DNA of 54,960 bases from Oscillospiraceae bacterium (GTDB lineage Bacteria; Bacillota; Clostridia; Oscillospirales; Oscillospiraceae), in assembly GCA_902779945.1 (NCBI GenBank), contig CACZDN010000012.1:1-54960 (forward strand), read 5' to 3'. The notes beneath the pieces are model-generated. The model did no database searches. It was not told the DNA's origin and worked only from the letters and a program-made list of their open reading frames with translations. Below, piece after piece: positions 1 to 54,960 of this stretch. Made by a program: the position numbers and the translations under genes. Positions within the stretch are counted from its first letter, which is position 1; every line of letters starts with the position of its first letter.

Positions 1-81
1 GATCGCCGCTACTTCCGTAAACGCATACGATACATGGGCGGCCGCGTTATTGCCGTCCATGGTCTTGTAGTGTCTCTCCAT
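1..81 (-). CDS. nifJ: Pyruvate:ferredoxin (flavodoxin) oxidoreductase, N-terminus only
   Basis: The first 27 codons, read leftward from an ATG at 81, give MERHYKTMDGNNAAAHVSYA followed by FTEVAAI. This is the characteristic N-terminus of single-chain pyruvate:ferredoxin oxidoreductase, where a YKTMDGN-AAAHVAYAF segment opens the alpha-like domain and leads into the YPITPSS motif. The family oxidatively decarboxylates pyruvate to acetyl-CoA and reduces ferredoxin in the cytoplasm. A GGAG about nine bases upstream supports the start. The gene leaves the window at base 1, so none of the TPP or iron-sulfur domains can be checked. The match is short but very specific. Confidence 0.8.
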   Translation of the reverse strand, partial: MERHYKTMDGNNAAAHVSYAFTEVAAI

Positions 82-140
82 ACACTCATCTCCATATCTG
101 TAATAGATTCGTCGTAACCGGGATTCCGACATACAGTATT

Positions 141-169
141 AGAATACGGCATTTTCCTTCTTCTGTAAA
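141..169 (-). promoter_or_regulatory. Predicted sigma-A promoter of the pyruvate:ferredoxin oxidoreductase gene
   Basis: On the minus strand, TTTACA (164-169) and TATTCT (141-146) are separated by 17 bases. The predicted transcript starts near 134, leaving a leader of about 50 bases before the ATG at 81. This is a pattern match only. Confidence 0.45.
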
Positions 170-251
170 GCACAAACGGAGCCGGCCGCCGTTTTTTGTG
201 AACTCTTACCGCATTTTCACTGCGATTCTTGTACACTTTTTTGTCTCTCCA

Positions 252-260
252 TGGTATAAT
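252..260 (+). promoter_or_regulatory. Extended -10 promoter upstream of the ABC exporter gene
   Basis: TGGTATAAT is a perfect -10 hexamer with an extended TGn element. No good -35 lies 16-18 bases upstream, as is usual for extended -10 promoters. It lies 54 bases before the ATG at 314. Confidence 0.55.
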
Positions 261-313
261 GACTCAACATTTCGGGATGTATCCGGAAACATGGCGAAAA
301 GGGGTGCTTTTAC

Positions 314-2170
314 ATGGCGGCAGGACCCGGCCCGCGCGGGCCGATAAAGTTTCTCAGCGATGAGGAAAAGCAGAACATGCCGAAGGTCACCGGGGAGCTC
401 ATGAAGCGTATCCTGTCCTATCTCAGGTCCTACTGGCTCCAGCTTCTGCTGGTGCTGGCCGCGATCGTCCTGTCGGCCACGGTGGGGCTGCTGCCCTCGA
501 TCATCACGGGCCGCATCGTGGATGAGGCGCTGGTCGGGCGGGACATGAGACTGCTTGTCCGGCTTCTGCTCATGGCCTTCTTCACGCTGGCCCTGTCGCA
601 GGTGATCAGCGTGCTGGAGAGCTATATCAACGCCTGGATCTCCCAGCGCATCATCTTCGACATGAAAAACGAGATGTACGACCATCTCCAGCACATGCCG
701 CACTCCTTCTTCTCCACCGAAAAGCAGGGCGACATCATCACCCGCATGAATACCGACATTTCCGGCGTGAGCTCCGTGATTTCCGGAACGCTGTCGAGCA
801 TCGTAAGCAATATCGCGACCGTCGTGACGACGCTCGTCGCGCTGTTTTCGATGAGCTGGCAGCTTGCCATCGTGGGCATCCTGGTGATCCCGCTGCTGAT
901 CCTGCCGACCCGCAGCGTCGGGCGCACCCGCTGGCAGCTTCTCAACGAGAGCCAGGCCAAGAGCGACGAGATGAACCAGCTCATCAACGAGACGCTGTCG
1001 GTCTCAGGCTCGCTGCTGGTCAAGCTCTTCACCCGCGAGAAGCGCGAGTATGAGCGCTTCGTCGCTGTCAACGAGGAGGTCACGCAGCTCGCGCTCAAGG
1101 AGCAGCGCAGCGGCAAATGGTTCCGTGTGGTGATGGGCATGTTCACGCAGCTCGGGCCGCTGCTGATCTATTTTGCGGGCGGCTGGCTCATGATCTCCGG
1201 GCGCGACCCCGTGCTCACCGTCGGCACGATCACGGCCTCCGTCGCCCTCATCAACCGTCTGTACCGGCCGGTGGAATCGCTCTTGAACATCCAGGTGGAT
1301 TTCACGCGCTCACTGGCGCTGTTCACCCGCATTTTCGATTACTTTGACCGCGAGCTTGCCATCGTCTCTCCGCCGCACGGGCGCAGGGCCTCGATGGAGG
1401 AGGACTGCGTGATTCGTTTTGAGCATGTCCGCTTTTCCTATCTGCCCGAAAAGCCGCTGCTCACGGACGTGAGCTTCACGATCCCGACGGGCAGGATGTA
1501 CGCCATCGTCGGCCCCTCCGGCTCGGGCAAGTCCACGCTCGTCAATCTCATCCCGCGGCTCTACGACGTGACGGGGGGCGAGGTGTCCATCAACGGCATC
1601 AACGTCAAGAGCTACGATCTGAGCTTTTTGCGCAGCAATATCGGCGTCGTGACGCAGGAGAGCTATCTCTTCAACGGTACCATCCGCGACAATCTCCTGT
1701 ACGCCAAAGAGGACGCGAGCGACGAGGAGCTGGAGGCCGCGTGCCGCATTGCGAACATCCACGACTTCATTCTGCGCCAGCCGGACGGCTACAGCACTGA
1801 GGTCGGAAATCGCGGTCTCAAGCTCTCCGGCGGTGAGAAGCAGCGTCTGTCCATCGCCCGTGTGGTGCTCAAGGACCCGCGCATCCTGATTCTGGACGAG
1901 GCCACCTCGGCTCTCGACTCCATCTCCGAGAACGCGATCCAGGACGCGCTGGAGACTATCATGCACGGGCGCACGAATATCGTCATCGCGCACCGCCTGT
2001 CCACCATCCTCAAGGCCGACTGCATCCTCGTCGTCAAGGACGGCGTCATCGCCGAGCAGGGCACCCACGACGAGCTGCTGGCCCGCGGCGGCGTCTACCG
2101 CGAGCTCTACGAGACGCAGTTCCGACAGGTGCTCGACTATGAGGCCGACCGCAGCGGCGACACGGCATGA
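314..2170 (+). CDS. ABC exporter half-transporter (fused permease and ATPase)
   Basis: This 618-residue protein has a type-I ABC exporter membrane domain (about residues 25-320, several hydrophobic helices) followed by a nucleotide-binding domain. The ATPase has a Walker A GPSGSGKST, the signature LSGGEKQR, the Walker B/D-loop ILDEATSALD and the switch histidine in IAHRLST. Such proteins work as homo- or heterodimers that export lipids, peptides or drugs across the cytoplasmic membrane; the substrate cannot be read from the sequence. AAGGGG nine bases before the ATG supports the start. No partner half-transporter lies next to it, so it is either a homodimer or pairs with a distant gene. It is divergent from the pyruvate:ferredoxin oxidoreductase gene. 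Confidence 0.9.
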   Translation: MAAGPGPRGPIKFLSDEEKQNMPKVTGELMKRILSYLRSYWLQLLLVLAAIVLSATVGLLPSIITGRIVDEALVGRDMRLLVRLLLMAFFTLALSQVISVLESYINAWISQRIIFDMKNEMYDHLQHMPHSFFSTEKQGDIITRMNTDISGVSSVISGTLSSIVSNIATVVTTLVALFSMSWQLAIVGILVIPLLILPTRSVGRTRWQLLNESQAKSDEMNQLINETLSVSGSLLVKLFTREKREYERFVAVNEEVTQLALKEQRSGKWFRVVMGMFTQLGPLLIYFAGGWLMISGRDPVLTVGTITASVALINRLYRPVESLLNIQVDFTRSLALFTRIFDYFDRELAIVSPPHGRRASMEEDCVIRFEHVRFSYLPEKPLLTDVSFTIPTGRMYAIVGPSGSGKSTLVNLIPRLYDVTGGEVSINGINVKSYDLSFLRSNIGVVTQESYLFNGTIRDNLLYAKEDASDEELEAACRIANIHDFILRQPDGYSTEVGNRGLKLSGGEKQRLSIARVVLKDPRILILDEATSALDSISENAIQDALETIMHGRTNIVIAHRLSTILKADCILVVKDGVIAEQGTHDELLARGGVYRELYETQFRQVLDYEADRSGDTA

Positions 2171-2297
2171 GCGTTTCCGGCATCACAGGAAGCGGAAGCG
2201 AGGGGGCTGCTTCGCGGCGGGCTTGAAAAGACAGGTTATACCAATCCCTGTTGCTGTAACGCTGCTGTTCCGTCCCGCATGTCATCCTGAGCGTAAA

Positions 2298-2410
2298 GGC
2301 GGTTTGAAAGCTTTCCGAGACAGATTTGCGTCAGGCAAGGCAGCGGACGCAGACTATACTTTGTGTATTGCCAAGGGCGATGCAAATCCGGCCGGAAAGA
2401 TTCATAGCGG
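2298..2410 (+). repeat. Interspersed repeat family B, copy 1
   Basis: This stretch of about 110 bases recurs in inverted orientation at 19021-19142. Shared blocks include GGCGGTTTGAAAG, TTTCCGAGACAG, TCAGGCAAGGCAGCGGACG and CCGGAAAGAT, with a central CTTTGTGTAT. A TGTCATCCTGAGC motif lies immediately upstream (about 2280). No coding function is seen. Confidence 0.7.
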
Positions 2411-2431
2411 TCTATTGGAGAAGAGTATTAG

Positions 2432-2567
2432 GGCAACACCGCACAATACGGCGAGAGCGAATCCTGAGAAAATTTGGGTTCTGATGAAGGCATTTTTTTG
2501 CAGGAATACTTTGTGTATTTCAAGAAAAAGTGACAAAATCAGAGCGCTTGCCTTAGTTGCACTGTAA
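2432..2567 (-). repeat. Interspersed repeat family A, copy 1
   Basis: It begins with GGCAACACCGCACAAT and continues as the reverse complement of the copy at 53652-53811. Shared blocks include GCGAGAGCGAATCCTGAG and GCAGGAATACTTTGTG. The far end has diverged from the terminal inverted repeat of the complete copy. It lies in the 519-base gap between two genes together with a family B copy. Confidence 0.75.
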
Positions 2568-2570
2568 CGT

Positions 2571-2618
2571 AAAAAGCACGTTGAAATCGTAACAGATTAC
2601 GATTTCAACGTGCTTTTT
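2571..2618. terminator. Strong bidirectional intrinsic terminator
   Basis: A perfect 22-bp inverted repeat (arms 2571-2592 and 2597-2618) with a four-base loop has an A run on one side and a T run on the other. It therefore works in both directions. It ends the plus-strand ABC exporter region and the long minus-strand operon whose last gene is ilvE. Confidence 0.9.
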
Positions 2619-2689
2619 GCATGGTTTGCGTATTAGCGGCAGGCCCTTTCCCCGCGGGGAATACGGGCTTTTTCAAGTCCGGACTGCGA

Positions 2690-3775
2690 TCAGAAGAGCT
2701 TGTAGGTCCAGCCCATGTCGTCCGCGACAGCGCCGGTCTGCATCCCGTAGAGGGTATCGTAGAGCTTCTGCGCCACAGGGCCGACCTTCTCGTCCGCGAC
2801 CTTGATGTCGGTGCCCTTGTAGTTCAGGCAGCCGATGGGCGAGATGACCGCGGCGGTGCCGCTGGCAAAGATCTCCTGGAGGGTGCCGTCCTTGGAGGCG
2901 GCGATGATCTCGTCGATGGCGAGCTTGCGCTCAGAGACCTTGACGCCCCACTTCTTAAGCAGACGGATGACGGAGTCGCGGGTGATGCCGGGCAGGATCG
3001 TGCCGGAGTCCAGGGGGGCGGTGATGACCTCGTCGTTGATGCGGAAGAAGGCGTTGGAGGTGCCGATCTCCTCGACGTACTTGTGCTCGGCCGCGTCAAG
3101 CCAGAGCACGTCCTTGCAGTGGTACTGCATGGCGTCGAGAGAGGCGCGCATACCGCCGCCGTAGTTGCCGCCGACCTTGGCAAAGCCCGTGCCGCCGCGG
3201 GCCGCGCGGATATAGGTGTCCTGCACGAAGATGCGCGTGGTGGACAGGCCGCCGTCGTTGGCCGCGTAGTAGGAGCCGGTCGGGGTCAGGATGATCATGA
3301 AGCGGTAGTGCTTGGCGGGAAGAACGGAGAAGGAGACCTCATCCCCGAAGATGAAGGGGCGGATATACAGCGCCGTGCCGGGAGAGGAGGGCACCCAGTC
3401 GCGGTCCTCCCAGATGACGGCCTTGACCGCCGCGAGGAAGAGGTCGCCGGGCAGCTCCGGGATGCACATACGCTCGCAGGTGCGGGCCATGCGGGCAATG
3501 TTCATGTCGGGGCGGAAGATCTGAACCGAGCCGTCGGCCGTCTTGTAGGCCTTCATGCCCTCAAACATCATCTGCGCGTAGTGCAGCACGCAGGAGGCGG
3601 GCTCGATCTCGATGGGGGCGTGGGGAACGACGCGGCCGTCATGCCAGCCCTGACCCTCGTCCCAATCCATGACGAACATGTGGTCGGTGAAGTATTTGGC
3701 GAAGCCCAGCTTGCTCTCGTCCTCGGGCCGGGGCTTGGGGTTGGTCGTACGGGTCACGGGGAAATTGTATTCCAT
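2690..3775 (-). CDS. ilvE: Branched-chain amino acid aminotransferase
   Basis: This 361-residue fold-type IV PLP enzyme interconverts Val, Leu and Ile with their 2-oxoacids using glutamate/2-oxoglutarate. The Schiff-base lysine is K200 in GTGFAKVGGNYGG, and the EEIGTSNAFF segment is the usual active-site and phosphate-cup region. Its length and its N-terminal FTDHMFVMDW segment fit the larger BCAT class. The start has a clear AAAGGAG just upstream. It begins 12 bases after the omega-amidase-like gene and is the last gene of the Ile T-box operon, just before the terminator at 2571-2618. Its position with a VOR-type oxidoreductase suggests that it finishes amino acid synthesis rather than starting breakdown; that direction is an inference. 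Confidence 0.93.
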   Translation of the reverse strand: MEYNFPVTRTTNPKPRPEDESKLGFAKYFTDHMFVMDWDEGQGWHDGRVVPHAPIEIEPASCVLHYAQMMFEGMKAYKTADGSVQIFRPDMNIARMARTCERMCIPELPGDLFLAAVKAVIWEDRDWVPSSPGTALYIRPFIFGDEVSFSVLPAKHYRFMIILTPTGSYYAANDGGLSTTRIFVQDTYIRAARGGTGFAKVGGNYGGGMRASLDAMQYHCKDVLWLDAAEHKYVEEIGTSNAFFRINDEVITAPLDSGTILPGITRDSVIRLLKKWGVKVSERKLAIDEIIAASKDGTLQEIFASGTAAVISPIGCLNYKGTDIKVADEKVGPVAQKLYDTLYGMQTGAVADDMGWTYKLF

Positions 3776-3787
3776 GGTGGTTCTCCT

Positions 3788-4573
3788 TTAGATTTTATAG
3801 AGTTCGGGGCGTCTGTCCCGGAAGACGTGGATGCTGTTTCGGATCTGCTCCTTCACGGCGAAATCGCAGTCGGCGAGGATGATCTCCTCCCCCGGCCCGG
3901 CCTCGGCGAGGACCGTGCCCCAGGGGTCATAGACCGCGGAGAAGCCGCCGTAGACCGTCTCCCCCGCTGTGCCGCAGCCGTTGCAGCAGGCGAGGAAGAT
4001 CTGGTTTTCGATGGCGCGGGCGCGGTTCAGGGTCTGCCAGTGGGCGACGCGGACAGCCGGCCACTGCGCGGGGGCGAAGAGCAGGTCGATCCCCCGGAGG
4101 GCGAGAGAGCGCGTGAGCTCCGGGAAGCGCAGATCATAACAGATGATGAGGCCGCAGCTGACACCGTCGAGCGTGAAGGTGCAGAGATGATCGCCGGGGG
4201 TGAAATATTCATGCTCCCCCATCGGGGTGAAAAGGTGGGTCTTGTCGTAGGAGGCGACGCACGCGCCCGTGCGGTCGAAGACGTACGCGGTGTTATAAAC
4301 CCTGTCGCCGCGCCTTGTCACCGCGCTGCCGGCGACGATATTGACACCGAGGCGCTCCGCGAGCTCCCCGAAGGTCCCGCGCACGCGCTCCCCTTCGGGG
4401 TCGGCGAGCGCGGGCAGATCCTCCCGCGGGAAGAAGCCGAGGTTAAAGGTCTCGGGCAGGAGCAGGACGTCCGCCCCCCGGGCGGCCGCCTCCTCGCACA
4501 GCCCGCGGGCGCGGGCCAGGTTGAAGGCGGCGGCACCCAGGCGGACATCCATCTGAAGGCAGGCGATTTTCAC
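3788..4573 (-). CDS. Carbon-nitrogen hydrolase, omega-amidase (YafV/Nit2)-like
   Basis: This 261-residue nitrilase-superfamily protein has the catalytic triad visible: Glu41 in LLPETFNLGF, Lys111 in SYDKTHLF and Cys145 in ICYDLRFPE. The C-terminal IHVFRDRRPELY is typical of YafV/Nit2 omega-amidases, which hydrolyse the amides of 2-oxoacids such as 2-oxoglutaramate. Its ATG overlaps the stop of the gamma subunit gene by four bases, so translation is probably coupled. In an operon of 2-oxoacid enzymes and a transaminase, a role in cleaning up 2-oxoacid amides would make sense, but the true substrate is unknown. Confidence 0.82.
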   Translation of the reverse strand: MKIACLQMDVRLGAAAFNLARARGLCEEAAARGADVLLLPETFNLGFFPREDLPALADPEGERVRGTFGELAERLGVNIVAGSAVTRRGDRVYNTAYVFDRTGACVASYDKTHLFTPMGEHEYFTPGDHLCTFTLDGVSCGLIICYDLRFPELTRSLALRGIDLLFAPAQWPAVRVAHWQTLNRARAIENQIFLACCNGCGTAGETVYGGFSAVYDPWGTVLAEAGPGEEIILADCDFAVKEQIRNSIHVFRDRRPELYKI

Positions 4574-5109
4574 GCCCGGTACTCCTTCCCGATCTCGATG
4601 GCCTTGAGGTTCACGCCCAGAAGATCCATCTTGCGGGCGGGAATCACATGCTTGAGAGCCTCCTCCACGGTCCCGTCCTTAATACAGCCGGTCTCGCGGA
4701 TGACGGTGCCGAAGAGGATCATGTTGGCGAGATTGCCGAGCCCCTGCTCCTTGGCAATCTGCGTCGCGGGCACGTAGTACACGTCCACATCGTCGCGCGC
4801 GACCTTGCGGGTGATGAGGGTGGAGTCGACAAAGATCTTGCCGCCGGGGACGACCGTGCTCTCGTACTTGTCGAGAGACGGGGCGTTCATGACGATCAGC
4901 ACGTTCGGATGCTGCACGATGGGCGAGCCCACGGGATCGTCGGAGAGGATGACATTGCAGTTGGCGGTGCCGCCGCGCATCTCTGGCCCGTAGGAGGGCA
5001 GCCAGGAGAGCTGGCGCTTTTCGATCAGGCCGGCGTAGGCCAGCACCTTGCCGATGAACAGCAGGCCCTGCCCGCCGAAGCCGGCGATTACGATTTCATG
5101 ATGAGCCAT
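4570..5109 (-). CDS. 2-oxoacid:ferredoxin oxidoreductase, gamma subunit
   Basis: This 179-residue protein has the N-terminal IVIAGFGGQGLLFIGKVLAY segment that defines the gamma (POR/KOR catalytic) domain. GPEMRGGTANCNVILS is the other conserved motif. Gamma subunits sit at the interface with the alpha and beta subunits and help bind CoA. It starts three bases after the beta gene and overlaps the next gene by four bases, so it is part of a tightly packed operon. The length is normal for the family. Confidence 0.9.
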   Translation of the reverse strand: MAHHEIVIAGFGGQGLLFIGKVLAYAGLIEKRQLSWLPSYGPEMRGGTANCNVILSDDPVGSPIVQHPNVLIVMNAPSLDKYESTVVPGGKIFVDSTLITRKVARDDVDVYYVPATQIAKEQGLGNLANMILFGTVIRETGCIKDGTVEEALKHVIPARKMDLLGVNLKAIEIGKEYRA

Positions 5110-5112
5110 CTT

Positions 5113-5850
5113 TTACGCCTCCTTATCCCGGAACACGCCGAGCGGGTACTGGGGAATCATGGCCTCGTCGATCCACTGGAGGGCCTTCTGCGGCGTCATG
5201 CCCCAGTTGGTGGGGCAGGCGGAGAGGACCTCGATAAAGGAGAAGCCCTTGCCGTCCACCTGGTTCTGGAAGGCCTTCTTGATGGCGCGCTTGGCGTTTC
5301 TGACGTTCTTGACGCTGTTGACGGTGACGCGCTCGAGATAGGCCGGGGCGTCGAGGGTGGCCAGAAGCTCGCACACGCGGATGGGGTAGCCCTGGGTCTT
5401 GGGGTCGCGGCCGTAGGGCGAGGTCTGGGTGACCTGACCGATGAGGGATGTGGGGGCCATCTGGCCGCCGGTCATGCCGTAAATGGCGTTGTTGATGAAG
5501 ATCACGGTGATGTTCTCCCCGCGGGCCGCGGTGGAGACGGTCTCGCACATGCCGATGGAGGCCAGGTCGCCGTCGCCCTGGTAGGCGAAGACGATGTTGT
5601 CGGGCAGGGCGCGCTTGACGCCGGTTGCGACCGCGGGCGCGCGGCCGTGGGCGGCCTCGACCATGTCGCAGTTGAAGTAGTTGTAGGCCAGCACGGAGCA
5701 GCCGACCGGGGCAATGCCGACGGTCCTGCCCTCGATGCCGAGCTCGTCGATCGCCTCGGCGACCAGACGGTGCACGATGCCGTGGGTGCAGCCCGGGCAG
5801 TAGTGCAGGACGGTATCGGTCAGGGCATGGGGCTTTTCAAACACGATCAT
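5113..5850 (-). CDS. 2-oxoacid:ferredoxin oxidoreductase, TPP-binding beta subunit
   Basis: This 245-residue subunit binds thiamine diphosphate and an iron-sulfur cluster. Visible motifs are [14 protein letters not shown] near the N-terminus and the TPP motif [12 protein letters not shown] followed by [11 protein letters not shown], where Mg-TPP and the substrate are held. The PTSLIG...[11 protein letters not shown] region is as in VOR/KOR enzymes. The CDS starts with a four-base overlap with the alpha gene. Together with the alpha, gamma and ferredoxin subunits it makes a complete CoA-acylating oxidoreductase that can run towards oxidation or towards reductive carboxylation. Confidence 0.92.
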
Positions 5851-6917
5851 GCTTCATTTCCTCCTTCTGCGATTTTCTGGATGTGGGCGAGCACCTCGTC
5901 CGGGGTGGGGATCATGCCGCCGACGCGGTTGCAGAGCGCGACGGGCCTGCTGCAGCGGATGGCAAGCTCGACATCCTGCTTCATCTGGCCCATGTTCATC
6001 TCGACGCAGAGGAAGGCGTTTACCTTCTCCGCCGCCGCGGCGAGCGCCTGCTTCGGGAAGGGCCAGAGGGTGATGGGCCGGAGCATACCGACCTTGATGC
6101 CCTGCTTTCTGGCCTCGACGATGGCGTTGCGGGAGACGCGGGCGGTGATGCCGCAGGCCACAATGCAGATTTCCGCGTCGTCCATCAGGTACTCCTCCCA
6201 CAGGGCCTCGGTCTTCTCGATCCCGGCGTAGCGCTCAAAGCGCTGGAAGTTGAGCTTTTCCAGCTCGTCCGGGGAGAGGTAGAGGGAGTTGACGATGTTG
6301 TGGGGGCGCTTCATCTCGGTGCCGGTAGCGGCCCAGGGATTGTCGTCCCCGAAGGCGTTGGCGGGCTCAGGCAGGACCACGGGCTCCATCATCTGGCCCA
6401 TGGTACCGTCGGCCAGCAGCATGGCGGGCATACGGTACTTCCATGCCAGATGCAGGGCGCGGCCGGTGAGATCCGCCATCTCCTGCACGGAGGACGGGGC
6501 GAAGACCAGGATGTGGAAATCGCCGTGGCCGGGGCCGCGGGTGACGAAGTCATAGTCGGACTGGGAGGGCTGGATGCCGCCGAGACCGGGGCCGCCGCGC
6601 TGGACGTTGACGATGAGGGCGGGCAGATCCGCGCCCGCGAGGTAGGAGATGCCCTCCGCCTTGAGGGAGATGCCGGGGCTGGAGGAGGAGGTCATGGCGG
6701 GCTTGCCGGTGGCGGCGACGCCGTAGACCATGTTGATCGCGGCGATCTCGCTCTCGGCCTGGAGGAAGGTGCCGCCGATCTTGGGCATCTTCTTGGCCAT
6801 GTAGGCCGCGACCTCGGTCTGCGGCGTGATGGGGTAGCCGAAGTAATGCCGGCAGCCGGCCAGAATGGCGGCCTCGGCGATGGCCTCGTTCCCTTTCATG
6901 AGGACGGTTTCTTTCAT
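5847..6917 (-). CDS. vorB: 2-oxoacid (3-methyl-2-oxobutanoate type):ferredoxin oxidoreductase, alpha subunit VorB
   Basis: This 356-residue alpha subunit starts [18 protein letters not shown], with GGAAAGGAG upstream. An in-frame start 78 bases earlier lacks a ribosome site and lies inside the ferredoxin gene. Conserved features are [23 protein letters not shown], the [16 protein letters not shown] segment and GHGDFH. These match subunits annotated VorB, from enzymes that prefer branched-chain 2-oxoacids. Substrate choice between 2-oxoisovalerate-type and 2-oxoglutarate cannot be settled from sequence by eye. The neighbouring ilvE and the Ile-type T-box favour branched substrates. Confidence 0.87.
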
Positions 6918-6931
6918 ACCCTGCTCCTTTC

Positions 6932-7138
6932 CTATCTCTCCACGGTGATGACGCAGTCGGGGCACATCATTGCGCAGCTTGCGCAGCCGATGCACTCCTC
7001 GGGCTTCGTCAGCTCCACGGGGGAATATCCCTTCTGGTTGAGTCTGGTTTTAGAAAGGGCGAGTATCTGCTTCGGACACGCGGCCACACACAGGCCGCAG
7101 CCCTTGCATATCTCCTCTCTAAAGGTTAGTTTTGCCAA
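6932..7138 (-). CDS. 2-oxoacid:ferredoxin oxidoreductase, 2[4Fe-4S] ferredoxin subunit
   Basis: This 68-residue protein has two cluster motifs, [13 protein letters not shown] and [13 protein letters not shown], each with four cysteines. It is the delta subunit that carries electrons between the TPP site and external ferredoxin. The gene overlaps the end of the preceding ParA-like gene by 20 bases and lies 14 bases before vorB. The length and position fit VOR/KOR-type four-subunit enzymes. Confidence 0.92.
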
Positions 7139-7820
7139 GGCTGGTCCCTTCTTTCTCCATGTAGTATAGTTGCATGATGTCTATAGGAAAGAAATTGCTG
7201 ACTTTGTTGTACAGCTCGTCGCCGAGCTTTCTCGCCCCGCAGCTCATCTTGACGGGCAGGCCGGTCCTCGCGCTCACTTCCTCGGCGAAGCGCTGTCCGG
7301 CGATCACGTCCCCCGCACTTGTCAGCGGGCCGAGATTCGTGTTGTTGACGATGGCGGTGAAGGGCAGGGCGCAGGCGGCCTCGATCTCATAAAAAACCTC
7401 GAGCGCGTCGTCCACCGTGCGCGTCAGGGGGCGGGAGCGGTTCAGGACGAAGAGCATTTCATAGTCCCCCTCCTCCCGGATGGCGGGCACATAGCGGCCC
7501 AGGGCGAGGGCGCCGCGGTCGTCGCCGCCGACGTCGATGACCCCGTGGGCGCTGCGGTCGTCCAGGAGGGAGTAGACCTCCCCCGGCAGAGCGGGCAGAT
7601 CGACGTTGGAGTTTGCGTACTCCGAGGAGATCAGGCGTATGCCCGCCTCGCGGAGCTGCGCCTCGCCGTCCTTGGTGCGGAAGTAGGGGTTGACGATGTC
7701 CAGGTCCGCGACCGTGACCTTGAGCCCCTGCCGCCGCAGCCACAGGGCGTAGTTGAGGGCGATATTGGTTTTTCCGCTGCCGTAATGCCCGGCAAAAAGG
7801 GTAAGTCGTTTATAATTCAT
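7119..7820 (-). CDS. ParA/MinD-like P-loop ATPase of unknown role
   Basis: This 233-residue protein opens with a P-loop, [18 protein letters not shown], followed by [15 protein letters not shown], a Walker A' type aspartate segment as in the SIMIBI/ParA group. [12 protein letters not shown] resembles a Walker B region. No membrane segment or extra domain is seen. It sits between the acyl-CoA synthetase gene and the ferredoxin gene of the oxidoreductase. A role in assembling or delivering a cofactor to the oxidoreductase is possible but only inferred. No strong ribosome site is seen; translation may depend on the mRNA from upstream. Confidence 0.75.
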
Positions 7821-7831
7821 AGGTCAAATCC

Positions 7832-7878
7832 GTCCGCGAAGCGGACACCATAACTCCACTCTCCACTCTCCACTCTCC
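7832..7878. repeat. Short inverted repeat and CTCCACT tandem repeat
   Basis: In the 66-base gap between two operon genes, GTCCGC-gaa-GCGGAC (7832-7846) is followed by about three and a half copies of CTCCACT (7854-7878). It looks like a small intergenic repeat insertion. The hairpin lies close to the next gene's start and could affect its translation. Confidence 0.6.
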
Positions 7879-7886
7879 AAACTGAT

Positions 7887-10184
7887 TTACAGCTTGTTTC
7901 TCATGATCTTCCCGCTGATGGTCTTGGGAAGCTCATCCCTGAACTCGACGATGCGCGGGTACTTGTAGGGGGCGGTATGGGCTTTGACGTAGTTCTGGAT
8001 CTCCTTCTTGAGCTCCTCCGTGCCCTCCTTGCCCTTGACGAGCACGATGCTGGCCTTGACGACCTGGCCGCGGATCTCGTCCGGGGCCGCACTGACGCCG
8101 CACTCGAGCACGTAGGGCAGCTCCATGATGACGTTTTCGATCTCAAAGGGTCCGATGCGGTAGCCGGAGGACTTGATGACATCGTCCACGCGGCCGACGT
8201 ACCAGTAGAAGCCGTCCTCGTCGCGCCAGGCCTCGTCGCCGGTGTGGTAGCAGCCGTCGTGCCAGACCTCGCGGGTCTTCTCGGGCTCCTGATAGTAGCC
8301 GAGGAAGAGGCCGCACTTTCCGGGGCCGTTCTCGTCGGCGTGGACGACGATCTCGCCGCTGATGCCGTCCTCGACGGGTTTGCCGTCGCGGTCCAGGATG
8401 TCCACGCCGTAGCCGGGGACGGGCTTTCCCATGGAGCCCGGCTTGATCGTGCCGCCCAGGAGATTGGCGATGCCGAGGGTCATTTCCGTCTGGCCGAAGC
8501 CCTCCGCCACCTTGAGGCCCGTGAGCTTTTCAAACTGGTAGAAGACCTCGGGGTTGAGCGCCTCGCCCGCCGTCGTGGCGTGGCGGATGGAGGAGAGGTC
8601 AAACTTGGAAATGTCGCTCTTGATGAGCATACGGTACATGGTGGGCGGGGCGCAGAAGGTGGTGATGTTGTACTTTGCGAACATGGGCAGGATCTTCTCC
8701 GCGTCGAAGCGGTCGAAGTCATAGGTGAAGACCGCGCCCTCGCACAGCCACTGGCCGTAGAGCTTGCCCCAGAGCGCCTTGCCCCAGCCGGTCTCGGAGA
8801 TCGTGAAGTGCAGCCCGTCGCGCTCGACCTGGTGCCAGTAACGCGCCGTGACGAAGTGGCCGAGAGCGTACTTGCAGCTGTGCAGCGCCATCTTGGGGTA
8901 GCCGGTGGTGCCGGAGGTGAAGAACATGAGCATGGGATCGTCCCCGCAGGGGGAATCCTCGCTCCGGCGATAGCGGCGGGAGAAGAGGCCGAACTCGCTG
9001 TCGTAGTCGTGCCAGCCTTCGCGCTTTCCGCCGACCAGAATTTTGGTGAGGCTGAGGCCGGCGGCCTTCTCGCCCAGCTCGACCTGATGGGCAACGTCCC
9101 CGTCCGCCGTGCAGAGGATGGCGGAGACGCCGGCGGCCCGGAAGCGGTACTCGAAATCGTGGGAGAGGAGCTGGTTCGTCGCGGGGATCGCGATGGCGCC
9201 CAGCTTGTGCAGGCCGAGGATGGCGAACCAGAACTGATAGTGCCGCTTGAGTACCAGCATCACGCGGTCGCCCTTTTTGATGCCGAGGGAGGTGAAATAG
9301 TTCGCGGACTGGGAGGAGGCGTCCTTGATGTCCTTGAAGGTGAAGCGCCGCTCCGTCATGTCGTTTGCGACATGGAGCATGGCGAGCTTCTCGGGGCTCT
9401 TGCGGGCGATCTCGTCCACGATGTCGAAGGCGAAGTTGAAGCTGTCCTGGTTCTTGAAGCGGATGTCCCGGAGTGCGCCGGAGGCGTCCTCCTCGGTCTC
9501 GATGAACTTCTCGCAGAGAAGCGGCTCGCGCTCGGGCTTTTCCTCGGGCTTGACCTCGGGCTTTTCCTCCTCGAACATGAGGCCGGGCTTCTGGACGGTC
9601 TCGTTCTCGGCCATGATCATGGCGAGGAAGAGGCAGTCCTGCCCGTCGATGGCGATCATGCCGTGGGGGGTGGAGCTGTCGTAATAGATGCTGTCGCCCT
9701 CGTGCAGGATCTCCTCATGCTCACCCACTCTGACGCGCAGCGCGCCCTTGACGATGAGGTCGAACTCCTGGCCGGCGTGCGTGGTGGTGTGGATGGGCTC
9801 GTTCTGGAGCTCCGGCGAGTACTGGTAGGTGACCCAGTAGGGCGTGGCCAGCTTCTTGCGGAAGAGGGCCGCCATGTTCTGGATGACGATGCCGTCCTCC
9901 ACAGCGGTGACGAGCCCCTGTCCTTTCCGCGTCACGGCGTAGGAGGTCAGCCTTGCGCTGCGGCCCTCGAGGAGCTGGATCGGCTCGACCCCCATGGCCA
10001 TCGCGCACTTGTGCAGGAAGGTAAAGGGCAGGTCGACGCGGCCGGACTCATACTCGAGGTACTGCGCCTCCGTGATGCCGGTGCGGGCGGCCATCTCCTC
10101 GGTGGAGAAGCCGACGATGTCGCGCAGCTCACGGATGCGGAGCGCGATCTGGAGAAGCTGGTTGTCTGCGGTTTGTACGTTCAT
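7887..10184 (-). CDS. HTH-cupin domain fused to an AMP-forming acyl-CoA synthetase
   Basis: This 765-residue protein starts at the ATG at 10184 (AGAAGGAG upstream), not at an upstream in-frame ATG inside the T-box. Residues about 10-65 form an XRE-type helix-turn-helix, and 115-190 a cupin with HTTTHAGQEFDLIVKG. A Glu/Pro/Lys linker at about 205-222 leads to an acyl-adenylate-forming domain (225-765). The domain has FFTSGTTGYPKMALH, FGQTEMTLG, YHTGDEAWRDEDGFYWYVGR and a C-terminal catalytic lysine in PKTISGKIMRNKL. It resembles medium/short-chain acyl-CoA synthetases, which make acyl-CoA from acid, ATP and CoA. It is the first gene after the Ile-type T-box. The natural acid is not known; 2-methylbutyrate or isobutyrate is my inference from context. 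Confidence 0.88.
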   Translation of the reverse strand: MNVQTADNQLLQIALRIRELRDIVGFSTEEMAARTGITEAQYLEYESGRVDLPFTFLHKCAMAMGVEPIQLLEGRSARLTSYAVTRKGQGLVTAVEDGIVIQNMAALFRKKLATPYWVTYQYSPELQNEPIHTTTHAGQEFDLIVKGALRVRVGEHEEILHEGDSIYYDSSTPHGMIAIDGQDCLFLAMIMAENETVQKPGLMFEEEKPEVKPEEKPEREPLLCEKFIETEEDASGALRDIRFKNQDSFNFAFDIVDEIARKSPEKLAMLHVANDMTERRFTFKDIKDASSQSANYFTSLGIKKGDRVMLVLKRHYQFWFAILGLHKLGAIAIPATNQLLSHDFEYRFRAAGVSAILCTADGDVAHQVELGEKAAGLSLTKILVGGKREGWHDYDSEFGLFSRRYRRSEDSPCGDDPMLMFFTSGTTGYPKMALHSCKYALGHFVTARYWHQVERDGLHFTISETGWGKALWGKLYGQWLCEGAVFTYDFDRFDAEKILPMFAKYNITTFCAPPTMYRMLIKSDISKFDLSSIRHATTAGEALNPEVFYQFEKLTGLKVAEGFGQTEMTLGIANLLGGTIKPGSMGKPVPGYGVDILDRDGKPVEDGISGEIVVHADENGPGKCGLFLGYYQEPEKTREVWHDGCYHTGDEAWRDEDGFYWYVGRVDDVIKSSGYRIGPFEIENVIMELPYVLECGVSAAPDEIRGQVVKASIVLVKGKEGTEELKKEIQNYVKAHTAPYKYPRIVEFRDELPKTISGKIMRNKL

Positions 10185-10228
10185 AATGATTCTCCTTCTG
10201 TCATCTGGGAGCCGTGTCCGCAAATGAA

Positions 10229-10497
10229 TAAAAAAGGCCCGCCCCAAATCTTGAGGCGAGCCTGAATAAACCCGCGGTACCACTCAAATTGCAGTCATGG
10301 ACTGCCGCTTCGGGCCCCAACAGGCCCTATCCCTTAACGCGGGCGAACGTGAGACGCCTACTTGCGCATACGCTTTCGGATCTCCGGCTCGGAAGTGATG
10401 GGCATTTGAAGCTGGCGTTTCCGACTCACACCGTCCGTCGGATCTCTGAGAGCGCTTCCCTTCAGCCGTCTTCGTCACAGCCTTTGTGAATGTTGCC
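10229..10497 (-). promoter_or_regulatory. T-box riboswitch leader, specifier AUC (isoleucine)
   Basis: The minus strand has the diagnostic T-box sequence TGGTACCGCG (10273-10282), which pairs with uncharged tRNA. Upstream is stem I with AGAGA and GGTGTGAG loop motifs. By the spacing known from the glyQS T-box (specifier followed by AUUCUUGAG), the specifier here is ATC at 10397-10399, followed by ACTTCCGAG. That predicts tRNA-Ile as ligand. A terminator hairpin follows the T-box sequence. The leader controls the eight-gene operon ending with ilvE. Confidence 0.9.
10230..10263 (-). terminator. T-box leader terminator
   Basis: On the minus strand AGGCTCGCC pairs with GGCGGGCCT and is followed by six T. 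It is the terminator alternative to the T-box antiterminator and lies 46 bases before the acyl-CoA synthetase start. Confidence 0.85.
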
Positions 10498-10501
10498 TCA
10501 A

Positions 10502-10530
10502 TTATTACCGCAACCGTGTTCATTTGTCAA
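10502..10530 (-). promoter_or_regulatory. Sigma-A promoter of the Ile T-box operon
   Basis: TTGACA (10525-10530) and TAATAA (10502-10507) are 17 bases apart on the minus strand, close to consensus. The promoter lies 57 bases beyond the end of the Leu T-box operon. No convincing terminator separates the two, only a weak inverted repeat at about 10537-10556, so read-through into this leader is possible. Confidence 0.85.
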
Positions 10531-10587
10531 GGAGAATCTTTTACCAGGTAAAGAGAATCGGCTTTTTGACGAAAAGCGGAGTCTGTC

Positions 10588-13065
10588 TCAACTCAGATTC
10601 AGTCTTTTTGCCGCCTCCTCGCGCATCTTGTACTTGAGGATCTTGCCGGCGGCGTTCATGGGGAAGCTGTCGGTAAAGGTGATGTAGCGCGGGACCTTGT
10701 GGCGGGCCATGTGGTCGGCGATGTAGCTGCGCATTTCCTCCTCCGTCATGCTCTCGCCCTCCTTCAGGATGATGCAGGCGTAGGCCTCCTCGCCGTATTT
10801 CTTATCCGGCACGCCGATGACCTGCACGTCCTGCACCTTGGGGTGGGTGTAGATGAACTCCTCGATCTCCTTGGGGTAGATGTTCTCGCCGCCGCGAATG
10901 ATCATGTCCTTGAGCCTGCCGGTGATGCGGTAGCAGCCGTTCTCGTCCCGCTCGGCCAGGTCCCCGGAGTGGAGCCAGCCGTCGGCGTCCACGGTCTCGG
11001 CCGTGGCGCGGGGCATTTTATAGTAGCCCTTCATGGTGTTGTAGCCGCGCGAGCAGAACTCGCCCGTCTGGTTCGGGCCCAGCTCCCGCCCGGTCTCGGG
11101 GTCGATGATCTTGCACTCGACATGGGGGAAGGCGTAGCCCACCGTGTCGCAGCGCACGTCGATCGAATCGGTCCAGGCGGACATGGTGCTGCCGGGGGCG
11201 GACTCCGTCTGCCCGTAGACCGAGACGATGCCCCGCATGTTCATCTCCTCCGGCTGCGCTGCCCTGCGCATGAGCTCCGGCGGGCAGCCCGCGCCCGCCA
11301 TGATGCCGGTGCGCATGTGGGAGAAATCCGTCTTCCGGTAGTCGGGGTGGTTGAACATGGCGATGAACATCGTGGGCACGCCGTTGAAGCAGGTGATTTT
11401 TTCCTGCTGGATGCAGGCCAGCGAGCTCTTGGCGGAGAAGTACGGCATGGGGCAGAGCGTGGCCCCGTGCGTCATGGACGAGGTCATGGACAGCACCATT
11501 CCGAAGCAGTGGAACATGGGCACCTGGATCATCATGCGGTCCGCGGTGGACAGGCCCATGCGGTCGCCGATGCACTTGCCGTTGTTGATGACGTTGTAGT
11601 GCGTGAGCATGACGCCCTTGGGGAAGCCCGTCGTGCCGGAGGTGTACTGCATGTTGCACACGTCGTCCGGCTTGACCTGGGCGGCCATGGACAGCACCGT
11701 CTCCCGCGGGACCATGTCGGACAGGGCCATGGCCTCGTCAAAGGTCAGGCTTCCCTCCTGGCGGAAGTCCACGGTGATGACGTTTCTTAAAAACGGCAGC
11801 CTGCGGCAGTGGAGCGGGGTGTTCTTATCGTGGCCGCGGAGCTCCGGGCAGAGCTCGTTGATGATGGCGCGGTAGTTGGAGTCCAGGCACGACTCGATCA
11901 TGACGAGGGTGTGGGTGTCGGACTGGCGCAGGAGGTATTCGGCCTCGTGGACCTTGTAGGCGGTGTTGACCGTCACCAGGACCGCGCCGAGCTTGACCGT
12001 GGCCCAGAAGGTGATGTACCAGGCCGGGACATTGGTGGCCCAGACGGCGACCTTGCTGCCCGGCTTTACGCCGAGGTAGACCAGGGCGCGGGCGAAGTTG
12101 TCCACATCCTCGCGAAATTCCTCGTAGGTGCGGGTGTAGTCCAGCGTGGTGTACTTGAAGGCGTACTGGTCCGGAAACTCCTCGACCATGCGGTCAAGGA
12201 CCCGGGAGAAGGTCAGGTCCAGCAGCTCGTCCTTCTTCCAGACGTACTCGCCCGTGCCGTCGTGGTTGGGATAGAGGCGCTTTTTCTTGCCGCGGGTGTT
12301 TTCAAAGCGGCTCATGTAGTTGACGAAGTGCGGGAAGATGATGTCCGGGTCATCCATGTCCTCAAGCCACTCGGGCTTCCAGACAAGGGAGATGAAGCCG
12401 TCGTAGTCGATGGAGCCGAGGGCGCGGATCATCTCGTCGACAGGCAGCGCGCCCTCGCCGATGATGTTGTAGGTCCCCTGCTCGTCGGAGTCGCGGATAT
12501 GCACATGGCGCACGTAGGCGCCAAGGTTTTTGATGGTGGTGTCGGCGTCCTCGCCGCAGTCGTGGCAGGGATGGTGGATGTCCCAGAGTGCGGCGAGAAA
12601 GTCGCTGGCAAAGTCGTCCATCAGGGCGCGGAGCCTGCCCGTGTCGGCATAGATGCCGGTGGTCTTGACGAGCAGGGTGACCTCCGCCTTTTCGCACTTC
12701 GGCAGAAGGCCGGCAATGCGCTCTCGCGCCAGGTCCTCGTTCTCGCCGAGGGCGACGACGGAGACGTAGGGCGTGCGGATGCTGCCGGCGGTCTCGATGA
12801 GAAACGAAAGTTCGTCCAGCTGCGCGTCGGGGACCGTGAGGTCGATGGAGCTGTCAAGGCACGGGATGGCCATGCCCCGCTCCCGGAGCTTGCGCACGGT
12901 GCTCACGGCGTGGTAGCGGTCGAAGGGCGCGCCGCGCTCGATAAGGTCTTCGCGCTTGAAGAGATCGTAGAGCTCGATGCCGTTCATGCCGCTCTCGACG
13001 GCGCTCTCCAGCAGCTCGTCCCAGCCGAGACGCTGCCAGCCGCGTGTGGAAAAAGACAGCTTCAT
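10588..13065 (-). CDS. TIM-barrel (xylose isomerase-like) domain fused to an acyl-CoA synthetase
   Basis: This is an 825-residue two-domain protein. Residues 1 to about 260 look like a sugar-phosphate isomerase/AP-endonuclease-type TIM barrel (PF01261-like). It starts MKLSFSTRGWQRLGWDELLE and has DIHHPCHDCGE and VRHVHIRDSD, which could bind metal. Residues about 280-825 are an AMP-forming acyl-CoA synthetase, with MQYTSGTTGFPKGVMLTHYN, LHSGDLAERDENG, RITGRLKDMIIRGGENIYP and the C-terminal lysine in NAAGKILKYKM. Its ATG overlaps the stop of the LeuA-like gene by four bases. Under a leucine-type T-box, a branched acid such as isovalerate is a reasonable substrate guess. The role of the TIM barrel is unknown. 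Confidence 0.85.
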   Translation of the reverse strand: MKLSFSTRGWQRLGWDELLESAVESGMNGIELYDLFKREDLIERGAPFDRYHAVSTVRKLRERGMAIPCLDSSIDLTVPDAQLDELSFLIETAGSIRTPYVSVVALGENEDLARERIAGLLPKCEKAEVTLLVKTTGIYADTGRLRALMDDFASDFLAALWDIHHPCHDCGEDADTTIKNLGAYVRHVHIRDSDEQGTYNIIGEGALPVDEMIRALGSIDYDGFISLVWKPEWLEDMDDPDIIFPHFVNYMSRFENTRGKKKRLYPNHDGTGEYVWKKDELLDLTFSRVLDRMVEEFPDQYAFKYTTLDYTRTYEEFREDVDNFARALVYLGVKPGSKVAVWATNVPAWYITFWATVKLGAVLVTVNTAYKVHEAEYLLRQSDTHTLVMIESCLDSNYRAIINELCPELRGHDKNTPLHCRRLPFLRNVITVDFRQEGSLTFDEAMALSDMVPRETVLSMAAQVKPDDVCNMQYTSGTTGFPKGVMLTHYNVINNGKCIGDRMGLSTADRMMIQVPMFHCFGMVLSMTSSMTHGATLCPMPYFSAKSSLACIQQEKITCFNGVPTMFIAMFNHPDYRKTDFSHMRTGIMAGAGCPPELMRRAAQPEEMNMRGIVSVYGQTESAPGSTMSAWTDSIDVRCDTVGYAFPHVECKIIDPETGRELGPNQTGEFCSRGYNTMKGYYKMPRATAETVDADGWLHSGDLAERDENGCYRITGRLKDMIIRGGENIYPKEIEEFIYTHPKVQDVQVIGVPDKKYGEEAYACIILKEGESMTEEEMRSYIADHMARHKVPRYITFTDSFPMNAAGKILKYKMREEAAKRLNLS

Positions 13066-14477
13066 GCCTCACCCTCCTCGTATGCGATCTTGTTGAGTGC
13101 GTTGACGTATGCCATGATGCTGGAATACACGATGTCGGTGGAGATGCCGCGCCCGGAGTAGAGCCGCCCGTTGGACACGAGGCGCACCACCGTCTCGCCC
13201 ATGGCCTCGCGGCCCTCGGTGACGGCGCGGATCTGAAAATCGTCCAGCTCGTAATGGCGGTTGACCACCTTTTCGAGGGCGAGGAAGGAGGCGTCGATCG
13301 GGCCGTCGCCCAGGGCCACGCCCTCCAGGATCTCCCCCTGGCGGCTGAGCTTGAGGTGGGCCATGGCGGAGATGTTGCTGCCGCTGTTGATGACATAGCT
13401 CTCCACCGTGTAGCTCTGCGGGACCTGCAGGGCCACGGAGGCGATGATCGCGTCCAGCTCGCGCGCGCCGACCTGCTCCTTGTGGCGCAGCAGGTCCTGC
13501 ACGGCCTCCCACACGGCCGCGGTATCCTCCGGGCTGAGATCGTAGCCCAGGTCGCGCGCAGCCTTTTCCACGCTCGCTTCGTCGTCCCCGGGGGCGAGGG
13601 AGAGCTCTCTCGCCGTGTCCTGGACCCCGTCGTCAAAGGGCGAGCTCTTGCTGCGCTTGGTCTGGCACAGCCAGACGATCTGCCGCACGATGCGCTTGAG
13701 CTCCACCGTATGCAGGGGGCAGCTCAGGCCGAAGAGCTCGGCCCGCGCGTCCAGGATGCCGGCCACGTTCTGGAGGGAAGCGGTATCCCCGACGGCGGCG
13801 GTCTTGAGCTCCCGCGCCCCGGCGCGCGCCGCGGCGACGGTGCAGGCGTCCGCCATGGCCATGGTGTTGGCGCAGGCGACGCCGAGCGTCACGTCCGCGA
13901 GGGCGGGCACCGCGTCGAGGAGACCGCGCAGGAAGGCCGCCAGCTCCTCGGGCAGGAGGGTGCCGGTCGCGTCGCAGACCGTGACGGTCTTCGCGCCGGC
14001 TGCGACGGCGGTCTCGATGGCCTTTTGGAGAAACGCCGCGTCGCTGCGGGTGGCGTCTCCGGCGATGAATTCCACATTGTCCGTGAGCTCCGCGCAGGCG
14101 CGCACGGTGCTGTCGATGCTCTGCAGCATGGCGTCCGGCTTCTTGCGGGACAGGTATTCCATCTGCACCGTGCTCACCGGGGCCGGGACCTGCAGCCGCG
14201 GATGCCGCGCCGTCTTCAGCGCCTCCCAGGTCTGGGCAACGCTCCCGGCGTCCAGCTCCACGGGCACGGCGACGATGCTGTTTTTGACCGCCGCCGCGAT
14301 GGACTTGATGCGCAGCGCGTCCGCCCGCGCGGAGCGTATGCCCTCGATTTCGATGACGGAGACCTCCAGCCTGTCCAAAAGCTTTGCAACCTCCAGCTTG
14401 CCCTTGAAGCTCAGGCTCTGATCGCCCTGCTTTGCGAGCTGCTTCATGGTGATGTCACTGATCCGTATTTTTTCCAT
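13062..14477 (-). CDS. LeuA-like protein without DRE-TIM catalytic residues, with leucine-regulatory domain
   Basis: This 471-residue protein has the 2-isopropylmalate synthase layout: a TIM-barrel region (about 1-270) and a C-terminal LeuA dimerisation/leucine-binding domain (about 350-470, GDGPIDASFLALEK and GRGISTDIVYSSIMAYVNAL). The catalytic part is altered. The DTTLRDGEQ motif is DITMKQLAK, so the Arg and the metal-binding Asp are K12 and Q13. The metal HxH of HTHDDLG is ACANTM (A201-C202-A203). It therefore probably cannot do the acetyl-CoA condensation. The start at 14477 follows AAGGAAG; ATGs at 14495-14498 sit against the leader terminator. It is the first gene of the Leu T-box operon. 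A leucine-sensing or scaffold role is inferred. Confidence 0.82.
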   Translation of the reverse strand: MEKIRISDITMKQLAKQGDQSLSFKGKLEVAKLLDRLEVSVIEIEGIRSARADALRIKSIAAAVKNSIVAVPVELDAGSVAQTWEALKTARHPRLQVPAPVSTVQMEYLSRKKPDAMLQSIDSTVRACAELTDNVEFIAGDATRSDAAFLQKAIETAVAAGAKTVTVCDATGTLLPEELAAFLRGLLDAVPALADVTLGVACANTMAMADACTVAAARAGARELKTAAVGDTASLQNVAGILDARAELFGLSCPLHTVELKRIVRQIVWLCQTKRSKSSPFDDGVQDTARELSLAPGDDEASVEKAARDLGYDLSPEDTAAVWEAVQDLLRHKEQVGARELDAIIASVALQVPQSYTVESYVINSGSNISAMAHLKLSRQGEILEGVALGDGPIDASFLALEKVVNRHYELDDFQIRAVTEGREAMGETVVRLVSNGRLYSGRGISTDIVYSSIMAYVNALNKIAYEEGEA

Positions 14478-14498
14478 GCTGCGCACTTCCTTCATCAC

Positions 14499-14537
14499 AA
14501 AAAAGATAACCCCCGAAGTCCCTCAGGACCTCAGGGG
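14499..14537 (-). terminator. T-box leader terminator
   Basis: On the minus strand CCCCTGAGGTCC pairs with GGACTTCGGGGG (12 bp with two G-U pairs) and is followed by a T run at 14499-14504. It ends 22 bases before the LeuA-like start. Confidence 0.88.
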
Positions 14538-14769
14538 CGAATAGCAATTCGCGGTACCACCCTGCTTCTCCGCGCAAGCGCGGACTCTCTCGGGTTCCAA
14601 TAAACCCATGGCCTGTAACGGGGCCGCCCGTGATCCGCTATTCCATGCCGGGCATGTTTCGCAGATCCCGCTCAGGAATGAGACGCGCTCCGCTTCACGC
14701 ATCGGCTTGCACCAGACGCCGACTCTCTGTGCCGCTGTTCGGAGGCGATTTTCCCTCTTCGCATTTGAT
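14499..14769 (-). promoter_or_regulatory. T-box riboswitch leader, specifier CUC (leucine)
   Basis: The minus strand has AGGGTGGTACCGCG (core at 14550-14559), a stem I with AGAGAGTCGG and GGTGCAAG, and the pattern CTC-ATTCCTGAG at 14671-14682. In the glyQS T-box the specifier GGC is followed by AUUCUUGAG, so the specifier here is CTC (14680-14682), leucine. A terminator hairpin follows. The controlled genes are the LeuA-like gene and the TIM-ligase fusion. Confidence 0.92.
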
Positions 14770-14775
14770 GGGCCG

Positions 14776-14804
14776 ATTTTACCACAGCCCTCCCCCAGCG
14801 TCAA
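14776..14804 (-). promoter_or_regulatory. Sigma-A promoter of the Leu T-box operon
   Basis: TTGACG (14799-14804) and TAAAAT (14776-14781) are separated by 17 bases on the minus strand. Transcription would start just before stem I of the T-box. Confidence 0.82.
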
Positions 14805-14847
14805 CTGTGCATATTACCGTTTTTCCCGGGCGATTATGAAATAAATC

Positions 14848-14876
14848 TTGACAATTTGTCTTTAGCTCGCTAAACT
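14848..14876 (+). promoter_or_regulatory. Sigma-A promoter of the amidohydrolase gene
   Basis: TTGACA (14848-14853) and TAAACT (14871-14876) lie 17 bases apart. The predicted transcript starts near 14883, only about 23 bases before the preferred ATG at 14906. This also argues against a longer protein. Confidence 0.72.
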
Positions 14877-14905
14877 TTTTTATATTCTCAGAAATGGAGC
14901 GTCCC

Positions 14906-15730
14906 ATGCAGATCGTAGATTCCCATGTCCATATCTTTCAGGAGAACATCGCTCCCGCCGCAGTGCGGGCCACGAACGCGTTTTATGCCGGCTCCTGCAA
15001 CGAAGAGATCCCCGTGCCCGTAAGGCTCGGCGCGCTGCCCGGCACCGTGGAGGACCTGATTTCCCGCATGGCGCAGGCCGGGATCGCCCGGGCGCTCGTC
15101 TTCTCCACCGCGACCTCGGCCCACCAGGTGGAGATCATCAATGACTTCATCCGCGACGCCTGCCGGGAGCATCCGCAGCTCATCGGCGTGGGCACCATGC
15201 ACCCGGATTACCCCGACTTTGAGGGGGAGCTCCGGCGCATGAAGGCGGGCGGTCTCGTCGGCATCAAGCTCCACCCGGACATTCAGCGCTTCCGGCTGGA
15301 CGACGAACGGCTCATGCCCCTGTATGAGATCATGAGCGCGGAAAAGCTCTTCCTCATCGCCCACACCGGCGATTACCGCTACGACTACTCGACGCCGCGG
15401 CGCATGGCGCATGTAGCAAAGTGCTTCCCGGAGCTGCGCTGCATCGCCCCCCACTGCGGCGGATGGAGCGAGTGGGCGGACGCCCGCGTATGTCTCAACC
15501 TGCCGAACGTCTACATCGACACCAGCAGCACCCTCCCCTTCAACGCCTATGACGCGGCACGGCGGGCTATTGAGTCTTTCGACCCCACGCACATCTTTTT
15601 CGGCACGGACTACCCCATGTGGGACCCGGGCGAGGAGCTGGAGCGCTTCTTCTCTCTCGGGCTCGGCGACAGGCTTTGCGAGATGATCCTGGGTGAAAAT
15701 ATTGAGGCGTTTTTGAGCGCACAAGCGTAA
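14906..15730 (+). CDS. Amidohydrolase-2 family metal-dependent hydrolase
   Basis: This 274-residue TIM-barrel hydrolase starts MQIVDSHVHIF, with the metal-binding HxH of the amidohydrolase_2 (PF04909) group. Further metal and active-site positions are seen in GIKLHPD, LIAHTGDY, APHCGG and FGTDYPMWDPGEEL. Members hydrolyse or decarboxylate small cyclic or amide substrates in the cytoplasm; the substrate is unknown here. GGAG at 14896-14899, six bases before ATG 14906, makes that start better than the ATG at 14894, which overlaps the ribosome site. It is 52 bases upstream of the HD-GYP gene and may be co-transcribed with it. Confidence 0.85.
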   Translation: MQIVDSHVHIFQENIAPAAVRATNAFYAGSCNEEIPVPVRLGALPGTVEDLISRMAQAGIARALVFSTATSAHQVEIINDFIRDACREHPQLIGVGTMHPDYPDFEGELRRMKAGGLVGIKLHPDIQRFRLDDERLMPLYEIMSAEKLFLIAHTGDYRYDYSTPRRMAHVAKCFPELRCIAPHCGGWSEWADARVCLNLPNVYIDTSSTLPFNAYDAARRAIESFDPTHIFFGTDYPMWDPGEELERFFSLGLGDRLCEMILGENIEAFLSAQA

Positions 15731-15782
15731 TGATCGGCAATCCGCACCGGATCGAGTGGTGACAAGAAGGGATGATCGAATA

Positions 15783-18700
15783 ATGAAACGTTATCTGCTT
15801 TTGGCTCTGACATGTCTGATTCTCCTGTCCGCTCTCGGGCCGGAGGCCCTTGCGGCGTCTTATATGAGCAACAAGACGGAGATTCCCGTCAATCTTGAAG
15901 TCTCCGGCGTTGAGGCCATCTGCCAGACGGAGGACGGCTACGTCTGGATCGCCCAGTACTCCGGGCTGACGCGCTACGACTCGAAGGAGTTTGTGGTATA
16001 CAAGAACTTTGAATATGACGGCCAGGAATACGCCGTCATCAACGTCCGGGCGCTGGTCGCGGAGGGCAGCACTCTGTACGTCGGCACCTCCGAGCATGTC
16101 TTCGTTTATAAGGACAATCATTTTGAGCCGCTGATCGTCAAGGCCGGCCTTGTCACCGAGATGGTTCTGGACGACAGAAACGAGCTGCTTTATATCGCCA
16201 CCCAGAATAACGGCGGCATCGTTTACGACCTCGCGGCCGGGACGAAAAGCTCCATCCCGGGGACGGAAGGAAAGATCGTGCGAGATATTGCGCTCGATCC
16301 TGAGCGCGACAATTATTACTATCAGGTCGACGAGGGCGTTTTCGACAAAAACGGAGACGCGGTCCTGCTCAATTCGAAGCTCCTCGAAATCTACTCCTAC
16401 GGCTCGACGCTGTATATGGCGGAGGGCACCGGGATCATACACCGCTGCGACACGGAAAGCGGCGCCATGCTCGACGATCTCACCATCCCCGACCAGGTCA
16501 ACAGAATGCTGTACTCCGAGAAGGATCAGATTCTTTTTGCCGCCTGTGAGAAGGACGGCATCTACTGCGTGGATTTCAGCTCCGGCGAGCCGGTCATCAC
16601 GCTGGCCGGCGACCTTGAAAGCAAGAGCCAGCTTGTGGACCTGATGCTCGACTACGAGGGGAACCTCTGGGTGGCCTCGCATTATATCGGTGCCTCCGGC
16701 GTGTCCATCATCACAAGAAACGCTCTCTACGAGCTGCTCTATGACGATCCGGTCTGGCAGTCCCTGAACGCGCCCCCCGCATTTGACAGAAATGTCTACG
16801 CCGTGGAAAAATACGGCGACATCCTGTATATCATCGCCGCCACGCGCATCTACCGCTATGACCTGAACAAGCAGATGATCCTGCCGGACAATGCCATCAT
16901 GCAGGCCATCGACGCCTATGTCGAGGCCAAAACACAGGAGGGCAAGGCGCAGGGGGACGACAGTTTTTCCCTTGTCTACGCGCCCAGGGATGTTGAAATT
17001 TTCCGGGACAAGCTCTATTTTGCCGTCTACGGCATCGGTCTTGTGGAGTATGACCCGCACACGGAAAAGGTCGTGATCTACAATCTGGACTATATCACGA
17101 ACCATCTCGGCACCCTTGTCGACGACCCGGTTCTCAGTCTTGCGGACACCATGCGTTCGCTGCGCAGCTTCGACGATTATCTGGCGATCGGCTATACGAG
17201 GGGCCTTATGCGCTTCGACGGCACGTCGTTTTCCATCATGAACATCGGCACGAACGTCCTGTTCATCAACAAGACCCAGGACGGCGAGATTCTCTTTGAC
17301 CGGACCCAGGGTCTGTTCATCGTCGACGACGCCTTCACTGCCGCCAGGGAGATCCCCACGGCAAAGGAGATCACGGGGAACCGGCTGAAATTTCTGGTGG
17401 ACGGGGATAATCTCTACTATACGCTCAACAGCCGGCTTTTCCGGATCAATACCGCGAGCGGGGACGGCGCCTCCGAGGAGATCACCATTCCGTACATCAA
17501 GGGCTCCATCGTTGAGCTCTCCAAAATCAGATACAGCGACAACGAAGGGAATCCCGCCTACAAATACGTCATCGGGAGCCAGGCCCAGCTCTACATCGCC
17601 GATTCGCTTGACGGCGACCGCCTGAACGAGTATCAGTCCTATGACGCGACCAACGGCCTGCAGCCCATCATCGCCAACACCTCCGGTTATTACGACGAGG
17701 CGGAGCAGAAATATTATCTCCAGTCTACCAACGGCATCTTCGTCTACGACTTCAACATGACCAGGGACATCCCGTCTCCGGTCAAGATCACGGTGTCCTC
17801 CGTGGAGCTGGACGGGGTTCCCTCTTACGGGGACAGCATTGAGATCGGGAAAGACGTATACCGTGTCGCCTTCAATCTCTCCGTCCTGGGCTTCCGGCCA
17901 AACAACGGTCATACGGTCTATTACAAGCTGGACGGCATCGACGACGATTATATCGTCGCCTCGGACGACAGCAGGAGCGCGTACTACACGAACCTCGCCG
18001 GCGGGAGCTATGACTTCCACGTCTATGTGACGGATGAATACGGGCAGGCCTCCAACGAAGTGCTCATCCATCTGGAGAAAGAAAAAAAGGTCAACGAACA
18101 GTGGTGGTTCTGGGTCGTTCTCGCGCTCCTCGCGGCTGCGGCGGTCGTCTTCTCCTCGTCTCTGTTTGTCCGCTACAAGACGAGACAGGCTCTGAAACGC
18201 CAGCTGGAATACAAGAATATCACTCTGGAATCCATTCAGGCCATCGCCCGCACCATCGACGCCAAGGACGCCTATACCAACGGCCACTCCCTCCGCGTCG
18301 GCTACTATTCCAAGGTCATCGCCGAGAATCTGGGCATGAGCTCCGACGAGGTCGACAACATCTACTATATCGCCCTGCTGCACGACATCGGCAAAATCGC
18401 GATCCCGGACAGCATTCTGAATAAGCCCGGCAGACTGACCGATGAGGAATTCAAGGTCATGAAGAGTCACACAACCCACGGTGCCACGATCCTGAAGGGG
18501 ATCTCGACCATCCCGCAGATCGTGGAGGGCGCGAAATCCCACCACGAGAAATACGACGGCTCGGGCTATCCCGAGGGGATACGCGGCGAGGACATCCCCT
18601 TCGTGGCGAGGATCATCTGCTGCGCGGACTGCTTCGATGCGATGGCCTCCAAGCGAGTCTACAAGGAGCCGTTTACGCTGGATGTGATCACCCGCGAGTT

Positions 18701-18839
18701 TGAGCGCTGCTCCGGCACGCAGTTCGATCCGAAGATCGCCAAACTCGTCATCGAGCTGATCGCCTCCGGCAAGCTGCAGCCGGACCCCGCCGAGAACACC
18801 TACCTCGGCAGCGACGGCAAGACCCACCGTATCCGCTGA
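15783..18839 (+). CDS. Membrane sensor with two-component-type propeller, Y_Y_Y and HD-GYP domains
   Basis: This 1018-residue protein starts with a signal/anchor sequence (MKRYLLLALTCLILLSALG). It then has a long extracytoplasmic part with Reg_prop-like repeats, such as GVEAICQTEDGYVWIAQYSG, that would fold as a beta propeller. A Y_Y_Y-type domain at about 680-750 (VYYKLDGIDDDYI) and one membrane helix (WWFWVVLALLAAAAVVFSSS) follow. The C-terminus is an HD-GYP domain with HSLRVG, LLHDIGKIAIPD, HHEKYDGSGYPEGI and CCADCFDAM. HD-GYP domains hydrolyse cyclic di-GMP (some cleave other cyclic dinucleotides). Such propellers usually precede histidine kinases and often sense glycans. An AAGAAGGG lies before the ATG at 15783. 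Confidence 0.88.
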   Translation: MKRYLLLALTCLILLSALGPEALAASYMSNKTEIPVNLEVSGVEAICQTEDGYVWIAQYSGLTRYDSKEFVVYKNFEYDGQEYAVINVRALVAEGSTLYVGTSEHVFVYKDNHFEPLIVKAGLVTEMVLDDRNELLYIATQNNGGIVYDLAAGTKSSIPGTEGKIVRDIALDPERDNYYYQVDEGVFDKNGDAVLLNSKLLEIYSYGSTLYMAEGTGIIHRCDTESGAMLDDLTIPDQVNRMLYSEKDQILFAACEKDGIYCVDFSSGEPVITLAGDLESKSQLVDLMLDYEGNLWVASHYIGASGVSIITRNALYELLYDDPVWQSLNAPPAFDRNVYAVEKYGDILYIIAATRIYRYDLNKQMILPDNAIMQAIDAYVEAKTQEGKAQGDDSFSLVYAPRDVEIFRDKLYFAVYGIGLVEYDPHTEKVVIYNLDYITNHLGTLVDDPVLSLADTMRSLRSFDDYLAIGYTRGLMRFDGTSFSIMNIGTNVLFINKTQDGEILFDRTQGLFIVDDAFTAAREIPTAKEITGNRLKFLVDGDNLYYTLNSRLFRINTASGDGASEEITIPYIKGSIVELSKIRYSDNEGNPAYKYVIGSQAQLYIADSLDGDRLNEYQSYDATNGLQPIIANTSGYYDEAEQKYYLQSTNGIFVYDFNMTRDIPSPVKITVSSVELDGVPSYGDSIEIGKDVYRVAFNLSVLGFRPNNGHTVYYKLDGIDDDYIVASDDSRSAYYTNLAGGSYDFHVYVTDEYGQASNEVLIHLEKEKKVNEQWWFWVVLALLAAAAVVFSSSLFVRYKTRQALKRQLEYKNITLESIQAIARTIDAKDAYTNGHSLRVGYYSKVIAENLGMSSDEVDNIYYIALLHDIGKIAIPDSILNKPGRLTDEEFKVMKSHTTHGATILKGISTIPQIVEGAKSHHEKYDGSGYPEGIRGEDIPFVARIICCADCFDAMASKRVYKEPFTLDVITREFERCSGTQFDPKIAKLVIELIASGKLQPDPAENTYLGSDGKTHRIR

Positions 18840-18922
18840 CGGCGGACCGTGGGGATTCGGCGCCTCCTCTCCTGCGCAGGAGCGTTTCCGGATCGCCCGG
18901 CGGCAGGCGGCAAAATTTCATA

Positions 18923-18966
18923 AAAAATCGGCGAATTTGCAAAAAAACGCAAATTCGCCGATTTTT
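18923..18966. terminator. Bidirectional intrinsic terminator
   Basis: A perfect 18-bp inverted repeat (18923-18940 and 18949-18966) with an eight-base loop has T runs on both strands. It ends the HD-GYP gene. Converging transcription from pepT would also stop here. Confidence 0.9.
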
Positions 18967-19020
18967 CCATATTATCAAGTTCTTTGCCAGCGCGTCTTAT
19001 ACTATTATCCGACAGAACAG

Positions 19021-19142
19021 TTTGCATCTTTCCGGTCGGATTCGTGCCAGGCTTCGCTATCGGACCTGACCATACACAAAGCTTGCTCTGCGTCCGCTGC
19101 CTTGCCTGAGGCAAAGCTGTCTCGGAAATCTTTCAAACCGCC
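19021..19142 (-). repeat. Interspersed repeat family B, copy 2
   Basis: This is the reverse complement of the copy at 2298-2410. It shares GGCGGTTTGAAAG, TTTCCGAGACAG, CAGGCAAGGCAGCGGACG and CCGGAAAGAT. It lies between the terminator and the 3' end of pepT. Confidence 0.72.
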
Positions 19143-19158
19143 TTATCGAATAATCGTA

Positions 19159-20376
19159 TTACATCGTCTTTTCGCACAGAATGTTCAGCAGAATCTCGAC
19201 CGCCGTATCCATGTCCTCGACCGTGATGTGCTCGTAGGGGCCGTGGAAGGCCGCACCGCCGGTACCGAGGTTGGGGCAGGGCAGGCCGCTGAAGGAGAGG
19301 CGCGCCCCGTCCGTTCCGCCGCGCACCGCGCGCCGCACCGGCTCGAGCCCGACGCGGCGTATCGCCCGCTCGGCCCGCTCGACGATCTCCATGTGATTTT
19401 GCAGGATCTCTGCCATATTGCGGTACTGCTCGACAAGCTGCAGGCTCACCGTCCCCTCGCCGTAGGTTTTGTTCAGCGCCGCCTCGATCTCTCGCAGCCT
19501 GTCGCAGCGGGCCTGAAAGCGCGCGGCGTCGTGGTCGCGGACGATGTATTTGAGCTCCGCCGCGCTCACGTCGCCGCGCATGTCCGTCAGGTGGAAGAAG
19601 CCTTCGTGTCCCTCGGTGCGCGCGGGGATCTCCTCCGGCGGGAGCATCGCGTTGATCTCCATGGCGACCAGGGCGGCGTTGACCATGACGTCCTTGGCCG
19701 CCCCCGGATGCACCGCCACGCCGCGTACCGTAAAGACCGCCGAGGCCGCGTTGAAGGTCTCGAAGTTCAGCTCCTCCGGCATGTGGCCGTCCACCGTGTA
19801 GGCAAAATCAGCACCGAAGCGTTCAAAATCCAGCAGGGCCGCCCCGTGCCCGATCTCCTCGTCCGGCGTGAAGCAGACCGCCACGGCGCAGTGGGGCCTG
19901 TCCTCCTTCAAAAGACGCTCGCAGGCGGTAATGATCTCGGCCACGCCGGCCTTGTCGTCTGCGCCCAGAAGCGTCGTCCCGTCGGTGGTGATGAGGGTCT
20001 TGCCGACGCTGCGGGCGAGGTCCGGAAAGTCCGCGGGACGCAGCACGCGCCCGCTGCTGCCGAGCCAGACCTCTCCCCCGTCATAGGCCGGGTGCAGGAC
20101 GGGTTTGACCCCGGCGCCCGAAAAGCCCGACGAGGTGTCGATATGGGCGATGAGGCCGATCGTCGGCTCGTCCTCCATGCCGGGGCTCGCCGGGAGGAAG
20201 CCGTAGGTGTAGGCGTGGGGGCAGGTATAGACCCGACGCAGGCCGAGGTCCTGGATCTCGTTGTGCAGCAGCCAGGAAAAGGCGTACTGCTTTTCGGTGC
20301 TGGGCGTGACCGCAGCGTCGTCCCGGCTCTGGGTGTCCACCGCCGCGTAGCGCATCAGGCGTTGATATGCTCTCAT
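19159..20376 (-). CDS. pepT: Peptidase T (tripeptide aminopeptidase)
   Basis: This 405-residue M20B metallopeptidase removes N-terminal residues from tripeptides in the cytoplasm. Two-zinc site residues can be seen in IAHIDTS, LLGADDKAGVAEI, TPDEEIGHGA, TVDGHMPEEL and, near the C-terminus, RGGTDGARLSF with FHGPYEH. Length and motifs match PepT throughout. It is transcribed alone, with a repeat element on each side. An AAGGAGAAAG sequence precedes the ATG. Confidence 0.93.
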   Translation of the reverse strand: MRAYQRLMRYAAVDTQSRDDAAVTPSTEKQYAFSWLLHNEIQDLGLRRVYTCPHAYTYGFLPASPGMEDEPTIGLIAHIDTSSGFSGAGVKPVLHPAYDGGEVWLGSSGRVLRPADFPDLARSVGKTLITTDGTTLLGADDKAGVAEIITACERLLKEDRPHCAVAVCFTPDEEIGHGAALLDFERFGADFAYTVDGHMPEELNFETFNAASAVFTVRGVAVHPGAAKDVMVNAALVAMEINAMLPPEEIPARTEGHEGFFHLTDMRGDVSAAELKYIVRDHDAARFQARCDRLREIEAALNKTYGEGTVSLQLVEQYRNMAEILQNHMEIVERAERAIRRVGLEPVRRAVRGGTDGARLSFSGLPCPNLGTGGAAFHGPYEHITVEDMDTAVEILLNILCEKTM

Positions 20377-20423
20377 GATTCTTTCTCCTTATCGTAAGTG
20401 GAGATTGCGGATATTGGGTCGCT

Positions 20424-20587
20424 AAGGAAACACCGCACAATCCGCCATCGGCGCCTCCTGGAAAAACAGTGCCCTGACTTCGTCACTTTTCTTGCAATAC
20501 ACAAAGTATTCCTGCGAAAAATATGGCAGCGATTCATACGGCAAAGCTACGCACAGTTGAGAAAAGCTCCGATATTGTATTGCCGCA
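20424..20587 (+). repeat. Interspersed repeat family A, copy 2
   Basis: It starts with AAACACCGCACAATCCGCC and shares GCGCCTCCTGGAAAAACAGT and AATACACAAAGTATTCCTG with the copy at 53652-53811, in the same orientation. The right half has diverged. Its right edge reaches the stop codon of the S4-domain gene at 20588. Confidence 0.75.
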
Positions 20588-21334
20588 TTAATTCTTATAC
20601 AGCTCTGCGGTGACGAAGAGGCGGCCCTTGCGGGAGCTGCCGCCGATCTCCGCGACGCGGCCCTTGCCCTCGCCTCTGAGGGAGAGCACATCCCCCTCGC
20701 GAATCTGCGCGTCGGGCTTGAGACATTCGCTGTAGTTCAGGCTCAGCGCACCGAGGGCGATCTGCCGGGCGGTCTCCGTCCGGGACAGGTGGAAAAGCCC
20801 CGCCGCCACCGCGTCCAGCCGCGGGCTCATCACCGTGAAGCGCCGCTCCTGCGTGCGCCTCTCCCGCTTTGGGACCACGCTCAGGGCGATCTGCTCCGCC
20901 TTGACGCCGCAGCGGCCCACCTTGTCGATGCTGAGCAGATAGCGCAGCACGCTCGGTTGACATAACACGATTGCCTCCGGTCCCTCGACCCGAATGTCGC
21001 CGACCCACTCGCGTCCGACGCCCATGCCGAGGATGGCGCCCATGTAGTCGCGGTGGCCGGGTTCCCCGAAGGCGGCGCGGATTTTCAGCGCGCAGATGTA
21101 CTCCTCCGGGTTCAGGTCGTCCTCCTCCATCCAGTCGGGCAGGAAGAAGGCGACCGTGCGCTCCGCGTCCGGGCAGCCGCCGTGAAAGACCATGCTTGCG
21201 CCTCGAAGCGTCGGGTCATGCTCGAGGGCATAGCGCTCCGCCGGGGTCAGGAAGCCCGTATTCGTCGGCACGCCGCGCTGCCGGCATCTGCGCGCGAGGT
21301 CCTGCGCGCGTTTAAGGATCTCTTCGTGTTCCAT
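20588..21334 (-). CDS. YlmH-like S4-domain RNA-binding protein
   Basis: This 248-residue protein has the YlmH layout. An N-terminal domain (about 1-165) with GVPTNTGFLTPAERYALE and VVFHGGCPDAER-type segments is followed by an S4 RNA-binding domain (about 175-245). The S4 part is RLDAVAAGLFHLSRTETARQ with INY-type continuation and a C-terminal RKGRLFVTAELYKN. YlmH proteins bind ribosomal 50S-tRNA complexes and aid rescue of stalled ribosomes; in many Firmicutes ylmH lies by division genes, which is not so here. The start overlaps the end of the upstream GTPase gene by 23 bases, so the two are co-transcribed. A joint role at the ribosome is plausible. Confidence 0.83.
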   Translation of the reverse strand: MEHEEILKRAQDLARRCRQRGVPTNTGFLTPAERYALEHDPTLRGASMVFHGGCPDAERTVAFFLPDWMEEDDLNPEEYICALKIRAAFGEPGHRDYMGAILGMGVGREWVGDIRVEGPEAIVLCQPSVLRYLLSIDKVGRCGVKAEQIALSVVPKRERRTQERRFTVMSPRLDAVAAGLFHLSRTETARQIALGALSLNYSECLKPDAQIREGDVLSLRGEGKGRVAEIGGSSRKGRLFVTAELYKN

Positions 21335-23726
21335 CGATCAGTCTCGTCTTGTGGGCGTTGAAATTTGTGCGCTTGAGCACCTCGTCGATCTGGGAGAGGG
21401 CCCACTCGAGCTCGCCCTTGAATTCGCCCGAGGAGCAGCGGAGCACGCCGGAGCGCAGGGCGGCCACGCGGATCAGGTTGTCGCTGGTGACGATGCGGAC
21501 GGCGTAGTTTTTGCCGATCTCGTCCGCGATGCGCTCAATATAGGCGTCGCCGGTCTCGCCGTCCTTTGTGAAGACGACAGAGATATTGTGGTAATCGCTG
21601 CGGGAGCCGGGGTTTCCGGGTGTGCGAAAGCCGTCGAACACCAGCACGACCTTATCCCCCGTGAAGCCCGCGTAGCCCGAGAGGATGTCCATGAGCCGCG
21701 CGCGCGCCAGATCCAGGCGCTCGGCAGCGAGGTTCTTGAGCTCGTCCCAGGCGAAGATGAGGTTGTAGCCGTCGACGATGACGGTTTCATGCCTGCGGCC
21801 CGTACGGGGTACGTCGGTTACCGCCGCGTTGACCTGTCTGGCCCGGTACTCGGGGCGGCGGATGGGTCCGAACTCCCGCTCCATGATGGCCTCGAGCTCC
21901 CGCTCGTCGATATTCAGATTGCGAAAGCGCAGGGCCGGGGCCGGGGCGCTCTCCTCCCGCTTCGGCCTGAGGACGCTATCGAGGTGCATGTACTGCGGCA
22001 CCTCATCCCAGCGCACGTTGAAGCCCGCGCCGTGGGCGCAGAAGACGGAGTCGGCGGGATTGTCCTCGTCCCGCTCCGCCTCGTAGCCCAGCTCCTCCAC
22101 GATGCGCTTCTGCTCCGCGCAGGGGCGGTAGCCGCAGGGCGTCAGACTCAGGCGGCCGCGGCCGTGGGTGTAAGCGGGCAGCTCCTCCATGTAGCCGTTG
22201 AGCTTTGCCGCCGGGGCCGCGCCCTCGAGCCGCAGAAGCTCCCCCCGCTCCTCCGGGGAGGAGAAGCCGCCGTTCATGGCTCGCACGTCGCTGATGGCCC
22301 GGCCGATCTGCTCCGCCGGGACCTCGAGCACGAAGCTGTACCAGGGCTCCAGCAAAACGCTCTCCGCCTGCATGAGACCCTGCCGCACGGCTCGGTAGGT
22401 GGCCTGGCGAAAATCGCCGCCCTCGGTGTGCTTGAGGTGGGCGCGGCCCGCGGCGAGCGTGATGCGCATATCGGTGATGGGCGACCCGGTGAGGACGCCC
22501 CGGTGCTGTTTTTCCGCCAGGTGGGTGAGGATGAGGCGCTGCCAGTTGCGGTCCAGCGCGTCCTCGGGGCAGATGCTGTCAAAGCTCAGACCGCTCCCCT
22601 GCGGCAGAGGCTCGAGCAGGAGGTGCACCTCGGCGTAGTGGCGCAGGGGCTCGAAGTGGCCAACGCCCTCGACGGTGCTTTTGATGGTCTCCCGGTAGAG
22701 CACGCGCCCGGCGTCCAGCTCGACGCGGGTGTCAAAGCGCTCGAGCACGGCGCTCTCCGCATCCGCCGCCGCGCCGAGACCCTGTCCGGGCCGCGTCGCG
22801 CTAAGGCCCAGGGCAGCGCAGACCCAGCCCGCGCGCACCTCCTCCGCGGTCTCGAACTTTGTGCCGGAGTAAATGCGCAGGGCGCTGATTTTCTCCTCCA
22901 GCGTCTCCCCCGCGGCGTCCTGATAGCGCAGGAGGCTGCGCACCTTCAGGCTCCCGCCCGTGACCTTGAGCCAGGTCAGGCGGCTGCCCTGCGCGTCGCG
23001 GGAGATCTTGTAGACGCGCGCGGAAAACCCGTCTTCGTATACAGGCCGCGGCGCGTATCTTTCAAGCGCGTCCAGAAACTCCGCCACCCCGTCGGTTTTG
23101 AGTCCCGAGCCGAAGAAGCAGGGGAAGAGCTTTCGCCCGGCAACGAGGTCACGGACTGTCTCGTCCGGGATCGCCCCGGTCTCGAAAAAGCGCTCCATGG
23201 TCTCCTCATCGCAGAGGGCGACGCCCTCAAGGAGCTCTGCCTCCGGCGCGCCGAAATCCACGCAGCGCTCCGAGAGCCGCGCCGTGAGCTCCTTCATCAG
23301 CGCCTCCCGGCCCGGGCCGGGCAGATCCATCTTGGTAACAAAGAGGAAGGTCGGCACCCCGTAGCGCTCCAGGAGCTTCCACAGCGTCTCGGTATGGGCC
23401 TGGACCCCGTCGGTCCCGCTGATGACCAGCACCGCGCAGTCGAGCACGCGGAGGGTGCGCTCGGCCTCTGCGGAGAAGTCGACGTGGCCCGGCGTGTCGA
23501 GCAGGCTGAGAAAGCCGTCTCCCAATGGCATGACGGCCTGCTTGGAGAAGATGGTGATGCCGCGCTGCCGCTCGAGACTGTGGGTGTCGAGAAAGCTGTC
23601 GCGGTGGTCGACTCTGCCGAGGGTTTTCAGTTTTCCGGAGAGAAAGAGCATCGCCTCGGACAGGGTGGTCTTTCCCGCGTCCACATGGGCGAGGATGCCC
23701 AGGACGGTGTTGTCTGCATTTTTCAT
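21312..23726 (-). CDS. TetM-like translational GTPase fused to a YacP-like NYN domain
   Basis: This is an 804-residue fusion. Residues 1 to about 620 form an EF-G/TetM-like GTPase, with AHVDAGKTT (G1), RGIT (G2), DTPGHVDF (G3) and TKMD (G4). Its later domains include FCAHGAGFNVRWDEVPQYMH, as in ribosomal protection proteins. Residues about 632-800 are a NYN/PIN-like domain like YacP (Rae1-type) ribonucleases: ETVIVDGYNLIFAW, KVVLVFDGF, YIERIADEIG and VRIVTSDNLIR, with the acidic residues retained. It suggests a GTPase that docks on ribosomes and carries a nuclease. It is not evidence of tetracycline resistance. A strong start is at 23726. Confidence 0.88.
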   Translation of the reverse strand: MKNADNTVLGILAHVDAGKTTLSEAMLFLSGKLKTLGRVDHRDSFLDTHSLERQRGITIFSKQAVMPLGDGFLSLLDTPGHVDFSAEAERTLRVLDCAVLVISGTDGVQAHTETLWKLLERYGVPTFLFVTKMDLPGPGREALMKELTARLSERCVDFGAPEAELLEGVALCDEETMERFFETGAIPDETVRDLVAGRKLFPCFFGSGLKTDGVAEFLDALERYAPRPVYEDGFSARVYKISRDAQGSRLTWLKVTGGSLKVRSLLRYQDAAGETLEEKISALRIYSGTKFETAEEVRAGWVCAALGLSATRPGQGLGAAADAESAVLERFDTRVELDAGRVLYRETIKSTVEGVGHFEPLRHYAEVHLLLEPLPQGSGLSFDSICPEDALDRNWQRLILTHLAEKQHRGVLTGSPITDMRITLAAGRAHLKHTEGGDFRQATYRAVRQGLMQAESVLLEPWYSFVLEVPAEQIGRAISDVRAMNGGFSSPEERGELLRLEGAAPAAKLNGYMEELPAYTHGRGRLSLTPCGYRPCAEQKRIVEELGYEAERDEDNPADSVFCAHGAGFNVRWDEVPQYMHLDSVLRPKREESAPAPALRFRNLNIDERELEAIMEREFGPIRRPEYRARQVNAAVTDVPRTGRRHETVIVDGYNLIFAWDELKNLAAERLDLARARLMDILSGYAGFTGDKVVLVFDGFRTPGNPGSRSDYHNISVVFTKDGETGDAYIERIADEIGKNYAVRIVTSDNLIRVAALRSGVLRCSSGEFKGELEWALSQIDEVLKRTNFNAHKTRLIDGTRRDP

Positions 23727-23885
23727 GCGGGTATATTACCATTTTTTGCGTGAAGAATCAACAGGGAAGAGGCCGTTTTCCACGGCTGTTTTTGAAGCGC
23801 GCACGGGCCCTCTCCCGCCGGGGGGGCGGGTCGGTGTGCCGCGCCTTTTCAAAAGCCATCCACCCACGCGCCGCGCGGGTTTTTA

Positions 23886-24040
23886 GCAGCACCGCACAAT
23901 ACGCCTGCGGCATCTTCCGGAAAAACCGCGCTCCGATTTCGAGCTTTTCCTTGACATACACAAAGTATGCCTGCGAAAACCCGCTGTCATCAGAAGCTGG
24001 TTTTCTCGGAATCCGCTCTTGCCGCATGATGCGGCATTGC
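23886..24040 (+). repeat. Interspersed repeat family A, copy 3
   Basis: It starts with GCAGCACCGCACAAT and contains TACACAAAGTATGCCTGCG. It ends with GCCGCATGATGCGGCATTGC. It is diverged from the copy at 53652-53811 but has the same layout and orientation. It occupies much of the 480-base gap before the response regulator. Confidence 0.7.
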
Positions 24041-24123
24041 TTATGTTATGTAACCTTTTGCACATTGCCTGCAAAAAGATTTGCGATTTTCTGAAACTTT
24101 GTCTGTTATTTTTGTAAAAGTCG

Positions 24124-24132
24124 TGTTATACT
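24124..24132 (+). promoter_or_regulatory. Possible extended -10 promoter of the two-component operon
   Basis: TGTTATACT gives a TGn extension plus TATACT. The region 17-18 bases upstream has only weak -35 similarity. It is 76 bases before the response regulator ATG. Confidence 0.45.
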
Positions 24133-24207
24133 TAGAGGGTGTATTGCAATCAAATGCCGTATACTGCTTTCAATGCTGCTTTCATTTCACATAAAGGGGT
24201 ACGCAAA

Positions 24208-24897
24208 ATGAAAAAAATACTGGTTTTGGAGGACGAATCCAATATCCGCAGCTTTGTCGTCATCAACCTGCGCCGCAGCGGGTTTGAGCCGATCGAGGCC
24301 GCCAGCGGCGAGGAGGCGCTCGAGAAGTGGAAGGTCAATCCCGACATCTGTCTGGCCCTGCTGGACGTGATGCTGCCGGATATCGACGGGTTTGAGGTCT
24401 GCCGCCGCATCCGCGCCTCCGGGTCGAAGATGGGCATTATCATGCTCACGGCGAAAAATCAGGAGATCGACAAGGTCACCGGCCTCATGACCGGGGCGGA
24501 CGACTATGTCACCAAGCCCTTCTCGCCCGCGGAGCTGACCGCGCGCGTGGACGCGCTGATCCGCCGTCTCGGCGTGGGCGAGGATGAGAATGCCACCGCC
24601 GAGATCGTCAGCGGGCCGTTCCTTCTGAACACGCGCAACCGCACGCTGGAAAAGAACGGGCAGCGCCTCAAGCTCACGCAGATCGAATACATGCTCATCA
24701 AACTCTTTATGGAAAACCCCGGCAAGGCCATGAGCCGCGAGGACATCCTTGCCGCCGTCTGGGGCAGCGACTTTGCGGGAGAGCTCAAGACCGTGGATGT
24801 GAACATCCGCAGGCTGCGCATCAAGATCGAGAACGATCCGACCGAGCCCGAGTACCTGACCACCGTCTGGGGTTACGGCTACAAGTGGGGATACTGA
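24208..24897 (+). CDS. OmpR/PhoB-family response regulator
   Basis: This 229-residue protein has a receiver domain (about 3-115) with the acidic pocket E8-D9, the phosphoacceptor D53 in LLDVMLPD and the lysine in VTKPFSP. A C-terminal winged-helix DNA-binding domain follows (about 130-228; LTQIEYMLIKLFMENPGKAM and TVWGYGYKW). The ATG at 24208 follows AAAGGGG; a longer in-frame start at 24139 has no ribosome site. The partner kinase is encoded 202 bases downstream, beyond a strongly structured gap. Confidence 0.92.
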   Translation: MKKILVLEDESNIRSFVVINLRRSGFEPIEAASGEEALEKWKVNPDICLALLDVMLPDIDGFEVCRRIRASGSKMGIIMLTAKNQEIDKVTGLMTGADDYVTKPFSPAELTARVDALIRRLGVGEDENATAEIVSGPFLLNTRNRTLEKNGQRLKLTQIEYMLIKLFMENPGKAMSREDILAAVWGSDFAGELKTVDVNIRRLRIKIENDPTEPEYLTTVWGYGYKWGY

Positions 24898-24900
24898 TTA

Positions 24901-25055
24901 TCGTCAAAGCGCCCGCGCTTTGACGAGATTTGCAGGCCGCTGCGCGCACTCGCTTGCGGGGGACGCTCGCACACTTGCGGCCTGAGAGGAGTCATTTCCG
25001 AGGTACACGCCCCCGGAAATGACAGATTAAATTTCTTTTTCGCATAGGCGAAAAA
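24901..25055 (+). other. Run of four hairpins between response regulator and kinase genes
   Basis: Four inverted repeats follow one another: TCGTCAAAGCGC/GCGCTTTGACGA (24901-24926), CAGGCCGC/GCGGCCTG (24933-24984, large loop), GTCATTTCCG/CGGAAATGAC (24991-25023) and TTTTTCGC/GCGAAAAA (25036-25055). None is followed by a good T run. They could set the ratio of regulator to kinase by RNA processing or attenuation, or be repeat-derived. Confidence 0.6.
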
Positions 25056-25099
25056 CTCTGCGAGGCTCTGGCTTTGCGTTGATTTAGGAAGTACATTTC

Positions 25100-26116
25100 A
25101 TGTTTGGCAATTTACGGACACAACTGCTGCTGTCGAGCGTCGCGGCGCTGGCGCTGCTGCTCATGGGCATCTGGGCCTCGACCCACGGTCTGATGACCTG
25201 GGCGACGGCGATCTACATTGCGGTGTGCGTGTACGTGCTGGCCGTCAACCTCTGGTTCTGGTGCTGTGTGGCCCGCCCGCTCGGGAAGCTGCGCAGCTTT
25301 GCAAAGCGTATCTCCTCCGGCAGCTTTGGGCTCAAGACTGAGGACTTTGAGGAGGACGAGATCGGCTACCTGGCCGAGGAGATCAACGGCATCTCCGAGA
25401 AGACGGCCCTGGCCGAGAAGACCAGGACGGAGTTCATCTCCCAGGTCTCGCACGAGCTGCGCACCCCTCTGACCGCCATCACCGGCTGGGCCGAGACCAT
25501 CGCTTTCGATCCGGCGGTGCGGGGCGACTCTCTGAAGGGCATCCAGATCATCTCCAAGGAGGCCGAACGCCTGACCAATATGGTGACGGAGCTTCTGGAG
25601 TTCACGCGCATCCAGGACGGGCGCTTCAACCTCCGCATCGAGCTCATCGACATCGCCGCCGAGCTGGAGGACGCCCTCTTTACATACGGGGAGCTCATGA
25701 AGCAGGGCGGCATGAAGGTCAAGTACAGCGGCCCGAAATCGGAGATCCCGCTGATTCCCGCCGACGCGGAACGGCTCAAGCAGGTCTTTCTGAATCTTCT
25801 GGACAACGCCATGAAGCACGGCGGCGACGGCGGCAGGATCGACGTGACCCTCCGTCAGGAGGAGGGCAGCGTGCGCATCAACGTGCGCGACTACGGCCAC
25901 GGCATCCCCGAGGCGGAGCTGCCCCACGTCAAGGAGAAGTTCTACAAGGGCAGCTCCAAAAACCGCGGCACGGGCATCGGCCTTGCCGTGTGCGACGAGA
26001 TCGTCACCCGCCACGGGGGCGAGCTTGCGATCATGAACGCCCCCGACAAGGAGGGCGGGTGTCTCGTGTCCATCACGCTCCCCATCGGCGCAGCGAAGGC
26101 GAACACTGGTAAGTAA
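25100..26116 (+). CDS. Sensor histidine kinase
   Basis: This 338-residue membrane kinase has two N-terminal transmembrane helices (about 8-28 and 32-55) with almost no outside loop. A HAMP-like linker (PLGKLRSFAKRISSGSFGL) follows. The HisKA domain has SQVSHELRTPLTAITGW, and the ATPase domain has the N box NLLDNAMKHGG, DYGHGIPEAE and GTGIGLAVCDE. The small outside region suggests sensing within the membrane. It pairs with the OmpR-type regulator upstream. The signal and regulon are unknown. Confidence 0.92.
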   Translation: MFGNLRTQLLLSSVAALALLLMGIWASTHGLMTWATAIYIAVCVYVLAVNLWFWCCVARPLGKLRSFAKRISSGSFGLKTEDFEEDEIGYLAEEINGISEKTALAEKTRTEFISQVSHELRTPLTAITGWAETIAFDPAVRGDSLKGIQIISKEAERLTNMVTELLEFTRIQDGRFNLRIELIDIAAELEDALFTYGELMKQGGMKVKYSGPKSEIPLIPADAERLKQVFLNLLDNAMKHGGDGGRIDVTLRQEEGSVRINVRDYGHGIPEAELPHVKEKFYKGSSKNRGTGIGLAVCDEIVTRHGGELAIMNAPDKEGGCLVSITLPIGAAKANTGK

Positions 26117-26126
26117 AACCGTTCTC

Positions 26127-26183
26127 TGTCATTCTGTGCGCGGCGAAGAAACCCGAAGCTCCTTCGCTTTTTCCGGGATGACA
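26127..26183. repeat. TGTCATTCTG-type intergenic repeat (family C)
   Basis: TGTCATTCTG at one end and CCGGGATGACA at the other form an imperfect inverted repeat with GCGAAG-like middle parts. This is the common TGTCATTCTGAGCGAAGCGAAG intergenic element. It lies between the kinase gene and the DUF1385 gene. Confidence 0.6.
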
Positions 26184-26217
26184 TACAAACCGCAGATACA
26201 TAAAAGGAGAATCCATC

Positions 26218-27168
26218 TTGAAAAATTCCAATTCCTGTGCGTTCAAGACGTCCATCGGCGGTCAGGCCCTGATCGAGGGCATTCTGATGCGCGGGCCGAA
26301 AAAGCAGGCCATCGTGTGCCGCACGGCGGACGGTCTCGTCGAGAAGGTCGACGAGCTCAAGTTCATCAAGGACCGCTTCCCCATCCTCGGCTGGCCGTTG
26401 ATCCGCGGCTGCGCCATCTTTCTCAGCTCCATGATCAACGGTATGCGGGCGCTGACCTATTCGGCCAATCTCGTCCCCATCGAGGAGCAGGGGGAGCCGG
26501 ACAAGATCGACCAGTGGATCACGGCCCACTTCTCCGAGGAGAAGGCCAAGGACATCATCATCGGCGTGGCGGTGGTGCTGGGCATCGCGCTGAGCCTGTT
26601 TCTGTTCATCTTCCTGCCCGCACTGATCGTGAGTCTCATCAAGCCCCTGACGGAGAGCCTTTTCGTGCGCAACATCGCGGAGGGTCTGACGCGCGTCGCG
26701 ATCCTGCTTGCGTACATGAAGCTCGTCACCCTCACGCCGGACGTGAAGCGCCTCTTCTCCTACCACGGGGCCGAGCACAAAACCATCTTCTGCTACGAGC
26801 ACGGCAAGCCCCTCACGGTGGAAAACGTGCGGCCCGAGTCGCGCTTCCACCCCCGCTGCGGCACGAGCTTTCTGCTGGTCGTGGTGGTGGTGAGCATCCT
26901 GGTCAACTCCGTGGTCCGCGTACAGAACACCTTCGCCCGCATGGGCTTCCATCTGCTGCTCCTGCCTGTGGTGGTCGGGATCAGCTACGAGATCAACCGC
27001 TGGTGCGGCCTGCATGACAACCGGCTCTCGGCCATCCTGTCCGCGCCCGGCAAGTGGCTGCAGCACATCACCACGAACGAGCCGGACGACAGCATGATCG
27101 AATGCGCCATCCGCGCCATCGAGCTGGTCATTCCCGAAGAACAGGGCAGCGACGCCTGGGGGAGCTGA
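26218..27168 (+). CDS. DUF1385 (YqhQ-like) membrane protein
   Basis: This 316-residue protein uses a TTG start with AAAAGGAG eight bases upstream. DUF1385 hallmarks are FKTSIGGQALIEGILMRGP at the N-terminus, YHGAEHKTIFCYEHGKPL in the middle and RFHPRCGTSFLLVVVVV. Membrane helices lie at about residues 115-145, 160-180 and 215-260. The molecular role of the family is not established. In Firmicutes it is often just upstream of prmC and prfA, and here it precedes prmC by five bases. Confidence 0.87.
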   Translation: MKNSNSCAFKTSIGGQALIEGILMRGPKKQAIVCRTADGLVEKVDELKFIKDRFPILGWPLIRGCAIFLSSMINGMRALTYSANLVPIEEQGEPDKIDQWITAHFSEEKAKDIIIGVAVVLGIALSLFLFIFLPALIVSLIKPLTESLFVRNIAEGLTRVAILLAYMKLVTLTPDVKRLFSYHGAEHKTIFCYEHGKPLTVENVRPESRFHPRCGTSFLLVVVVVSILVNSVVRVQNTFARMGFHLLLLPVVVGISYEINRWCGLHDNRLSAILSAPGKWLQHITTNEPDDSMIECAIRAIELVIPEEQGSDAWGS

Positions 27169-27173
27169 TACAT

Positions 27174-28028
27174 GTGAAAACCTACAACGAGCTGTACATC
27201 AACACCCGCTCGACGCTCAAGCGCAGCGGGATCGAGGCCTATGCCCTCGAGGCGCGGGTGCTGGTATCCAGCGCCGCGGGCAAGACCGTCCAGCAGCTTC
27301 TGCGCGACCTGAGTCTCTACACCACCCCGCAGGTGGAGGAGCAGGTGAACGCCTATGTCGCCCGCAGGCTTGCGGGCGAGCCGGTGGCCTACATCACGGG
27401 CGACTGGGAGTTTTACGGTCTGCCCATCAAGGTGACGAAGGACGTGCTCATCCCCCGGGCCGACACGGAGCTGCTGGTCGATCTGGTCAAGCAGGCGCTG
27501 ACCGGGTACAAGATGGACGCGCGCGTGCTCGACCTCTGCTGCGGCAGCGGGTGCATCACCTGCGCCGTCGGGCACGAGCTGCCGGCGACCAAGCTGGTGG
27601 CCGTGGATCTGAGCGCCAGCGCCCTCGAGGTCTGCCGGGCAAACGTCAACCTCAACCGCCTCTCGACCCGCGTCATCTGCCTGCAGGCGGACGCCACCGC
27701 CTCTCCCCCGCTGGGGATCGGGAACTTCGACATCATCGTCTCGAACCCGCCCTACATACCGAGCAAGGAGATTGCCTCACTTGACGGCTCCGTCAAGGAT
27801 TACGAGCCGATCTGGGCGCTCGACGGCGGGAAGGACGGTCTGCGCTTTTACCGCAGCATCATCAAATTCTGGAAGACCCTGCTGCGCCCCGACGGGCTGC
27901 TCATTTTCGAGGTCGGCGAGGGGCAGGCGGAAAAGGTCGCCGAAATGCTGATGGCGGCCGGCTTCAGCTCCACCTCCATCCATCAGGACACGCGGGAGGT
28001 CGACCGCGCCGTCGTGGGGCGAATGTGA
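27174..28028 (+). CDS. prmC: Release factor glutamine methyltransferase
   Basis: This 284-residue class I SAM methyltransferase N5-methylates the GGQ glutamine of peptide release factors. An N-terminal helical domain is followed by VLDLCCGSGCITCAVG (SAM motif I) and the substrate motif NPPYIPS. The GTG start at 27174 (VKTYNELY) has GGGGGAG upstream and fits the family length; upstream in-frame ATGs lie inside the DUF1385 gene. It is translationally close to DUF1385. The release factor gene itself is not in this window. Confidence 0.9.
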   Translation: MKTYNELYINTRSTLKRSGIEAYALEARVLVSSAAGKTVQQLLRDLSLYTTPQVEEQVNAYVARRLAGEPVAYITGDWEFYGLPIKVTKDVLIPRADTELLVDLVKQALTGYKMDARVLDLCCGSGCITCAVGHELPATKLVAVDLSASALEVCRANVNLNRLSTRVICLQADATASPPLGIGNFDIIVSNPPYIPSKEIASLDGSVKDYEPIWALDGGKDGLRFYRSIIKFWKTLLRPDGLLIFEVGEGQAEKVAEMLMAAGFSSTSIHQDTREVDRAVVGRM

Positions 28029-28084
28029 GCCAGTGTGGATTTTGGCGTATGGAGAGCGGAGTATTGAAAACGCACATTATTACT

Positions 28085-28100
28085 TGCCATGCATTTGGCA
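28085..28100. promoter_or_regulatory. Inverted repeat upstream of recA
   Basis: TGCCA-TGCATT-TGGCA lies 18 bases before the recA ATG and could be an operator or an RNA hairpin close to the ribosome site. No regulator can be named. Confidence 0.3.
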
Positions 28101-28117
28101 GATTGGAGTAGATCAAT

Positions 28118-29236
28118 ATGGCTGAAAAGAAAAAGATCCCCGCGGTCGTCGCGCCTTCCAATGCCGACAGGAAGAAGGCACTGGAGACCGCGATCGCGAA
28201 GATCGAGAAGGACTACGGCAAGGGCACCATCATGCGCCTGGGGGACGACATCTCCGTGAACGTGGAGGCGCTGTCCACGGGCTCGCTGTCCCTGGACCTC
28301 GCGCTCGGCATCGGCGGCATCCCCAAGGGCCGCATCATTGAAATCTACGGCCCCGAGGCCAGCGGCAAGACCACCCTCGCCCTGCACGCGGTGGCCTCCG
28401 CACAGAAGGCAGGGGGCGACGCCGCCTACATCGACGTGGAGCACGCGCTCGAGCCCGCCTACGCCCGCGCCCTCGGCGTGGACATCGACAGCCTGCTGAT
28501 CTCCCAGCCGGACACCGGCGAGCAGGCGCTGGACATTGCCGAATCCCTAGTCCGCTCCGGCGCGGTGGACGTGGTGGTCATCGACTCCGTCGCGGCCCTG
28601 ATCCCGCGCGTGGAGCTGGAGGGCGAAGTTGGGGACACTGTGGTCGGCGCGCTGGCAAGGCTCATGAGTCAGGCCATGCGCAGGCTTGCCGGTGCGATCT
28701 CCAAAAACAACTGCACCGTCATCTTCATCAACCAGCTCCGCCAGAAGATCGGCGTCATGTACGGCAACCCCGAGACGACGCCCGGCGGTCTGGCGCTCAA
28801 GTACTATGCCAGCGTCCGCATCGACGTGCGGCGCATCGAGACACTCAAGGTCAACGGCGAGATGGTGGGCAACCGCACCCGCGCCAAAGTGGTCAAGAAC
28901 AAGGTCGCGCCCCCCTTCCGGGAGGCGGAGTTCGACATCATGTACGGCGAGGGCATCTCCAAGATCGGCGAGATCGTGGACCTCGGCGTCAAGCTGGAGA
29001 TCATCGACAAGGCGGGTGCATGGTTCACGGTCGCGGGTCAGCGCATCCAGGGCCGCGACGGCGTGAAGACCTATCTCGCGGAGAATCCCGAGATCTGCGA
29101 CAGGATCGAGCAGGAGATCCGCGACAACGCCCACAAGCTCATGAGCCCGCAGGCCATGAAGGCCGCGCAGGCGGCCGGCCGCGCCACCGGTGCGCCCGCG
29201 GTGGACGTGAGTGCCGCGGACTTTGATGAGGATTGA
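28118..29236 (+). CDS. recA: Recombinase RecA
   Basis: This 372-residue protein carries all core RecA motifs: [20 protein letters not shown], the Walker [10 protein letters not shown], the Walker [31 protein letters not shown] and the C-terminal [11 protein letters not shown]. It forms filaments on single-stranded DNA for recombination and SOS induction. GGAG nine bases upstream supports the ATG. The upstream region has no visible Bacillus-type LexA box. It instead has an inverted repeat TGCCA-N6-TGGCA at 28085-28100. recX follows directly. Confidence 0.97.
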
Positions 29237-29244
29237 GCGCGGCC

Positions 29245-29859
29245 ATGCGCATCACCTCTCTGCGGCAGACCTCTCCCGGCAGGATTACCGTCTGTCTCGA
29301 GGACGGGGGAGAGATCCGCTCCACCCTCGGCGCGGTGACGGAGCTGCGCCTCTTTGCGGGGCGCGAGCTCGATGAGGAGGCTGTCGCGGCGCTGCGCACG
29401 GAATCGGCGCGCTCCCTCGGCCGTGAGCGGGCGCTGGAATACGTCTCCCGGCGGCAGCTGTCCAGGCGCGAGCTCACGGACAAGCTGCGGGAGAAGGGCT
29501 TTGATGAGGATATCGCCGTCTGGTGCGCGGACTGGGTCACGGAGCGGGGGCTTCTCGACGAGGAGCGCTACGCCGCCGCCGTCGTCCGCCACTACAGCGC
29601 GAAGGGCTACGGCGCGCTTCGGCTGCGGCAGGAGCTTCAAAGGCGCGGCATCCCGCGGGAGCTTGCCGACGCGGCGCTGGAGGAGCGGCCCCGTGACACG
29701 GGAAAGCTCGACAGGCTCGTCGCCGCGAAGCTCACGGACCCCGAGGACCGCGACGCGGTGCGAAAGCTCTCCGCCGCGCTCTGCCGCCGCGGCTTTTCGT
29801 CGGAAGAGATTCGCGCAGCCCTCGAGCGCGCGCGTGCTTCTTATGACTATGAGGACTGA
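29245..29859 (+). CDS. recX: Regulatory protein RecX
   Basis: This 204-residue protein is built of three-helix repeats typical of RecX. Segments include RALEYVSRRQLSRRELTDKL, WVTERGLLDEERYAAAVVRH and GALRLRQELQRRGIPRELAD. RecX binds RecA filaments and modulates them. The gene follows recA immediately. The ATG at 29245 has GAGGA about twelve bases upstream; a TTG at 29233, overlapping the recA stop, is an alternative start. The family is variable in length and this is within range. Confidence 0.85.
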   Translation: MRITSLRQTSPGRITVCLEDGGEIRSTLGAVTELRLFAGRELDEEAVAALRTESARSLGRERALEYVSRRQLSRRELTDKLREKGFDEDIAVWCADWVTERGLLDEERYAAAVVRHYSAKGYGALRLRQELQRRGIPRELADAALEERPRDTGKLDRLVAAKLTDPEDRDAVRKLSAALCRRGFSSEEIRAALERARASYDYED

Positions 29860-29862
29860 TCT

Positions 29863-31191
29863 ATGGAAAAGACTTTTGCAATGATCTCGCTCGGCTGCGC
29901 CAAGAATCTGGTGAACTCCGAGCAGATGCTGTATCTGATGAGCGAGGCGGGCTACGCCCTCGTGCCCGATCCGGACGGGGCCGATCTCGTGATCGTGAAC
30001 ACCTGCGGCTTCATCGACGCCGCCAAGTCCGAGGCCATCGACAGTATCCTTGAGATGGCCGGGCTCAAGCAGGAGGGCCGTCTCGGCGGACTGATCGTGA
30101 CGGGCTGCCTTGCCGAGCGCTACAAGGACTCCATTCTCGAAGAGCTGCCGGAGATCGACGCCGTGCTCGGCGTCGGGAGCTTCAAGGATATCGTCGCCGC
30201 CGCGAACGCGGTGACGGAGCAGCGCAGTCTCAGCCTCTTCGGCGACCAGAGCGCGCCGGTGGACGAGATCCCGCGCGTCGTCACCACGGGCCCGGGCTGG
30301 GCGTATCTGCGCATCGCGGAGGGCTGTGACAACTTCTGCGCCTTTTGCGCCATCCCCTATATCCGGGGACGCTACCGCTCGCGCAGCATGGAGAATATAC
30401 TGGAGGAGGCGCGGGACCTTGCGGCCCACGGGGTGAAGGAGCTCATCGTCATCGCCCAGGACATCACCCGCTACGGGACCGACCTATACGGCAGGCACAT
30501 GCTCGCGGAGCTCTGCCGCCGCCTCTCGGAAATCGAGGGAATCGAATGGCTGCGCCTGCACTACCTCTACGTCGACCAGTTTGACGACGAGCTCATCGAC
30601 GAGATCGCGTCAAACCCCAAAATCGTCAAGTATCTGGACATTCCGATCCAGCATATCGACAACGCGATCCTCAAACGCATGAACCGCCGCGGCACGGGCG
30701 AGGATATCCGCGCGCTCTTCCGAACCCTTCGCGCGCGCATCCCCGGTCTCGTCCTGCGCACAAGTCTGATCGCCGGCCTGCCCGGAGAGGGCGAGGCGGA
30801 ATTTGAGGAGCTGTGCGTGTTTTTGAAGGAGGCCCGCATCGAGCGCGTCGGGGTCTTCCCCTTCTCCCCGGAGGAGGGGACCGCGGCGGCCGCGATGGAG
30901 CATGTGGACCCTGAGGAGGCTAGGCGCCGCGCGGACCTGATTCTGGAGCTCCAGGCCCCGATCATGGAGGACTTCTGTCAAAGCCTTGTCGGAAAGACGC
31001 TGGATGTGCTGTGCGAGGGCTTTGACGAGGAGAGCGGCCTGTTTTACGGGCGCTGCTACGCGGACTCCCCCGACATTGACGGGCAGGTTCTCTTCACCGG
31101 CCCCGGCGTCGAGGGCGAGCTGCTTCCCGTTTTGATCGAGCGCACGGAGGACGGCCTGCTCTACGGTTCCCTTGAGGAGGTGGAGACATGA
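29863..31191 (+). CDS. rimO: Ribosomal protein uS12 methylthiotransferase RimO
   Basis: This 442-residue radical-SAM methylthiotransferase modifies an aspartate of ribosomal protein S12. The N-terminal UPF0004 domain has MISLGCAKNLVNSE and VIVNTCGFIDAAKSEA, and the third cluster cysteine is in VTGCLAERY. The radical-SAM motif is GCDNFCAFCAIPYIRGRYRS, and a TRAM domain closes the protein. SLGCAKN and GFID distinguish RimO from MiaB. The gene lies three bases after recX and overlaps pgsA by four bases. Confidence 0.95.
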   Translation: MEKTFAMISLGCAKNLVNSEQMLYLMSEAGYALVPDPDGADLVIVNTCGFIDAAKSEAIDSILEMAGLKQEGRLGGLIVTGCLAERYKDSILEELPEIDAVLGVGSFKDIVAAANAVTEQRSLSLFGDQSAPVDEIPRVVTTGPGWAYLRIAEGCDNFCAFCAIPYIRGRYRSRSMENILEEARDLAAHGVKELIVIAQDITRYGTDLYGRHMLAELCRRLSEIEGIEWLRLHYLYVDQFDDELIDEIASNPKIVKYLDIPIQHIDNAILKRMNRRGTGEDIRALFRTLRARIPGLVLRTSLIAGLPGEGEAEFEELCVFLKEARIERVGVFPFSPEEGTAAAAMEHVDPEEARRRADLILELQAPIMEDFCQSLVGKTLDVLCEGFDEESGLFYGRCYADSPDIDGQVLFTGPGVEGELLPVLIERTEDGLLYGSLEEVET

Positions 31192-31709
31192 ATACCGCCA
31201 ACAAAATCACGATGCTGCGCCTCGCGCTGATCCCGGTGTTCATGGTGCTGGCCTATCTGGACTACCGCTGGGTCGCGCTCGTCGTGTTCATCGCCGCGAG
31301 TCTCACGGATCTTCTGGACGGCTACATCGCGCGGCACTACAACCAGATCTCCAATTTCGGCAAGTTCATGGACCCGCTGGCGGACAAGGTGCTGGTGCTG
31401 TCGGCCATGTGCTTTCTCGTGGAGAAGGGGCAGATGTACGGCTGGGTGGTCGCGATCATCCTGTTTCGCGAGTTTGCGGTCTCCGGTCTGCGCTTCATCG
31501 CCGTGGAGCGCCAGCGCGTGATCGCCGCGGCCTGGTCCGGCAAGGTCAAGACCACCTGTACCATGGTGGGGCTCTGCTTCCTGCTGGTCTTCACCGAGTA
31601 CCCGGCGCTGAACCTCTTCGTCTCCGCCGTCATTCTCGTCACCACTGTCTATTCCGGCGTCGAATACTTCATCAAAAACCGGGACGTATTGGAAAACGCC
31701 GATCAATAA
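31188..31709 (+). CDS. pgsA: CDP-diacylglycerol--glycerol-3-phosphate 3-phosphatidyltransferase
   Basis: This 173-residue integral membrane enzyme makes phosphatidylglycerophosphate, the first step to phosphatidylglycerol. The CDP-alcohol phosphotransferase motif is complete, from SLTDLLDGYIARHYNQISNF to GKFMDPLADK, so all the metal-binding aspartates are present. It opens with NTANKITMLRLALIPVFM. Its ATG overlaps the rimO stop. cysS follows after 27 bases. Confidence 0.94.
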   Translation: MNTANKITMLRLALIPVFMVLAYLDYRWVALVVFIAASLTDLLDGYIARHYNQISNFGKFMDPLADKVLVLSAMCFLVEKGQMYGWVVAIILFREFAVSGLRFIAVERQRVIAAAWSGKVKTTCTMVGLCFLLVFTEYPALNLFVSAVILVTTVYSGVEYFIKNRDVLENADQ

Positions 31710-31736
31710 TTGAATTTAAAACAAGGAGTACCGCCC

Positions 31737-33188
31737 ATGATCCTGTATAATTCCGCTTCCCGCAAACGGGAGGAGTTTGTTCCCAATCACCCCGACATCG
31801 TCAAGATGTACACCTGCGGCCCCACGGTGTATCACTTCGCGCATATCGGCAACCTGCGCTCCTACATCATGGAGGACATTCTGGAGAAGTATCTGCGTTA
31901 CACGGGCTACAACGTCAAGCGCGTCATGAACATCACCGACGTGGGCCATCTCACCTCCGACGCCGACGAGGGCGAGGACAAGATGCTCAAGGGCGCGCGG
32001 CGCGAACACAAAACCGTCATGGAGATCGCGAAGTACTACACCGACGCCTTCTTCGACGACTGCCGCAAGCTCAACATCAAGACGCCCGATGTGGTTGAGC
32101 CGGCCACCGCCTGCATCGACGAGTATATCAAGATCATCTCGAAGCTCATGGACACCGGCTACGCCTACTTTGCCGGCGGCAACGTGTACTTTGACACCTC
32201 GAAGCTCGAGCGCTACTATATCTTCAACGACTTCAAGGAAGAGGACCTGAACGTCGGCGTCCGCGAGGGTGTCGAGGAGGACACGAACAAGCGCAACAAA
32301 AACGACTTCGTCCTCTGGTTCACCAAGTCCAAGTTTGAGGATCAGGCCCTCAAGTGGGACTCCCCCTGGGGTGTCGGCTACCCCGGCTGGCATATCGAGT
32401 GCTCCGGCATCTCGATGAAGCACCTGGGCGAGGACCTGGATATCCACTGCGGCGGCATTGATAACGCCTTCCCCCACCACACCAATGAAATTGCCCAGTC
32501 TGAGTCGTATCTCGGCCACCATTGGTGCAATTACTGGATGCATGTCCTCCACTTGAACACCACCTCCGGTAAAATGAGCAAGTCCAGCGGGGAGTTTCTG
32601 ACGGTCTCCCTGCTTGAGCAGAAGGGCTACGACCCCCTTGCCTACCGCTTTTTCTGCCTGCAGAGCCACTACCGCAAGAGCCTTGTGTTCAGCTGGGAAA
32701 ATCTCGACAACGCCCAGGGCGCGTATCAGAAGCTGATCGCCCGCATCGCGGCCCTCAAGCCGGAGGACGGGACGCTGGATCAGGCCGCCTTCGACGAGCT
32801 TGACGGGAAGTTCCGCGCCGCGCTGGACAACGACCTCAACACCTCCCTTGCGGTTACGGCGCTGTACGACGTGCTCAAGGCGAAGACCAACGACACCACC
32901 AGGCTCGCGGCCATCGGCGCCTTCGACGGCGTGCTGGGGCTGAGCCTGCTGGAAAAGGCCGCCGTCAAGCGTGAGGAGCTCAGGAAGGAGCAGCTTGCGG
33001 CGGGCGCGTTCACCATCGTGTCCGAATCCGGCGAGGCTGACGCCGAGATTGAGGCAAAGATCCTGGCCCGCCAGGACGCGAAGAAGGCCAAAAACTTTGC
33101 CGAGGCCGATCGCATCCGCGATGAGCTGCGCGCCGACGGCATTGAGGTGACGGATATCCCCCACGGCGCGAAGTGGAAGCGCATCTGA
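31737..33188 (+). CDS. cysS: Cysteinyl-tRNA synthetase
   Basis: This 483-residue class I synthetase has YTCGPTVYHFAHIGNLRS, which includes the first zinc cysteine and the HIGH-type motif. GWHIECSGISMKHLGEDLDI and CGGIDNAFPHHTNE carry other zinc ligands, and the KMSKS motif is GKMSKSSGEF. The C-terminal helical part ends in DEL-RADGIEVTDIPHGAKW, as is usual. AAGGAG before the ATG at 31737 supports this start over an upstream in-frame codon. Confidence 0.96.
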   Translation: MILYNSASRKREEFVPNHPDIVKMYTCGPTVYHFAHIGNLRSYIMEDILEKYLRYTGYNVKRVMNITDVGHLTSDADEGEDKMLKGARREHKTVMEIAKYYTDAFFDDCRKLNIKTPDVVEPATACIDEYIKIISKLMDTGYAYFAGGNVYFDTSKLERYYIFNDFKEEDLNVGVREGVEEDTNKRNKNDFVLWFTKSKFEDQALKWDSPWGVGYPGWHIECSGISMKHLGEDLDIHCGGIDNAFPHHTNEIAQSESYLGHHWCNYWMHVLHLNTTSGKMSKSSGEFLTVSLLEQKGYDPLAYRFFCLQSHYRKSLVFSWENLDNAQGAYQKLIARIAALKPEDGTLDQAAFDELDGKFRAALDNDLNTSLAVTALYDVLKAKTNDTTRLAAIGAFDGVLGLSLLEKAAVKREELRKEQLAAGAFTIVSESGEADAEIEAKILARQDAKKAKNFAEADRIRDELRADGIEVTDIPHGAKWKRI

Positions 33189-33201
33189 AAAACACCCGGA
33201 C

Positions 33202-34143
33202 ATGAAGACTGTATCCTTTGTGATCCCCTGCTACCGCTCGGAGAAAACCGTCGGCGGCGTGGTCGCGGAGATCGGCGCCGTCATGAAAACGCTGCCGGAC
33301 CGCGACTATGAGATCGTGCTGGTCAACGACTGCTCGCCCGACGGGACTTTTTCGGTGCTCCGTGCGCTGGCGGAAAACGATCCGCACATCAGGGCGGTGG
33401 ACCTGGTCAGGAACTTCGGGCAGCATGCGGCCCTCATGTGCGGGATGCGCTATGCCAAAGGCGACTGCGTGGTCTGCCTGGACGACGACGGACAGACCCC
33501 CGCGGACGAGGTGGGCAAGCTGCTGGAAAAGTTAGACGAGGGCTACGACGTGGTCTATGCCTCCTACGCCGACAAACAGGAGAGCGGCTTTCGCAGGTTT
33601 GGAAGCGAGGTCAACCGCATCATGACCGAGTTCATGCTCGGAAAGCCCCGGGAACTGGAGCTGACCAGCTACTTTGCCGCGAGCCGCCTGATTGTGGACG
33701 AGATGCTGCGCTATGAGCACTGCTATCCCTATGTGATGGGGCTGGTACTGCGCAGCACGCGGAAAATCTGCAACGTGCCTGTCAGCCACCGGGCGCGGCA
33801 GACAGGCAGCTCCGGCTATACGCTGGCGAAGCTGCTGGGCCTGTGGATGAACGGCTTTACCTCCTTCTCCGTAAAGCCCCTGCGTCTCTTTACCCTTGTC
33901 GGACTGAGCGGGCTTGTCATAGGCTTTCTCTGGTCGCTGGTCATTGTGGTCCGCTATTTTACGGAGCATATGGCCCCCCTCGGCTGGAGCACCACGACCG
34001 CGCTGCTGCTTATCATCGGCGGGCTGATCCTCTTCGGCATCGGCCTTGTCGGGGAATATGTGGGCCGAATCTTCATGTGCGTCAACGCCACGCCCCAGTA
34101 CATCGTGCGCGAATGTGTGACGCAGGAGGACAAAGCCTCCTGA
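33202..34143 (+). CDS. Family 2 glycosyltransferase with C-terminal membrane helices (GtrB/DPM1-like)
   Basis: This 313-residue protein starts with a GT-A domain, VSFVIPCYRSEKTVGGVVAE, and EIVLVNDCSPDGTF. The metal site CLDDDGQTPADEV follows. Two C-terminal transmembrane helices lie at about 230-255 and 265-290. The layout is that of transferases that load a sugar onto undecaprenyl phosphate on the cytoplasmic side. The GQ in place of LQ in the usual DxDLQ segment is minor. It follows cysS after 13 bases with a weak ribosome site. The sugar is unknown. Confidence 0.86.
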   Translation: MKTVSFVIPCYRSEKTVGGVVAEIGAVMKTLPDRDYEIVLVNDCSPDGTFSVLRALAENDPHIRAVDLVRNFGQHAALMCGMRYAKGDCVVCLDDDGQTPADEVGKLLEKLDEGYDVVYASYADKQESGFRRFGSEVNRIMTEFMLGKPRELELTSYFAASRLIVDEMLRYEHCYPYVMGLVLRSTRKICNVPVSHRARQTGSSGYTLAKLLGLWMNGFTSFSVKPLRLFTLVGLSGLVIGFLWSLVIVVRYFTEHMAPLGWSTTTALLLIIGGLILFGIGLVGEYVGRIFMCVNATPQYIVRECVTQEDKAS

Positions 34144-34248
34144 GGTCCGTGCTCTCCGCCCGGCCCGCGCGGAGAAAGCTGTCGCGGCCGATCTCACACG
34201 AGGCCGTGACCGAGGGGTAAGCTTCCCCCCCCTGCTACTATACATTTC

Positions 34249-34290
34249 AAGCCCTGCCATGCTCCTCCGAATGACAGGGCTTAATCTTAG
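34249..34290 (+). terminator. Probable terminator after the glycosyltransferase gene
   Basis: AAGCCCTGCCAT (34249-34260) pairs with ATGACAGGGCTT (34271-34282), with one mismatch, and a short T-containing tail follows. The right arm resembles the TGTCAT repeat. It ends the long plus-strand housekeeping run. Confidence 0.6.
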
Positions 34291-34390
34291 GCAATACCGC
34301 ATAATTCGGCAAGAGCAGATCCTGAGAAAATTTGGGTTCTGATAAAGGCACTTTTTCGCAGATGTACTTTGTGTACCTCAAGAAACAGTC
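34289..34390 (-). repeat. Interspersed repeat family A, copy 4 (shortened)
   Basis: TAGGCAATACCGCATAATTC opens the copy. GATCCTGAGAAAATTTGGGT and TACTTTGTGTA then follow copy 1 (2432-2567) in the same order, after which similarity ends near 34390. It is about 100 bases, a truncated form. Confidence 0.7.
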
Positions 34391-34427
34391 CCGTTTTTCC
34401 GTTCTGCTCCGGACTGCCGCGGGAATT

Positions 34428-35390
34428 TTATTTGTCGAACAGAGCGCTCACGCAGTCCTCCGTCCACGCGGTCAGGGCTTCAAAATCCATGTACGGACGG
34501 TATAAAGCCTCCAGCCTGTCGTGCAGGCGCTTGGCGTCGGCGAGCTCCCCGACCGCGCGGGACAGGGCCTCGCGGCTTTGCAGGCGCTCCCCCTGCGGGA
34601 TCGGCAGCGCTGCGGGCGCGGCAACGAAGGCGAGCGACAGCTCCGGGATCAGCACGGCCTCAAGCTGCCGCGGATTCAGCGGGCTCGGGCAGAGGATCAT
34701 GCGGGTGCACTTTCCGGCCGCATAGGCGGCGGCGCTCTCCAGCACCGCGCCGCCCCCGCGAAGACAATAAATTTGTTTACATAATAAGTTTACCGTCTCA
34801 CTCAGGCTGAGCAGGCCCTTGCAGCTGATTGCCGAGAGGAAGCGCCGCTCCCGTCGGCAGCTGCCCGCCCGCTCCGGGAAGGCGTCGAGCAGGGCGCGGG
34901 CCCGCTCTGTCTCCTCCCGCATGACGGCGGCGTCAGGCAGCTCCTCGGCCCGCTCGAGCGCCTCGGCCGCGGCGAGAAACTGATAAGCCGCGTCATAGCG
35001 CTCCTTGTACGCCCTGTTCAGTGCCGCGGCCCGCAGGCGGTCGTCGCCGTTCAGCGGCAGGCGGCAGAACCGGCCAAGGTTTACATAATCTGCGTCCACG
35101 CCGAAGTAGCGCGGTTCCCGGACGTGCGGGGCGGTGCCGTCCACCCATGCAAGCCCCAGCGCCGGGACGCTCAGCGCGTCGAGCGAGTCCGGGTCGCCGG
35201 AGCAGAGCACGCTCACGGTGTCGAGCCCCCGTGCCTGCGCCGCTTCGCGGAGCCTTCGCATGAAGCCGGACTTGCCGGTCCCGGGGCCGCCCTTGATGAT
35301 ATGCAGAAACTGCGCCTCGTCCGGGAAGCCGTCGTAGAGCGAATAGAAGCCCCGCCCGGAGTTTGCCGCAAGAAAGAAAGTCTGGTCCAA
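34428..35390 (-). CDS. P-loop ATPase-like protein (PRK06851-type)
   Basis: This 320-residue protein starts most likely at a TTG (35390) giving (M)DQTFFLAANSGRGFYSLYDG, with GAGGGGGA just upstream. Further in-frame codons to 35546 lack a ribosome site. The P-loop is HIIKGGPGTGKSGFMRRLRE, followed by a sharply spaced LCSGDPDSLDALSVPALGLA segment. The family recalls proteins labelled PRK06851, of unknown function. No membrane segment is seen. The short distance to the SLOG gene (same strand, about 180 bases) may mean nothing functional. Confidence 0.75.
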   Translation of the reverse strand: MDQTFFLAANSGRGFYSLYDGFPDEAQFLHIIKGGPGTGKSGFMRRLREAAQARGLDTVSVLCSGDPDSLDALSVPALGLAWVDGTAPHVREPRYFGVDADYVNLGRFCRLPLNGDDRLRAAALNRAYKERYDAAYQFLAAAEALERAEELPDAAVMREETERARALLDAFPERAGSCRRERRFLSAISCKGLLSLSETVNLLCKQIYCLRGGGAVLESAAAYAAGKCTRMILCPSPLNPRQLEAVLIPELSLAFVAAPAALPIPQGERLQSREALSRAVGELADAKRLHDRLEALYRPYMDFEALTAWTEDCVSALFDK

Positions 35391-35527
35391 AATGCTTCCC
35401 CCTCTCACCCCGTATTGTATGCGGGAGAAAGGGGATTGACACATGGCGGCGCAGGTTTTGAAGCGGCGAGTCAGCCTGAACACAGGTGAAGGATCTTCCC
35501 CCCGGTTCACCGCCTCGGCAGGAGAGC

Positions 35528-35562
35528 TCCTTCGACTCCGTTTCACTCTGCTCAGAATGACA
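35528..35562. repeat. TGTCATTCTGAG-type repeat (family C)
   Basis: The stretch TCCTTCGACTCCG through GCTCAGAATGACA is the reverse form of the TGTCATTCTGAGC repeat. It lies between the SLOG gene and the P-loop gene. Confidence 0.6.
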
Positions 35563-35567
35563 GGTTT

Positions 35568-36029
35568 TTATTTCCCCACGTCTATCACGATGACCTTGAC
35601 GCCGCTGCGTTCGGCGTAGAGGATGGTGTTCATGGTGCCGCCGGGCCTGCCGTCATAGCAGGCCAGCAGGAGAGAAGCGCGGTCCACCATATAGCGGTTG
35701 CGGCGCATCATGCAGTCCGGCGTATAGCCGTACTGGAGGACCGTCAGCTTGTTGCAGCGGTCGATGAGGGTATTCCAGCGCTGGCGCAGCATCGCCGTCC
35801 AGCGGCCGGGCTGGTCACCGAAGGGGATCGCGGCCTCGAGCGTCACGTCGCCGTACTGCTCCCTGAGGGCGAGGACCGCCTCGGCAAAATACATGTCGCA
35901 GCCGATGGCCATGCCGCATAGGAAATGGCGGTAGCCCAGCCGGTAGATCGCCTCCAGCCGCGCCGCCAGCTCCAGCTTGAGCGTCAGACAGCGCGGGTCC
36001 TGCTCGTTCGCGCCCCAGGGCAGCTTCAT
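35568..36029 (-). CDS. DUF1273/SLOG (YpsA-like) protein with disrupted start
   Basis: From the ATG at 36029 the frame gives 153 residues starting MKLPWGANEQDP, with the SLOG-type HFLCGMAIGCDMYFAEAVLA and the C-terminal GTMNTILYAE segment. SLOG domains bind nucleotide or nucleic-acid-derived ligands. The conserved family N-terminus CCFTGHRP is encoded in frame just upstream (36030-36053). No ATG, GTG or TTG opens that frame before a TGA near 36098. An ATG at 36102 is one base out of frame and is followed by seven A and six G. A one-base loss in either run would restore a protein of about 177 residues. So this is either a sequencing or real frameshift, or a rare start is used. Confidence 0.75.
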   Translation of the reverse strand: MKLPWGANEQDPRCLTLKLELAARLEAIYRLGYRHFLCGMAIGCDMYFAEAVLALREQYGDVTLEAAIPFGDQPGRWTAMLRQRWNTLIDRCNKLTVLQYGYTPDCMMRRNRYMVDRASLLLACYDGRPGGTMNTILYAERSGVKVIVIDVGK

Positions 36030-36122
36030 CGGTCTGTGCCCCGTGAAGCAGCAGCTGTGCTCTCTGTCCGCCGTCCGAACCGCCCCCCTTCGTTTTTTTC
36101 ATTGTACAGCGCTTTTCCCCTC

Positions 36123-36151
36123 TTGTCAAAAGCAATCTCCTGTGCTATAGT
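36123..36151 (+). promoter_or_regulatory. Sigma-A promoter of the riboflavin transporter gene
   Basis: TTGTCA (36123-36128) and TATAGT (36146-36151) are 17 bases apart. The transcript would begin at the 5' edge of the FMN riboswitch. Confidence 0.75.
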
Positions 36152-36158
36152 AAGACTG

Positions 36159-36263
36159 TCTTCAGGGCAGGGTGTAATTCCCGACCGGCGGTATAGTCCG
36201 CGAGCCGTATGGCATGAACCGGTGTGATTCCGGTACCGACAGTAGAGTCTGGATGGAAGAAGA
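36159..36263 (+). promoter_or_regulatory. FMN riboswitch (RFN element)
   Basis: The conserved RFN blocks are in order: TCTTCAGGGCAGGGTG, TTCCCGACCGGCGGTAT, AGTCCGCGAGC, CCGGTGTGATTCCGGTACCG, ACAGTAGAGTCTGGATGGAA and a closing GAAGA. High FMN would favour termination at the hairpin that follows and so lower ribU expression. Confidence 0.97.
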
Positions 36264-36297
36264 CGCCCGGCGTGTTTGCCGGGGCGTTATTATGCCG

Positions 36298-36324
36298 CCC
36301 GAAGATGTGTCTTCGGGTGTTTTT
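36298..36324 (+). terminator. FMN riboswitch expression-platform terminator
   Basis: CCCGAAGA-TGTG-TCTTCGGG is followed by TGTTTTT. A further GC-rich inverted repeat (36263-36271 with 36278-36287) lies just before it and may be the alternative pairing. The ribU ATG is 22 bases on. Confidence 0.8.
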
Positions 36325-36346
36325 ATGTTTAAAGGAGGAAAAAAGA

Positions 36347-37075
36347 ATGGAAAATCTCGGATTCGTACTGTCCTGCTTTGCGACGATCGCGCTGCTGTTT
36401 GTGGCAGCGTGGCTGGCTGAAAAGTATCTCGTCAAGGAGAGAAAGGCCTTTTCCAGCACCCATTACATCACCTATACCGCGATCTTCGCAAGTCTTGCGG
36501 GCGCGCTGATGTTTTTTGAGATCCCCCTGTTCTTTGCCCCCTCGTTCTATAAAATCGACCTGAGCGAGATCCCGGTTTTGATCTGCACCTTCTATCTCGG
36601 CCCCGTGGCAGGCGTCGCGGCGGAGCTTTTGAAGGTCATGGTCAAGCTCCTCCTGAAGGGTACCAGCACCGCCTTCGTCGGGGACTTTGCTAACTTCGCG
36701 GTGGGCTGCTCCTTCGTCCTGCCGGCGAGCATCGTGTACCACGCGAAGCCCGGCCGCCGCACGGCCCTCACCGGTATGCTGGCCGGTACCCTGGTCATGA
36801 CCGTCTTCGGCAGCGCCTTCAACGCGGTCTACCTGCTGCCGAAATTCGCGGCCCTCTACGGGATGCCCATGGAGGCCATCATCGGCATGGGCACCAAGAT
36901 CAACCCCTCCATCACCAGCGTCTCGACCCTGGTGCTCTTCGCGGTGGTGCCCTTCAACCTGCTCAAGGGCGCGATCGACTCCGTGCTGACCTTCCTGCTC
37001 TACAAGCGCATCTCCCCCATCCTGCACAGGGGCGACGAGAAGCGCCGCGAGCGCCGCGAGGCGAAGGCCGCGTGA
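36347..37075 (+). CDS. ribU: ECF transporter riboflavin-binding subunit RibU
   Basis: This 242-residue integral membrane protein has about six helices. It binds riboflavin and works with the general ECF energising module (EcfA, EcfA', EcfT), which is not encoded in this window. RibU-like features are FEIPLFFAPSFYKIDLSEIP, FYLGPVAGVAAELLKVMVKL and SFVGDFAN-type TSTAFVGDFANFAVG. The C-terminal charged tail (about 225-242) follows the last helix. The FMN riboswitch upstream makes the assignment firm. An AAAGGAGG before the ATG sets the start. The 3' end overlaps the tail of the convergent flippase gene by 113 bases. Confidence 0.95.
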   Translation: MENLGFVLSCFATIALLFVAAWLAEKYLVKERKAFSSTHYITYTAIFASLAGALMFFEIPLFFAPSFYKIDLSEIPVLICTFYLGPVAGVAAELLKVMVKLLLKGTSTAFVGDFANFAVGCSFVLPASIVYHAKPGRRTALTGMLAGTLVMTVFGSAFNAVYLLPKFAALYGMPMEAIIGMGTKINPSITSVSTLVLFAVVPFNLLKGAIDSVLTFLLYKRISPILHRGDEKRRERREAKAA

Positions 37076-38366
37076 CGCTCCGCAGCCGCAGGACGCTCAG
37101 TGCAAAGTTGAAAAGCTCCGTGATATAGAGGATGGCGAGATAGGCGGGCAGCGCGTACCGGGGCAGGAGCCGCCAGGTGAGCAGCAGCCCCAGCAGCGCG
37201 TCGAGGATATTGACTCCCATGCACCACAGCTGCTCGCCCAGGCCCTTGAGACAGCCGTCCACGCTCATGTCCAGATACATGAACGGCACCAGCGGGGCGA
37301 GGATACGGATATAGCGCCCCGCGTCCCGGCTGCCGTATACCAGCATTCCCAGAGCGTCCGCGCACACGAAGAGAAAGAGCGCCACCGCGAGGGAGAAGAG
37401 AAGGCTCAGGCGCAGAAGCTCCTTTGTCGTTTTCGTGATGCCGGCGCGGTCCCCTCTCACCTGGGCCGCCGTGAGCTCCGGTACGATGAGCTCCGCAGCC
37501 GCGGCCATGATGCAGGCGGGGAAAAAGATCACCGGCAGCACCATGCCCTGAATCGTCCCATAGCCTGCGAGGGCGCGGTTTCCCGAAAGGCCCGCGGCCC
37601 GCAGGCCCCGCGGCACCAGCAGGTGCTGGAGCGTCGTGAGGGCGCTGCGCGCGTATGCCGAGAGGGCGAGCGGCACCGCGATCCCCAGCAGCCGGGGCGT
37701 GAGTCTGTCGCCCGCGCCGTCTGCGGCGTAGTGTCTGCGCCGATCCTGGAAATAGACCAGCGCCATCAGAATGAGGCTCAATCCGTCCGCCGCCACCCGC
37801 CCGAGGGTGACGGCGGCGCAGCTTTTTTCAAGGTCTCCCGCCGGGACGCGTCCGAGGAAGAGGGCCACCAGCGCGATCCCGACGAGCTGTTCGAGAAAAT
37901 GCACCAGTGCGCTCTTCCACACTCTCCCGCAGGCGGTAAAGTAGCCGGACATGGCCGAGCAGAGCGAGACGCAGGGCATACTCAGGGCCGCGAGTCTGAG
38001 AGGCTTTACCGTGCGCGCGTCGCCGATCCAGAGAAAGCCGACGGGTTCCGCGAGGGCCAGGAGGACGACGGCCGCGGCGAGACCGAAGAACGCCCCGTAG
38101 CCGAGGCAGCGGCCCATCGCCGCGCGCACGCCGCCGGGCCTCTCGACGCCAAGCTCTTCGGACACAAGGCGCGTGGAGGCAAAGCGCACGCCGGAGATCG
38201 CAAAGGTCGCGGCAAGCCCGGTCACCGACAGGGTAAGCTGGTACAGGCCGATCCCCGCCGCGCCGATGCGCCCCGCAAGCCAGACCTGAAACACCATGCC
38301 GATGGCGCTCATGAGAAGCGACGACGCGGTCAGCAGCGCGGTATTCATAAGCAGCGCCCGTTTCAC
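36963..38366 (-). CDS. SpoVB-like polysaccharide/lipid flippase (MOP superfamily)
   Basis: This 467-residue protein has a GTG start at 38366 with AAGGAGGGG upstream. About 12-13 hydrophobic helices are spread over residues 5-425, and the N-terminus (LMNTALLTASSLLMSAIGM then RIGAAGIGLYQL) matches the SpoVB/MurJ-type MOP group. Such proteins flip lipid-linked cell-wall or cortex precursors. The last 40 or so residues (rich in Arg, Ser and Pro) are encoded opposite the end of ribU and are not typical of the family. The normal stop may have been lost. A spore role is suggested by the group and the spoVA genes nearby but is not proven. Confidence 0.85.
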   Translation of the reverse strand: MKRALLMNTALLTASSLLMSAIGMVFQVWLAGRIGAAGIGLYQLTLSVTGLAATFAISGVRFASTRLVSEELGVERPGGVRAAMGRCLGYGAFFGLAAAVVLLALAEPVGFLWIGDARTVKPLRLAALSMPCVSLCSAMSGYFTACGRVWKSALVHFLEQLVGIALVALFLGRVPAGDLEKSCAAVTLGRVAADGLSLILMALVYFQDRRRHYAADGAGDRLTPRLLGIAVPLALSAYARSALTTLQHLLVPRGLRAAGLSGNRALAGYGTIQGMVLPVIFFPACIMAAAAELIVPELTAAQVRGDRAGITKTTKELLRLSLLFSLAVALFLFVCADALGMLVYGSRDAGRYIRILAPLVPFMYLDMSVDGCLKGLGEQLWCMGVNILDALLGLLLTWRLLPRYALPAYLAILYITELFNFALSVLRLRSVTRPSPRGARGASRRPCAGWGRCACRAGRSARSRSRP

Positions 38367-38476
38367 GGCGACCCCTCCTTTTCGGGATGCTGCTGTCAGT
38401 CTATGCGCGAGACAGCGCAGCCTTGTCCCGAATCGTGACAGCGTCCCTCGTGTTCGGCATCTTTCGGAAAAATCGC

Positions 38477-38505
38477 TTGAAAAGCTTCCCGCGCAGTGGT
38501 ATTCT
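38477..38505 (+). promoter_or_regulatory. Sigma-A promoter of the cytidylate-kinase-like gene
   Basis: TTGAAA (38477-38482) and TATTCT (38500-38505) are 17 bases apart, 38 bases before the ATG. Confidence 0.65.
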
Positions 38506-38543
38506 GAGTACAGGCCGGAATAAACAGGCAAGGAGGCGGGTTC

Positions 38544-39137
38544 ATGATCATCACCATCGGCAGACAGCACGGCAGCAACGGGCACGCCGTTGCGGAGGCG
38601 CTGGCCGCGCATTACGCAATCCCCTGCTACAGCAAGGAGATCGTCGACCGCACCGCGCGGGACTCCAATTTCAGCCACGACGTTGTGCGCTCCTATGACG
38701 AAAAGCGCGTGTCCCCGCTCATCGTGCCGGGCTCGCAGTTTTTCGGGATGGACGAGTGGTTCCGTCTGAACATGCAGGTCGCCTCCGCGCAGTTTGATAC
38801 GATCCGCAGTCTCGCTGCGGAGGGGGACGCCGTCTTCGTGGGCCGCTGCGCCGACTATGTGCTGCGCAATCGGGACGATCTCGTGCGCGTGTTCGTGATG
38901 GCCGACATGCCCTACCGTATCCGCACTATCATGGCGAGAAAGAGCGTTCCGGAGGACCAGGCCAGAAAGCTCATCAAGGAGGTCGACAAGGACCGCGCAA
39001 GCTATTACCGCTACTACACGGACCAGATTTGGGGCGACACGGAGTTCTACGATCTCTGTGTCAATGTCGCCCCCGTCGGCGTGGAAGGCGCGGTACAGGC
39101 CGTCGCCGCCTATATTGCGGCGAGAAAGCTGTCATAA
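38544..39137 (+). CDS. Cytidylate kinase-like family protein
   Basis: This 197-residue protein begins MIITIGRQHGSNGHAVAEAL, where GRQHGSNG replaces a standard Walker A, as is typical of the cytidylate_kin2 (PF13189) group. FVGRCADYVLRNRDDLVRVF and KEVDKDRASYYRYYTDQIWG are other family segments. Enzymes related to it phosphorylate CMP/dCMP, but this subgroup is largely untested. It has AAGGAGG before the ATG and is a single-gene unit with its own promoter and terminators. Confidence 0.85.
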   Translation: MIITIGRQHGSNGHAVAEALAAHYAIPCYSKEIVDRTARDSNFSHDVVRSYDEKRVSPLIVPGSQFFGMDEWFRLNMQVASAQFDTIRSLAAEGDAVFVGRCADYVLRNRDDLVRVFVMADMPYRIRTIMARKSVPEDQARKLIKEVDKDRASYYRYYTDQIWGDTEFYDLCVNVAPVGVEGAVQAVAAYIAARKLS

Positions 39138-39175
39138 TTCAACAGGGAAATATTGAAGCCAATGCGATAGCATCT

Positions 39176-39230
39176 GGCCCTGTCATCCTGAGCGGAACGA
39201 AGCGGAATCGAAGGATGACAGGGCCTTTTC
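39176..39230 (+). terminator. Terminator built from a TGTCATCCTGAG repeat
   Basis: GGCCCTGTCATCCT (39176-39189) pairs perfectly with AGGATGACAGGGCC (39212-39225) and TTTTCTT follows. The inner part is the family C repeat. It ends the cytidylate-kinase-like gene. Confidence 0.8.
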
Positions 39231-39256
39231 TTCTGCCATGACAGGGTTTTTATTGT

Positions 39257-39292
39257 CCCTGAAGCGGATTTGCTTCAGGGGCGTGTTTTTTT
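39257..39292 (+). terminator. Second terminator upstream of spoVAD
   Basis: CCCTGAAGC (39257-39265) pairs with GCTTCAGGG (39272-39280), followed by GCGTGTTTTTTT. It lies 45 bases before spoVAD, so spoVAD probably has its own promoter very close to it. I could not fix a sigma-G site with confidence. Confidence 0.78.
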
Positions 39293-39336
39293 GCGCTTTT
39301 CGGGGAATGCTATGAGAAAACGAAAGGTGTGGTTTC

Positions 39337-40356
39337 ATGGCAAAACGGATCGGGAAGCGCACGCTTGCGCTGGAGACGCAGCCGGGCGTGGTATCTTACG
39401 CTTCGGTCGTCGGCGGAAAGGAGGGAGCCGGGCCGCTCAGGAAGGGCTTTGACGAGGTCTCGCTCGATTCGTACTTCGGGCAGGACAGCTGGGAGAAGGC
39501 GGAGACGACCATGCTGTCGCGCTGTGTGGACCGCTGCATCGAAAAGGCGGGCGGGCTGCGGCCGGGCGGCATTCTGGGCGGCGATCTGCTGAACCAGTGC
39601 GTCAGCTCCGCCTTCGCGGTGAAGGACCGGGCCGCGCCCTATCTGGGGCTGTACGGCGCGTGCTCCACGATGGCGGAGGGCCTTGCGCTGGCGGGGCTGC
39701 TGCTGGACGGTGGCGGCTTTTCGAGCCTGCTGGCCTTCACGGGGTCCCATTTCTGCGCGGCGGAGCGACAGTACCGCTTTCCGCTGGAATACGGCGGCCA
39801 GCGCACGCCGAGCTCCCAGTGGACGGTCACCGGCGCGGGGGCAGTGCTGCTCGCGCGCGACTGCGGCGGACTGGAGCTCACGCATGTGACGCCGGGCCGC
39901 GTCGTGGACGCCGGGATCACGGACGCAAACAACATGGGCGCAGCCATGGCTCCCGCCGCCTGCGACACGATCCTCGCCCACTTTGACGACACGGGGCGGG
40001 ATTTTGCCGACTACGACGCCGTGTTCACCGGCGACCTCGGCGCGGTGGGCCACGACATCCTGCAGGATATGCTGCAGAAGGAGGGGCTCTCGCCGGGGCT
40101 CAAATACCTCGACTGCGGGGTGCTCATCTATGATCTGGTGACCCAGGATGTGCACGCCGGCGGCTCCGGCTGCGGCTGCTCGGCCTCGGTGCTCGCGGCG
40201 CACATCCTCCCCGCCATGGAGCGCGGGGTGTGGGGCCGCGTCCTCTTCGCGGGCACCGGGGCTCTCATGTCCCCGCTGAGCTGTCAGCAGGGATGCAGCA
40301 TTCCCGGCGTCTGCCACGCGGTGAGCATCGAGAGGAGGGGATCGTATTGGGTGTAA
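39337..40356 (+). CDS. spoVAD: Stage V sporulation protein AD
   Basis: This 339-residue thiolase-fold protein belongs to the SpoVA machinery, which moves dipicolinic acid into and out of the spore; SpoVAD binds dipicolinic acid. Family segments are GPLRKGFDEVSLDSYFGQDS, DLLNQCVSSAFAVK, YGACSTMAEGLALA, FTGSHFCAAERQYRFPLEYG and SGCGCSASVLAAHIL. Its end overlaps the start of spoVAE. spoVAC, normally directly upstream, is absent from this window. Confidence 0.96.
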   Translation: MAKRIGKRTLALETQPGVVSYASVVGGKEGAGPLRKGFDEVSLDSYFGQDSWEKAETTMLSRCVDRCIEKAGGLRPGGILGGDLLNQCVSSAFAVKDRAAPYLGLYGACSTMAEGLALAGLLLDGGGFSSLLAFTGSHFCAAERQYRFPLEYGGQRTPSSQWTVTGAGAVLLARDCGGLELTHVTPGRVVDAGITDANNMGAAMAPAACDTILAHFDDTGRDFADYDAVFTGDLGAVGHDILQDMLQKEGLSPGLKYLDCGVLIYDLVTQDVHAGGSGCGCSASVLAAHILPAMERGVWGRVLFAGTGALMSPLSCQQGCSIPGVCHAVSIERRGSYWV

Positions 40357-40718
40357 TGCTCCCTTATCTCAGGGCCTTCGCCGTCGGGGGCCTGCTGTGT
40401 CTGGTCGGCCAGGTGCTGATCGACCGCACAAAGCTCACGCCCGCCCGCATCCTGACAAGCTACGTCGTGGCCGGGGTGGTCCTCGGCGCGCTCGGGCTCT
40501 ACGGCCCTTTCGCCGAATGGGCCGGCGCGGGGGCGACCGTGCCGCTCACCGGCTTTGGGAATCTCATCGCGAAGGGCGTGCGCGAGGCGGTTGGGGAAAA
40601 GGGCCTGCTCGGCGTGTTTTCCGGCGGCTTTACGGCCGCTGCCGCCGGTCTCGGCTCGGCAGTTATCGCGGGGCTTCTCGTCTCGCTGCTGTTTAAGCCG
40701 AAGGACAAGGACCGATAG
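40347..40718 (+). CDS. spoVAE: Stage V sporulation protein AE
   Basis: This 123-residue protein has four predicted helices and opens (M)GVMLPYLRAFAVGGLLCLVG. It contains DRTKLTPARILTSYVVAGVV and LTGFGNLIAKGVREAV, both typical of SpoVAE (the short SpoVAEB form). A TTG start at 40347 has GGAGGGG six bases upstream, whereas the ATG at 40356 is too far from it. It overlaps the last ten bases of spoVAD. It acts in the inner spore membrane for dipicolinate transport. Confidence 0.92.
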   Translation: MGVMLPYLRAFAVGGLLCLVGQVLIDRTKLTPARILTSYVVAGVVLGALGLYGPFAEWAGAGATVPLTGFGNLIAKGVREAVGEKGLLGVFSGGFTAAAAGLGSAVIAGLLVSLLFKPKDKDR

Positions 40719-40751
40719 CTTTGCGATTGTCCCACAATACCGTATCTCGCC

Positions 40752-40777
40752 GCAGGGAGGGGCAAGCCCCTCCCTGC
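40752..40777. terminator. GC-rich hairpin after spoVAE
   Basis: GCAGGGAGGGGC-AA-GCCCCTCCCTGC is a 12-bp perfect stem without a T run. GGGGC-NN-GCCCC hairpins recur at 46153-46168 and, slightly changed, at 53823-53842. Confidence 0.5.
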
Positions 40778-40823
40778 TGTCAGCCCGGACATCCCTGCAC
40801 TCGTCATTTTTCCAGAAAGAGGA

Positions 40824-40852
40824 TTGATTTTTGAATATGCGGATGGTATACT
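40824..40852 (+). promoter_or_regulatory. Promoter of the peptide-export operon
   Basis: TTGATT (40824-40829) and TATACT (40847-40852) are 17 bases apart, and the -10 carries a TGG extension. It lies 88 bases upstream of the adaptor gene. Confidence 0.7.
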
Positions 40853-40940
40853 GGATTGAATTATGTTAACATCCCGGCAGTATAATGCGCGGGGGGCCTT
40901 CCGCGGCTCCGCCTTCTGCTGACATAAAGGAGAGAAAGCA

Positions 40941-41357
40941 ATGGATCAGAAGCTCTATCGCGAAAAAAGCCTGGACCGCATCTCGTCTCCCGAACAGCTC
41001 AACGACTACCTGCACGTCACGAGTCCATCCGTGTGGATCGTACTGACGGCAGTCATCATCCTGCTGGCCGGGATGCTGTACTGGAGCTCCGCCGTCTCCA
41101 TCAACAGCTATGTGGACGGCACCTCGGAGGTCAAGAGCGGCATCATGACGATACGCTTTACCGACCAGGACTTTGCCAAGAACGTGGAGGTCGGCATGAC
41201 CGTCTCGGCCGGCAGCACGGAGACCAGGGTCACCAGCGTCGGACACGATACCAACGGTCTCATCATCGCCACGGCGCATTCCGCGCTTCCGGACGGCTTT
41301 TACCCCGTGCGGGTGTGCTATAAGCAGACGCAGGTGATGGACCTGCTGTTCGACTGA
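40941..41357 (+). CDS. Reduced HlyD-like adaptor of an NHLM-type peptide exporter
   Basis: This 138-residue protein opens MDQKLYREKSLDRISSPEQL and NDYLHVTSPSVWIVL. This is the N-terminal pattern of NHLM-type HlyD adaptors (LERLSSPEQLD...VTSPR-W). One membrane helix (about 30-50) is followed by only about 85 residues, of beta-barrel type (SAGSTETRVTSVGHD). Full-length HlyD-type adaptors of this group are several hundred residues long and have a coiled-coil hairpin, which is absent here. The stop is 10 bases before the C39-ABC gene, so it is one operon. AAAGGAGAG precedes the ATG. Confidence 0.75.
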   Translation: MDQKLYREKSLDRISSPEQLNDYLHVTSPSVWIVLTAVIILLAGMLYWSSAVSINSYVDGTSEVKSGIMTIRFTDQDFAKNVEVGMTVSAGSTETRVTSVGHDTNGLIIATAHSALPDGFYPVRVCYKQTQVMDLLFD

Positions 41358-41367
41358 GGAGCGAGGG

Positions 41368-43548
41368 ATGGCACGTAAGAAGGAAAAAAAGCCGGTGACC
41401 AGGAGCAGGGCCAAGGTGCCGGTCGTCATGCAGATGGAGGCCCTGGAGTGCGGCGCCGCCTCGCTCGCCATGGTGATGGCCTATTATGACAAGTGGGTGC
41501 CGCTGGAGCAGGTGCGCCTGGACTGCGGCGTCTCCCGCGACGGCTCGAACGCACGCAATATCCTGATCGCCGCGCGCAACTACGGCTTCGAGGCCCAGGG
41601 CTTCCGCTGCGAGCTGTCCGCGCTGCGCGAGGAGATGAGCTTTCCGTGCATCATCCACTGGAACTTCAACCATTTTGTGGTGCTGAACGGCTTTCAGGGC
41701 AAGCACGCCTACATAAACGACCCCGCGCGGGGTGAGATCAAGCTGAGCATTGAGGACCTCGACGCGGCCTTTACCGGCATCGTCCTCCAGATCGAGCCCG
41801 GCCCCGACTTTCAGCCCGGCGGCAAGCCCAAGAGCACCTTGGAGTTTGCACGCAGACGTCTCAAGGGGGCCGGCGCGGCGGTGACGTTCGTACTGCTGTC
41901 GTCCGTGATTGCCTATCTCTTCGGCATCATCAATCCCGTGTTCAGCAAGTTCTTCATGGACCGGCTTCTGACCGGCGAGAACCGTGAGCTGCTGGAGCCC
42001 TTCATCGCCCTGATGGCGGCGATGGGGATCGCGCAGCTTGTGGTCGCCTGGTTCCAGGCGGTCTACTCACGCAAGATTGACGGCAAGATGAGCATTGTCG
42101 GCAGCAGCGACTATATGTGGAAGATCCTGCGCCTGCCGATGGAGTTCTTCTCCCAGCGCATGGCGGGCGACATTCTGCAACGCCAGAGCACCAACGCCTC
42201 CATCGCCTCCACGCTGGTGAACACCCTGACGCCGCTGCTGCTGAACACGATCATGATGGGCTTCTATCTCTTCGTCATGCTCAAGCTCAGCCCCCTGCTC
42301 ACGATGGTCGGCATTGTGACCATCGTGCTGAACCTGCTGGTCTCGCGCATCATCTCCAGAAAGCGCGTGAACATCACGCGCGTACAGATGCGCGACGCGG
42401 GCAAGCTCAACGCCGCCACGGTCTCCGGCATTCAGATGGTGGAGACCATCAAGTCCAGCGGCGCGGAGATCGGCTATTTTCAGAAATGGGCAGGCTATCA
42501 GGCCTCGGTGAACGCGCAGAAGGTGAAGTTCGCACAGCTGAACCAGTTCCTCGGCGTGATCCCGTCTGTCCTGTCCACGATTGCGAACGCCTCTGTCGTG
42601 GTCATCGGCGTCGGGCTCGCCATGGACGGCAATTTCACGCTGGGCTCCATCATGCTCTTCCAGGGCGCGCTGAGCTCCTTCATGTCCCCGGCCATGATGC
42701 TGGTCTCGGCGGGGCAGACCATCCAGGAGATGCGCACCGATATGGAGCGCGTCGAGGACGTGATGCAGTACCCGAACGACCCCGGCTTCAGCGACAGTCC
42801 CCTCGACGAGGATGCCGACTACTCCAAGCTCTCCGGCATGATCGAGCTCCGGGATGTGAGCTTCGGCTATTCCCGTCTCGGCCAGCCGCTGATCGAGCAT
42901 TTCTCCATGAAGATGAAGCCCGGCAGCCGCGTTGCCTTCGTCGGCAGCTCCGGCTGCGGCAAGTCCACGCTCTCCAAGCTCATCTCCGGCCTCTACCAGC
43001 CGTGGAGCGGCGAGATTCTCTACGACGGCAAGCCGATCTCCGAGATCGACCGCAGCATCTTCACCGGCTCCGTCGCGGTCGTCGACCAGGACATCGTGCT
43101 CTTTGAGGACACGATCGCCAACAACATCAAGATGTGGGACACGTCCATCGAGGACTTTGAAATGATCCTCGCCGCACGCGACGCCCAGATCTATGAAGAC
43201 ATCATGGCCCGCGAGGGCGGCTTCTCCTGTATGCTCACCGAGGGCGGCAAGGACCTGTCCGGCGGCCAGCGCCAGCGCATCGAGATCGCCCGCGTCCTGG
43301 CCCAGGACCCCTCAGTCATCATCATGGACGAGGCCACCTCCGCCCTTGACGCCAAGACCGAGTACGAGCTGGTCAACGCCGTCAAGGACCGCGGGATCAC
43401 CTGCATCGTGATTGCGCACCGTCTGTCCACCATACGCGACTGCGACGAGATCATCGTGCTGAACAAGGGCAAGGTGGTCGAGCGCGGCACCCATGACGAG
43501 CTCTACGCCAGGGGCGGCTATTACGCAGAGCTCATATCCAGCGACTGA
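41368..43548 (+). CDS. NHLM-type peptide-export ABC transporter with C39 peptidase domain
   Basis: In this 726-residue protein the first 140 residues are a C39 double-glycine peptidase with Cys28 in MEALECGAASLAM, His102 in HWNFNHFVVLN and Asp118 in YINDPARG, so the catalytic set is complete. A six-helix ABC membrane domain follows (about 165-450), then an ATPase with GSSGCGKST, LSGGQRQRIE and IIMDEATSALD. It should cut the leader of a peptide after a Gly-Gly-type site and export it. With the next gene it matches the ABC1/ABC2 pair of NHLM (nitrile-hydratase-leader) microcin systems. The cargo peptide is not obvious in the window. Confidence 0.9.
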   Translation: MARKKEKKPVTRSRAKVPVVMQMEALECGAASLAMVMAYYDKWVPLEQVRLDCGVSRDGSNARNILIAARNYGFEAQGFRCELSALREEMSFPCIIHWNFNHFVVLNGFQGKHAYINDPARGEIKLSIEDLDAAFTGIVLQIEPGPDFQPGGKPKSTLEFARRRLKGAGAAVTFVLLSSVIAYLFGIINPVFSKFFMDRLLTGENRELLEPFIALMAAMGIAQLVVAWFQAVYSRKIDGKMSIVGSSDYMWKILRLPMEFFSQRMAGDILQRQSTNASIASTLVNTLTPLLLNTIMMGFYLFVMLKLSPLLTMVGIVTIVLNLLVSRIISRKRVNITRVQMRDAGKLNAATVSGIQMVETIKSSGAEIGYFQKWAGYQASVNAQKVKFAQLNQFLGVIPSVLSTIANASVVVIGVGLAMDGNFTLGSIMLFQGALSSFMSPAMMLVSAGQTIQEMRTDMERVEDVMQYPNDPGFSDSPLDEDADYSKLSGMIELRDVSFGYSRLGQPLIEHFSMKMKPGSRVAFVGSSGCGKSTLSKLISGLYQPWSGEILYDGKPISEIDRSIFTGSVAVVDQDIVLFEDTIANNIKMWDTSIEDFEMILAARDAQIYEDIMAREGGFSCMLTEGGKDLSGGQRQRIEIARVLAQDPSVIIMDEATSALDAKTEYELVNAVKDRGITCIVIAHRLSTIRDCDEIIVLNKGKVVERGTHDELYARGGYYAELISSD

Positions 43549-43561
43549 GGAGGTGCGGTGA

Positions 43562-45769
43562 ATGGGTTGGTTTGACGAACAGATCAGACAGCGCAAGCTG
43601 AGCGACCAGGAGGTCTTTGAGGAATCCATTTTCCGCATGGCCTCCGTCGTGCTGGGCAAGGAGCGCGCAGGGATTCTGAACGACGAGCGCATCCTTACCA
43701 AGATGGTGCTCGACGATATTCTGAAATACTACCACGCAAAGCCGGTCGAGCTCCCGCCTGCGGTCAGGACGCCGGATGCGGCGCTGGACTACTGTCTGCG
43801 CCCCCACGGGATCATGTACCGCAGCGTCAGCCTGGACGACGGCTGGTACAGGAACGCCTTCGGCCCCATGATCGCACTGCGGAAGGGGGACGGGAACCCC
43901 GTCGCCCTGATCCCCGACATCCGGGGCTACAGCTTCCGCGACAGCGCAAGCGGAAAGACGGTCCGCGTCAACGCAAAGACGGCCGAATTGTTCGGCCGGG
44001 ACGCGGTCTGCTTCTACCGGCCGCTGCCGCAGAAAAAGCTCGGTGTCGCCGACATCAATCTCTATCTCAAGGACTGTCTGGACGTCGGCGACTACGTGGC
44101 ACTGGTCCTGAGCTTTCTGCTGGTGACGCTCTTCGGCCTCATGCAGACGCCGATCTATCGCGTGCTCACCGGCTACGTTCTGGAGAGCAGGAGCATGACG
44201 GTGCTCATCGGCACGGCCGTGTTCATGCTCGCGTCGATCGTCTCCACGCAGCTCGTCACCACGGTGCGCGAGCTGATGATGGACCGCCTTGAGATCAAGA
44301 CCTCCATGTCCGTGGAGGCCGCGATCATGTCGCGTGTTCTGAATCTCCCCGCGAATTTCTTCCGCAAGTACTCCTCCGGCGAGCTCTCGAGCCGCTGCGG
44401 CGCGGTCAGTCAGCTCTGCACGCTCCTGATCGGCGGCGTCTTCTCTACGACGCTGTCCTCGCTGATGAGTCTTTTGTACATCACGCAGATTTTCCGTTAC
44501 GCGAGGGCCCTTGTCGTCCCGGCGCTGCTGGTGATGCTCGCGAGCGTGCTCGTCAGCATCATCGCCTCTCTGATGCAGATGCGCGTCAGCAAGAAGCTCA
44601 TGGAGCTGAGCGCGAAGGAAAACGGTCTGAGCTTTGCGCTGATCTCCGGCGTACAGAAGATCAAGCTGGCCGGTGCGGAGAAGCGCGCCTTTGCCCGCTG
44701 GGCGGACGTCTTTGCCAGGGCCGCGGAATACAACTACAATCCTCCGCTCTTCCTCATCGTCAACGGTGTGATCTCCACCGCCATCGGGCTGATCGGCACG
44801 ATCACGATGTACTACATTGCGGTGAAGACCAACGTCAGCGGCTCGGAATACATCGCGTTCAACAGCGCATACGGCACGGTGTCCGGCGCGTTCTCGGCGC
44901 TGATGAGCGTCGCGATCTCGGTGGCACGGATCAAGCCCATCCTCGAGATGGCGGACCCCATTCTCAAGGCCGAGCCGGAGACCTCCGAGAACAAGCAGAT
45001 GGTGACCTCTCTCAAGGGCGGTATCGAGCTTTCGAACGTCTATTTTCGCTATACCGAGTCCATGCCCTATGTGGTCAACAACATGAGCCTGCGCATCAGG
45101 CCCGGGGAGTACATCGCCATCGTCGGCAAGACCGGCTGCGGCAAGTCCACGCTGGTGCGTCTGCTGCTGGGCTTTGAAACGCCTGAGAGGGGCAGCATCT
45201 ATTACGACGGCAAGGATATGACCAAGCTGGACCTCCGCTCTCTGCGCTGCCGCATCGGCACCGTGACGCAGGACGGCAGCCTCTTCCAGGGGGACATCTA
45301 CTCCAACATCGTCATCTCCTCGCCGAATCTCCCGCTGGACGCGGCCTGGGAGGCGGCGGAGCTGGCCGGCATCGCCGACGATATCCGCGCCATGCCCATG
45401 GGGATGCAGACCATGATCTCCGAGGGCTCGGGCGGCATCTCCGGCGGACAGAAGCAGCGCCTGATGATCGCGCGGGCCGTCGCGCCGAAGCCGAAGATCC
45501 TCATCTTCGACGAGGCGACCTCAGCGCTCGACAACCGGACGCAGAAGCAGGTATCCGATGCGCTCGACAGGCTCAAGTGCACGCGTATCGTCATCGCGCA
45601 CCGGCTCTCCACCATCAAAAACTGCGACCGCATCCTTGTTCTGGACGAGGGCCGCATTCTGGAGGACGGCACCTACGTCGAGCTGATTGCAAAGCAGGGC
45701 TACTTTGCCGAGCTTGTCGAAAGGCAGCGGCTGGATACCGGCAATCCCGTAAGCGCTCAGAAAACCTGA
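43562..45769 (+). CDS. NHLM-type peptide-export ABC transporter, second subunit
   Basis: This 735-residue protein has an N-terminal region (about 1-165) with no C39 catalytic residues but with DILKYYHAKPVELPPAVRTP and IALRKGDGNPVALIPD. Such a domain is typical of the ABC2 partner in NHLM exporters. A membrane domain (about 180-460) and ATPase follow, with GKTGCGKST, ISGGQKQRLM and LIFDEATSALD. It probably pairs with the C39-ABC protein as a heterodimer. It starts 13 bases after that gene. A short coiled-coil gene follows after 18 bases. Confidence 0.88.
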   Translation: MGWFDEQIRQRKLSDQEVFEESIFRMASVVLGKERAGILNDERILTKMVLDDILKYYHAKPVELPPAVRTPDAALDYCLRPHGIMYRSVSLDDGWYRNAFGPMIALRKGDGNPVALIPDIRGYSFRDSASGKTVRVNAKTAELFGRDAVCFYRPLPQKKLGVADINLYLKDCLDVGDYVALVLSFLLVTLFGLMQTPIYRVLTGYVLESRSMTVLIGTAVFMLASIVSTQLVTTVRELMMDRLEIKTSMSVEAAIMSRVLNLPANFFRKYSSGELSSRCGAVSQLCTLLIGGVFSTTLSSLMSLLYITQIFRYARALVVPALLVMLASVLVSIIASLMQMRVSKKLMELSAKENGLSFALISGVQKIKLAGAEKRAFARWADVFARAAEYNYNPPLFLIVNGVISTAIGLIGTITMYYIAVKTNVSGSEYIAFNSAYGTVSGAFSALMSVAISVARIKPILEMADPILKAEPETSENKQMVTSLKGGIELSNVYFRYTESMPYVVNNMSLRIRPGEYIAIVGKTGCGKSTLVRLLLGFETPERGSIYYDGKDMTKLDLRSLRCRIGTVTQDGSLFQGDIYSNIVISSPNLPLDAAWEAAELAGIADDIRAMPMGMQTMISEGSGGISGGQKQRLMIARAVAPKPKILIFDEATSALDNRTQKQVSDALDRLKCTRIVIAHRLSTIKNCDRILVLDEGRILEDGTYVELIAKQGYFAELVERQRLDTGNPVSAQKT

Positions 45770-45787
45770 AATACATAGGAGGACATC

Positions 45788-46141
45788 ATGAAAACAAAGA
45801 TGCTCAGAAAAGCGCTCGTCTCCAGGGCGGAGGAGGCTCTGGTCTCGAAGCTCCCCGTCGATGAGAAGGCGCTGCGCCGCGTCGGGAATCTGATGGAGCC
45901 CAAAAACATCAAGCGCGCCGCAATCGCGGTGGTCGGCGGCTCCGCCGCGCTGTCGCTGCTCGGGAATATCTGGGAGACACACGTGTACCGCAGGGCCATG
46001 GCGAAGGAGCTCAAAAAGCAGCTCGAGCCGATCAAAAAGCAGCTCAGCGCCATTGAAGTACAGAATGCCGAGCTCAAAAAGCAAAACGAGCAGCTCCGCA
46101 AGCGACTCAGCGAGCTGGAAGGCCACGGCTTCCGCCGCTGA
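45788..46141 (+). CDS. Small membrane-anchored coiled-coil protein of the exporter operon
   Basis: This 117-residue protein has no family that I recognise. Residues 1-42 are basic. A hydrophobic segment (about 43-61: KRAAIAVVGGSAALSLLGNI) contains a GG pair. The C-terminal 45 residues are a strong coiled coil rich in Lys, Glu and Leu (ELKKQLEPIKKQLSAIEVQN). It is 18 bases after the second ABC gene and ends at a strong terminator, so it is the last gene of the operon. It could be a coiled-coil accessory that makes up for the reduced adaptor, or (less likely) a cargo cut after VVGG. Confidence 0.7.
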   Translation: MKTKMLRKALVSRAEEALVSKLPVDEKALRRVGNLMEPKNIKRAAIAVVGGSAALSLLGNIWETHVYRRAMAKELKKQLEPIKKQLSAIEVQNAELKKQNEQLRKRLSELEGHGFRR

Positions 46142-46186
46142 ACAGCACAGGAGAGGGGCTTGCCCCTCCCCCGGAACCACGAGAAA

Positions 46187-46232
46187 AAAAGTACGGTGAA
46201 ATCGCAGCTTGCCGCGATTTCACCGTACTTTT
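46187..46232. terminator. Strong bidirectional terminator between convergent genes
   Basis: A perfect 19-bp inverted repeat (46187-46205 and 46214-46232) with an eight-base loop ends in T runs on both strands. It separates the plus-strand exporter operon from the minus-strand VanY-like genes. Confidence 0.9.
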
Positions 46233-46340
46233 AGAATCTGTACTTTTCCGCTGCCGGGAGGTCGGGTACCTTCCCCTGCGGTCACGCGCTGTGGTTTACC
46301 GGTCACAGTCCCGTTTTTCCTGCCTTGCCCCGGCAGCGCA

Positions 46341-47120
46341 CTACGCCTCGCGCACTACGTACTCGTTCACATAGTTGACGCCCGCGATCGTTTTGCCGTA
46401 GAGGGCCAGAAACTCCTCGAAGCAGAGGCCGTTTTCCGTGATGTATTCGGCGGCCTCCCTGCCGACATAGCGGTAGTGGCCGGGGTAGCAGGCCATGCCG
46501 TAGACCTCTTTTTTATTCTCGGGGTAGCGGACGATGAAGCCGTACTCGGTGCAGTGCTCGTCCATCCACTGGCAGACCGGCGTACCGGCGACCGTCTCGT
46601 CGTGGATGTTGCTGTAGTTGACGTCAGCCCAGTAATACGCCTCGTCCGTGATGTCGAAGGCAAGGCCGGTGGAATGCTCGCTGCAGCCGGCGGCGAAGAC
46701 GTGCTTGGCCGCCTCATAGGAGCTGCCGGGGAGGCAGTGGCAGTACTCGTAGTCATATTCTCCGTACTTGCGCATGGCCTCCTCGTACCAGAAGATCGTA
46801 TACTCCCAGTTGCGGTAGGAGGAGCAGATATAGACCTCAAAGCCCTGCGCGCGGGCGGCCTTGAGAAAATCGTCCGCAGCGTCCGCGCAGCGCTCGTCCA
46901 TATACTGGCCGTCCACGCTCCGGACGTGGGGATGATAGCGGCCCACGCCGCAGTGGGGGCCGGCGTACAGGAATTCCCAGCTGTTGATGTCAATGTCGGG
47001 CAGAGGCGGAAGCTCGATCGCGGCGCTCTTCGTTTCCCCGTCGATCTCAGCCGCGGCAGCGGGCAGGGCGGTCGCCAGCAGAAGGAGCAGCGCCGCGAGG
47101 ATCAGGATGGTTCGCTTCAT
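46341..47120 (-). CDS. VanY-like D-Ala-D-Ala carboxypeptidase homologue lacking the catalytic Glu
   Basis: This 259-residue protein has a signal peptide (MKRTILILAALLLLLATALP, then AAAAE). The M15B-type zinc ligands are present: H149 and D156 in CSEHSTGLAFD, and H215. However, the ExWH motif reads C211-Y212-P213-G214-H215, so the catalytic glutamate is Tyr and the Trp is Gly. It may bind peptidoglycan stems without cutting, or use another base. It is nine bases after an intact paralogue (47130-48083), with which it is co-transcribed. Confidence 0.83.
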   Translation of the reverse strand: MKRTILILAALLLLLATALPAAAAEIDGETKSAAIELPPLPDIDINSWEFLYAGPHCGVGRYHPHVRSVDGQYMDERCADAADDFLKAARAQGFEVYICSSYRNWEYTIFWYEEAMRKYGEYDYEYCHCLPGSSYEAAKHVFAAGCSEHSTGLAFDITDEAYYWADVNYSNIHDETVAGTPVCQWMDEHCTEYGFIVRYPENKKEVYGMACYPGHYRYVGREAAEYITENGLCFEEFLALYGKTIAGVNYVNEYVVREA

Positions 47121-47129
47121 GCCGCGCCC

Positions 47130-48083
47130 TCACACAACCCCGTAGAGGGCGAGGAACTCCTCCAGGCAGAGGTTGTTGTCCGTCATGTAGTGCGCCGCGT
47201 CCACGCCGACGTAGCGGAAATGCCAGGGCTCATAGATGATGCCGGTGATGCTGTCCGCGCTGCCGCTCTTGTCGGCGGGATAGCGGACGACAAAGCCGTA
47301 ATCCGCGCAGTTGTCGCGCAGCCACTGATAGGTCGCCGTCTGCTCGAGAGAGCTGTCCTTGGTCTCGTGGTAGTAATCCGTGATGTCGCAGGCGAGTCCC
47401 GTCTGGTGCTCGCTGGTGCCGGGGCGGGCCACGATGGTGGCCGCGACCTCCTCGGTGTAGCCCTGGCCGATCTTGCGCTGGAACAGATAGCTCTGCTCGT
47501 CATAGGAGCGGTAGCCGGAGGAGAGGTAGACGGGCAGGCCCGCGTCCACACAGCCCTGGGCAAAGGCGAGAAGCTGCTCGGCGATGCGAAGGTCGACGGC
47601 GCAGCGGTTCGGGTTATAGTTGGTCTGAATGTCCGTCTCGCTCAGCGTCTGGTTGAGGTAGCCCATCTGAGGCGGCTGGTAGGTCTCGATCGGGTGGGTG
47701 GGGTTGGCCAGCATCATTTCCCAGCTGTCCAGGTCCACGTCCGGCGGTGCAGGCAGGCCCAGCGCGGCGGCGTTGTCCCGCGCGAGCTGCTGCACCGGGC
47801 TCAGCTCCGGTTCGGAGGGGAGAGCCTGGGGCTGTTCCACAGCGGCAGGCTCAACAGGCGCGGCGGGCGCCTCGGTGCTGACGCTCATCTGGACAGGCGT
47901 CTCCTGCGCGGCGGGGATCATGGACGTATCCGCCTGGAAGCCCTCGGGATGCAGGCCGGTGGCGGGACCCCAGGCCGCCACATCGTCGCTGTGCCAGTGG
48001 ATCTGCTCCTGCCGGTAGGTATAGAAGCCCAAAAGGAGCAGGGCGAGAACGCCGATGATAGCTCTTCCGACACGGTTTTTCAT
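47130..48083 (-). CDS. VanY-like (M15B) D-Ala-D-Ala carboxypeptidase, membrane-anchored
   Basis: This 317-residue protein has an N-terminal membrane anchor (AIIGVLALLLLGFYTY), a Pro/Ala-rich linker (about 50-110) and a zinc peptidase domain. The active site is complete: TSEHQTGLACDIT for the zinc ligands and EPWHFRYVG with the catalytic Glu. It should remove the terminal D-Ala from peptidoglycan pentapeptides outside the membrane. No van regulatory or ligase genes are next to it, so it is better seen as a wall-maturation enzyme. TAAGGAGG precedes the ATG, and a promoter lies at 48155-48183. Confidence 0.88.
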   Translation of the reverse strand: MKNRVGRAIIGVLALLLLGFYTYRQEQIHWHSDDVAAWGPATGLHPEGFQADTSMIPAAQETPVQMSVSTEAPAAPVEPAAVEQPQALPSEPELSPVQQLARDNAAALGLPAPPDVDLDSWEMMLANPTHPIETYQPPQMGYLNQTLSETDIQTNYNPNRCAVDLRIAEQLLAFAQGCVDAGLPVYLSSGYRSYDEQSYLFQRKIGQGYTEEVAATIVARPGTSEHQTGLACDITDYYHETKDSSLEQTATYQWLRDNCADYGFVVRYPADKSGSADSITGIIYEPWHFRYVGVDAAHYMTDNNLCLEEFLALYGVV

Positions 48084-48154
48084 GCTGTCCTCCTTAGCTC
48101 AATTGCGAAGCTTTCTTCCGCAATTTGCAAAGTTCATCGTGAATCGTAATATTA

Positions 48155-48183
48155 ATAATAGCATCATCCTCCCGTGGGGTCAA
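48155..48183 (-). promoter_or_regulatory. Promoter of the VanY-like gene pair
   Basis: On the minus strand TTGACC (48178-48183) and TATTAT (48155-48160) are 17 bases apart, 72 bases before the ATG. Confidence 0.72.
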
Positions 48184-48227
48184 CTGGTTTTTCATTCTGC
48201 ATTTTTCCGGTATCAGAGAATTAATGC

Positions 48228-48256
48228 TTGCATCCGCTGCGGATATGAAGTATAAA
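48228..48256 (+). promoter_or_regulatory. Promoter of the GAF-ABC operon
   Basis: TTGCAT (48228-48233) and TATAAA (48251-48256) are 17 bases apart, in an AT-rich stretch diverging from the VanY promoter. The ATG is at 48325. Confidence 0.68.
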
Positions 48257-48324
48257 TATATAAATATGGAAGTTTTTGTCGCGCGATGGAATGTCCCTGC
48301 GCTCATGATACTGAGGAGAAGGAA

Positions 48325-49551
48325 ATGGCACAGGATAATCACTTTGTAAAAGCAAGCTATGAGATCATGGAGCAGCTGCTGGAGGTCGACCAGCTTGAGC
48401 ACGCGCTCTCGGGGAGCCTGGAGATTATCGTCCGTGCGCTCGACTGCGAGGCGGGCGTGATCTGGTATCTCGACCCGGCAAACAATCGGCTGAACCCGCT
48501 GTCCCACATCGGCCCGTCGGACATCTCCAATGTCAGCATCGAAAGCGGCGCCGGCATTGAGGGCGTCGTCACGAGCACCGGGAAGTCCGCCATACTCGCC
48601 GACGCTGCGACCGACCCGCGCTTCGACGGAACCGTGTTCGACGAGAACGGCTTCAAGGCAAAGAGCATGATCTGCGTGCCGCTGAACAACCTGCATAACG
48701 TGATCGGCTGCGTACAGCTCATGAACAAGAGGAGCGGCGAACCCTTTTCGGAGGAGGAGCTTCAGCTGTGCGAGCGCATGGCGGCGCTGGCCGCCATCGT
48801 CATTGAGGAGAAGGGCCTTGCCGTCAAGCAGGACGAGGCGAAGGAGGTCCTGATCTCGCTGCGCGGCGTCACCAAGGAGTTTCCCTCGGGCGACAGCGTG
48901 GTGCAGGTGCTCAAGGGCATCAATCTCGACATCTACAAAAACGAATTCGTCGTGGTGCTGGGCGAGTCCGGCTGCGGCAAATCCACGATGGTGAACATCA
49001 TCGGCGGCATGGACTCTCTTACGGACGGCCAGCTTCTGGTCGAGGGGAAGGACTTCTCCCACCCGGACGACAAGGAGCTTACCAAATTCCGGCGCGAGTA
49101 TCTGGGCTTCGTGTTTCAGTCCTACAACCTCATGCCCAATCTCACGGCACAGGAGAACGTGCAGTTCATTGCGGACATCTCACCGAATCCCATGCCTGCC
49201 GCCGAGGCCATCGCCAGGGTCGGCCTCACTGACCGCGCCGACAACTACCCCGCCGCGCTCTCCGGCGGCCAGCAGCAGCGCGTGGCCATCGCACGCGCCA
49301 TCGTCAAGCGCCCTCGCATCATCTTCGCGGACGAGCCGACCGCCGCCCTGGACTATCAGACCAGCATCGAGGTCCTGTCGGTCTTCGAGGAGGTCATGAA
49401 GGACCGGGATCGCGGGACGACCGTCGTGATGATTACCCATAACCCTGAGATCGCCAAGATGGCGAACCGCGTTGTCCGTCTCAAGGACGGCCGTGTTGCC
49501 AGCATCCGCACCAATCTCCACCCGCTGGCCGCGACAGAGCTTGTGTGGTAA
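48325..49551 (+). CDS. GAF-domain-fused ABC transporter ATPase (MacB/LolD-like)
   Basis: This 408-residue protein starts at 48325 (GAGGAG upstream). Residues about 10-165 form a GAF domain ([60 protein letters not shown]). Residues 180-400 are a MacB/LolD-type ATPase with [42 protein letters not shown] and [10 protein letters not shown]. The permease partner starts four bases downstream. Fusing a GAF domain to the ATPase suggests that transport is gated by a small ligand or redox signal, but nothing in the sequence identifies it. Confidence 0.88.
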
Positions 49552-49555
49552 AGAC

Positions 49556-52500
49556 ATGAATCGTACCCAATTTCTGGATGCGCGCCGGAACATCCGCAGG
49601 GAGCTCGTCTCCTTCGTGTCGATCGTGCTGATCGGGATGCTGGCCTCGCTCTCCTACCTCGGCATCACCTATTCCGCGGCGACGCTGCAAAAAGACGCGC
49701 TGACGTTTTTCAACACCTGCGAACTGTGGGATCTCGACGTCTTCTCGACCATGCTTCTGGACGACGGGGACCTGGATGCGATCCGGGACCTGCCGGGCGT
49801 GGAGCGTGCCGAAGCTCTCTGGCAGGCTGACGCGAGGCTGGCAGTCGGCAGAACGGAGACCGCCGTCTCCGTCATCAGCGTGCCGGAGACGCTCTCCGTG
49901 CCGAAGCTCCTGGAGGGTCGCCTGCCCGGGGAGACCGGGGAGTGCGCCATCGAGCAGGAGGTCGCCAAGCGCTGCGGTCTCACCGTCGGACAGCGCATCC
50001 GCCTGGACAGCACGCCTGTCTCGGGCATCGACCCGCTCGCAGAAAAGGACTATGTCATCACCGGCGTTTTTCAGTCGCCGGATCATATCACCTACATGAT
50101 CCAGACCACCCCGTACATCCTCGTGACGGCGGACAGCTTCAACCGCGCGGAGCTTGAAGGCGCCTTCATGCGCATCCGTGTGCGCGTGGCAAACGCGCCG
50201 GAGAACCGCTACGATGAAGCCTACCGGCAGGCGGTCAGCCCCGTGGAGGACGCGATCAACGCCATTGCGGGCGAGCGCGCGGAAATCCGCGTCGAACGGA
50301 TGCGCGAAACCCTTGACAACAGGATCGCGGATGGCCGCCGGGAGCTGGAGGAGGCGGCAGCCCTGCTTGCGGACGCCGAAGCACAGCTCGAGGACGGCAG
50401 ACGCCAGCTCGAGGAAAAACGGCGCGAGTTTGAGGACGGACGGCAGCAGCTTGAAGAGGCGCGCCGGCAGTATGAGGAGAGCCCCGCGAAGCTCGCGGAG
50501 GCCCGCACGCAGCTTGACGAGGCCTGGGCGATGCTTGCCGACGCCCAGCGGCAGCTTGAGGAGGCAAAGGAACAGCTCGACCGGGGCGGAGACGTTCTGG
50601 TGGAAGCGGAATACCAGCTTGCCGCCATCCCGGAGCTGCTGGTCCGCGTCATCTGGCTCATCGACGTCATTGAGGACGCGGTGGGCGGCTTCCCTCTCCC
50701 GCGGGTGGTGGGCAGCTATGTGACCCAGTACAAGGACAGCATACGCCAGTTCAACGAGGGCCGCAATCTCTGGTACTCCAAGGGCGAGGAATATCTCGAC
50801 GCGCTGACTCTGTATGAGAAGAACCGCCGGCAGCTCGAGCTGAACGAGGAGGATTACGCCGCCGCGCAGGCCGCGCTTGCCGACGGCGAGCAGCAGCTTT
50901 TGGACGGCGAGGCACAGCTCCGGGACGCGGAGGCCGCGCTCCTGGACGCTCAGGCGCAGCTTGAAGACGCCGAGCAGCAGCTTCGCGACGGCAGGCAGCA
51001 GTACCGGGACGGCGAGACGGCGCTCTCCGAGGCGGAGTACCTGCGCGACCATCTGGAGCTCGGCCGCTGGATCGTGCTCAACAACAACGGCAACCCCGGC
51101 TTTTTCTACGCCAGAGCCAATGTCGACACGCTTCTGTCGCTGCGGCTGTCCTTCTCCACGATCTTTCTGGTCGTCGGCGCACTGGTCATCTACGCCACCA
51201 TCGGCCGCATGGTCGAGGAGCAGCGCAATCTCATCGGCACGGTCAAGGCGATGGGCTTTTACAACCGCGAAATCTTCGCAAAGTATCTTGTTTTCGCCTG
51301 CAGCGCTGCGCTGCTGGGCGCCGCACTCGGCGTGCTGATCGCATGGCTGCCGCTGCAGCGCACGATTTTGAACTCTTATGAGTCTTTAATGAATTACGGG
51401 ACCGGCACGCGCAGCTTCCTGTTCGCGGACACCGCCCTCGTCGCCGGGGGCTCGCTCGCGGTCTCGGTTGTCGCGGTGTACCTGGGCTGCGGACGGCTTC
51501 TGCGCCAGCCGGCCATCCGCCTCATGCAGAAGGCCATGCCCGAATCCGGCCGCAAAAAGGGCAGCAGGTCCGCGGAGAAGAGCCTGTATGTGCGTCTCAT
51601 TTTCCGCAACATGCGCACGGACTGGAGCCGCGTCCTGGTCACCACCGTCAGCATTGCGGGCGGCTGTATGCTCATGGTGATCGGCTTCACGCTGCGCTAC
51701 GGCATCAGCGGTATGCCGGACCGTCAGTTCGGAGGCATCCAGACCTATGAGGCGGAGGTCTTTTTCAACAGCGGCAAGAACCCGGACGCCGGCGCGGAGA
51801 TCGACGCCGTCCTCACGGAAAACGGTCTGCCCCACATCGGGGTATACAAGGCGGGCATGGTCTTCGAGGCCGATAATACGCTCAACGCCCTGACGGTGAT
51901 CGTCGCGGACCCGGGCGCGCTGGAGGGCTATTTTACCGTGCGCGGGCTCGACGGCGAAGCGCTCGCCCTCCCGGAAAGCGGCGCGCTGGTGCCGAGGCGC
52001 TTCTGGGAACACTACGACTTCGACGTCGGCGACAGCGTGCCGGTGAATCTCAGCGAGCTCAGGCTCGCCGGAGTGTACGAAAACTACTATGGGCAGATGT
52101 TTCTGCTGACACCGGCGGGCTATGAGGAATGCTTTCTCGACGCACCGGGCCGCAACTGCTTCTTCGTCAAGACGAACGGCATGGGCATCAAAGCCCTGCA
52201 GGAGAAGCTGGACGGCATTGAGGGACTGTCCGAGGTCAACGACGCCTATGCCGAGCGGCACATGATCGAGCAGTTCACAGGCACGCTCAACCTGGTCGTG
52301 TGGCTCATGCTCTTCATTGCGGGGCTGATGGCCGGCTTTATCGTGACGAACTTCTCCATGACCTATATTCAGCGCAAGACCGGAGAGCTCACCGTCATGC
52401 GCATCAACGGCTTTTCAACGGAAGAGTGTATACGCTACGCGGCGGTGGACCTTGTCGTGACGACCGTTCTCGGCGTGCTGCTGGGGCTTGTGCTCGGCAG

Positions 52501-52678
52501 ATATATGGGCGACAGCGTACTCATGACCACCGAGACGCCCTACATTCAGATGATACGCGAGCCGAATTTCCGCTCTTTCCTCTACTCCGCGCTCATTACC
52601 TTCGGATTTTCGGCGTTCAGCAACAGCTTTGCCCTACACCGCATCCGAAAGCTGAAGCTCTCCGACATTGCGTCCTGA
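49556..52678 (+). CDS. FtsX/MacB-type ABC permease with long extracytoplasmic coiled coils
   Basis: This 1040-residue permease begins MNRTQFLDARRNIRRELVSF with a first helix at about 20-42. It then has an extracytoplasmic region with two coiled-coil stretches (about 240-365 and 430-505), rich in repeats such as LEDGRRQLEE and LLDGEAQLRD. Three FtsX helices follow (about 540-670), then a second MacB-like outside domain (about 690-900) and the last helices (about 930-1030). MacB-type transporters act by mechanical coupling rather than classical transport. The nearest relatives are DUF20/YhgE-like permeases. The partner is the GAF-ABC ATPase. Confidence 0.88.
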   Translation: MNRTQFLDARRNIRRELVSFVSIVLIGMLASLSYLGITYSAATLQKDALTFFNTCELWDLDVFSTMLLDDGDLDAIRDLPGVERAEALWQADARLAVGRTETAVSVISVPETLSVPKLLEGRLPGETGECAIEQEVAKRCGLTVGQRIRLDSTPVSGIDPLAEKDYVITGVFQSPDHITYMIQTTPYILVTADSFNRAELEGAFMRIRVRVANAPENRYDEAYRQAVSPVEDAINAIAGERAEIRVERMRETLDNRIADGRRELEEAAALLADAEAQLEDGRRQLEEKRREFEDGRQQLEEARRQYEESPAKLAEARTQLDEAWAMLADAQRQLEEAKEQLDRGGDVLVEAEYQLAAIPELLVRVIWLIDVIEDAVGGFPLPRVVGSYVTQYKDSIRQFNEGRNLWYSKGEEYLDALTLYEKNRRQLELNEEDYAAAQAALADGEQQLLDGEAQLRDAEAALLDAQAQLEDAEQQLRDGRQQYRDGETALSEAEYLRDHLELGRWIVLNNNGNPGFFYARANVDTLLSLRLSFSTIFLVVGALVIYATIGRMVEEQRNLIGTVKAMGFYNREIFAKYLVFACSAALLGAALGVLIAWLPLQRTILNSYESLMNYGTGTRSFLFADTALVAGGSLAVSVVAVYLGCGRLLRQPAIRLMQKAMPESGRKKGSRSAEKSLYVRLIFRNMRTDWSRVLVTTVSIAGGCMLMVIGFTLRYGISGMPDRQFGGIQTYEAEVFFNSGKNPDAGAEIDAVLTENGLPHIGVYKAGMVFEADNTLNALTVIVADPGALEGYFTVRGLDGEALALPESGALVPRRFWEHYDFDVGDSVPVNLSELRLAGVYENYYGQMFLLTPAGYEECFLDAPGRNCFFVKTNGMGIKALQEKLDGIEGLSEVNDAYAERHMIEQFTGTLNLVVWLMLFIAGLMAGFIVTNFSMTYIQRKTGELTVMRINGFSTEECIRYAAVDLVVTTVLGVLLGLVLGRYMGDSVLMTTETPYIQMIREPNFRSFLYSALITFGFSAFSNSFALHRIRKLKLSDIAS

Positions 52679-52717
52679 CGGAAGCGATCCGTCTTTGCGG
52701 ATATGTGCTCTGGCTTT

Positions 52718-52740
52718 GTTTCGCTGCGCTCAGAATGACA
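52718..52740. repeat. TGTCATTCTGAG-type repeat (family C, short)
   Basis: GTTTCGCTGCGCTCAGAATGACA is the reversed end of the repeat. It lies between the permease gene and the secreted-protein gene. Confidence 0.55.
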
Positions 52741-52792
52741 CGAATTTTCAGGAGAGGGATTGAATATTTCTGCATCTTAAGGGGTTGGAACT

Positions 52793-53593
52793 ATGAAAAA
52801 ACGGATTATGCTGTGCATGCTCGCGTTCGTGCTCTGCCTTGCGGCGGCCGCCCCCGTGTATGCGGCGGAGGACAGCGCTGCCGAGCGCGGGCTTGCGGCG
52901 ATCAAGGCGACCCAAAACTGGGACTATATCGTGCTGCCGAAGGAGGAGAGCTACCTCGACGAGTGGAAGACCCTCTACGGTCGAAGGGCCTGGTACGCGC
53001 CGAGCCTTTATGTTGAGTCCATGCCCCTTCCGAGTTCCGGCGAACCTCTGCGCCCGAATCTCTTTGAGGGGACGCGCGTCACCGTCGTAGCCGAGGAAAA
53101 CGACATGTCGTGCATTCTCTATCAGGACGTGAACTACAAAACCTGCGCGGGCTGGATTCAGAGCATCCGTCTGCTGGAGGATTTCCCCGGGAAATGCGGC
53201 GATATCGGTGAGCCGCCTGAGGGTGAATGGGAGACCGTCTCCGAGCTTGAACAACGCTGGTCCGGCTGCTGGCTGCCCTACACGGAGCAGCCCTATACCG
53301 TACTCGGCGAGACGGTGGAAAACTGCGTCGGCTTCACGCTTGAGTACCAGATCATCGACGAGAACACGCCCCTCAAATGGATGCTGTGGGGGGCGCGCTC
53401 TGTCTGCGTCAGCGACGGGGAGACCTGGACCCCGGTCGGCGCGTTCCCGTACGAGGAAAACGGCACGGTGCGCGTACAGGTCTGGCTCCCGGAGCCCATG
53501 GACATCCAGGCGTTCGCCACGGTCGCCCACTGCCACGCGCCCAACATCTTCGACTTTCGACAGACAGCACATGATTTTCTGGTGAAGAAATAA
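52793..53593 (+). CDS. Secreted protein of unknown function with a possible SH3-like segment
   Basis: This 266-residue protein starts with a signal peptide (MKKRIMLCMLAFVLCLAAAA, cut after VYAA-E). The mature part has a segment resembling a bacterial SH3 fold (GTRVTVVAEENDMSCILYQD then VNYKTCAGWIQSIRLLED). A C-terminal beta-rich domain follows, with several Trp residues and conserved-looking YPYTEQPYT-type turns. No catalytic motif is recognised. It lies 114 bases after the GAF-ABC permease gene, with AAGGGG before the ATG, and may be co-transcribed. The cysteines are few, so disulfide packing is unclear. Confidence 0.65.
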   Translation: MKKRIMLCMLAFVLCLAAAAPVYAAEDSAAERGLAAIKATQNWDYIVLPKEESYLDEWKTLYGRRAWYAPSLYVESMPLPSSGEPLRPNLFEGTRVTVVAEENDMSCILYQDVNYKTCAGWIQSIRLLEDFPGKCGDIGEPPEGEWETVSELEQRWSGCWLPYTEQPYTVLGETVENCVGFTLEYQIIDENTPLKWMLWGARSVCVSDGETWTPVGAFPYEENGTVRVQVWLPEPMDIQAFATVAHCHAPNIFDFRQTAHDFLVKK

Positions 53594-53651
53594 CGGGGCG
53601 TCTCCCGTTCCGGCAGTCCGTCGGGACGGACGCGCAAGCCGTGTTGCCTAA

Positions 53652-53811
53652 GGCAACACCGCACAATCCGCCATCGGCGCCTCCTGGAAAAACAGTGCCC
53701 TGACTTCGAGCCTTTTTCTTGCAATACACAAAGTATTCCTGCGAAAAACTGCCATCGCCAGAACCCATTTTTTCTCAGGATTCGCTCTCGCCGAATTGTG
53801 CGGTGCTGCCC
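53652..53811 (+). repeat. Interspersed repeat family A, complete copy 5
   Basis: The copy is 160 bases with terminal inverted repeats GGCAACACCGCACAAT (53652-53667) and ATTGTGCGGTGCTGCC (53796-53811), 15 of 16 matching. The centre holds AATACACAAAGTATTCCTGC. No transposase reading frame is inside. Other copies are at 2432, 20424, 23886 and 34289. It sits just past the stop of the secreted-protein gene. Confidence 0.82.
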
Positions 53812-53822
53812 TAACAAAAAAC

Positions 53823-53842
53823 GGGAGGGGCTTTCCCCTCCC
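53823..53842 (-). terminator. Terminator of the oligopeptide-binding protein gene
   Basis: Read on the minus strand, GGGAGGGG-AAAG-CCCCTCCC is followed by CGTTTTTTG. It is about 100 bases past the stop of the binding-protein gene. Confidence 0.72.
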
Positions 53843-53850
53843 ATATAGTG

Positions 53851-53885
53851 ATACACGGGCTTTTTTCAAAGCCCGTGTATATTTT
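53851..53885. terminator. Second terminator between convergent genes
   Basis: ATACACGGGCTTT (53851-53863) pairs with AAAGCCCGTGTAT (53868-53880), followed by ATTTTG on the plus strand. It would end transcription from the secreted-protein gene. Confidence 0.78.
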
Positions 53886-53939
53886 GCTCCCTGCACGGGC
53901 CAGGAAGCCCGGCCCGTGCGCCTGGGATGCAGCTTTCGA

Positions 53940-54960
53940 TCAGGTCTTGTCAGCGTAGGTCCAGATGACGTCGCCGGTCGCGAGACGGATGACGTTCTGC
54001 ACGTTGGGCTTGAGCATCTGCGCCGTGGTGTAGTAGTACAGAGGCGCAACGCTGCCGGTGGCCATCAGGACATTCTCGGCCTCGGCGGCGAGCTTGGCGC
54101 GCTCAACGGGATCGGTCGCGGCCTTGACGGCATCGACCAGTGCGTCGTAAGCGTCAGCCCAGGTCTGGTCGCCGTTCGGGCCCCAGTACGCACCGACACC
54201 GGCGTCCTTGGTGACCTCGGAATTGCGGGTGTAGTCGCCGATGGGACGGCCGAGACGCGGGTAGTTATTGCCGGAGGCGGAGATGAAGATCTCCAGGAAG
54301 TTCACGACATCGTTGAAGTCGGCGATCCAGCCCATGCGCGCGGCCTCGGCGTCGCCGGCCTTCAGCTTGGTCTGCAGGGTGGCCCATGCCTCCTGGTTGA
54401 CCACGCCGGTGATGCCGAACTTGTTCCAGGTCTCCTGGACGTACTGGATGATCAGGGCGTTGTTGCCGCTGTTGTTGAAGGCAAACTCAATGCTCGGGAA
54501 GTCGGTGAACTTGATGTCGCCGTCCTTGATAGAGCCGGTGTACGGATAGCCCAGGTCGATGAGGGTGTTGAGCGCCTCGACCTGATCGGCGGTGTACTCC
54601 ATGTTGATGTCGGAGAGCTCGTTGGTGCCGGTGTACCATACGCCGTAGCCGTCGGCCTCGCGGACGTTGTCGTTCAGACCGTCAGCCAGGCTGTCGGGGA
54701 AGAAACCGGTGGCCGGATTCTCGCCGCCCTTGGTGACGTAGGTGACGACCTCAAAGCGGTTGATGAGCTGGCCGAGCGCGAAGCGGGCGCGGCTCTGCTC
54801 CTGGACGGTGAGCTGCTTTGCAGAGGGGCTCATATCCTTGTAGACGTTGAAGAGGATATAATAGGTGCCCTGGGTCGGCCAGAAGGCGAGCTCGCCGGGA
54901 TAGGCCGCGTTCAGTCTGTCAAACTCGGAGGAGGAGATGGACTGGATATAATCCACGGTG
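53940..54960 (-). CDS. Oligopeptide ABC transporter substrate-binding protein, C-terminal part
   Basis: Over 339 residues the frame matches the SBP_bac_5 (OppA/DppA) fold. Segments are YILFNVYKDMSPSAKQLTVQ, QSRARFALGQLINR-type helices, TGFFPDSLADGLND and, near the end, AKLAAEAENVLMATGSVAPL with YYYTTAQMLKPNVQNVIRLA. It is an exported lipoprotein in Firmicutes, but the N-terminus, with any lipobox, lies beyond the window. Opp permease and ATPase genes, if present, must be upstream outside. Oligopeptide uptake or peptide signalling is the likely role. The transcript would end at the terminator near 53830. Confidence 0.9.
   Translation of the reverse strand, partial: TVDYIQSISSSEFDRLNAAYPGELAFWPTQGTYYILFNVYKDMSPSAKQLTVQEQSRARFALGQLINRFEVVTYVTKGGENPATGFFPDSLADGLNDNVREADGYGVWYTGTNELSDINMEYTADQVEALNTLIDLGYPYTGSIKDGDIKFTDFPSIEFAFNNSGNNALIIQYVQETWNKFGITGVVNQEAWATLQTKLKAGDAEAARMGWIADFNDVVNFLEIFISASGNNYPRLGRPIGDYTRNSEVTKDAGVGAYWGPNGDQTWADAYDALVDAVKAATDPVERAKLAAEAENVLMATGSVAPLYYYTTAQMLKPNVQNVIRLATGDVIWTYADKT

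Follow-up and report, generated by a model that had tools for sequence, protein, structure and literature searches.

The window analysed here (the whole stretch of 54,960 nucleotides, from an Oscillospiraceae bacterium) carries an operon headed by an isoleucine-type T-box that very probably salvages branched acids by tRNA-addressed activation, reductive carboxylation and transamination. This was also the reading of an earlier first-pass annotation of the same DNA, and it is supported by the constant Ile specifier in front of the first gene, ACS1, in relatives, by the preference of the closest solved relative of ACS1 for 2-methylbutyrate, and by ilvC, which stays under the cut-off in 47 of the 50 ACS1 genomes that are named.

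We infer the substrates, the reaction direction and the in vivo regulation of the Ile operon as follows. Once uncharged, tRNA-Ile would pair with both the specifier AUC and the T-box sequence, so that the antiterminator forms and the operon is read. ACS1 would activate environmental 2-methylbutyrate to 2-methylbutyryl-CoA, which the VOR complex would carboxylate with reduced ferredoxin to 3-methyl-2-oxovalerate; transamination by IlvE would then yield isoleucine. The operon would belong to a set of such arms: a Val T-box in relatives would drive a second synthetase, ACS2 (isobutyrate), with the VOR shared, and a Leu T-box would drive LeuAx and a TIM barrel-synthetase fusion, TIM-ACS (isovalerate). 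The specifier codon would thus name the product, and hence the acid.

Organization of the isoleucine operon

The features of the operon and of the adjoining unit are listed in Table 1. The promoter noted earlier upstream of the operon was recovered as a TTGACA-18-AATAAT site with 11/12 matches; shuffled sequences gave a mean of 0.1. The T-box leader aligned to RF00230 over its full length (model positions 1-219; E 2.5e-18 in a whole-genome search), and was missed at the default threshold because its score lies below the Rfam gathering score of 93. The first-pass annotation had read the specifier as AUC and had made its interpretation depend on an Ile or Val codon; in the covariance-model alignment, AUC (Ile) occupies the canonical slot. 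None of the outcomes that it had named as refuting at the sequence level was observed. Stem I was also matched by covariance model R1 (79.1 bits), whose training set includes the window sequence. The leader terminator overlaps the 3′ side of the antiterminator in a common segment (10260-10252), making the two structures mutually exclusive. The minimum-energy fold of the leader was more stable than shuffles (z -2.5), and plain minimum-energy folding of the leader alone did not return the T-box shape.

Table 1. Positions of the features of the Ile operon and the adjoining Leu unit in the window
Feature	Positions	Strand	Remarks
Promoter-like site TTGACA-18-AATAAT	10501..10530	(-)	11/12 matches
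T-box leader RF00230, Ile	10249..10487	(-)	82.6 bits, E 2e-18
Specifier AUC (Ile)	10397..10399	(-)	canonical slot of RF00230 alignment, then A
T-box sequence AGUGGUACC	10276..10284	(-)	RF00230 alignment
Leader terminator, alternative to antiterminator	10235..10263	(-)	13 pairs and T run
ACS1, HTH - cupin - AMP-forming acyl-CoA synthetase, 765 aa; proposed 2-methylbutyryl-CoA synthetase	7887..10184	(-)	tree clade A
P-loop NTPase, ParA/MinD/SRP-like fold, conserved partner	7119..7820	(-)	
Two-[4Fe-4S] ferredoxin subunit	6932..7138	(-)	
2-oxoacid:ferredoxin oxidoreductase alpha (VorB)	5847..6917	(-)	NF005507 521 bits, cut-off 399
Oxidoreductase beta, thiamine diphosphate domain	5113..5850	(-)	
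Oxidoreductase gamma	4570..5109	(-)	PF01558
Nitrilase-superfamily amidase	3788..4573	(-)	best NCBIfam 125 bits, cut-off 355
IlvE branched-chain aminotransferase	2690..3775	(-)	NF009897 448 bits, cut-off 307
Operon-end terminator hairpin	2571..2618	(-)	22 bp, -35 kcal/mol
Second T-box leader, Leu	14530..14768	(-)	103.5 bits, E 8e-22
Specifier CUC (Leu)	14680..14682	(-)	
LeuAx, LeuA homologue without metal site, regulatory domain kept	13062..14498	(-)	
TIM barrel - acyl-CoA synthetase fusion; proposed isovaleryl-CoA synthetase	10588..13065	(-)	

Eight genes follow, closely spaced or slightly overlapping, in the order described earlier: ACS1, P-loop NTPase, ferredoxin, VOR alpha, beta and gamma, amidase and IlvE. 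The HTH, cupin and synthetase domains assigned to the first gene are present, as parts of one fused protein. The VOR complex has all of its alpha, beta, gamma and ferredoxin subunits; the VOR-type assignment holds for alpha by its family cut-off, whereas beta and gamma pass none, and the VOR sequence does not fix its substrate. The IlvE assignment was borne out by its family model. The gene called omega-amidase-like belongs to the nitrilase superfamily, with a score too low to establish an omega-amidase, and such an amidase is present in the operons of 3 of 53 relatives. The order NTPase-ferredoxin-alpha-beta-gamma stands behind ACS1 in 51 of the 53 named loci with at least 7.5 kb downstream. 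The structure model of the NTPase (pLDDT 83.5) matched SRP-type GTPases, with a query TM-score of at most 0.58 among the matches listed. The strong terminator expected at the operon end corresponds to the hairpin at 2618-2571 (z -7.8; none of 200 shuffles equally stable), at which a simple terminator scan was blank because the T run sits within the stem.

Classical branched-chain genes in ACS1 carriers

As the first-pass annotation had proposed, ilvC and ilvD were looked for; neither was found in the window genome (G000, 85.8% complete) or in the sister genome G027 (95% complete). ilvC is rare among ACS1 carriers: it exceeded the cut-off in 3 of the 50 named ACS1 genomes, with 14/14 control genomes passing. 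In an order sample, 8 of 29 ACS1 genomes keep ilvC; there, G000 excluded, it occurred in 1/21 genomes with ACS1 and a second copy and in 7/8 single-copy genomes, by 1110-bit and 1000-bit cut-offs chosen after the table had been viewed. Rarity of ilvC with a second copy was dropped as a general pattern, being contradicted by the genomes of L063, L079 and L087, the only three named ones positive for ilvC, each of which carries both copies. Among the 36 other genomes of the window's genus, 35 have no ilvC that exceeds the cut-off, and ACS1 is missing from 34, so that ilvC loss needs no such operon. The absence of leuB in carriers is soft: leuB exceeded its cut-off in 3/55 carriers, a cut-off that only 9/14 control genomes pass, while three carriers scored 260-272 bits, under it, and 34/55 had some match at E 1e-30.

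These counts bear on a catabolic use, in which the operon would gain energy by oxidising branched 2-oxoacids to branched acids, as in Stickland-type fermenters, with the synthetase recycling the acids. The VOR reaction is reversible, like those of 2-oxoacid:ferredoxin oxidoreductases generally, and transaminases are bidirectional; however, an Ile T-box activates its genes under Ile shortage, the synthetases belong to the AMP-forming type, which favours activation, and ilvC is rare in carriers, and catabolism is thus improbable.

Specifier codons and synthetase paralogues

The coupling survey comprised 187 stem-I matches from 97 sources, the relatives being nearly all Clostridia-type MAGs, and the final specifier counts were taken from a stem-I covariance model trained on 44 sequences. 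Of 80 records, only that of the carrier Erysipelotrichaceae bacterium NK3D112 (L094) lacks the word MAG in its title. A loose specifier finder was dropped because several control T-boxes were misread, as was a strict stem pattern, which misread one control and returned false readings, most of them with low scores. Specifier and synthetase paralogue go together, in counts of orthologues rather than independent events: all 83 matched leaders before ACS1 read ATC (Ile), all 47 before ACS2 read Val (39 GTA, 7 GTC and 1 GTC after a one-base register shift), and all 44 before leuAx, the first gene of the LeuAx and TIM-ACS unit, read Leu (25 CTC, 18 CTG and 1 CTT). Two of 85 ACS1 genes were without a stem-I match by the covariance model. 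Leaders before a third ACS clade read ATC in five cases and, after a register shift, in one more. As the codons vary and the amino acid is constant, the amino acid is argued to be the conserved thing. Compensatory change was seen in 12 of 14 stem-I pairs.

ACS1, ACS2 and residue 468

Two AMP-domain positions separate ACS1 from ACS2 by an 85% rule, residue 468 being one of them. Residue 468 is coupled to specifier and paralogue: it is Gly in 85/85 ACS1 and 7/7 third-clade proteins and Ala in 63/63 ACS2, and it lies four residues away from the Trp of the acyl pocket in MacsMa. MacsMa of Methanosarcina acetivorans (PDB 3etc), an archaeal 2-methylbutyryl-CoA synthetase that prefers 2-methylbutyrate (PMC10455477), is the solved protein nearest to ACS1 in sequence (629 bits, with 343 for the runner-up) and also has Gly at this position, but it lacks the HTH-cupin part, its 580-residue chain matching ACS1 residues 241-762.

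ACS2 had at one stage been considered missing from the window genome; this was rejected, as an ACS2-clade gene with Ala468 was found at G000:C9:11921-14167. The covariance model found no stem-I match there. Because ACS2 lies elsewhere in this genome, without a T-box, the oxidoreductase here has only the Ile T-box ahead of it. Inspection by eye shows a short hairpin and a stretch resembling a promoter upstream of this ACS2.

The best NCBIfam match of ACS1 is MbcS (NF047394; 427.8 bits, under the curated cut-off of 850), an AMP-forming synthetase that in Staphylococcus aureus supplies lipid synthesis with activated 2-methylbutyrate and isobutyrate (PMC10026030). This likeness raises the alternative that ACS1 mainly supplies acyl-CoA primers for membrane fatty acids, with VOR replacing Bkd. 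A lipid role would not easily explain three different specifiers, each for its own amino acid, VOR and IlvE share the operon, and the MbcS cut-off is not reached; a main role of this kind is therefore less probable still than catabolism, and primer supply may be a side role of ACS1. That ACS1 takes another acid, such as an aryl acid, and that the operon serves another amino acid or an unrelated pathway, is the least probable alternative: sequence is a poor guide to the substrates of acyl-CoA synthetases and an aryl-type arm exists in relatives, but that arm has a synthetase other than ACS1, with Phe or Tyr specifiers and, in several loci, IOR, and ACS1 is close to MacsMa. The Phe T-box of the window genome was rejected as an aryl arm, since by eye it precedes apparent pheS and pheT.

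Relation to known systems

Rumen bacteria make Ile from 2-methylbutyrate, Val from isobutyrate and Leu from isovalerate by reductive carboxylation (Robinson & Allison 1969, Allison & Peel 1971, Allison et al. 1962, as cited in PMC7356843), and Methanobrevibacter ruminantium carboxylates the same branched acids (PMC2812497). This chemistry, described for rumen bacteria from the 1960s on, is that proposed for the Ile operon, whereas the operon, its T-box control and dedicated synthetases are not named in the available portions of PMC7356843 and PMC2812497. T-box specifiers have been used for substrate prediction of amino acid genes (PMC2494555), by the same RNA class and mechanism as in the Ile leader; here, in contrast, genes for acid salvage lie behind the T-box, and each specifier has its own synthetase. 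The terms "acyl-CoA", "oxidoreductase" and "ferredoxin" are absent from the main text of PMC2494555, and no published description of a T-box branched-acid regulon was found in the literature searched.

Branched acids have been known for 60 years as growth factors of rumen bacteria, and genes and a switch for this need are now proposed, with indications of both in many uncultured animal-gut Clostridia. Codons alone give substrate predictions for three synthetases, and position 468 offers a one-residue test of specificity. Carriers are predicted to depend, by cross-feeding, on branched acids from amino-acid fermenters.

The adjoining leucine unit

LeuAx has the same two Pfam domains as LeuA (2-isopropylmalate synthase) but lacks its metal site and GxGERxG motif. 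The first His of the HxH metal ligands is present in 0/45 sequences and the second in 1/45, and the DTTLRDGEQ motif is degenerate; the LeuA_dimer domain is kept (PF08502, 107 bits), with G.G.S[TS]D in 45/45. All 16 NCBIfam matches of LeuAx fall under their cut-offs.

We tentatively advance a joint proposal, to which we give slightly less than an even chance: that a single substitution of Ala for Gly close to the acyl-pocket Trp, moving together with the shift of the specifier from Ile to Val, decides between 2-methylbutyrate and isobutyrate; that a catalytically dead LeuA acts as a leucine sensor gating isovalerate activation; and that the same logic extends in relatives to Phe and Tyr via arylacetates and IOR. 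Such a leucine-sensing dead enzyme, if real, would to our knowledge be a new kind of sensor. The Leu-specifier T-box unit (14768-10588) neighbours the Ile operon and lies beyond the span covered by the first-pass annotation.

Organization of the window operon and its neighbour

Every part of the operon named in the first-pass annotation is present in the sequence, and its essentials were right, though the HTH-cupin and acyl-CoA synthetase it listed form one fused protein (ACS1), and the amidase name of its omega-amidase-like gene, which is present, was not established. The Ile leader scored below the Rfam gathering score of 93 and hence is absent from a default scan; it is one of eight T-box matches at E ≤ 0.001 across the whole genome. 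Its specifier slot in the Rfam alignment reads AUC followed by A, that is, isoleucine, and simple minimum-energy folding of the leader did not reproduce the full T-box shape. The TIM barrel of the fusion in the neighbouring unit is xylose-isomerase-like, and the window copy carries Val in place of a Glu found in the most frequent form among relatives (FISLEWKPEW). At another position of this barrel, presumably that of a metal Glu, Lys is common. An FMN riboswitch lies elsewhere in the window.

Features of the window and of the aromatic loci in relatives
Feature	Position	Strand	Remark
Promoter-like site		-	minus-strand unit starts at 10530
T-box leader	10487-10249	-	82.6 bits, E 2e-18
Leader terminator	10263-10235	-	
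Eight genes		-	between leader terminator and operon-end hairpin
P-loop NTPase	7119-7820		
Terminator hairpin		-	22-bp; minus-strand unit ends at 2571
Second T-box	14768-14530	-	directly upstream, beyond the first-pass coordinates; 103.5 bits; specifier CUC (leucine)
LeuA-like gene	13062-14498		behind Leu T-box
TIM barrel-acyl-CoA synthetase fusion	10588-13065		behind Leu T-box
FMN riboswitch	36154-36268		113 bits
Aromatic arm in relatives	L042:15820-15927 and L142:3821-11025		

Conservation of the operon in relatives

The genome_contigs collection was scanned with the synthetase, and the best 80 of 595 confirmed places were kept; these are mostly from Oscillospiraceae or Clostridia, with MAG in 79 of the 80 titles and a gut sample from a ruminant, deer or horse named in 42. 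With 16 further stretches (L119-L134, of which L119 is from the window's own genome), the window proteins were mapped on 96 stretches, and the common order was ACS1, its paralogue ACS2, P-loop NTPase, ferredoxin, and the alpha, beta and gamma subunits of the VOR-type oxidoreductase, often followed by IlvE. Among the 53 ACS1 loci of the best 80 with at least 7.5 kb downstream, the run from NTPase to gamma follows ACS1 in 51, ACS2 is found in 48, an IlvE-like aminotransferase in 40 and the amidase in only three. The P-loop NTPase, present in 51 of these 53 operons, has many invariant residues. The LeuA-like gene (leuAx) and its fusion partner lie on the same fetched stretch as ACS1 in 45 of the best 80. 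In one relative (L042:12864-13895), an amino-acid dehydrogenase-like gene follows VOR gamma in the place held by IlvE elsewhere; its best NCBIfam match is ScyB (361 against a cut-off of 600), and it possibly replaces the transaminase. In distant relatives, each of the 13 full-length matches (43-51% identity) contains one to three internal stops, which would fit HTH-cupin and synthetase being encoded there by two adjoining genes.

Specifier codons follow the synthetase clade

A tree of 155 synthetases, from which incomplete ones were excluded and three with internal stops dropped, resolved clade A (ACS1, with the window gene; n = 85), clade B (ACS2; n = 63) and a small clade C (n = 7). An alignment of 44 stem I sequences, with compensatory changes in 12 of 14 predicted pairs, was made into a covariance model, which at E ≤ 1 found 187 matches across 97 sources; the codon was read at a constant offset from the end of each match and assigned to the nearest labelled downstream gene. 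It was ATC before ACS1 in 83 of 83 cases, GTA (39), GTC (7) or TCG (1) before ACS2, ATC (5) or TCA (1) before clade C, and CTC (25), CTG (18) or CTT (1) before leuAx, these counts being of orthologues, not independent events, with 44 of the sequences also having trained the model. A one-base register correction turns the TCG into GTC and the TCA into ATC. Two incomplete synthetases were preceded by GTA, and five matches with no labelled gene downstream read ATG, CTC, GTA, TCA and TTC. Each of the three units keeps its own amino acid, although codons vary. No stem I match was found for two of 85 ACS1, 16 of 63 ACS2 (most of them closely behind ACS1) and one of seven clade C genes, nor, at E 0.1, in any of 14 stretches whose synthetases are more distant or unfused. 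The leaders of the three units look related to each other, because the model gives 44-89 bits to matches before these units but only 19-35 bits to six other T-boxes of the window's genome.

The specifier also pairs with a residue of the synthetase. Ten positions that are at least 85% fixed within each clade distinguish ACS1 from ACS2, eight in the HTH-cupin part and two (468 and 483) in the AMP-binding part. Residue 468, directly after a GW motif and four residues ahead of W472, is Gly in 85/85 ACS1 and 7/7 clade C proteins and Ala in 63/63 ACS2 proteins; Ile-specifier leaders pair with Gly468 in 88/88 cases and Val-specifier leaders with Ala468 in 46/46, the two register-shifted cases agreeing. 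The second HTH-cupin synthetase of the window's genome (G000:C9:11921-14167) belongs to the ACS2 clade and has Ala468 without a T-box match, unlike the copy in the sister genome G027, which has a Val (GTC) T-box.

By sequence, the solved structure closest to ACS1 is 3etc (MacsMa; 629 bits, the next 343), an enzyme that prefers 2-methylbutyrate (PMC10455477). Among solved structures position 468 is Gly in MacsMa, Ala in 8biq, which bears the name 4-hydroxybutyrate-CoA ligase, and Val in 9g79, an acetyl-CoA synthetase. By alignment, not structure comparison, residue 468 presumably corresponds to Ile312 of acetyl-CoA synthetase. Ile312 is among four acyl-pocket residues of that enzyme, with Val instead in a broader enzyme (PMC3477478). 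The added methyl in the ACS2 pocket would suit a smaller acid, isobutyrate.

LeuAx and the de novo pathway

Forty-five LeuAx proteins, the window's included, were aligned with partial sequences of two true LeuA enzymes. The metal site is lost: of the two HxH histidines, the first is kept in none and the second in one. All 45 have gaps at the G-E-R columns of GxGERxG, and at the Arg position of DTTLRDG 34 carry Lys and five carry Arg. The window protein gave 16 matches in NCBIfam, each below its cut-off. The regulatory domain scored 104-109 bits in this protein and three relatives, and its motif G.G.S[TS]D is present in 45/45; judged from these residues, LeuAx may be a dead enzyme retained as a leucine sensor.

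Neither ilvC nor ilvD had a match in the window's genome or in G027 (completeness 95%; ACS1 91% identical to the window's). Among the 50 genomes of L039-L088, whose completeness was not given, ilvC exceeded its cut-off in three, a test that 14/14 controls pass. For leuB, three of 55 genomes (these 50 and five more) exceeded the cut-off, a softer result because only 9/14 controls pass, three carriers score 260-272 bits under a cut-off of 353, and 34/55 match at E 1e-30 (136.6 bits in the window's genome), possibly through related dehydrogenases. Genes like leuAx are present in 53/55; of the two genomes without one, leuB is present in G105 (that of L084) and unmatched in G067.

In an evenly drawn sample of 246 genomes of the order, each at least 90% complete, ilvC was present in 8/29 with ACS1 at ≥1110 bits versus 132/217 others (Fisher p 0.001), and in 1/21 of those ACS1 genomes whose second copy scores ≥1000 bits versus 139/225 others (p 2e-7), with bit cut-offs chosen after the table was inspected and genomes that share ancestry. 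Loss of ilvC has other outcomes besides ACS1 carriage, because most genomes of the window's genus lack both (ACS1 missing in 34/36, ilvC in 35/36).

Relation to known systems

The carboxylation chemistry is long known, from older work cited in PMC7356843 and from a description for M. ruminantium (PMC2812497). Among the CC-licensed PMC papers listed by literature searches, judged by title and start of abstract, none presents an operon of this kind under T-box control. Riboswitch class and chemistry are each known; their combination appears new, with a one-codon, one-acid logic. Beyond the first-pass annotation, the analysis adds the three-way specifier code, the switch at residue 468, the finding that carriers rarely have ilvC, and a putative sensor that resembles LeuA. 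The substrates of the enzymes, the reaction direction and induction are predictions.

An aromatic arm in relatives

A related T-box with the Phe specifier UUC (62.7 bits with the stem I model; Rfam 131 bits, E 7e-31) opens a fourth arm in L042, where it precedes genes for another acyl-CoA synthetase, IorA, IorB, a PaaK-like ligase and an aminotransferase; IorA and IorB exceed their cut-offs, and the ligase scores 499.8 against 646.3. The first synthetase of this arm was not found in the window's genome and occurs in 35/55 genomes at E 1e-150. Stem I matches were present in 14 of 30 fetched aromatic loci and were read by eye as TTC (Phe) in six and TAC (Tyr) in eight. IorA lies inside the fetched stretch in 17/30, but in only 5/14 of those with a stem I match, so the link between T-box and IOR is inconstant. 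Allison reportedly described the conversion of phenylacetate to Phe in rumen bacteria in 1965. The arrangement suggests T-box-controlled synthesis of Phe and Tyr from arylacetates in these relatives.
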